NCBI RefSeq assembly: GCF_900215535.1
Contig: NZ_OCND01000004.1
Coordinates: forward strand, 62,001 to 126,000
Length of the DNA: 64,000 nucleotides
DNA from: Pseudoxanthomonas wuyuanensis
GTDB lineage: Bacteria > Pseudomonadota > Gammaproteobacteria > Xanthomonadales > Xanthomonadaceae
Direction of reading: 5' to 3'
Below, piece by piece: positions 1 through 64,000 of the stretch. Position numbers and translations under genes: made by a program. Position 1 is the first letter of the stretch; every line of letters begins with the position of its first letter. A model generated the notes under the pieces. That model ran no database searches. It was not told the DNA's origin and saw nothing but the letters and a program-made list of their open reading frames with translations.

Positions 1-143
1 ACGGCGTGCCCTACCTGCAGCTATGCGAAAACCGCCCCTATGACGGCCTGACCCCGGCCGAGATAGACCGTCTGGTGCTTGAAATCGGCGGCCTGGGCGA
101 CAGCATGGAACGCGCGCTGTCGGCCGAGGGCGATTTGCTGTGA
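1..143 (+). CDS. C-terminal end of an unidentified protein (partial)
   Basis: An open frame enters from the left edge and stops with TGA at 141-143, giving the last 46 residues of a protein that ends in ...EGDLL. The fragment has one Cys and is otherwise acidic and helical-looking. I do not recognise the family and no motif supports a function. It converges on the phosphate transporter gene that follows, with an imperfect inverted repeat in between. Confidence 0.55.
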   Translation, partial: GVPYLQLCENRPYDGLTPAEIDRLVLEIGGLGDSMERALSAEGDLL

Positions 144-150
144 GGCTGGA

Positions 151-237
151 AATAGGGAACCGGGAATAGAAAATCGTCAAAACGCGCAAGCGGATGTCTT
201 CTGCGCTTTTACGATTCCCGATTTTCCATTCCCTATT
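151..237. repeat. Imperfect inverted repeat between convergent genes
   Basis: The 27-bp arms at 151-177 and 211-237 share a perfect 9-bp outer stretch (AATAGGGAA with its complement) and a perfect inner ATCGT, with mismatches between. A smaller AAAA..GCGC/GCGC..TTTT pairing lies inside. The transcript could fold into a long hairpin from either strand, which suits a bidirectional terminator between two convergent genes. It could also be a dispersed AATAGGGAAT-type repeat. Confidence 0.5.
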
Positions 238-243
238 CTCGCG

Positions 244-1362
244 TTACGCCCAACCAAGCGCCTCCAGCAGGCGCAACAGGCCATAGGCGATGCCGCCGGC
301 CGCGGGAATGGTCAGGATCCAGGCCCAGATGATGCGTTCCACCACGCTGAATTTCAGCGCGCGCGGATTCTTGGCAAAGCCCACGCCCATGATGGCGGTG
401 GAGATGCTGTGCGTGGTCGAGACCGGCATGCCGAAATGCGCCGCCACGGTCAGGATGGTGGCAGAACTGGTTTCTGCCGCAAAACCGTTGATCGGATGCA
501 GTTTGACCATCTTGTGGCCGAGGGTCTTGATGATCTTCCAACCGCCCGAAGCGGTGCCCAGCGCCATCACGATTGCGCAGGTGATGATGATCCACAGCGC
601 GATGTCCTGCTCGCTGTTGCCCGGATGCAGGAACGCCAGCCAGCCGGGCAGATCGTCCAGCGCTCCGCTGGCTTCTGCGCCGAACAGGGTCAGCGCAATG
701 ATGCCCATGGTCTTCTGCGCATCGTTGTGGCCATGCGCGTAACCCATGTAGGCCGCCGACAGAATCTGCGCCTTGCCGAAGAACGTATTGACCCAGCGCG
801 GACGCGCCATCCGCGCCAGTACGCCGCCGGCCCGGCTCATCACGCTGATCAGCGCCCACAGCAGCAGCATCACCGCAATGCCAAGCAGGAAGCCGGCAAT
901 CGGCGAGCTGATCATCGGCAGCACCACCTTCCACAGGACACCCTTGTTCTTGGTCCAGTCGCCTACCGTTTCCGACCAGATCAACGCGCCCCAGTCGTTG
1001 TGCGCCGCCGCCAGCGCAGCCCCGCAGAGCCCGCCGATCAGCGCATGCGAGGAAGACGACGGCAGTCCCTTCCACCAGGTGATCAGATTCCAGGCGATGC
1101 CGCCCAGCAAGGCGCACAGGATCACCTGCGAAGTCACTTCGACCACGTTGGTGTCGACCAGGCCGGAGGCAATGGTCTTGGCCACCGCGGTGCCGGTCAG
1201 CGCGCCGATCAGGTTCATGCCCGCGGCCAGCATCACCGCCTGTCCGGGCGACAGCACCTTGGTCGCGACCACGGTGGCGATGGAGTTGGCGGTGTCGTGA
1301 AAGCCGTTGATGAACTCGAAGACGAGCGCGGCGAAGATGACGACCAGGACCAGGGTCAGCAT
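244..1362 (-). CDS. pit: Inorganic phosphate transporter, PiT family
   Basis: This 372-residue polytopic inner-membrane protein should be a low-affinity phosphate (metal-phosphate) symporter. Both halves of the inverted PiT repeat are visible: FINGFHDTANSIATVV near residue 17 and GYAHGHNDAQKTMGIIAL near residue 207. They carry the conserved N/D residues of the transport signature. The hydrophobic segments match about ten membrane spans. The start lies 10 nt after the stop of the upstream DUF47 gene, so the two are co-transcribed. DUF47-PiT pairs are a standard arrangement. The single-chain form without a long cytoplasmic insert fits low-affinity bacterial Pit rather than NptA-type transporters. 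Confidence 0.93.
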   Translation of the reverse strand: MLTLVLVVIFAALVFEFINGFHDTANSIATVVATKVLSPGQAVMLAAGMNLIGALTGTAVAKTIASGLVDTNVVEVTSQVILCALLGGIAWNLITWWKGLPSSSSHALIGGLCGAALAAAHNDWGALIWSETVGDWTKNKGVLWKVVLPMISSPIAGFLLGIAVMLLLWALISVMSRAGGVLARMARPRWVNTFFGKAQILSAAYMGYAHGHNDAQKTMGIIALTLFGAEASGALDDLPGWLAFLHPGNSEQDIALWIIITCAIVMALGTASGGWKIIKTLGHKMVKLHPINGFAAETSSATILTVAAHFGMPVSTTHSISTAIMGVGFAKNPRALKFSVVERIIWAWILTIPAAGGIAYGLLRLLEALGWA

Positions 1363-1372
1363 GCAGCCGTCC

Positions 1373-2008
1373 TCAACTGTTCTTGAGCACGATCTGGTAG
1401 GCCACCACGCCCGCTTCGCGGCAGCGGTCGATGGCCTTTTCCAGGATCTCGAAGAACTCCTTGAGCAGGAACATCTGCAGGTTGTCCAGGCGCCCGGAAT
1501 AGATGTCGCGGTAAAGCTCCAGCATCAGCCGGTCGGCCTCGTTCTCCAGCGCGCGCAGCTTCTCGTTCAACGCGGTCATCCGGTCGATGTTCATCTTCTT
1601 CAGCTCGTGGACCATGTCCACGACCACCGCCGCCGCCTGCTCCAACATCGCCGCGCGCGGGGCGAAATCGATGCCGTGCAGATGCTGCAGGGCCAGCGAA
1701 TAGCGGTCGGCGAACTTCTCGACCTGCTTGGGAATCTTGTACAGCGCCGAACCCAGCGACTCGATGTCCTCGCGCTCGATCGGGGTGATGAAGCTGTCCA
1801 CCAGCGCCTGTCCGATCTTCTCCGAGGCGGTGCGCTCCCGCAGCCGCGCCAGCTTGAAGGCATCCAGCGCCGGCTGGCGGTCGCTTTCCTTCATCATGGC
1901 GTGCAGCGCCTGGGTACTGTCGTAGGCGGCCTTGGCGGCCTCATCCAGCAAGGTGTAGAACTGCTGGCCGGAACCGAAAATCGTCTGCAGCGAAAACATC
2001 GGGGGCAT
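1373..2008 (-). CDS. DUF47 family phosphate-transport accessory protein
   Basis: This 211-residue cytoplasmic protein is almost entirely alpha-helical. It begins MPPMFSLQTIFGSGQQFYTLLDEAA and has the PhoU-like four-helix pattern with conserved acidic segments such as ENEADRL. Proteins of the DUF47/TIGR00153 family are nearly always encoded beside PiT transporters, as here, and are thought to modulate their activity; the mechanism is not established. It is the first gene of a two-gene operon with the transporter 10 nt downstream. Confidence 0.9.
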   Translation of the reverse strand: MPPMFSLQTIFGSGQQFYTLLDEAAKAAYDSTQALHAMMKESDRQPALDAFKLARLRERTASEKIGQALVDSFITPIEREDIESLGSALYKIPKQVEKFADRYSLALQHLHGIDFAPRAAMLEQAAAVVVDMVHELKKMNIDRMTALNEKLRALENEADRLMLELYRDIYSGRLDNLQMFLLKEFFEILEKAIDRCREAGVVAYQIVLKNS

Positions 2009-2276
2009 CCCACCGTCTCGGGGCGGACGGCTTCAGGGTGCGAATTATGACGGTTTTGTGACCGCTGGCGACAGTTCCTTTCCCCTCCGGGCGCCCCCGG
2101 GTACGCGGCCGGCCCGGCAAACAGCCCGCTGCTGCACGCCGGCGGGGCGGTTTGCTACACTGCGCCGGCGCCTCCCGGGGCGCACCCTATGGATGACGAC
2201 TCTCCCGCCCCCGCGCACTGTCGCCTGAGACACGTCCGCACGCCTGCCCTGCCCCCACCTTGCCGGGGTATTTGGC

Positions 2277-3614
2277 GTGCTTGAACTGTTGCTGGTCCTG
2301 GCCCTGATTCTGCTCAACGGCTTCTTCGCCATGTCGGAGATGTCGGTGATGACCGCGCGCAAGAGCCGGCTGCGGCAGATGGCGCAAACCAGTCTGCGCG
2401 CCCGCCGCGCGCTGGAACTGGCGGAAAAGCCCGAGAACTTCCTGTCCACCGTACAGATAGGCATCACCCTGATCGGCGTGCTGACCGGCCTGCTGGGCGG
2501 CGAGGCGATTGGCCTGCGAATTGCCAATTGGCTGCAGGGAGTGTTTCCTGCGCTGTCGGCAACCTTCGAGTTGATCGGCGAGCCACAACCCTACTCGGTC
2601 GCCATCGGTAAAACGCTGGCAGTTGCGCTGATCACATACCTGACGCTGATTTTCGGTGAGCTGGTACCCAAGCGCTTCGCTATCACCCGCTCTGAAGGCA
2701 TCGCCGGCTATGTCGCCTTGCCGATGGGCGTGCTGGCCAAGGTAGCCGCTCCGGCCGTCACACTGCTATCGGCCAGCACGCGGCTGGTACTGCGTCTGCT
2801 GGGCATAGGCAAGGACGAAGGCGGCGCCATCACCGAAGAGGAAATCCGCATGCTGGTGGCAGAAGGCCACGAGCAGGGGGTCATCGACGTCGACGAGCGC
2901 AACATGATGAACCGCGTGCTGCGGCTGGGCGATCGCACCGCCGACAGCATGATGACCCCGCGCAAACGCGTGGTCTGGCTGGACGCGGCAGCCAGCTACG
3001 AGGAGAACATCGCGATCATGCGCGAATCGCAGTTCTCGCGCTTTCCGGTCTACCGCGGCAGCGATGCCGACGTGATCGGCGTGCTGGAGGTCAAATCGCT
3101 GCTGGACCGGTTTGCCGACCCCAACCCGGAAATCTTCCGCTACCTGCGCGAACCGCTGTTCGTTTCCGAATCCACCCACGCGATGAAACTGCTGGAAATC
3201 TTCCGCGAGGAACAGCAATCGCTGGCGCTGGTGGTGGACGAATACGGCGAGATTCAGGGACTGGTGACGCTCAGCGATCTGATGGGTGCGGTCATCGGGC
3301 GCCTGCAGGCCGCCGAAAACAGCGAGGACACGCCGCTGGTGGTGACCCGCGAGGACGGCTCGCTGCTGGTCGATGGTTCGCTGCCCAACGACGACCTGCG
3401 CGAGCTGCTGGGCGGCGCGCAGCTACCCGACGATGAGGAATACAACACCGTCGCCGGGCTGATGATCGAGCGCTTCGGCCGCATTCCGCATGTGGGCGAA
3501 CACTTCGAATGGGCCGGCTGGCGCTTCGAGGTGGTCGACCTGGATGGCGCCCGTATCGACAAGCTGCTGCTGCAGCGGCTGGCGGAAAAAGAAGGCGATG
3601 ACGCCGCCGCCTGA
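2277..3614 (+). CDS. CorC/HlyC (CNNM-type) membrane protein with CBS domains
   Basis: This 445-residue protein of the UPF0053/hemolysin-C family is related to CNNM and CorC proteins linked to magnesium and cobalt efflux. An N-terminal DUF21 membrane domain covers about residues 1-190 (opening LELLLVLALILLNGFFAMSE). A tandem CBS pair follows (about 205-340; DVIGVLEVKSLLD, LVVDEYGEIQGLVTLSD). The C-terminal CorC_HlyC domain contains NTVAGLMIERFGRIP. The start is GTG at 2277, since the membrane segment begins immediately there. The stop overlaps the ATG of the next gene, so the two are translationally coupled. Export of Mg2+ is inferred from the family; the 'hemolysin' name is historical. Confidence 0.9.
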   Translation: MLELLLVLALILLNGFFAMSEMSVMTARKSRLRQMAQTSLRARRALELAEKPENFLSTVQIGITLIGVLTGLLGGEAIGLRIANWLQGVFPALSATFELIGEPQPYSVAIGKTLAVALITYLTLIFGELVPKRFAITRSEGIAGYVALPMGVLAKVAAPAVTLLSASTRLVLRLLGIGKDEGGAITEEEIRMLVAEGHEQGVIDVDERNMMNRVLRLGDRTADSMMTPRKRVVWLDAAASYEENIAIMRESQFSRFPVYRGSDADVIGVLEVKSLLDRFADPNPEIFRYLREPLFVSESTHAMKLLEIFREEQQSLALVVDEYGEIQGLVTLSDLMGAVIGRLQAAENSEDTPLVVTREDGSLLVDGSLPNDDLRELLGGAQLPDDEEYNTVAGLMIERFGRIPHVGEHFEWAGWRFEVVDLDGARIDKLLLQRLAEKEGDDAAA

Positions 3615-4242
3615 CTGCGCGCATGACGCTTCGCAGCGGGTTACCAGCATCCGCCAGCTGCTGGACGATTTTGCCCTTGGCGATCCCGATGATGTGCTGC
3701 GCCTGGGCGATCTGCTGTCCGGTTTCGGTCCCAGCGCGTTCGGCATGCTGCTGTTGCTCGGGGTGCTGCCGGCGTTCATTCCGATCCCCGGCGTCGGCGG
3801 CGCCATCGGCGGGCCGCTGATCATCCTGGTCGGGGTGCAGCTGCTGCTGGGTCTGGGCAGGGTGTGGCTGCCAGGCTTCGTGGCCCGCCGCGGCCCGCAT
3901 CGCAGCGCATTGATGACCTTCCGCCGGCGCCTGTCGCCGTGGCTTGCGCGGCTAGAGAAGCTGGTGCGTCCGCGCCTGCACACCGTGCTGGATCATCGCC
4001 TGGCGCTGTCGTTCACCGGCCTGCTGCTGGTGCTGCTGGGCTTGCTGCTGGCATTGCCGATTCCGCTGACCAACTATCTCTTTGGCGCGCTGCTGCTGAT
4101 GTTCGCGCTGGCGCTGCTGGAGCGCGACGGCGCGCTGATGCTGGTGGCCTGGGTTTGCGGCGGCAGCGCGGTGGTCGTGTTCGGCTTCCTGTCCGGGCAC
4201 CTGATCGCCGCGGCAACCCATCTGGCGGCCCGCTGGTTCTAG
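3598..4242 (+). CDS. ExoD-family exopolysaccharide synthesis membrane protein
   Basis: This 214-residue membrane protein matches the ExoD family (named for a Rhizobium gene needed for exopolysaccharide synthesis and alkali tolerance). Visible features are the opening helix SIRQLLDDFALGDPDDVLRLGDLL, a glycine-rich IPIPGVGGAIGGP turn, and several C-terminal membrane helices. I chose ATG 3598 over upstream in-frame starts because the upstream sequence lies inside the preceding gene in another frame; this start overlaps that gene's stop by 17 nt. The 3' end overlaps by 4 nt the end of the convergent GGDEF-EAL gene. The biochemical role of ExoD is unknown. Confidence 0.85.
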   Translation: MTPPPDCAHDASQRVTSIRQLLDDFALGDPDDVLRLGDLLSGFGPSAFGMLLLLGVLPAFIPIPGVGGAIGGPLIILVGVQLLLGLGRVWLPGFVARRGPHRSALMTFRRRLSPWLARLEKLVRPRLHTVLDHRLALSFTGLLLVLLGLLLALPIPLTNYLFGALLLMFALALLERDGALMLVAWVCGGSAVVVFGFLSGHLIAAATHLAARWF

Positions 4243-6359
4243 GTGACCAGTTGGGCGAACTCGGCGGCGGTGACCGGGTAGCCCAGCCAGTAGCCCTGGG
4301 CCAGATCGCAGCCGCGCTCGCGCAGGATGTTGAACTGGCCTTCCTTCTCCACCCCCTCGGCCACCACGGTAATGCCCAGCGAATGCGCCATCGCGATGAT
4401 GGCGGTGGTCAGCGCCAGATCGTCCGGGTCGCGCAGCATGTCGGCGATGAAGCTGCGATCGATCTTGACCCCGTCCACCGGCACCCGGCGCAGATGGCTC
4501 AGGCCGGAAAAACCGGTGCCGAAATCATCCAGCCAGACCTTCACGCCGCTGCGGTGCAGGGTGGCCAGCAAAGCGCTGGCGTGGGCCTCGTCGCTGATCA
4601 CGGCGGTCTCGGTCAGTTCCAGGTGCAGGCGCGAAGCGGCCAGCCCGGTTTCGCGCAGGCACTCGGCCACCATTTCCGGCAGATCCCCGCTGCGCAGCTG
4701 GCGCGGCGACACGTTGACCGATACGAACAGCTGATCCAGCGGGTCGCTCCCGATGCTCCAGCGCGCCGCCGCCGCGCACGCAGCGCGCAGTACGCGCGGA
4801 CCGATCGCCTCGATCAGCCCGCTCTGTTCGGCCACGTCGATGAACACCGAAGGCGCCACCATGCCCATTTCCGGGTGCTGCCAGCGCAGCAGCGCCTCGG
4901 CGCCGACGATGCGGCTGTCGGACAGCCGGAACACCGGCTGGTAGACCAGGCTCAACTCGCCGCGTTCCCAGGCGCCGCGCAGTTCCTGTTCCAGCCGCAC
5001 CCGCCGCTCGACTGCCTGATCCATGGCCCGGCTGTAGAAGCGGTAGCAGTTCTTGCCCGCCACCTTGGCCTGGTACATGGCGATGTCGCCGTTCTTCATC
5101 AGCGCGGTGGCGCCGGAAGCGTCTTCGGGAAACAACGTGATACCGATCGAGGTGCCCAGGAATACCTGCCGGTCCTGCACGGCGATCGGCCGCCCCAGTT
5201 CGGCCACCAGCCGTTCCGACAGGCGGGTGGCGGCCGCGCGCACGTCGCCGTCCTGGATCAGGATGACGAACTCGTCGCCGCCGAAGCGCGCCAGCAGCGC
5301 GTCGTCGCCGCCCATCGCCTCGACCGCATCGCGGATGCGGTTGGCGAACTGCTGCAGCACTTCGTCGCCGGCCTCATGGCCCAGGGTGTCGTTGACGCGC
5401 TTGAAATCGTCGATGTCGGCGAACAGCAAGGCCAGCTGCCTGCCCGCCCCGCGCAGCATCATCAGGCGGTGGTCCAGGCTCTCGCGGAACGCCAGCCGGT
5501 TGGTCAGGCCGGTCAGCGAGTCGGTGTAGGCCATGCGGCGCACGTCGCGATCATGGCGGGCGATGCTGTCGCTCATGCTGCTGAACGCGCGCACCAGTTC
5601 GCCCACCTCGTCCTGCCGTTCGCTGACCATGCGCTCGCTGTTGTAGTCGCCCACTTCGATGGCGTGCGCGGCATTGGCCAGTTGCCGGATCGGCCGCACC
5701 AGCGTGCGCTGCACATAGCCGATGATCGCCACGCAGGTCCCCACCAGCGCCAGCAGCAGCAACAGCACCCAGAACAGGTGCCTGGCGTTCAACTCATCCA
5801 GGCGCTTTCGCGCGGCGCTCACCGCCTGGTTCTCGTAGCTGCGGACCGAGGCAATCGAGTAACCCACGCGCACGCCGCCAAGGCGCTGGTTGCCGACCAG
5901 GATCGGCCCGGAAACATCGACGATCTGCGGCGACCACTGGATGTGCTGCTCGCGTGCCGCAATCGCCTCGTAGGCAAGCGGGTCGGTCATCGCCTGCCCA
6001 TAGACGGCAATCTCGTCGCTGCCGTCGTGGATGATCCGGCCTTCCGGGTCGTACACCAGCACGTAGCTGACGTCCGGCTCCTTCTGCGCGCTGCGGACGA
6101 TCCTGCCCACCATGTCCAGATCGAAGTAGTACAGCGGATTGGTGAGCGCATCGGACAGCTGCGCCACCGTGGCCTGGCCATGCCGGCGCAGGCTCTGCTC
6201 GACCATTCCGTGCATCGCATCGCGGCCGAGTTCGGCCACCTCCTGCTGCATGACCTTCTGCCGGTGCAGCAACAGCAGCAGCAACGCCAGCACCACCGCC
6301 AGCATGACCGCCACCGCCAGCACGAAACGGGCCTGCAGTCCGAAGCGCAGCTTCTTCAT
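4239..6359 (-). CDS. Membrane-bound HAMP-GGDEF-EAL c-di-GMP enzyme
   Basis: This 706-residue protein makes and/or breaks cyclic di-GMP. A transmembrane helix (about 11-32) is followed by a periplasmic sensor segment to about 196, a second helix (about 197-217), a HAMP linker (about 218-270), a GGDEF domain with intact GGDEF at 360-364, and an EAL domain with EAL at 488-490. The EAL domain keeps DDFGTGFS and KIDRSFI, so phosphodiesterase activity looks possible. No RxxD inhibitory site precedes GGDEF. The ATG overlaps by 4 nt the stop of the upstream periplasmic binding protein gene, so the two are co-translated. By analogy with NspS-MbaA of Vibrio cholerae, the binding protein probably feeds ligand information to this sensor. 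Confidence 0.95.
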   Translation of the reverse strand: MKKLRFGLQARFVLAVAVMLAVVLALLLLLLHRQKVMQQEVAELGRDAMHGMVEQSLRRHGQATVAQLSDALTNPLYYFDLDMVGRIVRSAQKEPDVSYVLVYDPEGRIIHDGSDEIAVYGQAMTDPLAYEAIAAREQHIQWSPQIVDVSGPILVGNQRLGGVRVGYSIASVRSYENQAVSAARKRLDELNARHLFWVLLLLLALVGTCVAIIGYVQRTLVRPIRQLANAAHAIEVGDYNSERMVSERQDEVGELVRAFSSMSDSIARHDRDVRRMAYTDSLTGLTNRLAFRESLDHRLMMLRGAGRQLALLFADIDDFKRVNDTLGHEAGDEVLQQFANRIRDAVEAMGGDDALLARFGGDEFVILIQDGDVRAAATRLSERLVAELGRPIAVQDRQVFLGTSIGITLFPEDASGATALMKNGDIAMYQAKVAGKNCYRFYSRAMDQAVERRVRLEQELRGAWERGELSLVYQPVFRLSDSRIVGAEALLRWQHPEMGMVAPSVFIDVAEQSGLIEAIGPRVLRAACAAAARWSIGSDPLDQLFVSVNVSPRQLRSGDLPEMVAECLRETGLAASRLHLELTETAVISDEAHASALLATLHRSGVKVWLDDFGTGFSGLSHLRRVPVDGVKIDRSFIADMLRDPDDLALTTAIIAMAHSLGITVVAEGVEKEGQFNILRERGCDLAQGYWLGYPVTAAEFAQLVT

Positions 6360-7285
6360 TCCAGTTGCTCGCGCACGCGCGCGACTCCTTGCCGCAGGCG
6401 ATCCAGCGCCCGCTGCGATTCGCGGTCGATGGGAACGAAGCCGGTGGTGCGGAAAAACAGCTGCAGCGCCTCGCGCGCATCGGGATCCGCGGCCGCCTCC
6501 AGCAGCACCTCGCGCAGGCGCGCCTCGATCTTCGGGTCCAGGTCGCGGCGCACCATCTCCAGCGCACGCGGGTAGTCCTGGGTCTGGTGGATGACCCGGA
6601 AATCGTTGCGAAAGGCCGGCGGCAGCCGGCGCACGTCATCCCAGTCCTGGCTGCTGACCACGCCGGCATCGACCAGCCGCTTGTGCACCCAGACGGCGAT
6701 GTTCAGCTCGGTGCGCGCAAACACGTAGCCGACCGAGTCCAGCGCGGGGCGGTCCATCGGCGAAAGCAGGATTTCCAGCCGCTGGCCGGCCTCGAGCAGT
6801 TCCGCCGCCGGCGCGAAATAGGCGCTGGTGGAAGCGGTGTTCTGGAACGCGACGGTGCGCCCTTCCAGGTCCGCCAGCGTTTCCAGCCCGCTGTCGCGGC
6901 GGACGAAAAACACGCCCCGGTAACGGCTGACGCCGCCGCGTTCGGTCAGCAGCAGCGGCCTGGCGCCGGCGCGCTCCTGCAGGCGCATCGCGGTACCTGC
7001 GGTTTCCGTGACCCAGTCGACGCGGCCGCGGCGCAGGTAGCTGGTCATCTGCTGGGCGTCGCTGGCCATCAGGATGCGGCCCTCGGTGATGCCGACCTCG
7101 CGCATCCGCGGCACCACATAGTCCAGCAGCGGCTTGAGCTGTTCGTAATGGGCCTTGGGATCGTCGCTGATACGGCCCAGCACCAGCACCTGGCCATCAT
7201 CGCCGGCCCGTGCGGGGGCGATGCTTGCGGGTGTTGTGGCTGCGCCGATCAAAACCAGGGCCAGACCGAACCAGGTTGTACGCAA
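6356..7285 (-). CDS. PhnD-like periplasmic substrate-binding protein (sensor partner)
   Basis: This 309-residue protein has a cleavable signal peptide (about residues 1-27, ending ARA) and the type 2 periplasmic binding fold of the phosphate/phosphite/phosphonate (PhnD) family. Typical features are LGRISDDPKAHYEQLKPLLDYV near the N-terminus and GRTVAFQNTASTSAYFAPA in the middle. No ABC permease or ATPase is nearby, so import is unlikely. Its stop overlaps the start of the HAMP-GGDEF-EAL gene, which points to a ligand-sensing role for that membrane enzyme. The ligand cannot be read from sequence; an oxyanion or phosphonate is the family-based guess. Confidence 0.88.
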   Translation of the reverse strand: MRTTWFGLALVLIGAATTPASIAPARAGDDGQVLVLGRISDDPKAHYEQLKPLLDYVVPRMREVGITEGRILMASDAQQMTSYLRRGRVDWVTETAGTAMRLQERAGARPLLLTERGGVSRYRGVFFVRRDSGLETLADLEGRTVAFQNTASTSAYFAPAAELLEAGQRLEILLSPMDRPALDSVGYVFARTELNIAVWVHKRLVDAGVVSSQDWDDVRRLPPAFRNDFRVIHQTQDYPRALEMVRRDLDPKIEARLREVLLEAAADPDAREALQLFFRTTGFVPIDRESQRALDRLRQGVARVREQLE

Positions 7286-7348
7286 CGATGGGAACCCGCG
7301 TAGAGACTGCGGGGAGACTAGCCGAAAACGCGACCTCGGGACAGTGAT

Positions 7349-8137
7349 TCAGTTTTCCCCGGCGCGCGCCAGCCGGGCCATGCGCTGGGCATCGGACAGG
7401 ATGCCGCGCAACAGCCGCACCTCCTGTTCGTTCAGGTCCGCGCGCAGGAACAACCGCCGCAGCTTGCGCATCGCCGAATCCGGCGCCCGGCCCTTGTGGA
7501 AATCCACATCGTCCAGCGTATCGCCCAGCTGCGCGAAGAATCCCTCCAGCTGCGCGTGGCTGGCCGGCCCTTCGCGGCCGGGTCCGGCGGCGGCAGTGGC
7601 AGTGGCGGCGGCCGGTGCCAGCGCCAGCAACGCCAGCCGCAGCTCATAGGCCAGCACCTGCACCGCCGCGGCCAGATTCAGCGAGCTGTAGTCCGGGTTG
7701 GCCGGGATATGCACCGAGGCATGGCATAGCTGCAGTTCCTCGTTGCTCAGGCCAGTGCGTTCGCGGCCGAACACCAGCGCCACCCCGCCCTCGCCGGCCC
7801 TGGCCACGGCCCGCTCCGCGGCCTGGCGCGGCATCAGTTCCTCCAGCGCGACCCGGCGGCTGCGGGCGGTGCAGCCCAGTACGAAGCGGCAATCGGCTAC
7901 CGCCTCGGCCAGGGTGGCGACCACGGCCGCGTCGGCCAACAGGTCGTCGGCGCCGGCGGCGCGGCGGAAAGCTTCGTCGGACGGATAGTTTTCCGGCGCC
8001 ACCAGCACCAGCCGGGACAGTCCCATGGTCTTCAGCGCGCGCGCCGCGGCGCCGATGTTGCCGGGGTGCTGGGTGCCCACCAGAACGATGCGGATCCGCC
8101 CGGCATGGGCGTCGAAAGGATTTTCGGAGGTCTTCAT
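7349..8137 (-). CDS. trmJ: tRNA (cytidine/uridine-32-2'-O)-methyltransferase TrmJ
   Basis: This SPOUT-fold methyltransferase of 262 residues 2'-O-methylates position 32 of tRNAs using S-adenosylmethionine. The family signature is clear: IRIVLVGTQHPGNIGAAARALKTMGL at the start, FGRERTGLSNEEL, and the knotted SAM-binding end NPDYSSLNLAAAVQVLAYEL. A C-terminal helical extension follows an Ala/Pro-rich linker. ATG 8137 is preferred because the conserved domain follows soon after; an in-frame start at 8170 would add 11 residues. suhB is divergent, and trmJ-suhB neighbourhood is common in gammaproteobacteria. Confidence 0.93.
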   Translation of the reverse strand: MKTSENPFDAHAGRIRIVLVGTQHPGNIGAAARALKTMGLSRLVLVAPENYPSDEAFRRAAGADDLLADAAVVATLAEAVADCRFVLGCTARSRRVALEELMPRQAAERAVARAGEGGVALVFGRERTGLSNEELQLCHASVHIPANPDYSSLNLAAAVQVLAYELRLALLALAPAAATATAAAGPGREGPASHAQLEGFFAQLGDTLDDVDFHKGRAPDSAMRKLRRLFLRADLNEQEVRLLRGILSDAQRMARLARAGEN

Positions 8138-8232
8138 GGGTGCAAATGGTAAACTGCGCAGGCCGGCCATCGCGCCGCGCTGCTCTTTCCCACCCGTTAG
8201 CCCCTTAATCGCCTGTCCGAGGTCCGTAAGCC

Positions 8233-9057
8233 ATGCTCAATCCCGTCGTCACCGTCATGGTCAAGGCCGCTCGGGTGGGTGGCAACGTACTGCTGAGGAA
8301 CATCAACAAGCTCGACAGCCTCAACGTGGTCCAGAAGGAGCGCATGGACTACGCCAGCGAAGTGGATGCCGATGCCGAGAAGGCCATCGTCAAGGAACTG
8401 CGCCGGGCCTACCCGGACTACAGCGTGATTGGCGAAGAAGGCGGCAGCCAGGTGGGCAAGAACGGCCGCTACAGCTGGGTCATCGATCCGCTGGACGGCA
8501 CCAGCAACTACCTGCGCGGCTTTCCGCACTACTGCGTGTCGCTGGCGCTGGTCGACAACGGCGAGCCGACCGATGCGGTCATCTTCGACCCGTTGCGCAA
8601 CGAGCTGTTCACCGCCAGCCGCGGCGCCGGGGCCCAGCTCAACGAGCGCCGCATCCGCGTGACCGATCGCAAGGAACTGGCCGGCGCGGTGATCAGCACC
8701 GGCTTTCCGCCGCGCGAACGCGCCCGCGCCGGGGCGCAACTCGAATGCGTGCGCGAGCTGCTGGTCCATGCCGAGGATGTGCGCCGGACCGGTTCGGCCG
8801 CGCTGGACCTGGCCTATGTGGCCTGCGGCCGTGCGGACGCCTACTTCGAAGCCGGGGTAAAACCCTGGGACATCGCTGCCGGCGTGCTGCTGGTGCGCGA
8901 AGCCGGCGGCCGCGTCTGCGACTACCGCGGCGCCAGCATCGCCCGCATGGACGACAAGCTGGCGGTGACCCGCCAGATCGTCGCCGGCAACATCCGCGTC
9001 TGCGACGCGGTGCAGAAGACCATCGTCTCCTCCGGCTACGCCGCTACGTTCAACTGA
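8233..9057 (+). CDS. suhB: Inositol-1-monophosphatase SuhB
   Basis: This 274-residue Mg2+-dependent inositol monophosphatase-family protein also takes part in rRNA transcription antitermination in E. coli. The metal-binding motifs are intact: GEEGG near residue 70, D85-P-L-D88-G-T-S-N, and [15 protein letters not shown] in the C-terminal half. Length and motif spacing match E. coli SuhB closely. It is divergent from trmJ and ends before a strong terminator shared with the convergent secF. Confidence 0.95.
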
Positions 9058-9083
9058 GTCCCCAGTCTGTACGTTCCGAATGC

Positions 9084-9226
9084 TGTGGGAGCGATGTCAG
9101 TCGCGACCGCGCCCCGATAGCCATTCGGTGCCAACAATGAAGAACGCGCCGCAGCGCGCCAGGATGGCGAAGAGGCAGTTTCACCCGCTCTTTCAGCGCG
9201 CGTTCGCGACTGACGTCGCTCCTACG
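9084..9226. repeat. REP-like inverted pair (TGTGGGAGCGA type)
   Basis: Arms of 23 bp at 9084-9106 and 9204-9226 are inverted copies with three mismatches (TGTGGGAGCGATGTCAGTCG against its complement). A closely related pair with perfect arms lies at 27378-27444. This is a dispersed REP-type palindrome in an intergenic space between convergent genes. Confidence 0.75.
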
Positions 9227-9243
9227 TGGAGCTGACATCCAAC

Positions 9244-9272
9244 AAAAAGGCCGCGCGATGCGCGGCCTTTTT
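9244..9272. terminator. Bidirectional rho-independent terminator, suhB/secF
   Basis: A perfect stem GGCCGCGC/GCGCGGCC with a 3-nt loop is flanked by five A on the left and five T on the right. It can therefore terminate suhB on the plus strand and the secF operon on the minus strand. Confidence 0.88.
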
Positions 9273-9323
9273 GATCGACGTTGACGGCGGGAACCGCTTT
9301 ACCGATTCCCGGCCTTTGCGGCC

Positions 9324-10292
9324 TTACGGCCGCCGTGCCAGCGCCTCTTCGTCGCGGGCCTTGGGCATCAGGTCCTGCTTGGTGACGCTCAGGAAGCCTA
9401 TCGTCAGCAGCGGACAGGCGATGAAGATCGAGGACAGCGTGCCGAATACCGCGCCGACCATCTGGGTCACCGCCAGGCCTTCCAGCGAGCCGCCGCCGTA
9501 CAGGTACAGCGCCAGCACCGACAGGAAGAACACCAGCGAAGTGATGATGGTGCGCGACAGGGTCTGGTTGATCGAGCGGTTCATCACTTCCAGCGGCGGC
9601 ACGCGCAGGCTGCGGAAGTTTTCGCGCACGCGGTCGAACACCACGATGGTGTCGTTGATCGAGAAGCCCATCACCGCCAGCAGGCCGGCCAGTACGGTCA
9701 GGTCGAACTCGCGCCCGGTCATCGCAATCCAGCCGGCGGCCATCAGCACGTCGAACAGCGTGGTCAGGCTGGCCACCACCGCAAACTTCCACTCGAAGCG
9801 GAAGCCGATGTAGATCAGGAAGCCGACCACCACGAAGATGGCCGCATACAGGCCGTTGAGCGCCAGTTCCTCGCCCACCTGCGGACCGACGAACTCGCTG
9901 CGCATCACCTGCGCCGGATTGTCGGCGGTGGATGCGGCCGCCCGCACTTCCTGCGCGGTGCGATCGTTGGCCTCGGTCGTCTCCGCGCCTTCTTCGCGCG
10001 GCTGCAGCCGCACCAGCAGGTCGCTGCCGCTGCCGAAGCTCTGCACCTGCGCGCTGCCGTAGCCGGCGGCATTGAGCCGCTCGCGCACGCCATCGACCTG
10101 GGCCGGCTGGGCGAAGCGCAGTTCCACCACGGTGCCGCCGGTGAAATCCAGCGCGTAATTGAAGCCCTTGACCGCAATCAGGCCGACCACGGCCAGGAAC
10201 AACGCAGCCGAGATCGTCAGCGTGACCCAGCGCAGACGCATGAAGTCGAAACGGGTGTCGTTGGGGATCAGATGGATCGGGAAAAGTTTCAT
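9324..10292 (-). CDS. secF: Protein translocase subunit SecF
   Basis: This 322-residue inner-membrane subunit of the SecDF-YajC complex uses the proton-motive force to pull preproteins across the membrane. It has the N-terminal helix, the GFNYALDFTGGTVVELRF entry to the periplasmic domain, and six predicted spans including VMGFSINDTIVVFDRVREN with the conserved Asp region. It lies 17 nt downstream of secD and is the last gene of the minus-strand run from queA. Length matches E. coli SecF (323 aa). Confidence 0.97.
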   Translation of the reverse strand: MKLFPIHLIPNDTRFDFMRLRWVTLTISAALFLAVVGLIAVKGFNYALDFTGGTVVELRFAQPAQVDGVRERLNAAGYGSAQVQSFGSGSDLLVRLQPREEGAETTEANDRTAQEVRAAASTADNPAQVMRSEFVGPQVGEELALNGLYAAIFVVVGFLIYIGFRFEWKFAVVASLTTLFDVLMAAGWIAMTGREFDLTVLAGLLAVMGFSINDTIVVFDRVRENFRSLRVPPLEVMNRSINQTLSRTIITSLVFFLSVLALYLYGGGSLEGLAVTQMVGAVFGTLSSIFIACPLLTIGFLSVTKQDLMPKARDEEALARRP

Positions 10293-10309
10293 GGGATGTC
10301 AGGCTTCCG

Positions 10310-12208
10310 TCAGATCGCCAGGGTCTTGAGTTTCTTGCGGCGGCCGTAGATCAGCACGGCGATGGCGCGCGAAACGGTGATCGCGGTGAACATCGAGGCC
10401 AGAATGCCGACCATCATCGTGATCGCGAAGCCCTTCAGCGGTCCGGTGCCGAACGCGTACAGCGACAGCCCGGCCAGGATACCGGTCAGGTTGGAGTCGA
10501 AGATGGTGCCGGAGGCTTTTTCGTAGCCCTCCACGATCGCCGCCTTGACCGGCATGCCGGCGCGCAGCTCTTCGCGTATGCGTTCGTTGATCAGCACGTT
10601 GGCGTCCACCGACAGGCCGATCGACAGGGCCAGCCCGGCGAAGCCCGGCAGCGTCATCGTCGCACCGAACAGAGACAGCACCGCCGCCACGATCACCAGG
10701 TTCAACAGCAGCGCGATGCTGGTGATGACCCCGAACATCCGGTAGTACAGCAGGAAGAACACCAGCGTGAACAGGAACGCATAGACGACCGCGGTCACGC
10801 CGCGCTCGACGTTTTCCTTGCCCAGGCTGGGGCCGACCACACGCTCTTCGATGAAGTCCATCGGCGCGGCCAGCGAACCGGCGCGCAGCAGCTTGGCCAG
10901 GTTGTCGGCTTCGGTCTTCTCCAGGCCGGTGGTCTGGAAGTTCTTGCCGAACACGCCGGCGATGCGGGTCGGCGCCAGCGCTTCCTCGCGCACCTTGACC
11001 GTGCGCACTTCCTTGCCGTCCACCATCGTGACCTGCGGAATGCGTTCGATGTACACGACCGACATCAGCTTGCCGACATTGGCGCTGGTGTGCTCGAACA
11101 TGCGCTGGCCGGCGATGTTGTTCAAGGTCACGTCCACCGCCGGCAAACCGTTCTGATCGGTGCCGACGCGGGCATTGACCATCTCGTCGCCGGAGGCCAG
11201 CACGCGCTTGTTCAGCAGCACCGGGCTGCGCCGGCCATTGACCTCGGAGTCGCGCAGGTAATAGACCCTGGCTTCCGGCGGGATGTTGCCGCTGGCGACC
11301 GCATCCTCGGCGTTGCCTTCGACGACCGCGCGGAACTCCAGCGTGGCGGTGGCGCCGATCAGGCGCTTGGCCTCGGCGGTGTCCTGCACGCCGGGCAGCT
11401 GCACGACCACGCGGTCGTCGCCCTGGCGCTGGATGATGGGTTCGGCCACGCCCAGTTCGTTGACGCGGTTGCGCAGGGTGGCGATGTTCTGCTCGATGGC
11501 ATCGCCGGAAATCTGCGCCAGTTCGCTGTCGGGCAGACGGATGGTCAGCTGGCTGCCGACCACTTCATAGGTCAGCGTCGATGCGCCGATCATCTGCGCG
11601 CTGGCCGAGCCGGACGCGGACAGCGCAGCCGCCAGCGCCTGGCGGGCTTTTTCGCCATCGGCCGCATCGGCCAGGGTCACCTGGATGCTGTTGTCCGCGC
11701 GCCGCTCGACCGACTGGTAGCGGATGCGCTGGGTGCGCAGCGTGACCCGGGTATCTTCCACATAGGCATCCACGCGCTTGTCCAGCGCCGCCTTCTGGTC
11801 CACCTGCAGCACGAAGTGCACGCCGCCCTGCAGGTCCAGGCCCCTGACCATCGGGCGCGCGCCCAGGTCGGTCAGCCAGGCCGGCACCGTGGACGCCAGG
11901 TTCAGCGCGACCACATAGTCCTCGCCCAGCGCCTGGCGCAGGCTGTCGTTGGCGCGGGTCTGCGCATCCAGGTCCGGCAGCCGGACCAGCAGGTTGCCGT
12001 TGTCCTGCTCGACCGCCTTGGCGCTCACACCGGCAGTCTGCAACGCGGATTCCACCCGCTGCCGCAACGCGTCATCGACGGCAAAGCCGCGATTGGGCGT
12101 GATCTGGACCGAAGGATCCTGCGGATAGATGTTCGGCAACGCGTACAGCGATGCGACCGCTATTACAACCAGGATAAGAAAGTACTTCCAGCGCGGGAAT
12201 TCGAGCAT
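10310..12208 (-). CDS. secD: Protein translocase subunit SecD
   Basis: This 632-residue partner of SecF carries the large periplasmic P1 domain between helix 1 (about 8-26) and helices 2-6 (from about 460). Motifs include GLDLQGGVHFVLQVD, the QLPGVQDTAEAKRLIGATATLEFR repeat block, and the membrane segment SIGLSVDANVLINERIREE. Order yajC-secD-secF is canonical. The protein is about as long as E. coli SecD (615 aa). Confidence 0.97.
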   Translation of the reverse strand: MLEFPRWKYFLILVVIAVASLYALPNIYPQDPSVQITPNRGFAVDDALRQRVESALQTAGVSAKAVEQDNGNLLVRLPDLDAQTRANDSLRQALGEDYVVALNLASTVPAWLTDLGARPMVRGLDLQGGVHFVLQVDQKAALDKRVDAYVEDTRVTLRTQRIRYQSVERRADNSIQVTLADAADGEKARQALAAALSASGSASAQMIGASTLTYEVVGSQLTIRLPDSELAQISGDAIEQNIATLRNRVNELGVAEPIIQRQGDDRVVVQLPGVQDTAEAKRLIGATATLEFRAVVEGNAEDAVASGNIPPEARVYYLRDSEVNGRRSPVLLNKRVLASGDEMVNARVGTDQNGLPAVDVTLNNIAGQRMFEHTSANVGKLMSVVYIERIPQVTMVDGKEVRTVKVREEALAPTRIAGVFGKNFQTTGLEKTEADNLAKLLRAGSLAAPMDFIEERVVGPSLGKENVERGVTAVVYAFLFTLVFFLLYYRMFGVITSIALLLNLVIVAAVLSLFGATMTLPGFAGLALSIGLSVDANVLINERIREELRAGMPVKAAIVEGYEKASGTIFDSNLTGILAGLSLYAFGTGPLKGFAITMMVGILASMFTAITVSRAIAVLIYGRRKKLKTLAI

Positions 12209-12267
12209 TGCGGCAACCCGCGCAGATCCGGGACGGATCCGCGCTCAGCAGTGTTTGGAAAGGGAAA

Positions 12268-12621
12268 TCAGGCCGACTTCAGCGTGCCTTTCGGCAGCAC
12301 GTTGCCTATGGCGGCCTTCTGCACGCGCAGACGCACGCCATCGGCCACTTCCACGGTGATGAAGCTGTCGCCGATATCGGTGACCGTGCCGGCAATGCCG
12401 CCGGAGGTGATGACTTCATCGCCCTTGGACAGCTTGTCCAGCATGGCCTTGTGTTCCTTGGCGCGCTTCATCTGCGGACGGATCATCAGGAAATACATGA
12501 TGGCGATCAGGGCGACCGGCATCACCAGCATGCCCAGGCCGCCACCGGCGGGGGCGGCGCCGGCCGCTTGCGCGTGCGCCGGGGCAATCAGAAAATCGAG
12601 CAGATTCATGGATTTATCCAT
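12268..12621 (-). CDS. yajC: Preprotein translocase subunit YajC
   Basis: This 117-residue single-span inner-membrane protein (hydrophobic helix about residues 27-47, followed by MIRPQMKRAKEHKAML) belongs to the SecDF-YajC complex. The C-terminal SH3-like part contains GDEVITSGGIAGTVTDIGD, which is highly typical. It sits between tgt and secD as in most gammaproteobacteria. Confidence 0.95.
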   Translation of the reverse strand: MDKSMNLLDFLIAPAHAQAAGAAPAGGGLGMLVMPVALIAIMYFLMIRPQMKRAKEHKAMLDKLSKGDEVITSGGIAGTVTDIGDSFITVEVADGVRLRVQKAAIGNVLPKGTLKSA

Positions 12622-12761
12622 CTCTAGCGGAAAACAGCCGGGAATTATGCCATGCGGACCCGGTCCCCGTCCGGGCAGGATCGCCGGACCGGGACCGGAT
12701 CGGCAAGCTGGCCGGTGAAAGACCGCCCGATGCCCGAATGGTTCCCGCGACGGTTTGCCGC

Positions 12762-12784
12762 AGGGCGGGCCGGGGCCCCGCCCT
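12762..12784. repeat. GC-rich palindrome at the 3' end of tgt
   Basis: AGGGCGGG and CCCGCCCT face each other around a GC core and abut the tgt stop codon. There is no T tract, so it is a REP-like palindrome rather than a classical terminator. A related GGCGGGCC..GGCCCGCC palindrome lies at 46193-46217. Confidence 0.6.
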
Positions 12785-12786
12785 AC

Positions 12787-14170
<1,384 letters not shown>

Positions 14171-14173
<3 letters not shown>

Positions 14174-15172
14174 TTGGCGCGGGAAACGCACCGGCGCAGG
14201 GTCGGTCCAGCGCAGCCGCAGTTCCTCACCCGGTGGCGGCATTGCTTCCTCGCCCAGGTCGACTTCGATGATTTCCCCGCCCGCCAAGCGCACCTGCCCG
14301 CAGAAACCTGGCCCGCGGAACGCGCCGCTCAGCAGCTGTCCCCGTACCTGCCCCGCAGGATCCAGGCGCAGGTGCTCCGGGCGCAGCAGCACCAGCGCGT
14401 CATCGCCCTGGCCCAGCGCGGCAGCGGGCACCAGCATGCCGCGGCCGACGAATCCGGCCACAACGGGATCGATCGGATGCCGGTACAACCGCTCGGCCGT
14501 ATCCCATTGCAGGATGCGGCCGCGGTCCATCACCCCGATGCGGTCGGCCATCGCGAACGCCTCGGCCTGGTCGTGGGTGACCAGCAACGCGGTGGTGCCG
14601 GTGGCCTTGAGCAGTTCGCGCAGTTCCTGCGCCAGCCGTTCGCGGGTGTGGATGTCCAGGTTGGAGAACGGTTCGTCCAACAGCAGCAATCCCGGCCGCG
14701 GCGCCAGCGCGCGCGCCAGCGCCACCCGCTGCTGCTGGCCGCCGGAGAGTTCATGCGGATAAGCCTCCGCCGCGCTTTTCAGGCCCACCAGCGCCAGCAT
14801 TTCGGCAACCCGTACCGCACGCTGGCTGCGGTGCCGGCCGCGCAGGCCGAACGCCACATTGGCGGCCACGCTCAGGTGCGGGAACAACGCATAGTCCTGG
14901 AACATCATGCCCACGTTGCGGCGTTCCGGCGGCAGCTGCCGCGCGCTGTCGGCCAACACGGCGCCATCCAGCACCATGCGGCCAGCGCTCACCGGCTCGA
15001 AACCGGCGATGGCGCGCAGCACCGTGGTCTTGCCGCAGCCGGACGCGCCCAGCAGGCAGCCAATCTGGCCGGCCGATAACTGCAGCGACAGATCCTCCAC
15101 CACCATTTTCAGGCCCTGCGCGCCCGGATAGCCGACATGGATACCGTCGAGCCTCAGCGTCCACTCCGTCAT
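14171..15172 (-). CDS. fbpC: Ferric iron ABC transporter, ATP-binding protein
   Basis: This 333-residue ABC ATPase energises the adjacent permease. Walker A is GASGCGKT near residue 41, the signature is LSGGQQQR, and Walker B plus D-loop is LLLLDEPFSNLD, followed by the H-loop in LLVTHDQAEAF. A C-terminal TOBE-like regulatory domain follows from about residue 240. The start overlaps the permease stop by 4 nt. Iron specificity is inferred from the FutA/FbpA-like binding protein of the operon. The stop codon lies in the edge of a dispersed hairpin repeat. Confidence 0.9.
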
Positions 15173-16839
15173 CGCATCTCTCCCGCGCGGCCGAACCGCA
15201 AGCCGGTACGCGCCAGCAATATCACCGGCAACAGTCCGGCCAGCACGATCAGCAAGGCCGCCACCGCGCCCTCTTCATAGGCGCCGCGGGCGGCATCGGC
15301 ATACAGCCAGGTCGCCAGCGTCTCGAAACTGATCGGCCGCAGCATCAGGGTCGCCGGCAGTTCCTTCATCGCATCGACGAAAACCAGCAACGCGGCCGCG
15401 GCCAGCGACGGCCGCAGCAGCGGCAGGTGGATGCTGCGCAGCATTCCGGCCGACGTGCGCCCCAGGCTGCGCGCCGCCTGATCCAGCGACAGCGGTATCC
15501 GCGCCAGCCCGGCATCGGCGCTGCCGGCGGCAATGGCGAGAAAACGCAGCGCATAGGCGATCACCAGCGCCGCCAGCGTCCCCATCAACCACATCTGCGG
15601 CGGCGCCCCAAACCCGCGCGCCAGCAGCGACATCCCGCTGTCGAACCAGGCCAGCGGCGTCAGCAGGCCGATCGCCAGCACCGTACCCGGCACCGCATAG
15701 CCCATGCTGGCCACGCGCAGGCTGGCCGCTTCCAACCGCTCGCGGCGGCGCGCCTGCGCCAACCGCAACGCCCACGCCACCGCCAGCCCCGCCGCCAGCG
15801 TCAGCGCGGTGGCCAATGCCGCCACCAGCAGCGTGTTCCAGAGGCTGGCCAGCAGCTGCCCGGAAACGCCGCCAACGCTGCGCAGCCGGGTCAGGGTTTG
15901 CGACAGCAGGTAGACGGTGGGAACCGCGAAACCGATAACGACCGGCACCGCCGCCAGTGCCAGCGCCGCCGCCGCCGGCACGCCGCGCAGGCGCAGCGGC
16001 TGCATCGGCCGTGGACGCTGCTGCGCGGCATACCGCTGGCGGCGGCGGCCGCGGCGCTCGATCGCGATCAGCGCAACGACGATGGCCAGCATGCTCAATG
16101 CGATCTGCGCCGCGCCCGGCAGATCGCTGCGGGTGATCCAGGTCGTGTAGACCGCAACGGTCAGCGTCTGCACACCCAGGAATTCGGAAGCGCCGATGTC
16201 GTTGAGCGTCTCCAGCAACGCCAGCACCACCCCCACCGCGATCGCCGGGCGCGCCAGCGGCAGGGCGACGCGGTGGAACAGCGCAGCCCGGCTGACGCCC
16301 AGCGTACGCGCCGCCTCCAGCAGGCTGGCGGCCTGGGTCAGGAACATCGCGCGCGTACTCAGGTAGACGTACGGGTACAGCACAAAGCCCAGCAGCAGAA
16401 TGCAACCGGTCAGCGAACGCACATCCGGCAGGCGCAGTCCGCGCGGATCGTCGATGCCCAGCACGGCGCGCAGCGCCGACTGCAGCGGTCCCAGCGGATG
16501 CAGCAGGTCAAGGTAGGCGTAGGCGACGATATAGGTCGGCACCGCCAGCGGCAGCAGCAGCGCCCAGGCCATCGCGCGGCGCCCGGGGAAATCGTAGGCG
16601 GTGACCAGCCAGGCGCTTCCGGTGCCCAGCGCCACCGTCAGCACGCCAACACCGGACAGCAGCAACAACGTATTGCGCGCCGCCGGCGGCAGTACGTGCA
16701 CGGCGATATGCGACCACAGGCCGGCGCTGCCCTGCGCCGCTTGCCAGGCCAGCGCCAGCAGCGGCAGCGCGGCGGCGGCGGCGGCAAACAACGCCGCCGC
16801 CTGCCAGGCGCGGTCGGCACCGATACGCGCGGCGGTCAT
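15169..16839 (-). CDS. fbpB: Ferric iron ABC transporter, permease protein
   Basis: This 556-residue permease is a tandem fusion of two binding-protein-dependent transport domains, with about twelve membrane helices, as in FbpB. An EAA-like loop occurs in each half: LLEAARTLGVSRAALFHRVALP and LDQAARSLGRTSAGMLRSIHLP. It is encoded 10 nt after the binding protein and overlaps the ATPase gene by 4 nt, giving the usual A-B-C order. Confidence 0.92.
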   Translation of the reverse strand: MTAARIGADRAWQAAALFAAAAAALPLLALAWQAAQGSAGLWSHIAVHVLPPAARNTLLLLSGVGVLTVALGTGSAWLVTAYDFPGRRAMAWALLLPLAVPTYIVAYAYLDLLHPLGPLQSALRAVLGIDDPRGLRLPDVRSLTGCILLLGFVLYPYVYLSTRAMFLTQAASLLEAARTLGVSRAALFHRVALPLARPAIAVGVVLALLETLNDIGASEFLGVQTLTVAVYTTWITRSDLPGAAQIALSMLAIVVALIAIERRGRRRQRYAAQQRPRPMQPLRLRGVPAAAALALAAVPVVIGFAVPTVYLLSQTLTRLRSVGGVSGQLLASLWNTLLVAALATALTLAAGLAVAWALRLAQARRRERLEAASLRVASMGYAVPGTVLAIGLLTPLAWFDSGMSLLARGFGAPPQMWLMGTLAALVIAYALRFLAIAAGSADAGLARIPLSLDQAARSLGRTSAGMLRSIHLPLLRPSLAAAALLVFVDAMKELPATLMLRPISFETLATWLYADAARGAYEEGAVAALLIVLAGLLPVILLARTGLRFGRAGEMR

Positions 16840-16849
16840 CGGATAGCGG

Positions 16850-17947
16850 TCAGAGATCGAAACCGACCCGGTCGACCATCTCGCTTGCCTGGCGGCGATG
16901 CCTGGCGACCTCGGTCAACGGCAGCGGGTCGACCTTCATCTCGCCGAAACCGGCCACAATCGGATCCAGCGCCACGCCGGCCTTGACCGGGTACTCGTAG
17001 TTGGCCTTGGCGTACAGGCTCTGCGCCTCGTCGGACACCAGGAACTCCAGCAGCTTGACGGCGTTGTCGCGATTCGGCGAGAACTTCGCCACCGCGGCGC
17101 CGCTGATGTTGACATGGGTGCCGCCATCGGCCGCCGATGCGAACACCGGCCGGATCACCTTGATCGCATCGCCCCACTGGCGCTGTTCGGAACCTTCCTC
17201 GCTGCTCTTCATCCGCCCGACGTAGTAGGCGTTGGCGATGCCGATATCGCAGATGCCGCCCAGGATGTCGCGGGCGACTTCGCGGTCGCCGCCAGCGGCC
17301 TTGCGCGCCAGGTTGGCCTTGACCCCGCGCAGCCACTGTTCGGTGGCCCCGGCACCGTTATGGGCGATCATCGCTGCGAACAGGCTGGTGTTGTACGGGT
17401 GCTGGCCGGAACGGATGCAGACCCGGCCCTTCCACTCCGGCTTGGCCAGATCCTCATAGGCGAATGACTGCAGCGGCAGATCCTTGCGCGCGTACAGCAC
17501 GCGGTCGCGCAGCGACAGTGCGAACCATTGCCCATCGGCGCCGCGCAGGTGCTGCGGGATGGCCGCGTCCAGTACCGCCGAATCCACCGGCTGGGTCTGT
17601 CCGGCCTCGACCAGTTCCAGCAGGTTGCCGCTGTCCACGGTCATCAGCACATCGGCCGGGGAGCGCTCGCCTTCGGCGCGCAGCCGCTCGGTCAGGCCGT
17701 CGCGGACGAACACCGTGTTGACCTTGATTCCGCTCTGGCCCGAGAACGTGTCCAGCAACGGCTGCACCAGGCCCGGCTCGCGGGTGGTGTACAGGGTCAC
17801 TTCGCCGGCAGCGGCCGTCGCGCCATCAGCCGGCGCAGCGGCCTTGTCGGCCTGCGGTTGACAGGCGGCCAGCAGCAGCGCGCATGCCACCGCCGTGCCG
17901 CAGCGGCGGAGGGGATTGGATTTGGAGACGACGGGGAAGGAAAGCAT
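16850..17947 (-). CDS. fbpA: Ferric iron ABC transporter, binding lipoprotein
   Basis: This 365-residue extracytoplasmic iron-binding protein of the FbpA/FutA type has a signal sequence with lipobox LLLAAC (Cys29), so it is probably lipid-anchored rather than free in the periplasm. The mature part opens with EVTLYTTREPGLVQPLLDTF and has the iron-ligand region IGIANAYYVGRM with the paired tyrosines typical of ferric-binding proteins. It is the first gene of a three-gene operon. I looked for a Fur box upstream and found none that convinces. Confidence 0.9.
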   Translation of the reverse strand: MLSFPVVSKSNPLRRCGTAVACALLLAACQPQADKAAAPADGATAAAGEVTLYTTREPGLVQPLLDTFSGQSGIKVNTVFVRDGLTERLRAEGERSPADVLMTVDSGNLLELVEAGQTQPVDSAVLDAAIPQHLRGADGQWFALSLRDRVLYARKDLPLQSFAYEDLAKPEWKGRVCIRSGQHPYNTSLFAAMIAHNGAGATEQWLRGVKANLARKAAGGDREVARDILGGICDIGIANAYYVGRMKSSEEGSEQRQWGDAIKVIRPVFASAADGGTHVNISGAAVAKFSPNRDNAVKLLEFLVSDEAQSLYAKANYEYPVKAGVALDPIVAGFGEMKVDPLPLTEVARHRRQASEMVDRVGFDL

Positions 17948-18074
17948 CTGTAACTCCAGGCAAGAAGGGGTGGATCCGGCTCTGGCATGCCTGCAGCAGG
18001 TGGCGGGAGCGATGAACGCTCATGATAGGCGTTTGCAATAAAGCGGCCAACCGCGAACCCGGCCCTGGGGCCGC

Positions 18075-18683
18075 TCAGGCCGGCCGACGCATCGGAAAAC
18101 GATCCCGGGTGGTGGCGTACAGGCTGCCGCCCATGCGCCCGATCAGGTCGAGCTTTTCCGCATCGACATGGCGCTCATCGGCCAGCACCGCGTCATCCAC
18201 ATGCGCCAGCAGCACTTCGGCAAACAACAGATGGTGGCGCGGCTGCTGCGCCGGGTAGGGCTTGACCTCGGCCAGCCGGCATTCGAATGCGACCGCTGCG
18301 GCGGCCACCCGCAGCGGCCGCACGAGCTCGCTGGCCACGCAGGCAATGCCGAAGCGTTCGAACTCGCTGATGCCCGGCGGCAACGAGGCCGAACTGGCGT
18401 TCATCGCCCCGGCCTGCGCATGGCTGACCAGTTGGACGACCAACTCGCCGGTTTCGCTGGCATTGACCAGCGTGTCCTTCAGGCCGCCGCCATCGCGCTG
18501 GCTGATGCTGATCATCAGGGTTGGCGGCTGATCGCAGACCACCTGGAAGAAGCTGAAAGGCGCCAGATTGTCGATGCCCGCCCGCGAACGCGTGGACACC
18601 CAGGCGATCGGGCGCGGGGTCACCGTGGCGGTAAGCCAGCGATAGCCTTCGGCGGGCCCCAGTTCCGCAAAATCCAGGCGCAT
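18075..18683 (-). CDS. Flavin reductase family protein (FMN-binding split barrel)
   Basis: This 202-residue protein has the Flavin_Reduct-like split-barrel pattern: TATVTPRPIAWVSTRSRAG, LAPFSFFQVVCDQPPTLMIS, and a C-terminal HHLLFAEVLLAHVDD strand. Family members bind FMN and reduce flavin with NAD(P)H, but many have unknown partners. The ATG lies 2 nt after the queA stop, so the two genes are co-transcribed; no established link with queuosine synthesis is known to me. A longer in-frame extension upstream lies within queA in another frame and was not used. Confidence 0.85.
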   Translation of the reverse strand: MRLDFAELGPAEGYRWLTATVTPRPIAWVSTRSRAGIDNLAPFSFFQVVCDQPPTLMISISQRDGGGLKDTLVNASETGELVVQLVSHAQAGAMNASSASLPPGISEFERFGIACVASELVRPLRVAAAAVAFECRLAEVKPYPAQQPRHHLLFAEVLLAHVDDAVLADERHVDAEKLDLIGRMGGSLYATTRDRFPMRRPA

Positions 18684-18685
18684 GC

Positions 18686-19726
18686 TCAACCCTGCGTGCC
18701 GGCCTGCGGGAACAGCAGCATCGCGTCGCCATAGGAGAAGAACCGGTACTTCTGCCGCACCGCATGCGCGTAGGCGGCCAGCACCCGCTCCTTGCCGGCG
18801 AATGCCGACACCAGCATCAGCAGCGTGCTTTCCGGCAGATGGAAGTTGGTGACCAGCGCATCGACGCTGCGGATGCGGTAACCGGGGAAGATGAAGATGC
18901 GGGTTTCGCCGGCAAAGGGCTTCAGCTCGCCGTCGTGCATGGCCGACTCCAGCGCGCGGACCACGGTCGTGCCCACCGCGACCACGCGGCCGCCGCGCGC
19001 GCGCGCGGCGCGGACCTGCTCGATCAACTGCGCGCCCACGTTGAGCCACTCGCTGTGCATCTGGTGCTGGTGGATATCGTCCACCCGCACCGGCTGGAAC
19101 GTGCCGGCGCCGACATGCAGCGTAACGTGGCCGAACTCGACGCCGCGTTCGCGCAACCGGGCCAGCAACCGATCGTCGAAATGCAGGCCGGCGGTCGGCG
19201 CGGCCACTGCGCCCAGTTCGCGTGCGAACACGGTCTGGTAGCGCTCATCGTCGTCGCGGCCCGGTTCTCGCTGGATGTACGGCGGCAGCGGCAGACGGCC
19301 GGCCTTCAGCAACCAGCTTTCCAGCGAACCGGGCACCTCGAAGCGAAGCTGGTAGAACTCGCCGTCGCGCCCCAGCACTTCCGCCTCGCCGCCGCCGTCC
19401 AGGCGGATGCGGCCGCCAGGCTTGGGAGATTTGCTGGCGCCGATCTGCGCGCGCGCCACGTTGCCGGGCAGCAGGCGCTCGATCAGGATTTCGACGCGGC
19501 CGCCGCTTTCCTTGTGCCCGAACACCCGCGCCGGGATGACCCGGGTGTCGTTGAAGATCAGCAGATCGCCCGGCGCCAGCCATTCCGGCAAATCGCGGAC
19601 GTGGCCGTCGACCAGTGCGGCATCGCCCGGCGGCACCACCAGCAGGCGACTGGCCGAACGCTCGGCCAAGGGAGCCTGGGCGATCAGCGACGGCGGCAAT
19701 TCGAAATGGAAGTCGGACTTCTTCAC
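18686..19726 (-). CDS. queA: S-adenosylmethionine:tRNA ribosyltransferase-isomerase
   Basis: This 346-residue enzyme transfers and isomerises the ribosyl moiety of SAM onto preQ1-modified tRNA to form epoxyqueuosine. Recognisable segments are [18 protein letters not shown] at the N-terminus, [31 protein letters not shown], and [17 protein letters not shown]. Length is close to E. coli QueA (356 aa). It heads the minus-strand run that ends with secF. Confidence 0.97.
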
Positions 19727-19772
19727 GGTGTAGGCCTGGGAACGGCGCGCATTGTACGTGAGCGTGGCCGCG

Positions 19773-20204
19773 CTAACGCTCGAACTTGGTCGACAACACG
19801 ATGGACGAGGTGGTCCGCTCCACCCCCTCGATGGCGCCGATGCGGTCGGTCAGCAGATCCATGGCGTCCACCGAGGGCACCACGCCGACCGCGATCAGGT
19901 CATAGGCGCCGCTGACCGAATGCAGCAGCCGCAGCTCCGGCATCGCGCGCAGGGCCGCCACGACCGAAGTCATCTGCTTGGGATGGATGGCGATCATGAT
20001 ATGGGCGCGGATATGGCCGCGCTCGAAATCCTCGCGGACCCGCACCGTATAACCGCTGATGACGCCCTCGCGCTCCAGCCGCTCGATGCGGCTCTGCACG
20101 GTGGTGCGGGACAGATTGAGCCGGCGGGCGATCTGCGCAGTGGAGGCGCGCGCGTTCTCCCGCAGCAGGGACAGCAGCTGTTCGTCGGTGGCGGAGATCT
20201 TCAT
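19773..20204 (-). CDS. Lrp/AsnC family transcriptional regulator
   Basis: This 143-residue regulator has an N-terminal winged helix-turn-helix ([38 protein letters not shown], about residues 6-45) and a C-terminal RAM (AsnC) ligand-binding domain ending near [11 protein letters not shown]. It is divergent from the class III aminotransferase gene. A 19-bp palindrome in the 141-nt spacer is a good operator candidate, so control of that gene by an amino-acid ligand is likely. Confidence 0.93.
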
Positions 20205-20267
20205 CGGGGCGGGTCATGTGCGTTGAGGTGGGGCGAAGCCGCCGCATAGCGCGCTCCAGGCCAGCGA

Positions 20268-20286
20268 TTTCGTCGATTCGACGAAA
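20268..20286. promoter_or_regulatory. Palindromic operator candidate for the Lrp-type regulator
   Basis: TTTCGTCGATTCGACGAAA is a perfect 9-bp inverted repeat around one base, lying between the divergent regulator and aminotransferase genes. A related half-site (AAACGACGAATTT) lies at 20319-20331, nearer the aminotransferase start. Two sites about 50 bp apart fit the multi-site binding of Lrp proteins. Confidence 0.7.
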
Positions 20287-20345
20287 ATTAGGATGCTTTT
20301 GCGCAAATCATAACTGTCAAACGACGAATTTATCCAGATAATAGG

Positions 20346-21875
20346 ATGATTACCGTTGCTGCCCCGGAGAAAGCGCCCATGGCCCCCATCGAACTGCTTG
20401 CCCCCCTGCGCGCCCACAAGGGCAAACGCCTGACCCACGGCCTGGATGACGCCAGCATCGTCCGTTTCGCCAAGTCGCATCCGGATCTGGCCGCGGCGGT
20501 GGAAGCGGCGGCCAATGCCCATGCCGAACTGCAGGGCGAGTTCGCCGAACTGTTCGACCTGGACGAAGACGCGCAACTGCGCGCCGTGCAGGGCGGTTTC
20601 GTCAATTTCTATGCCGATGACGCCATCAACCCGTATGTCGCCCTCGCCGCCCGCGGCCCCTGGCTGGTGACCGTCAACGGCGCGGTGCTGTACGACGCCG
20701 GCGGCTACGGCATGCTCGGGTTCGGCCACACGCCGGCAGCAGTGATGGCGGCGATGGCCAAACCGCAGGTGATGGCCAACATCATGACGCCCAGCCTGTC
20801 GCAGCTGCGGTTCGACCGCGCGCTGCGCAAGGAAATCGGCCACACCCGCGGCGGCTGCCCTTACGCCAAGTTCCTGTGCCTGAATTCGGGTTCCGAATCG
20901 GTCGGGCTGGGCGCGCGCATCGCCGACATCAACACCAAGCTGCAGACCGATCCGGGCGCGCGCCACGAAGGCCGCGCCATCAAGCGCGTCGTGGTCAAGG
21001 GCAGTTTCCACGGCCGTACCGAGCGCCCGGCGCTGTATTCGGATTCCTCGCGCAAGGGCTACCTGCAGCATCTGGCCAGCTACCGCAACGAGGATTCCCT
21101 GATCGCCATCGAGCCGTACGACACCGAGGCGCTCAAGCGCGTCTTTGCCGATGCCGAAAGCAAGGGCTGGTTCATCGAAGCGGTGTTCCTGGAGCCGGTG
21201 ATGGGCGAAGGCGATCCCGGCCGTTCGCTGCCGCCGGCCTTCTATGCCGCCGCGCGCGAACTGACCCGCGCCCACGGCTGCCTGCTGCTGGTCGATTCCA
21301 TCCAGGCCGGCCTGCGCGCGCATGGCGTTCTGTCCATCGTCGACTATCCCGGCTTCGAAGGCCTGGATGCGCCGGACATGGAAACCTATTCCAAGGCGCT
21401 CAACGCCGCGCAATACCCGCTATCGGTGCTGGCGGTCAGCGAACGCGCCGCCGGCCTGTACCGCAAGGGCGTCTATGGCAACACCATGACCAGCAATCCG
21501 CGCGCGCTGGACGTGGCCTGCGCCACGCTTGCCCAGTTGACCCCGCAGGTGCGCGAGAACATACGCAAGCGCGGCGCCGAAGCGGTGCAGAAGCTGCGCC
21601 GGCTGCAGGACGAGCTCGGCGGCCTGATCACCAATGTGCAGGGCACCGGCCTGTTGTTCTCCTGCGAACTGGCGCCGCAGTTCAAGTGCTACGGCGCCAA
21701 CTCCACCGAGGAATGGTTGCGCGAACGCGGCCTCAACGTGATCCACGGCGGCGCCAATTCGCTGCGCTTCACGCCGCACTTCGCCATTGATGGCGAAGAG
21801 CTGGACCTGCTGGTAAGCATGGTCGGCAAGGCGCTGCGCGAAGGCCCGCGCCTGAGCCAGGCCGCCGCGGCCTGA
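20346..21875 (+). CDS. PLP-dependent class III aminotransferase
   Basis: This 509-residue protein belongs to the class III aminotransferases, which act on terminal amino groups such as lysine, ornithine or GABA. The gabaculine-type core is visible: SGSESVGLGARIADIN, VKGSFHGRTERPALYS, LLVDSIQAGLRAHG, and METYSKALNAAQYPLS with the candidate PLP lysine. It is longer than typical family members, with an extra N-terminal helical region of about 100 residues. ATG 20346 is used; ATG 20379 is an alternative. The substrate cannot be assigned. The divergent Lrp-type gene suggests amino-acid catabolism under local control. Confidence 0.88.
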   Translation: MITVAAPEKAPMAPIELLAPLRAHKGKRLTHGLDDASIVRFAKSHPDLAAAVEAAANAHAELQGEFAELFDLDEDAQLRAVQGGFVNFYADDAINPYVALAARGPWLVTVNGAVLYDAGGYGMLGFGHTPAAVMAAMAKPQVMANIMTPSLSQLRFDRALRKEIGHTRGGCPYAKFLCLNSGSESVGLGARIADINTKLQTDPGARHEGRAIKRVVVKGSFHGRTERPALYSDSSRKGYLQHLASYRNEDSLIAIEPYDTEALKRVFADAESKGWFIEAVFLEPVMGEGDPGRSLPPAFYAAARELTRAHGCLLLVDSIQAGLRAHGVLSIVDYPGFEGLDAPDMETYSKALNAAQYPLSVLAVSERAAGLYRKGVYGNTMTSNPRALDVACATLAQLTPQVRENIRKRGAEAVQKLRRLQDELGGLITNVQGTGLLFSCELAPQFKCYGANSTEEWLRERGLNVIHGGANSLRFTPHFAIDGEELDLLVSMVGKALREGPRLSQAAAA

Positions 21876-21894
21876 CATCCGTCGAAGCAGGAAA

Positions 21895-21919
21895 GAGGCG
21901 GGCCAAGGCTCGCCTTTTT
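21895..21919 (+). terminator. Rho-independent terminator after the aminotransferase
   Basis: The stem AGGCGGGCC/GGCTCGCCT (one mismatch, 2-nt loop) is followed by five T. It lies about 20 nt after the aminotransferase stop. Confidence 0.75.
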
Positions 21920-21990
21920 CCTGCCGTAGGGTGGGGCCCCGGCCCAGCTGTGGGAAACCCATCGCTTGCCGCTGTGGGCCTGCGCCCGCC

Positions 21991-22605
21991 CTATGGCGTC
22001 TGCGATGCGAAGCGCTTCAGCGATTCCCGGATCAACGCCCGCGCTTCGTTCGCATCGCCAAAGCCATCGAGCTGCACCGGATTGCGCCCCTTCGGTAGAT
22101 CCTTGTAAACACGGAAGAAGGCTTCGATGCGGTCGCGCTCGATTTGCGGCAGATCCGACAGATCGCGGATATCCGCATAGGTCGGGTCGACCTTGTCGGT
22201 CGGCACGCCGATGATCTTCTCGTCATGCTCGCCGTCGTCGAGCATGCGCAGCACGCCAATAGGACGGAAGCGGATCAGCACGCCAGGATGCAGCGACTCG
22301 CGCGTCAGTACCAACGCATCCAGTGGGTCGCCATCGCCGGCCAGCGTGCGCGGCATGGAGCCGTAGTTGGCCGGATAGGCCACCGGCATCGACTGGAAGC
22401 GGTCGACGAAGACCAGTCCGTCCTCGCCGATCTCGTACTTGGTGAAACTGCCGGCGGGGATCTCCACGGCCAGCAGCGCTTCTTCGGGCGCCGCCTTGGG
22501 CTGTGCCGCAAGGAACGGATGGCGGATGTGCGGTTCGCGTGCAAGGGCGATGCCCGCGACGGCGAGCAGTACCAGCACGGAGAGGATGGACAGGCGTTGG
22601 GACAT
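21991..22605 (-). CDS. Exported family I inorganic pyrophosphatase
   Basis: This 204-residue pyrophosphatase carries the family I signature GDGDPLDALVL and YPANYGSMPRT, with the conserved acidic metal ligands. Unlike the cytoplasmic enzyme it begins with a signal peptide (SQRLSILSVLVLLAVAGIALA), so it should act in the periplasm. An in-frame extension to 22887 is rejected because it crosses the neighbouring gene and lacks the signal peptide at its start. It lies 100 nt downstream of the phytase-like gene on the same strand and would release phosphate from pyrophosphate. Confidence 0.92.
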   Translation of the reverse strand: MSQRLSILSVLVLLAVAGIALAREPHIRHPFLAAQPKAAPEEALLAVEIPAGSFTKYEIGEDGLVFVDRFQSMPVAYPANYGSMPRTLAGDGDPLDALVLTRESLHPGVLIRFRPIGVLRMLDDGEHDEKIIGVPTDKVDPTYADIRDLSDLPQIERDRIEAFFRVYKDLPKGRNPVQLDGFGDANEARALIRESLKRFASQTP

Positions 22606-22705
22606 GGCAGGTTTCCTGGTGGTGCGTTGTAGCGCGGGCGTACTCATTCCCGGCAGCGGTCGGTTCTTCCCTTCAACGTCGGCGCGCGCGCAGTTGCGTT
22701 GGTGG

Positions 22706-23851
22706 TCACTCCGCAGCGCACGAGGGCAACGCCAGCGCTTGGGCGATGTCGCGCCAGTCCAGCGCCACCACGCCTTGATCGTCATGTACGGCGTACAGCA
22801 CGCCTTCCGGAAAGCTGGCGGACGCGGACTGGTCCAGCCAGATGCCGTCGGTGTTGGCCACCCTGGCGCCGGCCACGGCGCCGGCATGTTCCAGCGTCTT
22901 GCGATCGAACAGGTGGAACACCGTGCGGCCCTTGCCCTGCTCGGTGGTCAGCCACCAGCCGGCGCCGCCGGCGCAGGTCTTCAGCATGATGCCTTCGGAC
23001 TGCGCCCTGAACACGTCGCGGCCAATGGTGCGGCCGGCGTACCTGCCGGCCAGATCGTATACCTTGAGTTCGTTGGCATAGGTTTCGTCCTCCTCGGCGA
23101 TCAGCAGGCGGTCGTTGGCCGGATCGCCCCAGATCGATTCGACCACGCGCAATGCGCCGTCGGGCGTCGTGTCGCCGAAGCTGCCGGCGACCGTGGCGGA
23201 GAATCCTTCGCCGTCGCGCGCCACCGCGTAACGCCACACGCGCTTGTCCAACTGGTTCAACGGCGGCAGGATGTCCTCGCCCTGCGCGTCCTCTCCCGCC
23301 ATGTAGGCATCGGTGACATAGACCTCGTAGCCATCCCCGGTCCGGTTCACCCACAAGCCGTACGGCTTGCGCAGCTGCTCGGCGCCGAAGGTCAGGACGT
23401 GGCCGAAGTCCGGCAGCCGCAACACCTGCACACGATGGTTGTCGCGCTCGACGACGAATACCAGGGCATCCGCCACCGCTATGCCGTTGGGACGCTCGAA
23501 CTGCCCATCGCCCTTGCCGGTCGTACCGAAACTGCGCAGGGTCTGGCCGGTCTGGCCGTCGTAGACGACCAGCTTGTCGGTGGCCTTGGCGGTGGCGATC
23601 AACCAGGTCTTGCCGTCCGGTGCCGTCCACGACGCCGGCGAGTCGATGTTGTCTTCCGGCGTCATCGCCGTCAGGAACGCTTCCTGGACCACCGGAATCT
23701 CGCGGGTATCCGGCGGCGCCGGCGTTGCCGCTGGCGACGCCTTCTGGTCGGCGTCGCGCGCATCGGCGGCCGCTGCCGGCTTCTGGCCGGTGCAGCCGGC
23801 CGCTACGGCCGCAATCAACAGGACCGACAGGCCCAGGCCACGTGTCTTCAT
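22706..23851 (-). CDS. Beta-propeller phytase-like lipoprotein
   Basis: This 381-residue lipoprotein (lipobox ending at Cys20, AVAAGC) has a propeller fold with repeated strands. It resembles 3-phytases of the BPP family: LLIAEEDETYANELKVYD, QSEGIMLKTC, WWLTTEQGKGRTVFHLFDR and NTDGIWL align with the calcium/phosphate-binding blades of known BPPs. BPPs hydrolyse phytate outside the cytoplasm. It lies directly after a TonB-dependent receptor gene on the same strand, an arrangement reported for BPPs in Xanthomonas and Caulobacter relatives. An NHL-repeat protein of other function remains possible. Confidence 0.8.
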   Translation of the reverse strand: MKTRGLGLSVLLIAAVAAGCTGQKPAAAADARDADQKASPAATPAPPDTREIPVVQEAFLTAMTPEDNIDSPASWTAPDGKTWLIATAKATDKLVVYDGQTGQTLRSFGTTGKGDGQFERPNGIAVADALVFVVERDNHRVQVLRLPDFGHVLTFGAEQLRKPYGLWVNRTGDGYEVYVTDAYMAGEDAQGEDILPPLNQLDKRVWRYAVARDGEGFSATVAGSFGDTTPDGALRVVESIWGDPANDRLLIAEEDETYANELKVYDLAGRYAGRTIGRDVFRAQSEGIMLKTCAGGAGWWLTTEQGKGRTVFHLFDRKTLEHAGAVAGARVANTDGIWLDQSASASFPEGVLYAVHDDQGVVALDWRDIAQALALPSCAAE

Positions 23852-23953
23852 CGCATCGTCTCCTCAAATGAACATGCCGGGCGCAGCTTACATGCGGCTT
23901 CGGCGGCGCAACTGCACACCGCCGGCCGAGCCGGCGATGCGCAGGATGTCTTG

Positions 23954-26491
23954 TCAGAAGCGCAGTTTCACGCCGGCCGTGTAGGTCCGGCCGTACAGCT
24001 CGTTCTGCAGCGTGTGGGCGGAAGAACCCTGGTACAGCTCCAGCGGTTCGTCCAGCAGGTTGGAGGCCTCGAAGTAGAAGCCCCACTGATCGCTGACCTT
24101 GTAGTCCAGGCTGAAATCCAATTGCGTGTTGTCGGCCACCCAGATATCGAAGTCGCTGTCGGAACTGTCGACGCTGTCGATGTATTCGCTGCGATGCACT
24201 GCGGCGATGCGCGTGCTCAGGCCGCCCTTCTCGTAGCCGATGTGGGCGCTGTAGAGACGGTCGGAAGCGTTGGGCAGGGTGAACTTGCGGCCGTTGACCT
24301 CGTACTCGGTATCCAGCCAGGTGGCGCTGAAGCCCAGCAGCAGGCCGTTGTCGAAATGCTGCTGCCAGTTCAGTTCGGCCCCGTAGACCTTGGCCTTGTC
24401 GCCGTTGACCGGCATGGTGACGTCGAAGCCGTCGAACTCCTCGCTGCCGCGCGTGACGACCTCGACGATGTAGTCGTCGATGTTCTTGTAGAACAGGCCG
24501 GCGGAGACGATGCCCGTCTCGCCCAGGTAGCGCTCGATCGACAGATCGAAGTTGCGGGACTTGTACGGATCCAGGCCGGGATTGCCGAGTTCGACTTCTT
24601 CCTCGTCGCGGTTGATCCGGGTACGCGGCGAGATGTCGCCGAACGCCGGCCGCGCGATCGTGTGCGTGTAGGCGCCGCGCAGCACCCAGTCGCCCAGGTC
24701 ATAGCGCAGATGCAGGCCGGGCAGCACGTTGGTGTAGCTGCTGGACACTTCACGGGTGGCGATCGAACCGATGGTTTCTTCATCCTCCAGGTCCACCACG
24801 TTGCCGGTGGCTTCGAACTCGGTGCGCTCGACGCGGGCGCCGGCGATGACGCGCAGCTTGTCGAAGTCCATCGTGGCCATCAGGTAGCCGGCCAGGACAT
24901 CCTCGCTGGCCGTGTAGTCCTCGATCAGCGAGATTTCGGTGTTTGCCGCCACATCCTGCGGCCGCGCCGAGTAGTCGCCCAGGTTGCCGCGCAGGTAGTT
25001 CCTCATCGCATCCGAACTGATGCCGTCGCCCATGTTGCCGTGGGTATAGCGTGGCGACCCGGTGGTCCAGCTGCCCAGGTTGATGTCCGGGCCGCGCCGC
25101 AGCTCGGCCTCGTCGATGTTGACGTCGCGGTCGCGCCAGCGGCCCAGCAGGCCGGTCTTCCACGTCACCGTATCGCCGGCGAAGGTGAAATTGACGGCAG
25201 CACTGTGCTCTTCGTCATCCACCCATATCGGCGAAACGACGAAGCGGTTGAACTCGTAGTTGTCGTTGTCCAGCCAGCCGCCCAGCGGGGAGTCGGTGAT
25301 GGTGTAGCGGGGGATGGCGTGCGAGGTATCCAGCAGCAGCGCGACATCATCGTCGCCGTCGTACTCGAAGCGCGCCTCCACTTCGTCCAGCACGCGTTCG
25401 CGCGTCTTGGTGTAGCCCAGCCTGTAGTCGACGATAGAGCCGGCGCCGAAGCGGTTCTCGCCGCCCGCGCTGACCGTGAAGGTGTCCTCTTCCTTGGTGC
25501 GCCAGCGCAGGCGGCGGCTGAAATCGCCCGGATCGATGCCTTCCACCGTGTAGGTGCCGTCGGCGTTGCGGGTGAAATCGCCCTCGCCCACCGGGATGAT
25601 GCTTCTCTGCCGGCTTTCCGCGTCGGTGAAATCGGTGTACAGCGTGCGCAGGTAGTAGCTGTTGCCCTCGCTGGGGCGCCAGTCCAGATTGAGGTTCACG
25701 CCGGTGCGTTCGCGGTTGATGGCGTATTTGCGCTGCTGGATCTCGACCGGAATCAGGTCCTCGGAGATGTCCTCATCCTTGTCGTACTCGACCTCGATGT
25801 TGTCCGATTCGTAGTTGCGGTCCTGGTAGCTGAGGCCCAGGGCGACGCCGAAGGTGCCATCGGCAAAGATGTCGCTGTAGTTGAAAGAGGCCTTGGGGCT
25901 GGTCTGGCCGCTGAGATTCTGGTGGCTCAGCTCGGCCTTGGCGCGGATGTTGCGGCCATCGCGATCGAACGCCGAGGCCGATTCCACCAGGATGGCGCCG
26001 CCGATCGCGTCGCCCGGCATGTCCGGCGTCGGCGCCTTGACCACGGTCAGCCGCTCGGTGGAATCGGAAGGAATCACGTCCAGCGGCGCCGCGCGGCTGG
26101 AATCTTCCGGCGTACCGATGGCCACGCCGTCCACGCTGACGCTGTTGAACGCCGCATCCAGGCCGCGCACCACCACGAAACGGCCCTCGCCCTGGTCGCG
26201 GGTGACGCTGACGCCCGGCAGGCGCGACAGCGATTCGCCGACGTTCTTGTCCGGGTACTGCCCCATCGAGTCCGATGACACCGTGTCCTGGATGGCATCG
26301 GCGCTGCGCTTGAAGTCGATGGCGCGCATCTGCTGCTCCAGCTGCGGACGCACTTCGATGCGGTCGAGCGTGGTGGCGTCGGCGCTGCCGTCGGGCGACG
26401 CGGCAGCGGTCTGCGCCCGGATGTCCTGGGCATGACTGGCCACCGCCAGCGCGAGCGCGATGGCGATATGGAGCGGATGTTTGGACGACAT
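23954..26491 (-). CDS. TonB-dependent receptor (Xanthomonas/Caulobacter type)
   Basis: This 845-residue outer-membrane receptor has a signal peptide, a plug domain (LDRIEVRPQLEQQ, SRLPGVSVTRDQGEGRFVVVRG, IGGAILVESASAFD) and a 22-strand barrel ending in the usual aromatic residue (AGVKLRF). The start at 26491 places the signal peptide at the N-terminus; longer starts do not. The plug style matches the TonB-Xanth-Caul family. Downstream genes encode a phytase-like lipoprotein and an exported pyrophosphatase, so the probable cargo is an organic phosphate such as phytate or a breakdown product. That substrate is inference from context only. Confidence 0.92.
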   Translation of the reverse strand: MSSKHPLHIAIALALAVASHAQDIRAQTAAASPDGSADATTLDRIEVRPQLEQQMRAIDFKRSADAIQDTVSSDSMGQYPDKNVGESLSRLPGVSVTRDQGEGRFVVVRGLDAAFNSVSVDGVAIGTPEDSSRAAPLDVIPSDSTERLTVVKAPTPDMPGDAIGGAILVESASAFDRDGRNIRAKAELSHQNLSGQTSPKASFNYSDIFADGTFGVALGLSYQDRNYESDNIEVEYDKDEDISEDLIPVEIQQRKYAINRERTGVNLNLDWRPSEGNSYYLRTLYTDFTDAESRQRSIIPVGEGDFTRNADGTYTVEGIDPGDFSRRLRWRTKEEDTFTVSAGGENRFGAGSIVDYRLGYTKTRERVLDEVEARFEYDGDDDVALLLDTSHAIPRYTITDSPLGGWLDNDNYEFNRFVVSPIWVDDEEHSAAVNFTFAGDTVTWKTGLLGRWRDRDVNIDEAELRRGPDINLGSWTTGSPRYTHGNMGDGISSDAMRNYLRGNLGDYSARPQDVAANTEISLIEDYTASEDVLAGYLMATMDFDKLRVIAGARVERTEFEATGNVVDLEDEETIGSIATREVSSSYTNVLPGLHLRYDLGDWVLRGAYTHTIARPAFGDISPRTRINRDEEEVELGNPGLDPYKSRNFDLSIERYLGETGIVSAGLFYKNIDDYIVEVVTRGSEEFDGFDVTMPVNGDKAKVYGAELNWQQHFDNGLLLGFSATWLDTEYEVNGRKFTLPNASDRLYSAHIGYEKGGLSTRIAAVHRSEYIDSVDSSDSDFDIWVADNTQLDFSLDYKVSDQWGFYFEASNLLDEPLELYQGSSAHTLQNELYGRTYTAGVKLRF

Positions 26492-26700
26492 GGGGGTTCC
26501 GAAATGTGAATACCGGGCGCAGACGATATGTCCGGGATCTTTCAGCACCGTGACAACGCTGGCCGGGACGACGGCGGCAGGCGACCGGCCGCGCATCGAT
26601 GGCGCGCCGGCAAGCGCCGCTGTGGACGACCTTCATGACGCCTGCCGCCGCTTTCATATTTCGGTCACACTATTGCCTCCCGCATCGCCCAGCCGCGCTC

Positions 26701-27333
26701 ATGAAAACCATCGAAGTCCTTCACCCCCTCGTCCAGCACAAGATCGGCCTGCTGCGCGATGCCGGGCTCAGCACCAAGGGCTTCCGCGAACTGGTGACCG
26801 AACTGGGCACGCTGCTGGCCTACGAGGCCACCGCGGATCTGGAAACCGAACCGGCAACGATGCCGGGCTGGGCCGGCGACGTGCAGGTGCGGCGCATCGC
26901 CGGCGCCAAGATCACGCTGGTGCCGATCCTGCGCGCGGGCCTGGGCATGCTGCCCGGCGTGCTGGCGCTGATTCCGGCGGCCAAGGTCAGCGTGGTCGGC
27001 CTGCAACGCGACGAGGAAACCCTGCAGCCGGTGCCCTATTTCGAAAAATTGACCGGTCGGCTGGACGAGCGCGATGCGCTGATCCTCGACCCGATGCTGG
27101 CCACCGGCGGCACCCTGATCGCCACCATCAACATGCTCAAGCGCGCCGGCTGCCGCCGCATCAAGGGCATCTTCCTGGTCGCCGCCCCGGAGGGCCTGGC
27201 GGCGCTGGAAGCCGCGCACCCGGATGTGGAGGTCTATACCGCCGCTGTGGACGAACGCCTCAACGAAAAGGGCTACATCCTGCCCGGCCTGGGCGATGCC
27301 GGCGACCGCATCTTCGGCACGCGGGTCGGTTGA
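26701..27333 (+). CDS. upp: Uracil phosphoribosyltransferase
   Basis: This 210-residue enzyme converts uracil and PRPP to UMP in pyrimidine salvage. The N-terminal [15 protein letters not shown], the central [11 protein letters not shown], the PRPP loop [11 protein letters not shown] and the uracil-binding [10 protein letters not shown] are intact. The ATG at 26701 matches the family start; upstream in-frame starts are not conserved. It is divergent from the TonB-dependent receptor gene, with a 209-nt intergenic region that should hold both promoters. Confidence 0.97.
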
Positions 27334-27377
27334 TTTCCGGGCTGTATACAAAGAAGCAGCGTAGTAGCGAACCGCGT

Positions 27378-27444
27378 TGTGGGAGCGACGTGAGTCGCGA
27401 TGAAGCTTTGCCGGTTACCTGTCGCGACTCACGTCGCTCCCACA
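27378..27444. repeat. REP-like perfect inverted repeat after upp
   Basis: Perfect 23-bp arms (27378-27400 and 27422-27444; core GGGAGCGACGTGAGTCGCGA) flank a 21-nt spacer. It shares its arms with the imperfect pair at 9084-9226, and a decayed relative lies near 43905-43965. It lies between convergent genes and may also stop transcription. Confidence 0.85.
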
Positions 27445-27560
27445 GATGAAATCGAGTGTCACCGGCGCCGGCGATGACATAGCCGTTCCTGAAAGGCGGC
27501 AGCCTCCCTGCGTGGCGCGGTCGAAGACCGCTTCATCTCATTGGATTCCGCCGGGTATCC

Positions 27561-28463
27561 TCACGCAGCCAGCGGTTGCCCCATCGCCCGCGCATGCAAC
27601 TCCGGCACCTCATGCGCGGTGCCGAACTTTCCCTTCTCGTCGCGCACGACCTGCGCCAGCGCGCAACCGGGGTCGTGGGTGAAGAACAGGTGCACGTTGC
27701 GCGCAAGCTTGTCTTCCAGAAAGGCGCGCTTTTCGTCGATCAGCAGTTCGGCATTGCGGTCGTAGCCCATCGTGATGGGCACATGCACCCAGGAGCGGCC
27801 AGGGATCAGGTCGGCGCAGAACACCACGCCGCCGTGCGGCTGGCCATCGATGGTTTCCGGACCGACGATCTCGGCCAGCATCAATCCCGGCGTATGGCCG
27901 TCGCTGATACTGAAGCGCACGGTCTGGCCCAGCGCGTTGCAGTGTTCGCCTTCGACGATCTCCAACCGCCCGCTGGCCTGCAGCAAGCCCGGCAGTTCCG
28001 GGATGAAGGAAGCGCGGTCGCGCGGATGCGGCTTGAGCGCGCGCTGCCAGTGCGCAGCACCGACCACGAAGGTGGCATTGGGAAACAGCAGCTGCGGCGG
28101 CTTGCCTTCTGCCCACGGCGCCAACAGCCCGCCGGCGTGATCGAAATGCAGGTGGCTCAGCACCACCACGTCGATGTCCTCGTGGCCGAAACCGGCCGCG
28201 CGCAGCGAGTCCAGCAGCACATGACGCTCTTCCTGTACGCCGAAGCGCTCGCGCATCTTGGGATCGAAGAACGCGCCGATGCCGGTTTCGAACAGCACCG
28301 TCTTGCCGTTCAACGGACTGGCCAGCAACGCGCGGCAGGCCAGTTCGATACGGTTGTGCGCATCCGGCGGCGACCATTTTTCCCACATCGCGCGCGGCGC
28401 GTTGCCGAACATCGCGCCGCCATCGAGCTTCTGCGAGTTTCCGAGTATCGACCAGAGTTTCAT
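27561..28463 (-). CDS. MBL-fold metallo-hydrolase
   Basis: This 300-residue metallo-beta-lactamase-fold protein has the metal motif [11 protein letters not shown] near residue 110, followed by DGHTPG, CADLIP and the distal His in FFTHDP. These supply two metal sites. Overall architecture resembles lactonase-like or other hydrolytic family members, but the substrate is not evident. It has no signal peptide, so it is cytoplasmic. It is separated by 133 nt from gamma-glutamyltransferase on the same strand. Confidence 0.88.
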
Positions 28464-28596
28464 GCGCCGATTCTACTCCCGCATGAAGCGTCGGGAAGTG
28501 AAGCAGCCCCCTTCATGCCTGCGATGTGGGAGCGCCGTCCCGGCGCTGGCGTCACCTTCCCGCCAGCAAAGCCCGCAGCGCTACCGTTGCCGCTGG

Positions 28597-30369
28597 TCAC
28601 TGCTGGCTTTCTGCCGGTAGTTCGACCTTGCCCTGGCCAACCGGATTACGCGGGTCGGCGCCAGCCTCCAGAGTATTGTCCTTGCGGTTCCACAGCACCG
28701 TCTGCAGGTTGCCCCACTGGTGGCTGGAAGCGCGCCCGGAAACGCCGTCGGCCGGCAGGTTCAACGTGTGTCCCATCGCCTGCAGCGCCGTCACGGTCTC
28801 GTCCGAGAACATGCCGCTCTCGGCGGAAATCACGTCCGGCATCCATTGGTGGTGGAAGCGCGGCAATGCGGCAACCTGCTGCGCGCCCAGGCCGGCGTCG
28901 TAGCCCAGCATGCCCAGCAGCACCATCGTGATGATGCGGCTGCCGCCCGGGGTGCCGAGCACGGCAATGCGGTCGTCGGAAATCATGAAGCTGGGCGTCA
29001 TAGAACTGAGCATGCGCTTGCCCGGCTCGGGCGCGTTGGCCTCGAAGCCCATCACCCCGAACGCATTGGGCGTACCGGGCTTGAGCGCGAAATCGTCCAT
29101 CTCGTTGTTCAGCAGCACCCCGGTGCCCGGCGGAATCAGCCCCGAACCGAACAGCAGGTTGACCGTCTGCGTCGCGGCCACGCGGTTGCCGTCGGCATCG
29201 ATAATGGAAAAATGGGTGGTTTCCTCGTCCTCCAGCGGAGTCGGTTCGCCCGAGAGCAGATCGCTGGGAGTGGCCTTGCGCGGATGGATGGTGGCGCGCA
29301 GGCCGGCGGCGTAGTCGCGGCTGGCCAGCGTTTTCATCGGGATGTCGACGAAATCCGGATCGCCCAGGTAGAAGGTGCGGTCGCGGAACGCGCGGCGCAT
29401 CGCTTCCACGGTCAGGTGGGTGCGCTGCGCGTCGTCGAGCTTGGCCAGGTCCCAGGCATCGAGGATCTGCAGCATCTGCGCCAACGCCACGCCACCGGAG
29501 GACGGCGGCGGCGCGGTGACGATCCGCCAGTGGTTGTAGGCGAACGTCAGCGGTTCGCGCTCGCGCACGCGGTAGCCGGCCAGTTCGGCGGCGGTCCACT
29601 GCCCGCCTTCGGCCTTCACTCCGGCCAGGAGCTTGCGGGCGGTCTCGCCCTTGTAGAAGCCGTCGAAACCTTTCTCCGCCAGCCGCTCCAGCGTGCGCGC
29701 CAGATCCGGCTGCTTGAGGATTTCGCCTTCGACCGGCGGATTGCCGTCTGCCAGGAACACCGCGCGGGTGCCGGGGTAGCGTTCCATCACTTCGCGCTTG
29801 GCCGCATAGCCGCGCTGCAGCCGCGCATAGATCGGAAACCCTTCGCGGGCGGTGCGGATGGCCGGGCCCAGCGAGGTCTTCAGCGGCAACTTGCCGTAGT
29901 TCTGCGCGAGATGCACGAACGCCGCCGGCAGGCCGGGTATGCCCGCGGCCCAGGGGCCGTTTTCGGCGCGGTCGCGGTTGAATTCGCCGTCGGCGGTCAG
30001 GTACTTGTCCGGCGTGGCCGCCGCCGGCGCGGTTTCGCGCGCATCGACAAAGATATCCCTGCCGGTCCCGGCATCGTGCAGCAGGAAGAAACCGCCGCCG
30101 CCCAGCCCGGAGCTGATCGGCTCGACCACCGACAAGGTAGCCGACACCGCAATGGCGGCGTCGAAGGCGTTGCCACCGGCACGGAGGATCTCAAAACCCG
30201 CTTCGGTGGCCAGCGCATGCGCGCTGGCGATGGCGGCGCCGGGAGGTTGCGATGCCGGCTGCGCCCGGCTGCCGTCATCGGCGGCATAGGCGGGCCAGGC
30301 ACTGGGAACGAAAGCAAAGGCGAGAACGACGGCAAACAGTCGGCGGAATTTCACGGCTTCTCCTGGCAA
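28597..30369 (-). CDS. ggt: Gamma-glutamyltransferase
   Basis: This 590-residue exported enzyme (signal peptide ending near PAYA) cleaves and transfers gamma-glutamyl groups, for example from glutathione in the periplasm. The precursor self-cleaves before the catalytic threonine; T384 in DEETTHFSIIDADGN is the expected nucleophile. The small-subunit glycine loop is also present (PGGSRIITMVLLGMLGYD). Length matches E. coli Ggt (580 aa). It is followed 17 nt upstream by a ferredoxin gene on the same strand, so the ferredoxin is transcribed first. Confidence 0.95.
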   Translation of the reverse strand: MPGEAVKFRRLFAVVLAFAFVPSAWPAYAADDGSRAQPASQPPGAAIASAHALATEAGFEILRAGGNAFDAAIAVSATLSVVEPISSGLGGGGFFLLHDAGTGRDIFVDARETAPAAATPDKYLTADGEFNRDRAENGPWAAGIPGLPAAFVHLAQNYGKLPLKTSLGPAIRTAREGFPIYARLQRGYAAKREVMERYPGTRAVFLADGNPPVEGEILKQPDLARTLERLAEKGFDGFYKGETARKLLAGVKAEGGQWTAAELAGYRVREREPLTFAYNHWRIVTAPPPSSGGVALAQMLQILDAWDLAKLDDAQRTHLTVEAMRRAFRDRTFYLGDPDFVDIPMKTLASRDYAAGLRATIHPRKATPSDLLSGEPTPLEDEETTHFSIIDADGNRVAATQTVNLLFGSGLIPPGTGVLLNNEMDDFALKPGTPNAFGVMGFEANAPEPGKRMLSSMTPSFMISDDRIAVLGTPGGSRIITMVLLGMLGYDAGLGAQQVAALPRFHHQWMPDVISAESGMFSDETVTALQAMGHTLNLPADGVSGRASSHQWGNLQTVLWNRKDNTLEAGADPRNPVGQGKVELPAESQQ

Positions 30370-30386
30370 GACGGAAACGCTGCGGA

Positions 30387-30635
30387 TCAGCCGCCCTGCA
30401 AACGCTGCAGCTTGGCCAGCAGATCCTGATGGCTTTCAGGATACGCCGGATCCGGGTCTATGCACTCCACCGGACAGACCACCACGCACTGCGGTTCGTC
30501 GAAGTGGCCGACGCATTCGGTGCAGCGCGCCGGATCGATCACGTAGATCGTCTCGCCCATCGAGATGGCCTGGTTGGGGCAGGCCGGCTCGCAGACATCG
30601 CAGTTGACGCAGAGTTCGTTGATTTTGAGGGACAT
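30387..30635 (-). CDS. YfhL-family 2[4Fe-4S] ferredoxin
   Basis: This 82-residue ferredoxin has two clusters of cysteines: CVNCDVCEPACP and CTECVGHFDEPQCVVVCP. The wider spacing in the second motif, with a short insertion between Cys residues, is typical of YfhL/FdxA-like ferredoxins of proteobacteria. It could carry electrons for an unidentified partner. In other gammaproteobacteria this gene often follows coaD; here coaD is 800 nt upstream on the same strand, with one lipoprotein gene between. Confidence 0.92.
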   Translation of the reverse strand: MSLKINELCVNCDVCEPACPNQAISMGETIYVIDPARCTECVGHFDEPQCVVVCPVECIDPDPAYPESHQDLLAKLQRLQGG

Positions 30636-30707
30636 CGTCTTTCCGGCGGTAAGGCATTGGATGACCGGCTTCGCTGTTGAGAGTCCTTCGGCAGCGAATC
30701 AAGTCAA

Positions 30708-30813
30708 AGCGCTTCCCGCCTGCGCGGGGATGACCTTTTTTCCGCGGAACGCCACTGGATGACCAGCCTGCGGCTGTTGTGGAGCGCTTCCGGCTTGCGC
30801 CGGGATGACCTTT
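30708..30813. repeat. Two direct copies of a 31-bp intergenic repeat
   Basis: Copies at 30708-30738 and 30783-30813 both read AGCGCTTCC..CTTGCGC or close to it and end GGGATGACCTTT. Each has a small hairpin around the TGCGC core. They lie between the ferredoxin gene and the preceding lipoprotein gene. Confidence 0.7.
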
Positions 30814-30821
30814 CCGCAAAG

Positions 30822-30844
30822 GCGTGGCCGCCGGGCGGCCACGC
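30822..30844 (-). terminator. Hairpin after the lipoprotein gene (possible terminator)
   Basis: GCGTGGCCG and CGGCCACGC form a perfect 9-bp stem with a 5-nt loop about 10 nt after the lipoprotein stop. The following tract on the minus strand (CTTTG) is poor, so termination is only possible. Confidence 0.5.
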
Positions 30845-30853
30845 GCGGAAAGG

Positions 30854-31339
30854 TCACTTGGCTTCGACGAAGACGTATTCGGCGCCGCTGGGCTGCACCG
30901 CCACCTGCACGCGGGCATTGTCGGCAACATCGCCGATAAACAGCACGCGCACGCCTTTCAGCGTATCCGGCTCGACGCCTTCGAACGAAGCCACCGCCAG
31001 ATCGGCTGCCTTGGCGCTGGCCGGGGAGGCGAACGCGATCAGGTTGCCTGCGGTGATGCCGCGGGCCATCGCATTCTTGGACTGCTCCAGCTGGCGGCCG
31101 TATTTGGCCTCGAATTCCGGATCCGATTCGGCCGGCAGGTAGTACATGTAGGGCGTGTTGGTGATCGTGCCCATGTTGTTGATGACCACTTCCTGCAGGT
31201 AGGTCTTCCAGGCCACATCGTCATCGGTGGTCGGCGCGGTCAGCGGCGCCGCTTCGGCAACCGGTGCTTCCTCCTTCTTGCAGGCGGCGAACGGCAGTGT
31301 CAGGCAGGCTGCCAGCAGCAGGCGTGTAGCGATTTTCAT
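30854..31339 (-). CDS. Uncharacterised lipoprotein
   Basis: This 161-residue predicted lipoprotein has a lipobox ending at Cys20 (LPFAAC) followed by a short charged linker KKEEAPVAEA. The mature part contains NTPYMYYLPAESDPEFEAKYGRQLEQ and a C-terminal strand-rich segment VRVLFIGDVADNARV. I do not recognise a characterised family. ATG 31339 is chosen over an upstream start because it has a GGAG ribosome-binding site at good distance and begins the signal sequence. It lies between the ferredoxin gene and coaD on the same strand. Confidence 0.78.
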   Translation of the reverse strand: MKIATRLLLAACLTLPFAACKKEEAPVAEAAPLTAPTTDDDVAWKTYLQEVVINNMGTITNTPYMYYLPAESDPEFEAKYGRQLEQSKNAMARGITAGNLIAFASPASAKAADLAVASFEGVEPDTLKGVRVLFIGDVADNARVQVAVQPSGAEYVFVEAK

Positions 31340-31425
31340 GTTTGACTCCCCTCCGGTAAGACGTTGTAGGAATGATCGTGCCACAAAGCGTTCAGGGCGT
31401 GTCGTCGGTGGCTCGCCGCCGCGCC

Positions 31426-32604
<1,179 letters not shown>

Positions 32605-32741
32605 TCATCATCGGATGCGGCGGCAAAATCGAACGCGGATCATAGACCAGCGCCATGGCCCGGGCGCGATGGAGCCGCCCGTCCGGACGGCCGGGTCCGC
32701 AGCCGCTCGCGGTCCATCGCCGCAGCGATCAGCCTGCCGCG

Positions 32742-32769
32742 CTTGAATCCCGCGCAGCGGGCCTTATCT
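32742..32769 (+). promoter_or_regulatory. Sigma-32-like heat-shock promoter of htpG
   Basis: CTTGAA (32742-32747) and CCTTATCT (32762-32769) are spaced by 14 nt and lie about 50 nt before the htpG start. They match the sigma-32 pattern CTTGAA / CCxxATxT closely. Confidence 0.7.
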
Positions 32770-32820
32770 GGGAAGGCATCCGCCGCCATCCACGGCGCCC
32801 TTTGCACTGGAGCGAAATCG

Positions 32821-34725
32821 ATGACCACGGAAACCCAAAAAGAGACGCTGGGCTTTCAGACCGAGGTGAAGCAGCTGCTGCACCTGATGATCCACTCGCT
32901 GTATTCGAACAAGGAAATCTTCCTGCGCGAGTTGGTCTCCAACGCCGCCGATGCGGCCGACAAGCTGCGCTTCGAGGCCATCACCCGGCCCGAGCTGCTG
33001 GAAGGCGGCGGCGACCTGCGCATCCGGGTCCAGTTCGACAAGGACGCGCGCACCATCACCATCGACGACAACGGCATCGGCATGAGCCGCGATGAGGCCG
33101 TCGCCCATCTGGGCACCATCGCCAAGTCCGGCACCGCCGATTTCCTCAAGCACCTGACCGGCGACCAGAAGAAGGACTCGCACCTCATCGGCCAGTTTGG
33201 CGTGGGTTTCTACAGCGCCTTCATCGTTGCCGACCAGGTCGACGTGTACAGCCGCCGCGCCGGCCTGCCTGCCGAAGAGGGCGTGCACTGGTCCAGCCGC
33301 GGCGAAGGCGAGTTCGAGGTCGCCACCATCGACAAGCCCGAGCGCGGCACCCGCATCGTGCTGCATCTGAAGGAAGGCGAGGAAGGTTTCGCCGATGGTT
33401 GGCGCCTGCGCGGCATCGTCAAGAAATACTCCGACCATATCGGCCTGCCGATCGAACTGCCCAAGGAACATTACGGCGAAGACAAGGGCAAGCCTGCGCA
33501 GCCGGAATGGGAAACCGTCAACCGCGCCAGCGCGCTGTGGACGCGCCCGCGCAACCAGATCAGCGACGAGGAATACCAGGAGTTCTACAAGCACGTCAGC
33601 CATGATGCCGACAATCCGCTGGCCTGGAGCCACAACAAGGTCGAAGGCAAGCTGGAATACACCTCGCTGCTGTTCGTGCCACCGCGCGCGCCGTTCGACC
33701 TGTACCACCGCGACGCCGCCAAGGGCCTGAAGCTGTACGTGCAGCGCGTTTTCATCATGGACCAGGCCGACCAGTTCCTGCCGCTGTACCTGCGCTTCAT
33801 CAAGGGCGTGGTGGATTCGTCGGATCTGTCGTTGAACGTTTCGCGTGAAATCCTGCAGTCCGGGCCCATCATCGACTCGATGAAATCGGCACTGACCAAG
33901 CGCTCGCTGGACATGCTGGAGAAACTGGCCAAGGACAAGCCCGAAGACTATGCCAAGTTCTGGAAGACCTTCGGCCAGGTACTGAAGGAAGGCCCGTCCG
34001 AGGACTACGGCAACCGCGAGAAGATCGCCGGCCTGCTGCGTTTCGCTTCCACCCATGGCGCCGACGGCGAACAGAACGTGGCGCTGGCCGACTACCTGGG
34101 CCGGCTCAAGGAAGGCCAGGACAAGATCTACTACCTGACCGGCGAAAGCCACGCGCAGGTCAAGGACAGCCCGCACCTGGAGGTGTTCCGCAAGAAGGGC
34201 ATCGAAGTGCTGCTGCTGACCGACCGCATCGACGAGTGGCTGATGAGCTACCTGACCGAGTTCGACGGCAAATCCTTCGTCGACATCGCCCGCGGCGATC
34301 TGGATCTGGGCAAGCTAGACTCGGAAGAAGACAAGCAGGCGCAGGAACAGGCGGCCAAGGCCAAGGAGGGGCTGGTCGAGCGGATCAAGACCGCGCTGGG
34401 CCAGGACGTCTCCGAGGTGCGGGTGTCGCACCGGCTGACCGACTCGCCGGCGATCCTGGCCATCGGCGCACAGGACATGGGCCTGCAGATGCGGCAGATT
34501 CTGGAAGCCAGCGGCCAGAAGGTGCCCGAATCCAAGCCGGTGTTCGAATTCAACCCCACCCACCCGCTGATCGAGAAGCTGGACGCCGAGCAGGACGACA
34601 GCCGCTTCGGCGATCTGACCCGGGTGCTGTTCGACCAGGCCGCGCTGGCCGCAGGCGACAGCCTGAAGGATCCGGCCGGCTATGTGCGCCGGCTCAACAA
34701 GCTGCTGCTGGAGTTGTCGGCCTGA
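32821..34725 (+). CDS. htpG: Chaperone protein HtpG (Hsp90)
   Basis: This 634-residue ATP-dependent Hsp90 chaperone is close in length to E. coli HtpG (624 aa). The N-terminal ATPase domain shows [23 protein letters not shown] and [10 protein letters not shown]; the middle domain shows [13 protein letters not shown]; the C-terminal dimerisation domain ends near LLLELSA. The start at 32821 matches the conserved [21 protein letters not shown] opening; longer in-frame starts are spurious. A sigma-32-like promoter lies upstream. Confidence 0.97.
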
Positions 34726-34728
34726 GGC

Positions 34729-34760
34729 GGGACTCGGGACTCGGGACTCGGGACTCGGGA
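34729..34760. repeat. 7-bp tandem repeat (GGGACTC) after htpG
   Basis: The unit GGGACTC is repeated about four and a half times immediately after the htpG stop. A run this short and pure can vary in copy number by slippage. Confidence 0.8.
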
Positions 34761-34836
34761 AAGGCTCGGCGCCTGCTTCCCCTTTGTAAAGGGAGGATGA
34801 CCCGCCATTCGGCGGTTGAAAAGCGTTTGAGGGGGA

Positions 34837-34868
34837 TTTGCTGTTGCTCTTCAAAAAGCAACAGCAAA
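34837..34868. repeat. 12-bp perfect hairpin downstream of htpG
   Basis: TTTGCTGTTGCT (34837-34848) pairs perfectly with AGCAACAGCAAA (34857-34868) around an 8-nt loop. There is no T tract after it. It may act as a transcript end or be part of a dispersed repeat. Confidence 0.65.
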
Positions 34869-34948
34869 GGCAACTCGCCCGTCGTCTTGGCGCAGCTGCG
34901 TTGTACCCGCCATTTGGCTACAGGCATTCCCGCGGCGGGAGCGCCCCG

Positions 34949-35257
34949 TCAGGCAATCACATCCAGCAGGCGGCCTATGGTGTCGTGGTGACGCTGCAGC
35001 ACCGCTGCGTTGGCCTGGAACATCTGCCGGGCCCCCAGCGCATCGACCAGGTCGGCCACCGGGGCGGCCGGGTCCTGCCCGGCTGCCACCACCCGCGCGC
35101 TGACACCGCCGGCCGCGCTGGCCGCCATCGCCACCCCCTGGCGTTGGTGGTCCGCGGTGGCCAGGTTGGCGACATTGTGCGCGGCGGCCTGCATGCCAAC
35201 CGCGGCCGCGCGCATGCCTGAGGCGGCAATCGAAGAAGCCGGGGAAAGAACCGTCAT
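34949..35257 (-). CDS. Miniature flagellar rod/hook-like protein (orphan)
   Basis: This 102-residue protein looks like the two ends of a flagellar rod or hook protein with the middle removed. The N-terminus SGMRAAAVGMQAAAHNVANLAT matches the flg_bb_rod helix and its ANNVANxxT motif. The C-terminus VADLVDALGARQMFQANAAVLQRHHDTIGRLLDVI matches the rod C-terminal helix (LVxxxxxQRxFQANAxVL). No other flagellar gene is in the window. Similar short proteins occur outside flagellar operons in Xanthomonadaceae as far as I recall, but their role is unknown to me. It could be a decayed flgC/flgG remnant or a real small adaptor. Confidence 0.72.
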   Translation of the reverse strand: MTVLSPASSIAASGMRAAAVGMQAAAHNVANLATADHQRQGVAMAASAAGGVSARVVAAGQDPAAPVADLVDALGARQMFQANAAVLQRHHDTIGRLLDVIA

Positions 35258-35297
35258 CGGATGTCCTGGCTGCGGGCGGGCGGCGATGGCCGGCCGG

Positions 35298-35572
35298 GCT
35301 AGAGCGTGTTATGGCCTTTGGGGTGAGTGCGAAGGCTGCTGTCGCGGCGTCAGGCAAGGCGCACGCCGCCGGTCAGGCTGGCCGCCTGGCCAAGGCGTGC
35401 AACGCCGCATGGCGCCGCGACAGCGGCCTTCCCGACGGGTTGCGCGCCAGCGCCGCCGCAGCTGCGTTGCCCGGCTTGCCTTGGGCACCACCCAAGGACG
35501 GCGCCGGACGCCTTGCTGCAACGGCGCTGGCGCGCAACGCATCTCATCCCAAAGGCCATAACACGCTCTAGC
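35298..35572. mobile_element. MITE-like 275-bp element with 25-bp terminal inverted repeats
   Basis: Perfect 25-bp terminal inverted repeats lie at 35298-35322 and 35548-35572 (outer sequence GCTAGAGCGTGTTATGGCC). Inside are two further long stems: 35332-35349 with 35413-35430 (17 of 18 paired) and 35439-35454 with 35523-35538 (16 paired). No transposase or convincing gene is inside. The organisation fits a non-autonomous miniature transposable element. No clear target-site duplication is visible. The rest of the 35258-35686 gap holds nothing else recognisable except the ftsY leader. Confidence 0.82.
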
Positions 35573-35686
35573 GACCGGAATCCGCCATCAACGGTGCTAT
35601 CGGCAGTCGCGGCGCCGACTTGAGCCGCTCACCGGGAAAAAACCGCCCGGTGTTAGCATGTCCCCTCAACTTTTCAGCACTTCCCC

Positions 35687-36907
35687 ATGGTCAGTTTTTT
35701 CCGCCGCAAGAAGCCACAGGACAGTTCCAACGAGCCGGCCGCGCGCCGCTACAGCAGCGAGGAACTGGCTGCGGCCTTCCCGCAGCCGGTCGGCAAGCCG
35801 CTTCAGCCAGGCTCGCCCCCTCCCAGCGGTCCCGTTCAGCCATCGCCGGAGGCGCCCGCCGCCACGCAAGTCGAAGCCGTCGCCGGGCCTGCACCTGCGG
35901 AGCCTGCGCCCGCAACCCCGGTTTCGGCCCCCGCAGCGGCTGCGCCGCCGGTCGCTCCGCCTGCGCCCGCTGCCGCCGCCGGTACGCCCGGCAAAGCCGG
36001 CTGGCGCGAGCGCCTGCGCGGCAGCGTGTTCGCGCGCAGTTTCGGCGGCCTGTTCTCGCGCAACCCCAGGCTCGATGACGATCTGCTGGACGAAATCGAA
36101 ACCGCGCTGCTGACCGCCGACGTCGGCGTGCCGGCCACCACCGCGCTGATCGAGGATCTGCGCAAGCGGATGAAGGCGCGCGAGTTCGCCGACGCCAACG
36201 GCTTGCTGGCGGCCCTGCGCGCGGATCTGATCGCTTTGCTGGTGCCGGTGGCGCAGCCGCTGGTCATCGATACCGGCAACCGGCCGTTCGTGCTGCTGAC
36301 CGTCGGCGTCAACGGCGTCGGCAAGACCACCACCATCGGCAAGCTGGCCCGCCGCTACAAGGACGAAGGCCGCAGCCTGATGCTGGCCGCCGGCGACACC
36401 TTTCGCGCCGCCGCGGTGGCGCAGTTGCAGGCCTGGGGCGAACGCAACGGCGTGCCCGTGGTTGCCCAGGGCCAGGATGCCGATGCGGCCTCGGTCGCCT
36501 TCGACGCGCTGCAGGCCGCCAAGGCGCGCGGCATCGAACTGCTGATCGCCGACACCGCCGGACGTCTGCACACCCAGACCGGGCTGATGAACGAGCTGGG
36601 CAAGATCCGCCGCGTGCTGGGCAAGCTCGACGCCAGCGCACCGCACGAAGTGCTGATGGTCATCGACGGCACCACCGGCCAGAACGCCCTGAGCCAGCTG
36701 CGCCAGTTCCACGCCGCGGTCGGGGTGACCGGACTGGTCGTCACCAAGCTGGACGGCACCGCCAAGGGCGGCGTGGTGTTCGCGCTGGCGCGCGAGTTCG
36801 GCATTCCCATCCGGTTTGCCGGCATTGGCGAGCGCCCGGAAGACCTGCGCGTGTTCGACGCCGAAGCCTTCGTCGACGCACTGCTGCCCGAATCGCTTGG
36901 CGGCTGA
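35687..36907 (+). CDS. ftsY: Signal recognition particle receptor FtsY
   Basis: This 406-residue SRP receptor GTPase targets ribosomes making membrane proteins. The N-terminal Ala/Pro/Glu-rich acidic region (about residues 1-105) is the membrane-associating A domain. The NG domain follows, with G1 GVNGVGKTTTIGKLARRY, DTFRAAAVAQL, G3 DTAGR and G4 TKLDGTAKGG. It ends in the expected amphipathic helix region. It is followed by an AsmA-like gene and mutY on the same strand. Confidence 0.96.
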   Translation: MVSFFRRKKPQDSSNEPAARRYSSEELAAAFPQPVGKPLQPGSPPPSGPVQPSPEAPAATQVEAVAGPAPAEPAPATPVSAPAAAAPPVAPPAPAAAAGTPGKAGWRERLRGSVFARSFGGLFSRNPRLDDDLLDEIETALLTADVGVPATTALIEDLRKRMKAREFADANGLLAALRADLIALLVPVAQPLVIDTGNRPFVLLTVGVNGVGKTTTIGKLARRYKDEGRSLMLAAGDTFRAAAVAQLQAWGERNGVPVVAQGQDADAASVAFDALQAAKARGIELLIADTAGRLHTQTGLMNELGKIRRVLGKLDASAPHEVLMVIDGTTGQNALSQLRQFHAAVGVTGLVVTKLDGTAKGGVVFALAREFGIPIRFAGIGERPEDLRVFDAEAFVDALLPESLGG

Positions 36908-36976
36908 GGGTGCGGTTTTGAAATCCCGCCCGTTCAACGGCTCGTTCGACGACCGGGACGCAGGCGGATGCCAATA

Positions 36977-37015
36977 CCCCCTCCCCTGCGAAGGTAGGGG
37001 AGGTTTGGGGAGGGG
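36977..37015 (+). promoter_or_regulatory. Competing CCCCTCCCC / GGGGAGGGG hairpins over a ribosome-binding site
   Basis: CCCCTCCCC (36978-36986) can pair either with AGGGGAGG (36996-37003) or, perfectly, with GGGGAGGGG (37007-37015). The latter is the only plausible Shine-Dalgarno for the GTG start at 37020. The arrangement could mask or expose that site; it may instead be just a dispersed repeat. Confidence 0.45.
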
Positions 37016-37019
37016 TTGA

Positions 37020-38303
37020 GTGGCCACCGGCAATCCCACCGCAAGAACAAACACCAAACGCCGCAAGATCGCCCTGCTGGTGCTGCTGGCGCTGCTTCTG
37101 TTGGCCGCGTTGGCCACGCGCTGGCTGCTGCAGCCCGAACGGCTGGCGCCGGCCATGTTGAATCTTGTCGGCAACGCGCTGGGCCTGGAAGTCACCGCCA
37201 GCGGCGTCGGCGAATACCGGCTGCGCGGCACGCCGCAACTGATCGTTCGCGGCGTCAGCGCGCGCGAACCCGGCGCCGCCACGCCGGTGCTGACCGCCGA
37301 GCGCATACTGATCTCGGTACCGTGGTCGACGTTGCGCGCGCGTGGCCGCGAGCTCACCGCCACACGCCTGGAACTGGACGCGCCAGTGCTCGATGTCGCC
37401 GCGCTACAGGCCTGGCTGGAAAAGCGCCCGCCGGGCGAAACCCGCATCCCTACACTGACCGACGGGCTGCGCATCATCCGCGGCCGGGTCGATGGGCAAG
37501 GCTGGTCGCTGCGCGACCTGTACGTTGAATCGCCACAGCTGTCAGCCAACCAGCCCCTGCGCACGCAACTGCGCGGCGCCTATGCAGGCGGCAACGGATT
37601 GCAGGCACCGTTCGAGCTGGCGCTGACGCTGATGCGTCCAGCGCTGCCAACAGCCGTTGGCCTGACCGGGGAAATCGCCCCCGCAGGCGCGAACTGGCGG
37701 CTGCCGGCGCGGCTGACACTGTCCGGTCGGCTGCGCGACGACGCAGGCCTGCAACTGCAACATCTCCGGCTGGGCGGCAGCGCCCGCTATGTTTCCGGCG
37801 ACCGCACGCTACCGTTCGCGCTGGGCGTGGGCGGCGCCCTGCATATGGCTGGCGGACAGCTGCAACTGCAACCGCTGGCGCTGGCCGTGCGCGGCAACGG
37901 CATCGTGCCAACACTGGACGCCAGCGGCGAGGTACAGGCCGGGCCGTCGTTGTCGGTCTTCCTGCGCGGGCAACTGGCGCACTGGCCCGATGCCTGGCCG
38001 GCACTGCCGCCGCCACTGGGGCGCTCACAATCGCCTTTGCCGTTCGCGCTGGATTATCGCGGCCCCGCCGATCTTTCCGATATCGCGCAACTGCAACTGC
38101 AACGCGACGACACGCGCTTCGAGGGCCGCTTCCGCCTGTTCGAAATGCAGTCCTGGATCGAACGTTTCGAACAAGGTTCGCCTTTGCCGCCATTGCGCGG
38201 CAGCCTGAGCGCGCCGCGTCTGGAAATCTCCGGCGCGGTGCTGGAAGGCGTGCAAGTGCGGTTCGAAGACCCGACGATTCCGCAACAGGCCGCCATCGAG
38301 TGA
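37020..38303 (+). CDS. Membrane-anchored AsmA-like protein of unknown function
   Basis: This 427-residue protein has one N-terminal transmembrane helix (IALLVLLALLLLAALATRWLL, about residues 16-36) and a long periplasmic part with repeated beta-strand/Leu-Arg patterns. The opening PERLAPAMLNLVGNALGLEVTASGVGEYRLRGTPQLIVRGV resembles AsmA/TamB-type proteins, which act in outer-membrane lipid or protein biogenesis. The assignment is by pattern only. The start is GTG at 37020, 5 nt after a GGGGAGGGG ribosome-binding site. The TGA stop overlaps the mutY GTG start, so the two are translationally coupled. Confidence 0.75.
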   Translation: MATGNPTARTNTKRRKIALLVLLALLLLAALATRWLLQPERLAPAMLNLVGNALGLEVTASGVGEYRLRGTPQLIVRGVSAREPGAATPVLTAERILISVPWSTLRARGRELTATRLELDAPVLDVAALQAWLEKRPPGETRIPTLTDGLRIIRGRVDGQGWSLRDLYVESPQLSANQPLRTQLRGAYAGGNGLQAPFELALTLMRPALPTAVGLTGEIAPAGANWRLPARLTLSGRLRDDAGLQLQHLRLGGSARYVSGDRTLPFALGVGGALHMAGGQLQLQPLALAVRGNGIVPTLDASGEVQAGPSLSVFLRGQLAHWPDAWPALPPPLGRSQSPLPFALDYRGPADLSDIAQLQLQRDDTRFEGRFRLFEMQSWIERFEQGSPLPPLRGSLSAPRLEISGAVLEGVQVRFEDPTIPQQAAIE

Positions 38304-39376
38304 ACGCTGCAGAACACGATCATTTCGCCGAAAAGCTGCTGGCCTGGTTCGATGCCGCCGGCCGCCACGATCTGCCGTGGCTGCACCCGCGCACGCCGTA
38401 CCGGGTATGGCTGTCGGAAATCATGCTGCAGCAGACCCAGGTGAAAACGGTGATGCCGTATTTCGCCCGCTTTCTCGAACACTTCCCCACCCTGCCGGAT
38501 CTGGCCGCCGCCTCCACCGACCAGGTGATGGCGCAATGGGCCGGCCTGGGCTACTACGCGCGTGCGCGCAACCTGCATGCGGCCGCGCGCCTGTGCGTGC
38601 AGCAGCATGGCGGCGATCTGCCGCGCGATTTCGACGCGCTGGTGGCGTTGCCGGGTATCGGCCGCAGCACCGCCGGCGCGATCCTGGCGCAGGCCTGGGG
38701 CGACCGTTTCGCCATCCTGGACGGCAACGTCAAGCGCGTGCTTGCGCGCTACCACGGTGTCGCCGGTTGGCCGGGCGCGCCGGCGGTGGAAAAGCAGCTG
38801 TGGCAGCTGGCTGCGCAGCATTTGCCGCAGGCGCGCATGGCCGACTACACCCAGGCGCAGATGGATTTCGGCGCCACCCTGTGCACCCGCCACGATCCGG
38901 CCTGCATGCTGTGCGCGCTGCAGGACGACTGCGTGGCGCTGCGCGAAGGCCGGGTCGACGAACTGCCCACCAGCAAACCGGGCAAACCGCTGCCCGAACG
39001 CATCGCGCTGATGCTGCTGGCCGAGAACGCGCACGGCGAAGTGCTGCTGCTACGGCGCCCGCCGGTGGGCATCTGGGCCTCGCTGTGGTCGCTACCGCAG
39101 GCCGACGATCACGAGCAGGCGCGCCAGTGGTTCGCCGCCCACCTGCAAGGCGACTACGACCAGGCCGAAGCGCTGGCGGAAATCCCGCATGTGTTCAGCC
39201 ATTACCGGCTGCGCATGCATCCGCTGCGCTGGCGCGCGCTCGCCGCCCGCGATGCCGTGCGCGACAATGACGATCTGCGCTGGGTGGCGCGCGAGCAGTT
39301 GCCATCGCTGGGCCTGCCCGCCCCCATCCGCAAGCTCCTTTCCACCGTCATCCCGGCCAATGCCGGGACCCCATGA
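38300..39376 (+). CDS. mutY: A/G-specific adenine glycosylase MutY
   Basis: This 358-residue DNA glycosylase removes adenine paired with 8-oxoguanine. Catalytic Glu40 lies in [12 protein letters not shown], the helix-hairpin-helix is [13 protein letters not shown], and the catalytic Asp follows in [14 protein letters not shown]. The [4Fe-4S] loop is C-x6-C-x2-C-x5-C ([17 protein letters not shown]). The C-terminal MutT-like domain follows ([18 protein letters not shown]). It starts with GTG overlapping the previous stop and is followed by yggX, the usual partner. Confidence 0.96.
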
Positions 39377-39395
39377 CTTCCACCAGGCTCACACC

Positions 39396-39665
39396 ATGCC
39401 CCGAACCGTCTACTGCCAGTACGAGAAGCGCGAAACCGAAGGCCTCGACTTCGTGCCCTACCCCGGCGAACTGGGCCAGCGCGTGTACGCCCATATCGGC
39501 AAACCCGCCTGGGCGGCGTGGCTGGCGCATCAGACCATGCTGATCAACGAGAACCGGTTGTCGCCGCGCGACCCCAAGCACCGTGCCTTCCTGGAGGCGG
39601 AACTGGAGAAGTTCCTGTTCGGTGGCGGCGCCGAAAAGCCCGCTGGCTACGTGCCGTCCGAGTGA
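39396..39665 (+). CDS. yggX: Probable Fe(2+)-trafficking protein YggX
   Basis: This 89-residue protein matches the YggX family, which protects iron-sulfur proteins from oxidative damage. It opens [26 protein letters not shown] and keeps [22 protein letters not shown]. The position 20 nt after mutY is conserved in gammaproteobacteria and supports ATG 39396 over longer in-frame starts. Confidence 0.95.
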
Positions 39666-39679
39666 CAGAAAAGGGTCTT

Positions 39680-39820
39680 CTCCCAAGCGAAGAAACGCCT
39701 ATGTGGAAGCCATTGGCGATAACGGTGCGTGACACGCCGCAAATGCCCGCGCCGCCAAAGCCAGCTGCTTCTGGCCAGGTTATCGGCGTTCGGAAAAACC
39801 ATCCGAAGTCGCGGACACTC
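39680..39820 (+). repeat. Reduced copy of the dispersed multi-hairpin element
   Basis: GAAACGCCTATGTGGAAGCC and the following GTGCGTGACACGCCGCAAA match the left part of the elements at 45352-46087 and 56585-56996; CATCCGAAGTCGCGGA matches their right part. The hairpin-bearing middle is missing. This copy holds no gene. Confidence 0.6.
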
Positions 39821-39883
39821 GCCCCCGCCCCTACGACGGCGACTGGTTCCGAATCCGCTACTCTCGAAAACCGGAGATGAGCC

Positions 39884-39914
39884 AAAAAAATCGACCGGCA
39901 AGCATGCCGGTCGA
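39884..39914 (-). terminator. Rho-independent terminator of the DUF6491-like gene
   Basis: On the minus strand a perfect 10-bp stem TCGACCGGCA/TGCCGGTCGA with a 4-nt loop is followed by seven T. It lies about 85 nt after the lipoprotein stop. Confidence 0.88.
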
Positions 39915-39999
39915 ATCTATCCGCATCGCATCCATGCGCCAGGCCTGCCGCGATGGACTCCGTGGCCTTGATCCTGCCGGTTTCGGCGATGACCGGCTG

Positions 40000-40449
40000 T
40001 CAGTTGCCCGCGGCTTCGCGTTCGACCACCTGCGCCTGGCGCAGTTCCTGTTGTGCGGCCTTCACCGCCTTGACGTCCAACGGACGGATGGTCTGGATGC
40101 GGCAGGGGATGCGGATGCCAGGCTGGCCGCCGCCGAAGACACGAACGTCGTCGAAGCGTGCCGACACCCGGCCCATGTGGTTGGTCACGCCGATGGCGGT
40201 GGCGAAGTCCAGATCGTTGCACGGGCCGCTCAGTTCCAGCAGATAAGCCTGGTTGGGACGGGTCCAGACGACCAGCGCGCTGTCGCCTAGCGGGGTCCAG
40301 CCGTTGAGGCTGCCGAAATACTGGAAATCCCGGACCGGTTCGCCGGCATTGGCGCGGTACATGGCCAGGCGCTCGGCATCGGTCTGTCTGGGGTTGCTGG
40401 CGCAGGCCGCCAAAGCGGCCATGGCGCAGAGGATAAGCAGGCGTTTCAT
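40000..40449 (-). CDS. DUF6491-like lipoprotein
   Basis: This 149-residue predicted lipoprotein (lipobox ALAAC, Cys16) contains two conserved cysteines in the mature part, in SGPCNDLDFATAIGVTN and GIRIPCRIQTIRPLDVKAVK. These patterns match the DUF6491 family of Xanthomonadales. The function is unknown. ATG 40449 has a GGGAGC ribosome-binding site nearby and begins the signal sequence; a longer start upstream is unlikely. It is divergent from tRNA-Phe and ends at a good terminator. Confidence 0.82.
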   Translation of the reverse strand: MKRLLILCAMAALAACASNPRQTDAERLAMYRANAGEPVRDFQYFGSLNGWTPLGDSALVVWTRPNQAYLLELSGPCNDLDFATAIGVTNHMGRVSARFDDVRVFGGGQPGIRIPCRIQTIRPLDVKAVKAAQQELRQAQVVEREAAGN

Positions 40450-40628
40450 GATGAGCTCCCTGATTTTGCTGGGGATTTCTGTCCCGGCCACATGATGCAC
40501 CTGCCGACCGGCCGCGGATGCGGCCAGCGCGCCGCGTGTTCAGCGCACGGCCGGCTTGCCAGCCCGCCGCGCAATCCCGTATCATTCGCGCCCTCGCACC
40601 GGCCGTTCTGCCGCACCGCGAAAAACCT

Positions 40629-40704
40629 GGCCGGGTAGCTCAGTTGGTAGAGCAAGGGATTGAAAATCCCTGTGTCGGGGGTTCGATTCCCTCCCCGGCC
40701 ACCA
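40629..40704 (+). tRNA. tRNA-Phe (GAA)
   Basis: The 76-nt cloverleaf has acceptor stem GGCCGGG/CCCGGCC, TAGCTCAGTTGGTAGAGC D-arm, anticodon GAA at 40662-40664 in an 11-nt-typical ATTGAAAAT loop context, and GGTTCGATTCC T-arm. The CCA end is encoded. Confidence 0.98.
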
Positions 40705-40726
40705 TTGGAATCAATGCTTTAGATGA

Positions 40727-40749
40727 AAAGCACCGAAAGGTGCTTTTTT
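40727..40749 (+). terminator. Terminator after tRNA-Phe
   Basis: AAAGCACC and GGTGCTTT pair around a GAAA tetraloop and run into a T tract. It lies 22 nt past the tRNA end. Confidence 0.93.
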
Positions 40750-40760
40750 GTTGTCCGGCA

Positions 40761-41552
40761 GCCTGCGTAGGATGCGGTGAGCAAAGCGAACCGCATCGTT
40801 CACGAGTCCCAGAACCAGCGCAGCGTGTCGTTTCCTTGCATCCAAGACGCGAACGATGCGGTGCGTCTACGGCTTACCGCATCCTACGGTTCTGCCACGC
40901 CGAGCCTGCCTGGGATGCGGTGAGCAAAGCGAACCGCATCGACCGCGAATCCCAGAGCCGGCGCAGCGTGTCGTTCCCTTGCATCCAAGACGCGAACGAT
41001 GCGGTGCGCCTGCGGCTTACCGCATCCTACGGTTCTGCCACGCCGGGCCTGCGTAGATCGATGCGGTGAGCAAAGCGAACCGCATCGATCGCGAATCCCA
41101 GAGCCGGCGCAGCGTATCGTTTCCTTGCATCCAAGACGCGAACGATGCGGTGCGCCTGCGGCTTACCGCATCCTACGGTTCTCCTCGCCGAGCCTGCGTA
41201 GGATGCGGTGAGCAAAGCGAACCGCATCGATCGCGTATCCCAGAACCGGCGCAGCATGTCGTTCCTTGCATCCAAGACGCGAACGATGCGGTGCGCCTGC
41301 GGCTTACCGCATCCTACGGTTCTGCCACGCCGGGCCTGCGTAGGATGCGGTGAGCAAAGCGAACCGCATCGTTCACGAGTCCCAGAGCAGATGCGGAGTG
41401 TCGTTCCCGTGCATCCAAGACGCGAACGATGCGATGCGCCTGCGGCTTACCGTATCCTACGGTTCTGCCACGCCGGGCCTGCGTAGGATGCGGTGAGCAA
41501 AGCGAACCGCATCGATCGCGAATCCCGCAAGCGCAGCGTCGTTTCCTTACGT
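40761..41552. repeat. Tandem array of five 143-bp repeats plus a partial sixth
   Basis: Units begin at 40761, 40904, 41047, 41192, 41334 and 41477 (spacing 142-145 bp); the sixth is cut short near 41552. Each holds two hairpins, GATGCGGT-GAGCAAAGCGA-ACCGCATC and GATGCGGT-GCGCCTGCGGCTT-ACCGCATC, separated by a conserved spacer (CAGCGTGTCGTTTCCTTGCA). Units differ by scattered substitutions, so the array is not brand new. The short open frames in it repeat with the unit and are not genes. Single hairpins of the same family lie at 13970-14173. Confidence 0.95.
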
Positions 41553-41969
41553 TTGCGCTGCCCTGCCCTCCGGAACGGCGGCGGTAGAACGCTGCCCCGA
41601 GGCGGAGAATGCAATCGGTGCATTCGGTACGGCTATCCGCAGCAATGTGCCGAAGGCGATGTCCGCCAGGGCCTGACCGGCGTTGCCACGGTTGGCGGAG
41701 GACTCCGTCGCCAACGTGTGCTGATAGCTATGCGCCCATTCGGCAAGCAGCGCGATGCCCTGGGCGCGCTTGGCGACGGTTTGCGTGCGTATCGAACTTG
41801 GCCCCACGTCGGCCAGGATGCTGACCTTCCATTCGGTGCCCATCGGCGAAACGATGGCAAGGCAGTTGCCGATGAAATCCAGTGCGATGGCGGTGGGTTC
41901 CCCTTGGCGTGCCGGTGCTATCTCCCGCCAATTGAAACCGTGCGGGAGAGGTTTGTTCTTGCGGGGCAT
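41547..41969 (-). CDS. Hypothetical protein next to the tandem repeats
   Basis: This 140-residue predicted soluble protein opens PRKNKPLPHGFNWREIAPARQ and has a mid region SILADVGPSSIRTQTVAKRAQGIALLAEWAHSYQ. I recognise no family. A GGAG ribosome-binding site 7 nt before the ATG and normal residue composition support it as a gene. Its C-terminal end abuts the truncated last repeat unit, and the last residues are low-complexity (STAAVPEGRAAQT), so the 3' end may have been altered by repeat insertion. The surrounding DNA is less GC-rich than the neighbours, which could indicate transfer. Confidence 0.55.
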   Translation of the reverse strand: MPRKNKPLPHGFNWREIAPARQGEPTAIALDFIGNCLAIVSPMGTEWKVSILADVGPSSIRTQTVAKRAQGIALLAEWAHSYQHTLATESSANRGNAGQALADIAFGTLLRIAVPNAPIAFSASGQRSTAAVPEGRAAQT

Positions 41970-42214
41970 CGGATGCTCCAGTGACTGCTTTCCGATGCGT
42001 ATTTCAGCCTATCGACCATGAATCTAATGTTTTGCGCAGGCTTCATCTTTTTGACAGCTTGGTCGCGGTTGCATTCACGAACGCGAACATTCACGCGTTT
42101 ACCTTGCCCATTCGCCATCGATGCGAGCCGCACCAATGATTGGCCCGAATCGGCACCCGGATCCGTCGCGCAACGAGAACCCGGCTTATGCACGGCAGAT
42201 GAATGCCGCAATGA

Positions 42215-43069
42215 TTATTCCTCTTGCGCCGCTTCCCTGCCCTGCTGGCGGATGATCGCTTCCTGCCGCGCGTCCTCGATGGCGTGGCGGACGCTTTCCA
42301 CATCCACGCGCGAGGTGTCGGGTACGAACTTTCCGGTCAGTACGGTGTCCGGCTGCAAGGCGCCGGCTTCGTAAAGCGCCCACATTTCCTCGCCGTACCA
42401 GGTGTCCAGCAACTCCGGCGCAAAGCGGCCCAGACGCGCGGTCAGCGCGTTGACATCGCGCAACAGCAGGCGCCGGCTGGCATTGTTGCCCGCCGCGCTG
42501 ACCACCTGCGGGAAGTCGATGATCACCGGCCCCTCGTCGGCCACCAGCACGTTGTACTCGGACAGATCGCCGTGGATCAGTCCGGCGCACAGCATCTTCA
42601 CCACTTCGCGCACCAGGAAGCGGTGGAAGTCGCGCGCCTGCTGCGCCGACAGCTCCACTTCGCCCAGCCGCGGCGCGGAATGGCCGGCGGCATCGGTCAC
42701 CAGTTCCATCACCAGCACGCCATGGAAATAACCGAACGGTTCCGGCACGCGCACGCCGGCGTCGCGCAACTGGTACAGCGCATCCACCTCGGCGTTCTTC
42801 CAGGCCACTTCCTGCTGCTTGCGGCCGTAGCGGGTGGCCTTGCCGATCGCGCGCGCTTCGCGGCTGCCGCGCACCTTGCGGCCTTCCTGGTACAGCGTGC
42901 GCTGCTGGAAGCTGCGCTGCGCCATGTCCTTGTACACCTTGGCGCAGCGCACTTCGCCGCCGCCATGCACCACATAGACCGAGGCTTCCTTGCCGCTTTT
43001 CAGCGGGCGCAGCACCCGGTCGATCACGCCGTCGTCGATCAGCGCCTGCAATCCGTTGGGGGTCTTCAT
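42215..43069 (-). CDS. RIO-type serine/threonine protein kinase
   Basis: This 284-residue kinase has the RIO1-like fold. ATP-binding SGKEASVYVV lies near residue 25 with lysine in CAKVYKD, catalytic loop HGDLSEYNVLV near residue 166, and metal-binding IIDFPQ. Bacterial homologues such as PA4780-type kinases are widespread in gammaproteobacteria; their substrates are largely unknown. It is divergent from the S4 pseudouridine synthase gene with about 100 nt between starts. Confidence 0.92.
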   Translation of the reverse strand: MKTPNGLQALIDDGVIDRVLRPLKSGKEASVYVVHGGGEVRCAKVYKDMAQRSFQQRTLYQEGRKVRGSREARAIGKATRYGRKQQEVAWKNAEVDALYQLRDAGVRVPEPFGYFHGVLVMELVTDAAGHSAPRLGEVELSAQQARDFHRFLVREVVKMLCAGLIHGDLSEYNVLVADEGPVIIDFPQVVSAAGNNASRRLLLRDVNALTARLGRFAPELLDTWYGEEMWALYEAGALQPDTVLTGKFVPDTSRVDVESVRHAIEDARQEAIIRQQGREAAQEE

Positions 43070-43167
43070 GATGTCCTGAGCGGGGGGAATGGTTGCCAGA
43101 GGCGCGTTTTACGGCCGTCGCGCCCGGCTATCTTTACACTAGGCGCCCTTCGGCACCGAATTATTTC

Positions 43168-43878
43168 ATGTCCCCGCCCGTCCGCCTTGCCAGAATCGTC
43201 GCCGAAATGACCGGCTGCTCCCGCGCCGAAGCCGAGCAGTACATCCAGGGCGGCTGGGTCCGCGTGGATGGACAGACCGAGGAACTGCCGCAGCGGCTGA
43301 TCGATGGCGAGCGGGTCGACATCGACCCACAGGCGCAGCTGGAGGCCATCGAACCGGCCACGCTGCTGCTGCACAAGCCAGAGGGCACGGCCTGGCAGGA
43401 CGCCGTGGCGCTGGCGGTGCCTGCCAATCACACCGCCGATGACGCCTCCGGCGTGCGCCCGCTGAAGCGGCATTTGCAGCGGCTGACCCCATTGATGCCG
43501 CTGGATGCCGAGGCCAGCGGGCTGATGGTGCTGAGCCAGGATGGCCGCGTGCTGCGCCGGCTGGGCGAGGACTATGCGCACATCGAACAGGAGTTCGTCG
43601 TCGAAGTCAGCGGCGCCACCGGGCCGTACACGCTGGGCAGGCTCAGCCACGGCGGCACCTACCAGGGCCGTGAGCTGGCGCCGTGCAAGGTCAGCTGGCA
43701 GAACGAGGTGCGGCTGAGGTTTGCGATAAAGAACGTCCAGCCGGGCGAGTTGCAGTACCGCTGCCAGCAGGCAGGGCTGGCCGTGGTGGCGATGCGCCGG
43801 TTGCGCATCGGCCGGGTGCCGCTGAGCAGGCTGCCGGTGGGCCAATGGCGCTACCTGCCGGTGGAAGCGCGGTTCTGA
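43168..43878 (+). CDS. S4-domain rRNA pseudouridine synthase (RsuA/RluF-like)
   Basis: This 236-residue protein has an N-terminal S4 RNA-binding domain (ARIVAEMTGCSRAEAEQYIQGGWVRVDG, about residues 8-40) and a pseudouridine synthase domain. The catalytic Asp is expected in MPLDAEASGLMVLSQD, where the usual RLDxxTxGL is changed to PLDAEASGL; Arg and Thr of the motif are missing but the Asp remains. The C-terminus VVAMRRLRIGRVPLSRLPVGQWR is typical. The modified rRNA site cannot be assigned. ATG 43168 is chosen because the S4 domain follows directly. Confidence 0.85.
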   Translation: MSPPVRLARIVAEMTGCSRAEAEQYIQGGWVRVDGQTEELPQRLIDGERVDIDPQAQLEAIEPATLLLHKPEGTAWQDAVALAVPANHTADDASGVRPLKRHLQRLTPLMPLDAEASGLMVLSQDGRVLRRLGEDYAHIEQEFVVEVSGATGPYTLGRLSHGGTYQGRELAPCKVSWQNEVRLRFAIKNVQPGELQYRCQQAGLAVVAMRRLRIGRVPLSRLPVGQWRYLPVEARF

Positions 43879-44199
43879 GCACGCAACCGGCTCTCTCTGC
43901 TGTAGAGCCGCATCAGCCGCGATGGAGCTTTACCGGTAGTTTGTCCCGACCCACGTCGCTTCTACCGCCCAGCCGCCGTTGGCTGCGATTGTCCACAACC
44001 GGTGTGGATGGTTGCCGCACAAAGATGTGGATAACCCTTCGCGACGCCCGTGGGACAAAGCTGTCAAGCGGTCTGGCCATAATTTCGCCACATTGATTTG
44101 CGCATTGCGATCATCGCCAACTCCTGGCGATATCGCTCGACGCCGCGGCATGCCGCGGCGCGGCTTGATATGGCGATGGTTCCGGCTTAGATTTTCTCT
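43879..44199. other. Intergenic region without a gene
   Basis: This stretch holds a decayed REP-like element near 43905-43965 (GCCGCATCAGCCGCGATGGA with a loosely inverted partner) and otherwise nothing recognisable. The right edge carries the promoter region and operator of the LacI-type regulator. Confidence 0.6.
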
Positions 44200-44217
44200 T
44201 CTGACAGCGCTGTCAGA
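44200..44217. promoter_or_regulatory. LacI-family operator upstream of the regulator gene
   Basis: TCTGACAGCGCTGTCAGA is a perfect 18-bp palindrome with central CG, the classic LacI/PurR-type operator shape. It lies 43 nt before the regulator start, fitting autoregulation. A near-identical site precedes the GH3 gene at 50689-50702. Confidence 0.85.
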
Positions 44218-44260
44218 TTGATGAGTGGTCAGCATACCCCTGTGGGAGGGGGCAAGCAGC

Positions 44261-45271
44261 ATGCGCGTACGCATAGAGGATGTGGCCAAGGCCGCCGGCG
44301 TGTCGATGAAGACGGTGTCGCGCGTGCTCAACAACGAGCCGACAGTCAAGGACGAGACCCGCGCCCGCGTGCAGGCCGTGGCCAAGTCGATGAACTACCG
44401 GCCCGATCCCTCGGCGCGCAGTCTGGCCGGCCGCAAGTCGTACCTGGTCGCCCTGCTCTATGACAATCCATCGGCCAACTACCTGATGGAAATCCTGATG
44501 GGCGTGGTGGAAGCCTGCCAGGAATACCACTATGGCCTGGTCGTGCAGCCGCTGAACTATCACAGCCCGGATTTCCTGCAGAGCGTGGAGTCGCTGGTCA
44601 CTTTCTCCAAACTGGACGGACTGATCCTGACCCCGCCCATTACCGACAGCGTGGCCCTGCTGGATCGCCTGGATGCGCTGGGCATGCCCTATGCCTGCGT
44701 ATCGCCGAAGAATCGCGAAGGCGGCATCGGCGTGACCCTGGACGAGCATGACGCGGTCTGCGACATGATCGAACACCTGGCATCGCTGGGACATACCCGC
44801 ATCGCCCATATCAAGGGCCACCCCGCCCACGGCGCCAGCGAATGGCGGCTGGCCGGCTACCGCAGCGGTCTGCGGCGGGCCGGGCTGCGCTACGAGCCGG
44901 AGTTGGTCATCGACGGGGAATTCTCGTTCGATTCCGGTGTCAGCGCCGCCCGCCAGTTGCTGGATCTGGAACGGCCGCCCACCGCCATCTTTGCCGCCAA
45001 CGACGACATGGCGGCCGGTGCGATGAGCGTGGCGCATTCGCGCGGGCTTTCGATTCCCGGCGATCTGTCGGTCTGCGGCTTCGACAACACGCCGATGTCG
45101 CGGCAGATCTTTCCCGCCCTGACCACCGTGCATCAACCCACCCAGGAAATGGGCAGGCTGGCGACGGGGGAACTGCTGAAGACCATCAAGGATCCCGCAT
45201 CCGGACAGATGCTGCGCATGCCCTACGCGCTGCAGTTGCGGCAATCGACCGGCCCCGCGCCGCGCAGGTAG
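44261..45271 (+). CDS. LacI family transcriptional regulator (beta-glucoside utilisation)
   Basis: This 336-residue regulator has a LacI helix-turn-helix (IEDVAKAAGVSMKTVSRVLNNEPTV, residues 4-28), the hinge helix SARSLAGRKS, and a periplasmic-binding-type sugar domain (AIFAANDDMAAGAMSVA, VCGFDNTPMSRQIFPALTTV). ATG 44261 is preceded by GGGAGGGGG at good distance; a GTG at 44225 is in frame but poorly placed. The operators before this gene and before the GH3 gene suggest it represses itself and the glycoside locus. The effector is probably a glucose-type sugar or beta-glucoside. Confidence 0.93.
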   Translation: MRVRIEDVAKAAGVSMKTVSRVLNNEPTVKDETRARVQAVAKSMNYRPDPSARSLAGRKSYLVALLYDNPSANYLMEILMGVVEACQEYHYGLVVQPLNYHSPDFLQSVESLVTFSKLDGLILTPPITDSVALLDRLDALGMPYACVSPKNREGGIGVTLDEHDAVCDMIEHLASLGHTRIAHIKGHPAHGASEWRLAGYRSGLRRAGLRYEPELVIDGEFSFDSGVSAARQLLDLERPPTAIFAANDDMAAGAMSVAHSRGLSIPGDLSVCGFDNTPMSRQIFPALTTVHQPTQEMGRLATGELLKTIKDPASGQMLRMPYALQLRQSTGPAPRR

Positions 45272-45351
45272 CGCTGCCGCGTTTTCGCGCGCGAAGCCAT
45301 GCACTACGGTCGCGGCTTGCATCGTTCCTACAGGCAGCCGGATAGCGCGTA

Positions 45352-46087
45352 GGGCAGGCCCTGGCCTGAGGTCTCCCCACTTTTTTGAAAGCCAGTCTTA
45401 CCCGTTGACCCCCATTGGGCTGTTGAAATCACCGAAAGAGGGTTCTTCCTTTCAAGTGTGGGGGGAACATCTATGTGGAATCCGGTGACCAGGGCAGTGC
45501 GGGACACGCCGTAAACACCCGCTGTGCGGGGCCGGCCCGCCATCGCAGATGGCGGGCGTTCGGCTACGCGCGAAGCGGTGCTTCGCAAGCGCTTGCCTCA
45601 CCCCTGTGGGCTCTTCCGCGGCATCCCTGCCGCGGACGGTCCCGCACCGCCCTGACCACCGGATTCTCGGCACTTGGTCGGCGCTCAAAGAAGGGCATTC
45701 CGAAGTCGCGAATCTGCCAACTTGCGAAAGGCGACGGCCGGCGGGCTGGGGGTGCGCAGAGCAGGCCACGATGGCCTGCGGCCCGACGTAAAGACACGAG
45801 GTCGTCAGGAGGGCGGAGCACCCCCAGCCTGACGGCCGGCGGCTCTTTCCGGAGCCGAACTCGCCGAAACCGAGCGCTTCGGAGTGAGCGAAGAAACCTG
45901 AAAAAGGAAGATTCAGAGGGATTTTGCTTTGGGCTGTTATGACGCCAGGTGCCGTGCAAGTCCTCCCCTCACCTCTCTTTCAGATGTTTTAACCGCCCAA
46001 TGGGGGGTCAAGGGGAGAAGCAAACGCAACGTCAACTGATTGAATCTCTCAAAGAATTTGTGGGGAGACCTCAGGCCCTGGCCCGCC
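45352..46087. mobile_element. Dispersed multi-hairpin element, long copy with terminal inverted repeats
   Basis: Ends at 45352-45380 and 46060-46087 are inverted copies matching at 25 of 28 positions (inner edge CTGAGGTCTCCCCAC). The left half (about 45381-45700) is about 80-90% alike by eye to the element at 56585-56996. It carries four hairpins: GCCCGCCATC-GCA-GATGGCGGGC, GCGAAGC-GGT-GCTTCGC, the palindrome GCAAGCGCTTGC, and CCGCGGCAT/TGCCGCGG. The right half holds more inverted repeats, including a CCCAATGGGGGTCAA arm facing its partner near the left end. No transposase gene is present. Confidence 0.78.
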
Positions 46088-46192
46088 ATTGCCATCTTAG
46101 AGGCGACTCCACCAATTATCGAAACCACCCCACACCTTGCGGCGGCCAGGCCGGTTGAACGAGACGCACCGGCGGCGGGCAAGCCATGGAGC

Positions 46193-46217
46193 GGCGGGCC
46201 GGGGCCCGCCCTACGCC
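46193..46217. repeat. GGCGGGCC..GGCCCGCC palindrome at the symporter 3' end
   Basis: GGCGGGCCGGGGCCCGCCCTAC lies just past the 3' end of the symporter gene. It shares its arms with the outer part of the terminal repeats described at 56585-56996 and with the palindrome at 12762-12784. Confidence 0.6.
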
Positions 46218-46246
46218 GTTGAGGCGTCCTTCTCTACCCACGACTC

Positions 46247-47809
46247 CTACCAGAACACCGTATACAGCGCGGTCAGCACCGCGATGACGGCCAATGCGCC
46301 GATGTTGAAGACGCCAGTGGTGCGGAAGCTGACATCGTCGGTGCGGATCAGATCGCTTTCGCGGCGGTTGCGCGACAGCAGCGACACCACGATGCCCAGC
46401 GCCAGCGCCGCCAGGAACACCAGGCCGACCCGGTTGATGAACGGCATCGCCGGCAACCCCAGCTTCATCACGATCGACAGCACGAACGAACCGATCGCCG
46501 CCGCCAGCGCACCGGCCTCGTTGGAGCGCTTCCAGAACAATCCCAGCAGGAAGATCGCCACGATGCCCGGCGTGAAGAAGCCGGAGAATTCCTGGATGAA
46601 CTGGAACGCCTGGTCGAAGCTGCCCAGCAGCGGCCGCGCGGTCAGCACTGCCACCGCCATCGCCGCCACCGCGACGATGCGGCCGACGCGCACGATCCGC
46701 GCCTGGCTGGCCTGCGGCCGCGCACGGGCGTAGAAGTCCAGCGTGAAGATGGTCGAGATGGAGTTGCTCATCGAGGCCAGCGAAGAAACGATGGCCGCAA
46801 TCAGCGCCGCGAATACCAGGCCCAGGATGCCGGTGGGCAGCAGGCCCATCATGGTCGGGTAGGCCGCGTCCGGACGCTGCAGATCCGGCGCCAGCATCAC
46901 CGCGGCCAGGCCCGGCACCACCACGATGACCGGCATCAGCAGTTTGAGGAAGGCGGCGAACAGCACGCCCTTCTGCGCCTCGGCGATGTCCTTGGCCGCC
47001 AGCGCTCGCTGGATGATGTACTGGTTGAAGCCCCAGTAGCTGATGTTCATCACCCACATGCCGCCCAGCAGCACGCCCAGCCCCGGCAGATCCTTGTAGA
47101 ACGGATTGTCCGGCGAAAGGATCATGTGGAAATGCTCCGGCTGTTCCTTCAGCAGGCGGGTGAAGCCGGCGATGATGCCACCGCCATCGGAGATCTGGTT
47201 GAGGGTGATGCCCACCAGCAGAAAACCGCCCAGCACCAACAGGCCGACCTGCACCACGTCGGTCAGCGCCACCGCCTTCAGGCCGCCGTAGATCTGGTAG
47301 GCCAACGCGAACGCCGCCAGCGCCACCATCGCCGTGATCTGGTCCATGCCGGTCAGCTGCGCGATGGCCAGCGAACCCAGCCACAGGATCGAAGTCAGGT
47401 TGACGAAGACGTACAACGCCAGCCAGAACACCGCCATCAGCAGGCGGATACGCGATCCGAAACGCTCCTGCAGGAACTGCGGCATCGTGTAGATGCGGTT
47501 GCGCAGGAACACCGGCAGGAAGTACTTGGCCACCAGCAGCAGCGTCAGCGCCGCCATCCACTCGTAGGACGCGATGGCCAGCCCCAGCGCATAGCCGGAG
47601 CCGGACATGCCGATGACCTGTTCGGCGGAGATATTGGCGGCGATCAGCGAAGCGCCGATGGCCCACCATGGCAGCGCCCTGCCGGCCAGGAAGTAGTCCC
47701 TGGCGTCCTTGCGGTGGCCGGCCTTCTCGCGCGAAACCCATTGCGCCAGGATGAAGATGCCGGCCAGGTAGACCAGCACGATGCCGGTATCGAGTGCGGA
47801 CAGACCCAT
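46247..47809 (-). CDS. SSS-family sodium/sugar symporter
   Basis: This 520-residue inner-membrane protein belongs to the solute:sodium symporter family of the SGLT type. It has about 14 membrane helices, ARDYFLAGRALPWWAIGASLIAANISAEQVIGMSG near the N-terminus, and SYWGFNQYIIQRALAAKDIAEAQKG in the centre, the hallmark of sugar members. It lies 208 nt downstream of the GH3 gene on the same strand, so both are probably read from the operator-controlled promoter at 50.7 kb. Glucose or another beta-glucan breakdown product is the likely cargo. Confidence 0.93.
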   Translation of the reverse strand: MGLSALDTGIVLVYLAGIFILAQWVSREKAGHRKDARDYFLAGRALPWWAIGASLIAANISAEQVIGMSGSGYALGLAIASYEWMAALTLLLVAKYFLPVFLRNRIYTMPQFLQERFGSRIRLLMAVFWLALYVFVNLTSILWLGSLAIAQLTGMDQITAMVALAAFALAYQIYGGLKAVALTDVVQVGLLVLGGFLLVGITLNQISDGGGIIAGFTRLLKEQPEHFHMILSPDNPFYKDLPGLGVLLGGMWVMNISYWGFNQYIIQRALAAKDIAEAQKGVLFAAFLKLLMPVIVVVPGLAAVMLAPDLQRPDAAYPTMMGLLPTGILGLVFAALIAAIVSSLASMSNSISTIFTLDFYARARPQASQARIVRVGRIVAVAAMAVAVLTARPLLGSFDQAFQFIQEFSGFFTPGIVAIFLLGLFWKRSNEAGALAAAIGSFVLSIVMKLGLPAMPFINRVGLVFLAALALGIVVSLLSRNRRESDLIRTDDVSFRTTGVFNIGALAVIAVLTALYTVFW

Positions 47810-48017
47810 AGAACGAATCCTGTTGATGAAGAGGAACAGGCAGCCGGTTCAACGCCGCCAGGATGATGCGGTATTGCGGGTCAGAAGCCGATGGCGCTGC
47901 CGCGCCGGGCCAACCGCCGCTGCCGCACGACAGCGGCGGCGGCGGTCGCCGCGACGAAGCGCTTCGGCTTGTCCCCTTGCAGCGTTGGCACCGTTCCGAA
48001 CGTCGGCAGCACCGGCG

Positions 48018-50600
48018 TCACTTCACCGGGCACTGCACGATGTGATCGGCTTCGTTCTGCGCGCCCAGTGCCAGCCGCGACAGCGAGATGTCGGCCGCGG
48101 CTGCGGTTTCCAGGCGCCACAACCGGTCCAGTTTGGCCACATCCGCACCGGCGGCCGCGAAGCATTTCAGCGGCACTCCCACACGGCTCCATTGGCCGCG
48201 CGGCAATGCCGCCAGCGCGTCGCGCAGCGGCACCCGCGCCGCGCAGTTTTCGCCGCAGCCCACGCCCAGCCAGATATCGCCCTCAGGCAGCGCATCGGCC
48301 TTCAGCGTCATCACCAGCATCACGTCGCCATTGCTTTCGCGCGACAGGTCGATCGCGGTATCGGTCGCAACCACGGCACTGGCGTTGCCCGCGCCGGACC
48401 AGACGAAGCGGCGCGCATCTTCCTGCGCCTGGTGGTCGACGCCGCGCACGGTCAACGTGCCGCCGTCCAGCGCCGCCGGCACCGAGGTCACCTTCTCCGG
48501 CTGCCCGTCGCCGGCCTGCAGCGACAGCGACAGCCCCGGAGCCGGTTCGCCGCGCTGGAAATACACGCCACTGGCGGCCTGCTCGCCGGAAACGCCGGAT
48601 TCTTCCGGCAGCGGCGCCAGATCGCCGTTGTCGGCATAGGTCAGGCCATAGTCGAAGGCGAACAGCGGGTCATAACCCTCCTGACCCACGTTGTTGCGGT
48701 ACTGGTTGGCCGTGCGCGGCCACGAGAAGCTGAGCTTGCCCTTGAAATCGTGCGCCACGCTGCCATCGGCCTTGCGCAGCAGCACGTCGGCGATGCCTGC
48801 GCCTTCCGATCCTGGCAGCCAGGCGGCGACGAAGGCATCGGACGCGTTGATTTCGCGGTTGACCCACAGCGGCCGGCCGCTGATGAACACCGCCACCACC
48901 GGAATGCCATCGGCCTTGAGCCGCTTGATCAGTTCCAGATCGCTGTCGTTGCCCGGCTTGTACAGCAGGTGGGCAATATCGCCCTGGAACTCGGCGTACG
49001 GATCTTCGCCGAATACCACCACCGCCACGTCGGGCTTCTGCGTGTATTTGCCGTCCACCGCCAGCACCGCCTTGCCGCCGGCGGCCTGCGCCTGCTGCTG
49101 GATGCCTTCGAAGATGGTGTCGGCATTGGGGTAGTCGCTGCGCTTGGTGCCGGTGCCCTGCCAGTTCAGCGTCCAGCCGCCGGACTGCTTGCCGACGTCG
49201 TTGGCGCCGTCGCCGGCCACCAGAATGGTCTTGCGCGGATCCAGCGGCAGCACGCCGCCCTGGTTCTTCAGCAGCACCAGCGATTCGCGCACCGCCTGCC
49301 GCGCCACCGCGCGGTGTTCGGGCGCGCCCAGCAGTTCGAACTTGCCGCCCAGCGCGCGCGCGGAAGGCTTGCCGGCCTCGAACAGGCCCAGCCGGAACTT
49401 GACCCGCAGGATGCGCGCCACCGCATCGTCCAGCCGCTCCATCGGAATGGTGCCGGCCTTCACCGCCGCCAGCGTGCTTTCGTAGAAGCCCTTCCAGCTG
49501 TCCGGCGCCATCGCCATGTCCAGGCCGGCATTGATCGTGGCCGGACAATCCTCGTTGCTGCAGCCGGTGATCTGTCCGTGGCCGTTCCAGTCGCCAACGA
49601 TAAAGCCGCCGAACTGCATGCGTCCCTTCAGCACATCGGTCAGCAAGGCGCGGTTGCCGTGCATCTTTTCGCCGTTGAAGCTGTTGAACGAAGCCATCAC
49701 GCTCTGCGCGCCGGCCGCGACCGCCGGCGGGTAGCCGGCGCCATGGATGCGCGCCAGCTCGGCTTCGCTGATCCGGGTATCGCCCTGGTCCTTGCCGTCG
49801 GTGGTGCCGCCGTCGCCCAGAAAATGCTTGACCGAAACGATGACCCGGCTGCTGTCGAGGAAATCCGGATCGCCGACCTTGCCCTGCAGCCCTTCCACCA
49901 CGGCGCCGGCGAAACTGGCGACCACGTCGGGCGACTCCGAATAGCCTTCGTAGGTGCGGCCCCAGCGATCGTCCTGCGGCACCGCCACGGTGGGCGCGAA
50001 CGCCCACTCCATGCCGGTGGTGCGGGTCTCGACCGCGGTGATCTGGCCGATGCGGCGCATCAACTCGGGATTGCGGGTCGCGCCCAGGCCGATGTTGTGC
50101 GGGAACAGGGTGGCGCCGACGATGTTGCTCTGCCCGTGCACGGCGTCGATGCCGAAGATGATCGGAATGGCCTTGCCGCCGCCGCTGGTGTCCATCGACG
50201 CCTCGTAGAACGCATCGGCCAGCGCCAGCCATTCGGCCGGCGAAGCGTCGTACCTGCCGTCGGGGTCGGAATTGCCGCCGGCCAGGATCGAACCGAGCCG
50301 GTACTTGCGCACGTCTTCCGGGGTGATGCTGGCGATATCGCCCTGCACCAACTGGCCGACCTTTTCTTCAACGCTCATCTGCGCCAGCAGGTCGGTCACG
50401 CGCTTCTCCAGCGCGGGGTCCTGGGCCAACGGCCAGCTCACTTCCGGCCAGGGCGATTGGGTCTTGTCCGCCGAAACGGCAGCGCTGTCATTCTTGCAGG
50501 CGGACAGACTCAGCAGCGCCAGCGCCCCAGCAGCGGCAAGCGGCAGCGAGGCGATACGGATGACATGCGCGGAGCGGGTACGGCCAGAGACAGCTTTCAA
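48018..50600 (-). CDS. GH3-family exo-beta-glucosidase lipoprotein
   Basis: This 860-residue glycoside hydrolase family 3 enzyme releases glucose from beta-1,3/1,4 glucans or cello-oligosaccharides. A signal sequence with lipobox LSLSAC (Cys35) anchors the protein. The (beta/alpha)8 domain shows DAVHGQSNIVGAT, VSVKHFLGDGGT and the nucleophile Asp337 in FIVGDWNGHG. The alpha/beta sandwich follows, then a C-terminal extra domain (from about residue 650) typical of ExoP-like enzymes. The start is probably TTG at 50600, seven nt after GGAGG; an ATG at 50633 is in frame but upstream of the ribosome-binding site. Control by the LacI-type regulator is indicated by the operator 89 nt upstream. Confidence 0.93.
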   Translation of the reverse strand: MKAVSGRTRSAHVIRIASLPLAAAGALALLSLSACKNDSAAVSADKTQSPWPEVSWPLAQDPALEKRVTDLLAQMSVEEKVGQLVQGDIASITPEDVRKYRLGSILAGGNSDPDGRYDASPAEWLALADAFYEASMDTSGGGKAIPIIFGIDAVHGQSNIVGATLFPHNIGLGATRNPELMRRIGQITAVETRTTGMEWAFAPTVAVPQDDRWGRTYEGYSESPDVVASFAGAVVEGLQGKVGDPDFLDSSRVIVSVKHFLGDGGTTDGKDQGDTRISEAELARIHGAGYPPAVAAGAQSVMASFNSFNGEKMHGNRALLTDVLKGRMQFGGFIVGDWNGHGQITGCSNEDCPATINAGLDMAMAPDSWKGFYESTLAAVKAGTIPMERLDDAVARILRVKFRLGLFEAGKPSARALGGKFELLGAPEHRAVARQAVRESLVLLKNQGGVLPLDPRKTILVAGDGANDVGKQSGGWTLNWQGTGTKRSDYPNADTIFEGIQQQAQAAGGKAVLAVDGKYTQKPDVAVVVFGEDPYAEFQGDIAHLLYKPGNDSDLELIKRLKADGIPVVAVFISGRPLWVNREINASDAFVAAWLPGSEGAGIADVLLRKADGSVAHDFKGKLSFSWPRTANQYRNNVGQEGYDPLFAFDYGLTYADNGDLAPLPEESGVSGEQAASGVYFQRGEPAPGLSLSLQAGDGQPEKVTSVPAALDGGTLTVRGVDHQAQEDARRFVWSGAGNASAVVATDTAIDLSRESNGDVMLVMTLKADALPEGDIWLGVGCGENCAARVPLRDALAALPRGQWSRVGVPLKCFAAAGADVAKLDRLWRLETAAAADISLSRLALGAQNEADHIVQCPVK

Positions 50601-50688
50601 TGCATTTCCTCCCGGGGTCGGGTAATGGGGCAATCGATGGAATTGTCCGCCGACGGCGCAGCGGAAAGGACGTGAAAGTTTCGCAAAA

Positions 50689-50702
50689 TGGCAGCGCTGT
50701 CA
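50689..50702. promoter_or_regulatory. LacI-family operator upstream of the GH3 gene
   Basis: TGGCAGCGCTGTCA differs at one position from the core of the perfect palindrome at 44200-44217. It lies just upstream of the GH3 start and is the expected target of the same regulator. Confidence 0.82.
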
Positions 50703-51013
50703 AGCGAGCGCCCCAACGGTCCGGTCGGCAATGCCGGACCCCGGCCGCAGGGCATTCCGGCGCTTGCCCGGACAGGACATCGGCACGGCCGCAGAAACAA
50801 GCAGCCATCGGCCGTCGGCGGAATTGCTGTCCTGCAGCATGAAGCGCCGGCACCGCTGTCGCACCCTGGCCGCAGCGCGCGCTCATGCTGCAGCACACAA
50901 TGGAAACCCGGCCCGACTGCGCGAGCACCCGCCAGCGCCTGCCTGACACATGCCGGCCGCCATACGCCGTAGTATCCTGCGCTTCCCTGTCGAACGAAGC
51001 GGAGAGTGAGCGC
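50703..51013. other. Intergenic region between divergent GH3 and lipoprotein genes
   Basis: No gene is supported here. An 11-bp inverted pair (CTGCAGCATGA at 50832 and TCATGCTGCAG at 50883) is present, and the right part should contain the promoter of the lipoprotein gene at 51014. Open frames across it lack coding character. Confidence 0.55.
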
Positions 51014-51490
51014 ATGCGCCGTCATTGGTCTGTGGTGGTAGTGATGGCTGTCGCGGGATTGCTGACCGCCTGCGGCGGCGGCATGGTCAGGCGCGTCTCC
51101 GAGCCGGCCGCCAGCATCCAGCAGTTGACCGTCAACGCTGACGGTAGCTGGTCGGTGCTGTTGAGGCTGCAGAACTACAGCAGCATCCCGATGCGCTTCG
51201 ACACGGTGCAGTTGGACATCGAAGTCGGCGGGCACAGCGCCGGAAAACTGCTGGCTTCGCCGCAGTTGTCGATCGGCCCGGAGTCGGCCGACGCAATCGC
51301 GGTGCCGTTCACGCCCACCTCCGAAGGCCGCATCGTCCTGGCCGATGCGCTGGCCGGACGCCGCTCGCTGGCGTACACGCTGGAGGGCAAGGTCGAAGCG
51401 GTGCCGGAAGAAGGCAAGACCCGCAGCTTCGATATCGATACCCGCAACACGCTCAGCCCGGTCCCGGGGCTGGATGGCGTACTGCGCTGA
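51014..51490 (+). CDS. LEA14-like (WHy-domain) lipoprotein
   Basis: This 158-residue predicted lipoprotein (lipobox LLTAC, Cys20) carries a single beta-sandwich domain like the LEA type 2/WHy family: WSVLLRLQNYSSIPMRFDTVQLDIEVGGHSAG is the typical LxxxNPxxxPl pattern. Plant homologues protect against desiccation; bacterial versions have no settled role. ATG 51014 is used because it starts the signal sequence. A large hairpin separates it from the acyl-CoA dehydrogenase gene. Confidence 0.8.
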   Translation: MRRHWSVVVVMAVAGLLTACGGGMVRRVSEPAASIQQLTVNADGSWSVLLRLQNYSSIPMRFDTVQLDIEVGGHSAGKLLASPQLSIGPESADAIAVPFTPTSEGRIVLADALAGRRSLAYTLEGKVEAVPEEGKTRSFDIDTRNTLSPVPGLDGVLR

Positions 51491-51507
51491 GCCTCCCCAT
51501 CCCGTAA

Positions 51508-51577
51508 GAGCGCCGTCCCCGGCGCGGACTTTTCTTCTCCATCCAGTCAAGAAAAGCCCGCGCCGGGAACGGCGCTC
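51508..51577. repeat. Long hairpin (29-bp arms) before the acyl-CoA dehydrogenase
   Basis: Arms at 51508-51536 and 51549-51577 pair at 27 of 29 positions around a 12-nt loop (core GAGCGCCGT..CGGCGCGG..CTTTTCTT). It ends 24 nt before the start of the acyl-CoA dehydrogenase gene and follows the lipoprotein stop. The GAGCGCCGTCCCGGCG core recurs at 28529, so it belongs to a dispersed REP family and may terminate the lipoprotein transcript. Confidence 0.82.
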
Positions 51578-51601
51578 CTGCCCATCTTGAGAATTGCAGC
51601 A

Positions 51602-53392
51602 ATGAGCACCTACAAAGCCCCCCTGACCGACATCCGCTTCGCGCTGTACGACGTGCTGGGCGCCGAAGCCCTGTTCGCGCAGCTCGGTTACACCGACGCC
51701 ACCCGCGACATTCTCGACGCCGTGCTGGACGAAGCCGCGCGCTTCGCCGAAACCGTACTGGCGCCGCTGAACGGTGTCGGCGATGAAGTCGGCTCCACCT
51801 TCGACAAATCCACCGGCGAGGTCACCACGCCGCCGGGTTTCAAGGCCGCCTACGGCCAGTTCGTCGAGGGCGGCTGGACCGGGTTGACCGCGTCGCCGGA
51901 TTTCGGCGGCCAGGGTCTGCCGCACACGATCGGCGTGCCGCTCAACGAACTGGTCAACGCCGCCAACCTGGCCTGGGGCAATTTCCCGCTGCTCTCGCAC
52001 GGCGCGGTCGAAGCGCTGAAGCAGCACGGCCAGGACTGGCAGCGCGAAGTGTTCCTGAAGCCGCTGGTCGACGGCCGCTGGACCGGCACCATGTGCCTGA
52101 CCGAGCCGCACTGCGGCACCGACCTGGGCCTGCTGAAGACCCGCGCCGAACCCAACGAAGACGGCAGCTATGCCATCACCGGCACCAAGATCTTCATCAC
52201 CGCCGGCGAGCACGACCTGACCGACAACATCGTGCACCTGGTGCTGGCCAGGCTGCCGGACGCACCGGCCGGCGCCAAGGGCATCTCGCTGTTCGTCACC
52301 CCCAAGTTCAAGGTGGCGCGCGATGGTTCGGTGGGCGAACGCAACACCCTGCGCTGCGGTTCGATCGAACACAAGATGGGCATCAAGGGTTCGGTCACCT
52401 GCGTGATGAACTTCGACGGCGCCCAGGGCTACCTGGTCGGCCAACCGCACAAGGGCCTGCAGGCGATGTTTACGATGATGAACACCGCCCGCCTGGGCGT
52501 GGGCCTGCAGGGCATCGGCCTGTCCGAACGCGCCTACCAGAACGCGCTGGCCTATGCCCGCGACCGCCTGCAGACGCGTTCGCTGGCCGGGGCCAAGTTC
52601 CCCGACAAACCGGCCGATCCGATCATCGTGCACCCGGATGTGCGGCGCATGCTGCTGACGGTCAAATCGCTGGTCGAAGGCAGTCGCCTGCTGGCGCTGC
52701 ATGCCGGCACGCTGATCGACGTGGCCAATCATTCGGCCGATGCCGCCGAACGCGAACGGGCCGATACGCTGGTCAGCTTCCTGACCCCCATTTCCAAGGC
52801 CTGCCAGACCGAATGGGGCATCGAGAACACCTACCACGCGCTGCAATGCTTCGGCGGCCACGGCTACATCCACGAGCACGGCATGGAACAGCTGGCGCGC
52901 GATGCCCGCATCACCACGTTGTACGAAGGCACCACCGGCATCCAGGCGCTGGACCTGATGGGGCGCAAGACCGCCTCCACCCAGGGCGCCGGACTGAAGC
53001 TGTTCCTGGCCCAGGTCGAAGCGTTCATCGGGGCGAACGAAAACAATCCGGCAGTGGCCGAGTTCATCGCGCCATTGCGGGAAAAGGCCGCCGAATGGGC
53101 CGGGCTGACCCGCAGCATCCTGCAGCGTGCGGCGCAGGATCCCGAGGAAATCGGCGCCGCCAGCCACGACTACCTGTTCTATTCGGGTTACGTGGTGCTG
53201 GCCTACTGGTGGGCGCGCAGCGTCGCCGCGGCCGACGCCTCATCGCATGGCGAGGCGTTCAAGCAGGCCAAGCTGGAAACCGCGCGCTTCTACTTCGCCC
53301 GCATCCTGCCGCGCACGCTGGCCCACGCCGCCGCCATCGAATCCGGCGCCGCACCGCTGATGGCGATGGCCGCCGAACGCTTCGGCGATTGA
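51602..53392 (+). CDS. Acyl-CoA dehydrogenase (fatty-acid beta-oxidation type)
   Basis: This 596-residue flavoprotein should oxidise acyl-CoA in the first step of beta-oxidation or a related pathway. It has the extended family layout with an N-terminal extension (KAPLTDIRFALYDVLG), core motifs MCLTEPHCGTDLGLLKT, ITGTKIFITAGEHDL and NTARLGVGLQGIGLSERAYQNAL, the catalytic Glu in LYEGTTGIQALDLMGRK, and a C-terminal acyl-CoA dehydrogenase domain. ATG 51602 follows the family start. Substrate chain length is not evident. Confidence 0.94.
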   Translation: MSTYKAPLTDIRFALYDVLGAEALFAQLGYTDATRDILDAVLDEAARFAETVLAPLNGVGDEVGSTFDKSTGEVTTPPGFKAAYGQFVEGGWTGLTASPDFGGQGLPHTIGVPLNELVNAANLAWGNFPLLSHGAVEALKQHGQDWQREVFLKPLVDGRWTGTMCLTEPHCGTDLGLLKTRAEPNEDGSYAITGTKIFITAGEHDLTDNIVHLVLARLPDAPAGAKGISLFVTPKFKVARDGSVGERNTLRCGSIEHKMGIKGSVTCVMNFDGAQGYLVGQPHKGLQAMFTMMNTARLGVGLQGIGLSERAYQNALAYARDRLQTRSLAGAKFPDKPADPIIVHPDVRRMLLTVKSLVEGSRLLALHAGTLIDVANHSADAAERERADTLVSFLTPISKACQTEWGIENTYHALQCFGGHGYIHEHGMEQLARDARITTLYEGTTGIQALDLMGRKTASTQGAGLKLFLAQVEAFIGANENNPAVAEFIAPLREKAAEWAGLTRSILQRAAQDPEEIGAASHDYLFYSGYVVLAYWWARSVAAADASSHGEAFKQAKLETARFYFARILPRTLAHAAAIESGAAPLMAMAAERFGD

Positions 53393-53399
53393 AGTTTTA

Positions 53400-53676
53400 C
53401 AAAGTCGAGTTCGCCGCTTTGGGGGGACGTATTTCCGAACAACGCTGGCAACTGTCCAGAAGCCTGCGGCCCTGGCGTTACCGGACCGTACGCGGCACGG
53501 ACGCCGCGTAAGAGCCCTCATCATGGGTGAGGCAAGCGCTTGCGAAGCACGGCTTCGCGCGGCCGAACGCCCGCCATCTGTGATGGCGGGCCGGGCCCGC
53601 AAAGCGGGTGTTTACGGCGCGTCCCGCAACGCCGGGGCCGCAGGCTTCCACGCAGACATTCCCGCACTCGGAACAA
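53400..53676 (-). repeat. Inverted copy of the dispersed multi-hairpin element
   Basis: Read on the minus strand, this region matches the elements at 45352-46087 and 56585-56996 from the TGCGGGAA..TGGAAGCC start through the GCCCGCCATC/GATGGCGGGC, GCGAAGC/GCTTCGC and GCAAGCGCTTGC hairpins. The terminal inverted repeats are not visible. The 53393-53848 gap contains no gene; its right end is AT-richer (CATTTAGGTATAACC) and probably holds the promoter of the HNH gene. Confidence 0.72.
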
Positions 53677-53848
53677 AAATCTTTCGGGACCTAGGCCGAG
53701 GTTTCTACCGAACCTGATCGAAGAGCAGCGGCCAGGCTCTGCTCTGGCGAAGACCGCACCATCCGGACCTTTTCTCCCCCGATGCGGGGCCGCGCTGACA
53801 TCTGCCTGTACACATTTCTTCAACATTTAGGTATAACCTGTCTCCCCG

Positions 53849-54511
53849 ATGGAGGCAGACACAGCTCAGCTTCACCTGATCGGAACTGGCGTTCCCCGGA
53901 ACCCGGCCCCAGACGTTTTGCACCCCTCTTCCCGCTCCGCCACGGTCCGGCTGCTTTCGCTGGATGCGCATGGCCGCGTACTGGACTGGATCAACTGGCA
54001 GGACGCGACCTGCCTGTATGCCCGCGACGCGGTGGCCTGGACCCTGGGCGAACCGTGCCTGCGCGTGCATGGCGGCACCAGCCGCATCAGCGGCGAGCAA
54101 AGCATCATCGAACTGCACCCCATCGTCGCCTCGCGCGGCCATGCGCGGGCGCAGGCGCTCTCGCCCACCCCGACCCTGACCAACACCGCCCTGTTCGCGC
54201 GCGATGCCCAACTGTGCCTGTACTGCGGCCGCGAATTCTCGCGCCCCTCACTGACCCGCGACCATGTGCTGCCGCTGTCCAAGGGCGGCCGCGATATCTG
54301 GGAAAACGTGGTCACCGCCTGCTTCCAGTGCAATTCGCGCAAGTCCAACCGCACCCCGCAGCAGGCCGGTATGCCGCTGCTGGCGGTGCCCTACCGGCCC
54401 AGCTGGATCGAGCACCTGATCCTGTCCAACCGCAACATTCTGGCCGACCAGATGGCCTTCCTGAAGGCACAGTTGCCCAAGCGCTCAAGAGCCGTAAGAG
54501 TTGAGGGGTAA
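53849..54511 (+). CDS. HNH endonuclease family protein
   Basis: This 220-residue protein has a C-terminal HNH domain with zinc cysteines CLYCGREF and [10 protein letters not shown] and the catalytic H in [13 protein letters not shown] with the central N in WENVVTAC. The N-terminal half ([21 protein letters not shown]) is typical of a housekeeping HNH family found widely in proteobacteria rather than homing or restriction enzymes. The physiological role is unknown. ATG 53849 is the first good start. Confidence 0.88.
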
Positions 54512-54657
54512 AGGGTAAAAGGGGAAAAGCGGCGTCGCTGGGCGCTCGCGGGTTAACCGAACGTGACCCGATCCGGCTTGTCTTCACCCTTCCCCCTTGC
54601 CTCTTCACCTCCTTGGCTTGCCCCGCTTCACACAAGGGGGGGAAAATAGCCGGCCAG

Positions 54658-56574
54658 ATGAAATCCAGCCCGATGATCGACGCCGAACGCTATCCCCGCC
54701 TGTCCCGCATCCAGATCCCCGCCGACCTGCGCGAGTTCGACGAGTCGGAGCTGCCGGCGATCGCCGAGGAACTGCGTGGCTACCTGATCGAATCGGTCGG
54801 CCGCAGCGGCGGCCACTTCGGCGCCGGCCTGGGCGTGATCGAGCTGACCGTGGCCTTGCACTATCTGTACCAGACGCCGGAAGACCGGCTGGTGTGGGAC
54901 GTGGGCCATCAGTGTTACCCGCACAAGATCCTGACCGGCCGCCGCGAGCGCATCCATACGGTCAAGCAGAAGGACGGCGTGGCGCCTTTCCCCAAGCGCG
55001 AGGAAAGCGAGTACGACACCTTCGGCGTGGGCCATTCGTCCACGTCGATCTCCGCCGCGCTGGGCATGGCCATCTCACTGGCGCAGAAAGGCGACGAGCG
55101 CAAGGTGGTGGCGGTGATAGGCGACGGCGCCATGACCGCCGGCATGGCCTTCGAGGCGCTCAACCATGCCGGCGGCATGGAGCCTGAGCCCAACCTGCTG
55201 GTAATCCTCAACGACAACCAGATGTCGATTTCGGAGAACGTCGGCGGGCTGACCAAGATGCTGGGTCGGATGAGCAGCAGCCGCACGCTCAACGCGCTGC
55301 GCGAAGGCGGCAAGAAACTGCTGGGCGACAAGAAAAAGCCGCCGGCGCGCTTCATGCGCCGCTGGGAGGAGCACTGGAAAGGCATGTTCGTGCCGTCCAC
55401 GCTGTTCGAGCAGATGGGCTTCCATTACACCGGCCCCATCGACGGCCATGACGTGGAAGCGCTGGTCGGCGCGCTGAAGGTGCTCAAGACCCTGAAAGGT
55501 CCGCAGCTGCTGCACATCATGACCACCAAGGGCAAAGGCTACGAACTGGCCGAAGGCGACCAGATCGGCTATCACGCCGTGGGGCCGTTCGATCCGGAAA
55601 AAGGCCTTGTCAGCAAGTCCGGCACGAAAAAACCCACCTACACCGATATCTTCAGCGACTGGCTGTGCGACATGGCCGCCGCCGATCCCAGCCTGCTGGG
55701 CATCACCCCGGCGATGCGCGAAGGCTCGGGCCTGGTGCGCTTCAGCAAGGAATACCCGGAGCGCTATTTCGACGTGGCCATCGCCGAACAGCACGCGGTG
55801 ACCCTGGCCGCCGGCATGGCCTGCGAAGGCAGCAAGCCGGTGGTGGCGATCTATTCGACCTTCCTGCAGCGCGGCTACGACCAACTGGTTCACGATGTGG
55901 CCATCCAGCAACTGGACGTGCTGTTCGCCATCGACCGCGGCGGCGTGGTCGGGCCGGATGGCGCCACCCACGCCGGCAACCTGGACCTGAGCTACCTGCG
56001 CTGCGTGCCGCACATGCTGGTTATGGCGCCGGCCGACGAAGACGAATGCCGCAAGCTGCTGAGCACCGGCTTCCGCTACCAGGGGCCTGCCGCGGTGCGC
56101 TACCCGCGCGGCACCGGCCCCGGCGCGGCCATCCAGCCGGGCCTGGAAAGCTTGCCGATCGGCAAGGCGGAGCTGCGCCAGCGCGGTACCCGCGTTGCCC
56201 TGCTGGCATTCGGCTCCACCGTCGCCGCGGCCGAACAGGTCGGGCGCGAGCTGGGCCTGAGCGTGGTCAACATGCGTTTCGTCAAGCCGCTGGACCGTGA
56301 GTTGATCCTGGAGCTGGCGGCAAGCCACCAGGGCTTGGTCACCATCGAGGACAACGTGGTGATGGGCGGCGCCGGTTCCGGCGTGGCCGAACTGCTCAAT
56401 GCCGAGAATGTGCTGCTGCCGGTGCTGCACCTGGGCCTGCCGGACGAATTCCAGCATCACGCCAGCCGCGAGGATCTACTGGCCGAAGCCGGCATCGATG
56501 CCGCCGGCATCCGCGCCTCCGTGTTGAAGCGGTGGCCGCAACTGGCGGCCGCTCCGCTGACCGCGGCAGGCTGA
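54658..56574 (+). CDS. dxs: 1-deoxy-D-xylulose-5-phosphate synthase
   Basis: This 638-residue thiamine-diphosphate enzyme condenses pyruvate and glyceraldehyde 3-phosphate, the entry step of the MEP isoprenoid pathway. ThDP/Mg motif [18 protein letters not shown] is intact, followed by [14 protein letters not shown], the catalytic region [19 protein letters not shown] and the C-terminal transketolase domain. ATG 54658 is used; ATG 54673 ([13 protein letters not shown]) is an alternative. In Xanthomonas dxs is, as I recall, also not far from the gum cluster. Confidence 0.96.
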
Positions 56575-56584
56575 GCGCTGCTGC

Positions 56585-56996
56585 GGCGGGCCAAGGGCTG
56601 AGGTATCCCCGCTTTTTCCGAAGCCAGTCGCCCCCCTGACCAGCCATTGAGCTGTTGAAAGGCGCCGAAGAGGGTTCCTCGTTCAAGTGCGGGAAACGCC
56701 TACTTGGAACCCAGTGGCCAGGGCAGTGCAGGACACCCCGTAAACACCCGCTGCGCGGGGCCGGCCCGCCATCGCAGATGGCGGGCGTTCGGCTACGCGC
56801 GAAGCGGTGCTTCGCAAGCGCTTGCCTCACCCCTGTGGGCTCTTCCGCGGCATCCATGCCGCGGACGGTCCCGCACCGCCCTGGTCACCGACTTCTGGGT
56901 ACTTGGCTGGCGCTCGTAGAAAGGCGTTCCGAAGCCGAGCTCCTCCGAAAGTGGGCGAAGAAGAATCTGCAGGGATACCTCAGGCCAAGGCCCGCC
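56585..56996. mobile_element. Dispersed multi-hairpin element, 412-bp copy with terminal inverted repeats
   Basis: Ends at 56585-56612 and 56969-56996 are inverted copies matching at 24 of 28 positions (inner edge CTGAGGTATCCCCGC). The interior has the same ordered hairpins as the 45352-46087 copy. The right end touches the stop codon of the gumN-like gene. No protein gene is inside. This fills the whole gap between dxs and the gumN-like gene. Confidence 0.8.
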
Positions 56997-58031
56997 CTAC
57001 GGCGCTTCGACCAGGTAGCCCTTGGCCTGCAGTTGGCCCAGGTAGCCATCGGGTTTCAGAAGTTCGGCAATCGGCAATGTGGCAAAGCTGACCGGGTTGT
57101 TCTCCAGCGCCGTTTCCGCCGCGCTCATCCACTGGCTTCGGACTTTCGCAGGCAGGTCGTCGAGGCCGCGCTTTCTGGCGAACTCGGCGCTGGAGAACGC
57201 CGCTATGCATGCCGTCTGCTGGTTTTCGTACGGCAGCGCGCGCAGCCCTTCCACGTCGCCAACCGACCACGCGTTGGCGCGCTCCACCATCAGCGGCAGA
57301 TCGTTCTCGATGCGCTCCAGGGTTGCGCGGAAGCATTCCAGATCGTCGAGCGAAGTCCGCTGGAATTCCTTGATCGTCGCCTTCGGCTGTTCGACCTTGA
57401 ATTTCACCGTCGGCGAAGCGGTCCTGATGCCATGCCGCTTGACCGCCTTGTCCACCACCGGGCCGACGACTCCTGATTCGCTCAGGCCCGACTTCTTCAA
57501 TGCCGCTTCGTAAAGCTCGCGCGCGGCGAACATCGGGCGCCATTTTTCCACGCCGGCATCATGGCCCAGGTATCGCGCCTTCAACACGCTCCAGCGCGCG
57601 TACAGATCCGCGGGCAGCACGTCCTTGAGCGTCGCCCCGTCCGGGTTCTTGCGCGCTTTCAGCAGCGACGGGATCAGGAACGCGCCGCGCACGATGCCGA
57701 TATCCGCATCGAACGACACGCCCGGCGGGCGCACCACTTCCTGCGCCTGCGCAAGGATGGCCTCGGTTTCCGAAGACAGCCAGGTCATCTTTCTCGGCAA
57801 CGGCGACAGCGTGCCCATCACCCACAGTACGTGTTCGCCCTTGGACACTTTCCACAATCCCGGGCCCGGCTGCGAACCGCTGACCACCACCGTGTCCATG
57901 TCGACGACCGCTTGCCCGCCGGCTGGCGCAGGTGCCGTGGCGCCAGCCTGCTCCGCGCCGTCGGCGGACGATTGCGCCAATGCCGGAGCGGCAACCAGGC
58001 AGAACAAGACACTGAGGGCAAGCAGGCGCAT
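56997..58031 (-). CDS. gumN: GumN/TraB family protein
   Basis: This 344-residue exported protein has a signal peptide (RLLALSVLFCLVAAPALA) and the TraB/PrgY/GumN domain, with KGEHVLWVMGTLSPLPRKMTWLS near the mature start and later helical segments. In Xanthomonas a GumN gene lies just after gumM; here it is 1.7 kb beyond gumM on the same strand, with a cupin and an oxygenase between. A protease-like role has been suggested for TraB relatives and is not established. ATG 58031 starts the signal peptide; longer frames do not. The stop codon abuts a dispersed repeat. Confidence 0.82.
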   Translation of the reverse strand: MRLLALSVLFCLVAAPALAQSSADGAEQAGATAPAPAGGQAVVDMDTVVVSGSQPGPGLWKVSKGEHVLWVMGTLSPLPRKMTWLSSETEAILAQAQEVVRPPGVSFDADIGIVRGAFLIPSLLKARKNPDGATLKDVLPADLYARWSVLKARYLGHDAGVEKWRPMFAARELYEAALKKSGLSESGVVGPVVDKAVKRHGIRTASPTVKFKVEQPKATIKEFQRTSLDDLECFRATLERIENDLPLMVERANAWSVGDVEGLRALPYENQQTACIAAFSSAEFARKRGLDDLPAKVRSQWMSAAETALENNPVSFATLPIAELLKPDGYLGQLQAKGYLVEAP

Positions 58032-58119
58032 CCGCGGCACTCCATCGAACAGGGCGGACGGATTTGAGCACATACGCAGGCCAACGCCGTGGCCCATCGG
58101 TCACGCCGTCAGGCCATCT

Positions 58120-58590
58120 TCAGCCAACGCGGGCGCCGGCGGCACGGATCTGGTCGGCCACTTCGCTGCGCTCTTCCAGCAGTTGGAAACCCATCCAGAC
58201 GAATCCCGGCGAAACCGAGCAATCCATCAGCGAATACTCGCCCAGCGAACGCGCGCTCTGCCAGATGCCGGCCGGTACCACCTGGGCCTGCTGGCCTCCG
58301 CGCGCCGAGGTGTCCAGCTGGGTACGGCTGAGCGAGCGGGTTTCCGGGTCGAACATCGACAGTTCCAATGGGCTGCCTTCGTGCCAGTCCCAGATTTCGG
58401 TCGCATCGACGCGATGCCAGCGGGTGACGATGCCGGCAGGGATCAGGAACTTGATGGCGGTCAGCGTGGGACGCTCGATGCCATTGACTTCCGTGCGTTT
58501 GCTGGATTCGAAGATACGACGGAAATAGCCTCCCTCGGGATGCGGGGCCAGTTCGAGCGTACGGATGAGCTCTTCGACGCGAGGATGCAT
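58120..58590 (-). CDS. DUF985 cupin-fold protein
   Basis: This 156-residue cupin of the DUF985/YML079w-like family opens HPRVEELIRTLELAPHPEGGYFRRIFES and keeps TAIKFLIPAGIVTRWHRVDATEIWDWHEG and GFVWMGFQLL. The conserved His/Glu set is suited to metal or small-ligand binding, but no reaction is known. It lies 88 nt upstream of the gumN-like gene on the same strand and is divergent from the oxygenase. Confidence 0.9.
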   Translation of the reverse strand: MHPRVEELIRTLELAPHPEGGYFRRIFESSKRTEVNGIERPTLTAIKFLIPAGIVTRWHRVDATEIWDWHEGSPLELSMFDPETRSLSRTQLDTSARGGQQAQVVPAGIWQSARSLGEYSLMDCSVSPGFVWMGFQLLEERSEVADQIRAAGARVG

Positions 58591-58783
58591 ACCGCATCCT
58601 ATACGCTGCAGCGGACGTTTGTCGCGCCTGCGCGGATTGGCGGTCCCTCGCGCTCCGGGCAGGGCCAGCCCGGCCCATCGGCGCCTTGCGCATGGCCGGA
58701 ACAATCGGTCCCGTCCATGCCGGAGATATCGGTTACGATTCGCCACGGAGGGATGTCGGCCGCCATGCCGGCCAGGGCACCCT

Positions 58784-59644
58784 ATGAACCGCAGCGATGA
58801 CGATTTCATCAGTATCCGCGGCGCGCGCTTGCCGCTGCGGGCGCTGCTGGATCCGCGTATCCGCGATGCGGGATTTGTCGCCAGCCTGCGGCGGCGGCTG
58901 GAACGCGCAGCGCCATTCCCGCATCTGATACTGCACGGGTTGTTCCACCCGCTGCTGCTGGAGCAGGTATCGACGGAATTCGAACGCGTCCCCGCCGATG
59001 GCTGGCGCGCCTATCGAAACCGCCACGAACGGACGTTCCGCGCTTCGCCACTGGCGCTGCCGGGCCCAGCATCCCGTCTGTATTTCGGTCTGGTCAACTC
59101 TGCCGAATTCATCCGCTTCCTTTGCCGCGTAACCGGGTCCGACGCGCTGGTTGTCGACCCCGATCTGTTCGGTGGAGGCCTGCATGAAAGCCGCAATGGC
59201 GGGCACTTCGGCATCCATCGCGATTTCGACCGCCATCCGCAGACCGGCCTGCGCAACCGGATGGTGCTGCTGACCTATCTGAACAAGGATTGGAACGGCG
59301 ACTGGGGCGGCGAACTGGAACTATGGGATTCGGAACAGCGCGCCTGCGTGACGCGGGTGGCGCCGGAATTCGGCGTCTCGCTGCTGATGCTGCATGGCCC
59401 CACCAGCTATCACGGCCATCCGGCTCCTTTGCGGATGCCTGCGGAGACGGCGCGGCGTTCGCTGGCCAGCTACTTCTACGCCGCGCCGGAGAACAGCGCC
59501 GCTGCCGGCGAAACCACCACCGAATTTCTGCAGCCAATGCTGCGCCATGCGTTTACCTGGGGAACCATCCGTCTGCTGCGCCGCTGGACGCCGCCGGCGA
59601 TTTGGGATGCCGCAAGACGGCTGCGGCGGTCCTGGAACCGTTGA
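58784..59644 (+). CDS. 2OG-Fe(II) oxygenase superfamily protein
   Basis: This 286-residue protein has the prolyl-4-hydroxylase-like jelly roll. The iron ligands are H145-x-D147 in GIHRDFDRHP and most likely H210 in SYHGHPAPL, with the 2-oxoglutarate arginine in RRSLASYF. NKDWNGDWGGELELWD is the typical preceding strand. It is on the opposite strand to the gum genes, between gumM and the gumN-like gene. Hydroxylation of a sugar, lipid or protein is possible; no target can be named. ATG 58784 follows the family start. Confidence 0.88.
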   Translation: MNRSDDDFISIRGARLPLRALLDPRIRDAGFVASLRRRLERAAPFPHLILHGLFHPLLLEQVSTEFERVPADGWRAYRNRHERTFRASPLALPGPASRLYFGLVNSAEFIRFLCRVTGSDALVVDPDLFGGGLHESRNGGHFGIHRDFDRHPQTGLRNRMVLLTYLNKDWNGDWGGELELWDSEQRACVTRVAPEFGVSLLMLHGPTSYHGHPAPLRMPAETARRSLASYFYAAPENSAAAGETTTEFLQPMLRHAFTWGTIRLLRRWTPPAIWDAARRLRRSWNR

Positions 59645-59771
59645 GCGTTTTTTTGTCCGGACTGTTTGCAATCCCGCCATGACCAGCGATTTCCGTTGCG
59701 GTCTTCACCCTGGACCCCTGCGCGGGAGCGACGAAACCAGGTCCTTTTCCGATCTCCGGAACAAGAAGAAA

Positions 59772-60566
59772 CTACATCCGCCCCTGGGAACTGGACGCCC
59801 TACCCGTCCGCGCAGGCGGATGTCCATTGCCTGCGCGCAGGCATACCCAGAAGAAGACCAGCAGATCTATCGAGTACCGTTTGAGCAGCCGCCGCGGTTC
59901 GCGGGACAGGCGGTACAGCCATTCCATCCTCAGTCTGCGTACCCAGACGGGCGCCCGTTTGGCCGTTCCCGACAGGAAATCCAGCAGTGCGCCCACGCCC
60001 ATCATCACCGGCGCGTCGATCGCATCGCTGTTGTCGAGTATCCACTGTTCCTGCAGTGGATTTCCGAACGCCACCAGCACCACCTCCGCACCACTGGCGT
60101 TGATGCGGGCCGCCAGGTCCGGGCCGGCGGCGGCGAACTCGCCATAGCCGTCGCAGGTTCCCACTACCTGATGCCCGAACCGCTCCGCCAGCGCACGCGC
60201 CGCCTGTTCGGCGATGCCCGGTTTGCTCCCGAACAGGAAGAACCGCAGTGGCCGCTGGCTGCCGCCGCAAAAGCGCGGAAACAGATCGCTGCCGTTGAGG
60301 TTTTCGGCAAACCCCTTGCGATGGATCAGCCGCGCCGCCAGTTCCAGGCCGATGCCGTCGTTGACGATGCATACCGGCGCCGACTGGATGCGCGGTATGA
60401 GCGGCCTGCAGCGGACGACGAAATTGGTGTTGGCGAAGAACAACCGCAGCTTTCCGCGCTGGTCGCATGCCTGGTACAGGGCCTGGCAAACCTCCGGTGC
60501 GGAAGCGGAAACGATGTCGAATCCGCCCAGGTTGATCGTGTTTGCGCCCGCTATCGCAGTCGGCAT
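59772..60566 (-). CDS. gumM: Xanthan glycosyltransferase GumM (WecB/TagA/CpsF family)
   Basis: This 264-residue glycosyltransferase belongs to the WecG/TagA/CpsF (GT26) family. In Xanthomonas GumM adds the first glucose-derived sugar of the xanthan unit's backbone assembly steps. The family core LFFANTNFVVRCRP, IVNDGIGLELAARLIHRKG, LFGSKPGIAEQAARALAERFG and VLVAFGNPLQEQWI is intact. Length matches Xanthomonas GumM. ATG 60566 is used; an ATG at 60614 would overlap gumL. Confidence 0.9.
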   Translation of the reverse strand: MPTAIAGANTINLGGFDIVSASAPEVCQALYQACDQRGKLRLFFANTNFVVRCRPLIPRIQSAPVCIVNDGIGLELAARLIHRKGFAENLNGSDLFPRFCGGSQRPLRFFLFGSKPGIAEQAARALAERFGHQVVGTCDGYGEFAAAGPDLAARINASGAEVVLVAFGNPLQEQWILDNSDAIDAPVMMGVGALLDFLSGTAKRAPVWVRRLRMEWLYRLSREPRRLLKRYSIDLLVFFWVCLRAGNGHPPARTGRASSSQGRM

Positions 60567-60600
60567 GATGCCACTCCCGGCGCCTGCAAAGTCGCGCCCA

Positions 60601-61386
60601 TCACCATAGCTCATAAGGAAACGCAGCCATCAAACCCCGCTGCAGGCGATGCAGTTCGAAGTCGCCGTTGCCGCCCTTCTGCAGGCATTCCTCCACCGAA
60701 CTGCCGGAATGCCATTGCATGCGGCCGGTGCCGTGGTAGTAATCGTCGTACTTGAACTGGTTCTCGCCGTTGCCGCTGTCTAGGTAGACCGCCGGCACCC
60801 CGTAGGCCTCGGCCAGGATGATGCCGTGCAGCGAGCTGGAGACCACCAGCCTGGCCGCCAGCAACCGGCGGACGAAATCCACCGGCTTGCAGGTCGGCAG
60901 CACCAGTTGTTCGCGATAACGGTCGAACTTGCCGGCGGGCTCGTTGAAATGCGGCACCACGACAAAATCGCGGACCGGCGCAGTGTCCAGCAGGGCCGCA
61001 GGAAAGAACAGCGGCATCAGCAAGGCCGGGTCGCCATAGACGGGCGGCGCCTCGATGCCTTTCCCGGCCAGAAACCGGCGCGTCAGCGGCCCGCGCACCG
61101 CGCGCACGTCCAGGTGCCGGAACGCATGCCGTTGCTCCGGAATCTTGCCGTTGATGCCGCTGCCCCACACCGTTTCTCCATCCCTGGCGTTGTGCAGCAC
61201 CGACCCCACCGCGAACAGACGATGATTGCGATCGCGTTTTTCGCGCAGGGCAAGATCCCGCAGCGACAGCATCGACGATACGATCACTTTCGAAAGGTAA
61301 TCGCCAACATTCACCGAACCGTCGGCAGGCTCCCACCAATAGAGGCAGCGGCGCTCGGTTCTTGCCAGCCATGCATCAAGCAACAT
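60601..61386 (-). CDS. gumL: Xanthan ketal pyruvate transferase GumL
   Basis: This 261-residue polysaccharide pyruvyl transferase should add a ketal pyruvate to the outer mannose of the xanthan side chain. YWWEPADGSVNVGDYLSKVI, AVRGPLTRRFLAGKGIEAPPVYGDPALLMP and ARLVVSSSLHGIILAEAYGVPAVYLDS are characteristic. Length matches Xanthomonas GumL (about 264 aa). ATG 61386 lies 77 nt after gumK. Its presence implies a pyruvylated polymer, unlike Xylella, which lacks gumL. Confidence 0.93.
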   Translation of the reverse strand: MLLDAWLARTERRCLYWWEPADGSVNVGDYLSKVIVSSMLSLRDLALREKRDRNHRLFAVGSVLHNARDGETVWGSGINGKIPEQRHAFRHLDVRAVRGPLTRRFLAGKGIEAPPVYGDPALLMPLFFPAALLDTAPVRDFVVVPHFNEPAGKFDRYREQLVLPTCKPVDFVRRLLAARLVVSSSLHGIILAEAYGVPAVYLDSGNGENQFKYDDYYHGTGRMQWHSGSSVEECLQKGGNGDFELHRLQRGLMAAFPYELW

Positions 61387-61463
61387 CGGCACTCTCGTTC
61401 TCCTGTTGTGTGTGGGGCCGCCGCTCGTCCGCCGCAGCGGCGCACCGTCGCCGGCCATCCGGT

Positions 61464-62642
61464 TCACAGCCGCGTATCGGCATAGGCTTCGGGATGCAGC
61501 ACGCGATCGACGGTGTCGGACCAGTCCAGGCACTGCCGAAAACGTATCCGCGGCGCGCGCAATGCCGCGTCGATGGCGGCGACAATCGACTGCGCGTCGC
61601 CGGGCGTATAGCCGAAACGGGAGCGGTATCCGCCGACGACCGCATTCGGGCATACCGCCGGCAACGCGAAGTAGTCGTATTGCAGCAGCTTCAGCGAACT
61701 GTCGGCCAGATACACCGGCACATCTTCCGAGGCATAGGGCGCAATGCCGAAGCTGGCGTGCTTGATGTAGGGGATGGTCTGACGGTGCGGCATTTCCCCG
61801 TAGACGATCACGTTGTCGCCATAGCCCGGCATTCGCCCCCTGCCCGAGCCGATCACATGGAAGGTGACCTGCGGAAACGCCCGGCTGGCGCAGACGAAGA
61901 AATCCGGGTCGAACAGCATCGAACCCACCGCCACCGCATGCACGCCTTCGCCATAGGGCGAAGGATCGCCCAGCGTGGCCAGCTCCGGATCCACGCCATG
62001 GCCAACCCGATAGACATTGCCGCGGCTGGGAATGCCGTCGGCCATCGCCGAAGACACCAGCACCACGGCATCCAGTTCGCCGGCCACCCGGGCGAAGGTG
62101 TCCTTGACGTGCTGGGCGACGTTGATCGTGTCCAGGCCATCGGAAGCGCGATAGATCAGCCGCGCGTGCGGATTCAATTGCCTGGCCAGGGCGATGAACT
62201 CGACCGCCAGTCCGCTTTCGAAGATCACCACATCCGCTTCCCGAATCCATTGGCGCAGGACCGCTGGCGGAAAGGCCGCATAGGCGCGGAACAGCAGCCC
62301 CTCCAGCGGCCGCAGCCAGCCACGCCGCGTATTGAACGGATGCAGCGGCGTCTTCCACAGAAAACATTCCACTCCGTTGATCGATTCGATGCGATTGGCC
62401 TTGCCGTCCAGCGACAGGCGTATGTCGCCGGTCCTGCGCGACAGCCAGCTGTAGCGCAACGAGAAGAACCGAGTGGGACCGCGCCTGGCCAGTTCGTCGG
62501 CGATGAAGTGGATATTGGCCCGCCGCGGCGTGCGGTAGTCGTGCGCCGAAAGCACCAGGTATTTTTTTGCCGGACCGGTTTGGCCGCCTTCAGTGGCGGC
62601 CGCGACAGACGCTTGCGCTGGCATGGACAGGCTCATCGGCAC
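61464..62642 (-). CDS. gumK: Xanthan glucuronosyltransferase GumK
   Basis: This 392-residue GT-B glycosyltransferase (GT70) transfers glucuronic acid to the lipid-linked trisaccharide in xanthan assembly. The sequence [65 protein letters not shown] and [34 protein letters not shown] matches GumK. It is monotopic, acting at the inner face of the cytoplasmic membrane. Length is close to Xanthomonas GumK (400 aa). Confidence 0.94.
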
Positions 62643-62727
62643 TTCTCCAAAGGGTGGATGCGAAAACGGCTGCGAACGCGCGGCTCAGTACGCCATTCGT
62701 GCCGCGGCCAGGTGGACCGGCGCGGCC

Positions 62728-64000
62728 TCATGCCGGCCTCAGCAGGTGCCGGCTTCCCAGGATGTCCGCCACATCGCGGCGGAATCCCGGCCATAGCAGG
62801 CAGACCAGCGCCAGCATCGCTGCGGCAGCGCCGCCCCCGGCAAGCAGCCGCAGCGCGGACGCGTGGCCGGCCGTCAGTTCGCACACCAGCCAGGCCGCCG
62901 CCGCGCACAGCGCATAGCCGGCAATCGCGCGCGCACCATTGCCGAACATGCGGCCCGCGGGCGCATCGGACAGCCTGCCGATCCACCACAGCACCGATGG
63001 CCACAGCAGCGCCGTGCCTACCGCATACCCGGTGGCCACACCCAACACGCCCCAGTAGGAACCGGCCACGATGCACGCAATCAGAAAACTGCGGCTGACG
63101 ATGGCGTAGCGCAGCTGCGCGCCGGTCAGGCCTTTGGACAGGAACACCCAGTAGGCGGCATACGCGGCCATCTGGAACGTCGCACCGATGGCCAGAATCC
63201 TGAAAACAGGGATGGCCGGCTGCCACTGCTTTCCCAGCACCAGCAGAATCAACGGTTCGGCCAGCGCGCAACCGATTGCGAACAGCGCCACCATGAAGTG
63301 CACCATCACCGTCTGGCCGCGCAACAGGAACGCGTTGTAGCGCAACGGCTCCCCGCGCAACCGGGACAGCGTGGGCAACGCCACCGAGGTGGCCGGCGCG
63401 TTGAGCTGGTTCAGCGGCATCGTCACCAGCGCGAACGCGCGATTGAACTGGCCCAGCGCCACCGACCCTAGCCGCTGGCCGATGATCACCTGGCCAATGT
63501 TGTTGCTGGCATAGGCCAGCAACTGCGTGGCCATCAGCGCCCAGCCGAAGTTCAGCAGGCCTCCCATCTGCGCGCCGCGATGCGGCAATCCGGGCAGCCA
63601 GCGCGTGGCCACGGCCATCAGCAGCAGGATCACGATGCCCTGCACCAGTTGCTGGATCACCAACGCCCAGTAACCGGCCCCCGCCAGCGCAGCGGCCACC
63701 GCAACCGCCAGACCGGCCACCTGCCCGATCACGTCCGCAGAAGCCAGGCGCCCGAAACGCATGTCGCGATTCAGATGCGCGCGGAACTGGGTGGTGATGC
63801 CATTGAACACGAAGGTCAGCGCCAGCACCTGGGTGATGACGCGCAACTCCGGCTCCTTGTACAGCGCGGCAATGGCGCCTGCGCCCAGGTATACCGCCAG
63901 CCCCAGCGCGCTGCCGAACAGCGTGTTGAGCCAGAACAGATTGTCGCGCTGCTCGCGGCTGAGCAGCGGTGCCTGCACCGCGGCGGTGGAAAGACCGAAG
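62728..64000 (-). CDS. gumJ: Polysaccharide flippase GumJ (partial, cut by window edge)
   Basis: This is the C-terminal 420 or so residues of a Wzx/MOP-type flippase that moves the lipid-linked xanthan unit across the inner membrane. Many membrane helices are visible and the frame enters from the right edge with FGLSTAAVQAPLLSREQ, the conserved second-helix region of this family. The order gumJ-gumK-gumL-gumM is that of Xanthomonas. Internal start codons are not used because the frame stays open to the edge. Confidence 0.93.
   Translation of the reverse strand, partial: FGLSTAAVQAPLLSREQRDNLFWLNTLFGSALGLAVYLGAGAIAALYKEPELRVITQVLALTFVFNGITTQFRAHLNRDMRFGRLASADVIGQVAGLAVAVAAALAGAGYWALVIQQLVQGIVILLLMAVATRWLPGLPHRGAQMGGLLNFGWALMATQLLAYASNNIGQVIIGQRLGSVALGQFNRAFALVTMPLNQLNAPATSVALPTLSRLRGEPLRYNAFLLRGQTVMVHFMVALFAIGCALAEPLILLVLGKQWQPAIPVFRILAIGATFQMAAYAAYWVFLSKGLTGAQLRYAIVSRSFLIACIVAGSYWGVLGVATGYAVGTALLWPSVLWWIGRLSDAPAGRMFGNGARAIAGYALCAAAAWLVCELTAGHASALRLLAGGGAAAAMLALVCLLWPGFRRDVADILGSRHLLRPA

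Follow-up and report, generated by a model that had tools for sequence, protein, structure and literature searches.

A 64,000-nucleotide stretch of Pseudoxanthomonas wuyuanensis DNA (hereafter the window) encodes, on its minus strand, a periplasmic binding protein and a membrane c-di-GMP enzyme that form a known kind of system, the direct relative of which – XAC2383-XAC2382 of the citrus canker bacterium Xanthomonas citri – has already been published (Teixeira et al. 2018, J Biol Chem 293:10767). The pair is orthologous to XAC2383-XAC2382, and we consider it likely that the anion-bound binding protein docks on the tip of the enzyme's cache domain, sets the c-di-GMP balance, and serves no transporter. 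The initial annotation had interpreted the region as a binding protein translationally coupled to a c-di-GMP enzyme, and this part of its interpretation stands, except that the arrangement is not new. Our analysis adds a comparison of lineages that have lost the binding protein, and this points to two residues of the sensor, Asn74 and Tyr77.

The gene for the binding protein (positions 6356..7285, minus strand) has a TTG start and encodes a 309-residue, XAC2383-like protein. It overlaps by 4 nt (ATGA, 6356..6359, minus strand) the ATG-initiated gene for the 706-residue enzyme (4239..6359, minus strand), the open reading frames being as initially described. The binding protein matches the Pfam family Phosphonate-bd (PF12974; E 8e-46), with a sub-threshold match to NMT1 and none to the SBP_bac (polyamine) families, and scores 67.6 bits against the PhnD equivalog TIGR03431, far under the cut-off of 261. 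Its top PDB match is XAC2383 (5ub3; E 7e-106), and XAC2383 structures are also the best in a fold search (E 1.8e-43; 59% identity to 5ub3_B), in which the nearest structures are XAC2383, ArrX, PtxB, and PhnD. The XAC2383 structure 5ub7 has ATP bound according to its PDB title, and a table in eLife labels 5ub3 as XAC2383. The whole genome contains one match to an XAC2383-like binding protein. Residues Ser152-Thr153-Ser154 (6824..6832, minus strand) are a candidate anion-binding loop; they align with the STS stretch of PtxB, which we take to be where PtxB and PhnD bind ligand, and are kept in 165-170 of the 171 orthologues. Viewed by eye, the N-terminus is hydrophobic and fits a Sec signal peptide.

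In the enzyme, Pfam identifies sCache_3_2, HAMP, GGDEF, and EAL domains, the sCache_3_2 match (residues 54-173) scoring 28.5 bits, barely above its cut-off of 28.4. The periplasmic sensor, a single cache domain, is assigned to residues 30-215 (5715..6272, minus strand) from this match and an AF2 model; the pTM of the enzyme model is 0.46 and domain placement within it is therefore uncertain. A search for PDB homologues of the sensor alone returned a single match (E 0.88). Both catalytic domains were initially described as intact, and alignment of the enzymes agrees: the GGDEF motif (residues 360-364; 5268..5282, minus strand) and the EALLR motif (residues 488-492; 4884..4898, minus strand) are present, as are the catalytic residues of each domain. 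Among 176 aligned enzymes – five of them from loci lacking a binding-protein gene, and one partly gapped – the GGDEF motif is spelled GGDEF in 174, and the EAL positions (E of EAL, N, E, DDFGTG, K, D, E, and Q) are retained in 174-176; EAL-motif variants are tabulated for 175 of the 176 rows. Inspection by eye found no RxxD I-site before GGDEF, where the sequence reads GDDALLAR. Judged from these motifs, the enzyme should both synthesise and degrade c-di-GMP. The protein alignment omits L004-L032, whose flanks are short (23 of the genomes concerned were not refetched), and L056, L164, L197, L211, and L212, which are truncated at a contig end, broken into fragments, or read in two frames.

The pair is widespread in this bacterial family, and its arrangement exceeds what chance would give. 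At all 75 named loci, which were found via the binding protein, a sensor-bearing enzyme gene follows, with an in-frame ATGA or GTGA overlap at 71; GGDEF and EAL are visible at 74, the enzyme of L056 being cut by a contig end. Across 395 genomes of the bacterial family the binding protein is present in 330, and it occurs together with the sensor in 328; the sensor is alone in 17, and the binding protein is alone in two, both fragmented assemblies (72% and 78% complete). The binding protein is thus hardly ever found without the enzyme, and the enzyme can do without its partner. Neither of the two conditions that the initial annotation had named as refuting it – missing co-conservation of the genes, and a phn-type permease/ATPase elsewhere in the genome – was found, the latter judged by the NCBIfam cut-offs, and the overlap that it had proposed to check is retained. 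Of the 25 genomes without the binding protein, the search covered the 20 that are listed. PF12974 proteins above the cut-off exist in genomes G087 and G043 (L247 and L248), but no c-di-GMP enzyme was seen by eye beside them in the ORF lists, and they are therefore not accepted as replacement binding proteins; G018 has two sub-threshold PF12974 matches. In a mirror-tree comparison, binding-protein distances correlate with those of the EAL domain at a partial r of 0.77 and with those of the sensor at only 0.28 (a value reached by none of 500 permutations), and the signal is therefore not specific to the sensor.

We propose that the exported binding protein would capture a phosphate-containing or similar anion and dock at the membrane-distal tip of the cache domain, around Asn74-Tyr77. 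The docking signal would pass through HAMP to set c-di-GMP synthesis by GGDEF against breakdown by EAL, and the binding protein would serve the enzyme rather than a transporter. The predicted docking or coupling motif, NPLYY (residues 74-78 of the enzyme; 6126..6140, minus strand), comes from the loss-lineage comparison and, in the AF2 secondary structure, closes the first long helix, at what is predicted to be the membrane-distal tip of the sensor. Of the 17 sensors without a binding protein 16 are assessable, and Asn74 is altered in 15 and Tyr77 in 14, counts that include the five genomes used to pick the sites; L251 retains both residues and L230 retains Tyr77. Both are unaltered in all 170 readable sequences with a partner, one partner-bearing row among those aligned being gapped at 74 and 77, and changes at these positions are confined to lineages without the binding protein. 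On FastTree trees, built without identical rows, the change is seen in only two of three new independent loss events. L262, which has SGDEF, lies outside these trees (filtered for GGDEF or GGGEF) and inside the residue count, and L255 is excluded from the loss counts because its contig stops at residue 77 and also on the side of the binding protein. By its pattern of sequence change, the Asn74-Tyr77 region looks like a docking or coupling site for the binding protein.

A lesser but still substantial probability attaches to the alternative that Asn74 and Tyr77 form no docking site, and that loss of the partner relaxes the whole sensor, with these residues simply under strong constraint, for example by helix capping or signal relay. 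Consistent with this, overall divergence is higher in three of the first five partnerless lineages, and sites 85, 81, 78, and 113 are also altered more often in partnerless sensors. However, in L252-L254 NPLYY has become GPLHN or GPLHG, with His111 and Gly162 retained, and the general fold residues P75, P152, G161, R164, and G166 persist in the first five partnerless lineages, although P75 is altered in some later ones. Moreover, a sensor still working alone would need its relay residues.

A docking or coupling role for this region may extend beyond the family. Where sensors of other families have a binding protein beside them, Tyr77 is kept in all nine readable cases (six of them from a single family), with N or D at position 74; kinases, a GGDEF, or SpoIIE phosphatases serve as the output parts of these relatives. 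Among the pairs compared, the motif takes the form [N/D]-[P/D]-[L/V]-Y, and NPLYY within this bacterial family. There is perhaps a little less than an even chance that this motif, at the single-cache tip, couples phosphonate-family binding proteins to c-di-GMP enzymes, sensor kinases, and phosphatases alike, and that partnerless sensors change it and become stand-alone receptors; if true, the motif would help to predict from sequence which cache receptors a binding protein drives. The loss lineages represent a natural experiment: a sensor can persist after its binding protein has gone. They single out two residues whose mutagenesis could settle how the binding protein talks to the cache domain.

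It is very improbable that the binding protein supplies an ABC importer encoded elsewhere, with its place before the enzyme being incidental. The Phosphonate-bd family is named for transporter components, and the genome holds 55 PhnC-family and three PhnE-family matches below the cut-offs, each PhnE match having a PhnC-family match within ~2 kb. However, nothing in this genome, rated 100% complete, exceeds the NCBIfam cut-offs for PhnE (top match 38 bits against 217) or PhnC (183 against 266), which agrees with the initial description of a binding protein without transporter genes of its own and extends it to any phn permease or ATPase elsewhere in the genome. The loci of the three weak PhnE matches resemble, by eye, pstCAB, an osmoprotectant importer, and a polyamine importer. 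The low PhnD score, the coupling to the enzyme at every named locus, and the restriction of sensorless binding proteins to two fragmented assemblies also disfavour a transport role. The sole further PF12974 match in the genome is a 319-aa ORF, by eye a TAXI-type TRAP binding protein.

The initial annotation had also suggested a link to exopolysaccharide through the convergent ExoD-family gene (3490..4242, plus strand). A convergent ExoD gene lies within the fetched flank at 46 of the 75 named loci and at none of the 15 Stenotrophomonas loci; the neighbourhood link is therefore not conserved, and the case for an ExoD or exopolysaccharide connection is weak. The upstream SpoU-family RNA methylase gene (7349..8170, minus strand), with a same-strand match at 71 of the 75 loci, is probably outside the mechanism.

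In NspS-MbaA of Vibrio cholerae, according to PMC8967002, a periplasmic binding protein controls a bifunctional GGDEF-EAL membrane enzyme, and the parallel drawn in the initial annotation holds for the pairing and for the partner enzyme, which has GGDEF and EAL catalytic residues here too. However, NspS is polyamine-binding (PotD-like) whereas the protein here belongs by Pfam to another family, of phosphonate/oxyanion type; it matches Phosphonate-bd alone above the cut-off, membership of the NspS-MbaA group was rejected, and with no SBP_bac match and the nearest structures listed above, a polyamine receptor of this type is scarcely credible. AioX and ArrX, both with solved structures, share the fold and family of the binding protein, at 18-20% identity. 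They work with sensor kinases, the output of the partner being a kinase and not a c-di-GMP enzyme. PhnD and PtxB of the phosphonate and phosphite ABC importers belong to the same Pfam family, but the PhnC and PhnE components are absent here above cut-off. Literature searches that paired binding proteins for phosphonate or phosphate with GGDEF, diguanylate cyclase, or cache sensors found no paper on this system; what they did return, PMC9602780, surveys solute-binding proteins. XAC2383 or XAC2382 is named in two papers.

XAC2383-XAC2382 has an orthologous binding protein of the same fold. This type is characterized by a neighbouring membrane enzyme that carries a periplasmic cache, HAMP, and GGDEF, and such an enzyme is found here. 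Ligand-bound XAC2383 has reportedly been proposed to inhibit the cyclase. The four closest fetched relatives of XAC2383 with an unbroken enzyme (L119-L122; binding protein 83-86% identical) have a GGDEF-EAL enzyme gene following it with the same overlap, and a Xanthomonas sacchari record pairs the binding protein with a 714-aa 'EAL domain-containing protein'. The sensor here is merely 46-50% identical to those of L119-L122, and the EAL motif is EALLR here versus EVLLR there. The pair represents a family-wide, previously described route by which a periplasmic signal enters c-di-GMP metabolism.

The host is a Pseudoxanthomonas, for which Pseudoxanthomonas sp. Root630 is the best match with a name, at 84%. 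On the minus strand, the binding-protein gene starts with TTG at 7285 and ends at 6356; the enzyme gene starts with ATG at 6359 and ends at 4239, and the two share an ATGA overlap. Pfam assigns the binding protein to Phosphonate-bd (E 8e-46), and the enzyme carries a periplasmic sCache_3_2 region (here the sensor; barely over the cut-off) followed by HAMP, GGDEF and EAL domains, whose GGDEF and EAL catalytic residues are intact and are kept in 174-176 of 176 aligned enzymes. The initial annotation of a binding protein coupled to a GGDEF-EAL enzyme is borne out by the open reading frames, the overlap and the catalytic residues. A SpoU-family RNA methylase gene lies upstream on the same strand; the other neighbours are an ExoD gene in convergent orientation and genes for CorC-like and inositol-monophosphatase-family proteins. 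Two genes on one strand at 247-2008, about 2 kb past the enzyme, encode a phosphate transporter of the PHO4 family and a PhoU_div-family protein (barely over the cut-off), with nothing tying them to the pair. The gum genes mentioned in the same annotation fit a TraB/PrgY/gumN-family gene (57000-58097) and a flippase-like polysaccharide-biosynthesis gene (62731-63978), both close to the right end of the window.

The binding protein is without a transporter of its own. It has a single match in the whole genome, and the other PF12974 match falls within an ORF of 319 aa, identified by eye as a TRAP binding protein of the TAXI type. Neither PhnE nor PhnC has a match over the cut-off in the genome, and three weak PhnE-family matches fall in loci resembling, by eye, pstCAB, an importer of osmoprotectants and one of polyamines. 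Elsewhere in the window, a solute-binding protein gene is followed by a BPD_transp_1 permease gene in two stretches (15172-17947), an ordinary ABC importer layout.

The binding protein is present in 124 of 149 genomes in a first Xanthomonadaceae-level set and in 330 of 395 in a larger one. The enzyme follows it in all 75 named loci found through the binding protein, with an in-frame ATGA or GTGA overlap in 71 and both GGDEF and EAL domains seen in 74, the remaining sequence (L056) being cut. A further 100 family loci (L119-L218), from genomes partly overlapping those of the named loci, have EAL in the downstream frame in 96; in three of the rest (L164, L211 and L212) a contig end truncates the sequence, and the fourth, L197, reads in two frames.

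Comparison of the lists for the 395 genomes places the sensor in 345, with 17 having the sensor but no binding protein and two (G007 and G656, assemblies 72% and 78% complete) the reverse. Five of the 17 (G018, G043, G050, G052 and G087) formed a discovery set, in which the enzyme is full length, the methylase gene lies directly upstream (by eye), and the tree of catalytic domains indicates five separate losses. Within the motif NPLYY (enzyme residues 74-78), Asn74 is altered in every member of the set and Tyr77 in four members, and neither on any other branch. The remaining 12 genomes were fetched as a test, of which 11 were assessable (L255 is cut by a contig end), and both residues are altered in 10. 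The exception, L251, keeps both and has a 286-nt gap; tblastn finds no remnant of its binding protein. In L252-L254 NPLYY is replaced by GPLHN or GPLHG, with His111 and Gly162 retained. L252 and L253 also retain a weak remnant of the binding-protein C-terminus ending at the enzyme start, which is a decaying gene; none was detected in L254. The remnants, between the methylase and enzyme genes, span the last ~260 nt and ~117 nt, respectively.

With 15 tree rows lacking the partner and 154 distinct rows having it, eight loss events are counted, with changes of Asn74 on seven loss branches and of Tyr77 on six, and none on partner-bearing branches; each residue is kept in 170 of 170 readable sequences with the partner. 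The binomial values after Bonferroni correction are 7e-8 and 6e-6, respectively, assuming equal site rates and including the discovery set; for losses outside that set, the change is seen in two of three on the FastTree trees. An EAL-only FastTree gives the same eight events and pattern. A fast IQ-TREE gives seven state changes, joining L251 with L252-L254 as one loss, and nests three rows with the partner in a single loss clade, which Fitch reconstruction reads as loss and regain of gene and residues together.

The enzyme's AF2 model (pLDDT 83.8, pTM 0.46) has a long helix at 8-77 and the next at 81-92; in single-cache domains, the turn between these helices forms the membrane-distal tip. Because the first helix ends there and the next starts at 81, residues 74-78 are predicted to lie at this turn. 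Relaxation of the whole sensor after partner loss accounts for part of the Asn74 and Tyr77 signal, and sensor and binding-protein distances, which give no sensor-specific co-evolution, count against a docking motif. From the model and a comparison covering sensors with the partner or in genomes that lost it, we read residues 74-78 as the predicted spot at which the enzyme docks or senses the binding protein, and NPLYY is the portion of the finding worth a bench test.

A relative is present in 20 of 299 sampled genomes of the phylum, five of which belong to the family of the window itself. Among ten more distant loci (L237-L246), nine have a readable sensor adjoining the binding protein, although six of these come from one family and the nine are not independent. 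Residue 77 is Tyr in all nine, residue 74 is Asn in six and Asp in three, and residue 75 is Pro in six and Asp in three; their outputs are histidine kinases (six), SpoIIE phosphatases (two) and a GGDEF domain (one). A Leisingera plasmid pair of a binding protein and an ATP-binding protein has EPLY in the motif position.

The pair is a known one and not new, and the mechanism put forward in the initial annotation, a binding protein signalling to the c-di-GMP enzyme, is probably right. Among solved structures, 5ub3 is the binding protein's closest relative (E 7e-106), and an AF2 model (pLDDT 90) has 5ub3 and 5ub7 as top fold-search matches, their titles describing XAC2383 of Xanthomonas citri with chloride and with ATP. 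A table of the eLife paper PMC10942540 names 5ub3 as XAC2383, and the reference list of PMC10380989 includes the Teixeira et al. study. A named Xanthomonas sacchari record has the pair, with a 714-aa EAL-domain protein as partner. In the genus with the best XAC2383 matches, the sensor is found in 33 of 35 genomes, and in 32 of these its frame stays open for 707 aa or more. The binding protein closest to XAC2383 (98% identical; L197 in G092) is followed by an enzyme gene in two frames, its open frame being 384 aa as against at least 707, either a true break or an assembly error. In the Teixeira et al. study, the X. citri binding protein reportedly touches the cache domain and prefers phosphate-containing compounds, its liganded form being proposed as a cyclase inhibitor. 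The system is also reported to occur in further phyla, with different outputs.
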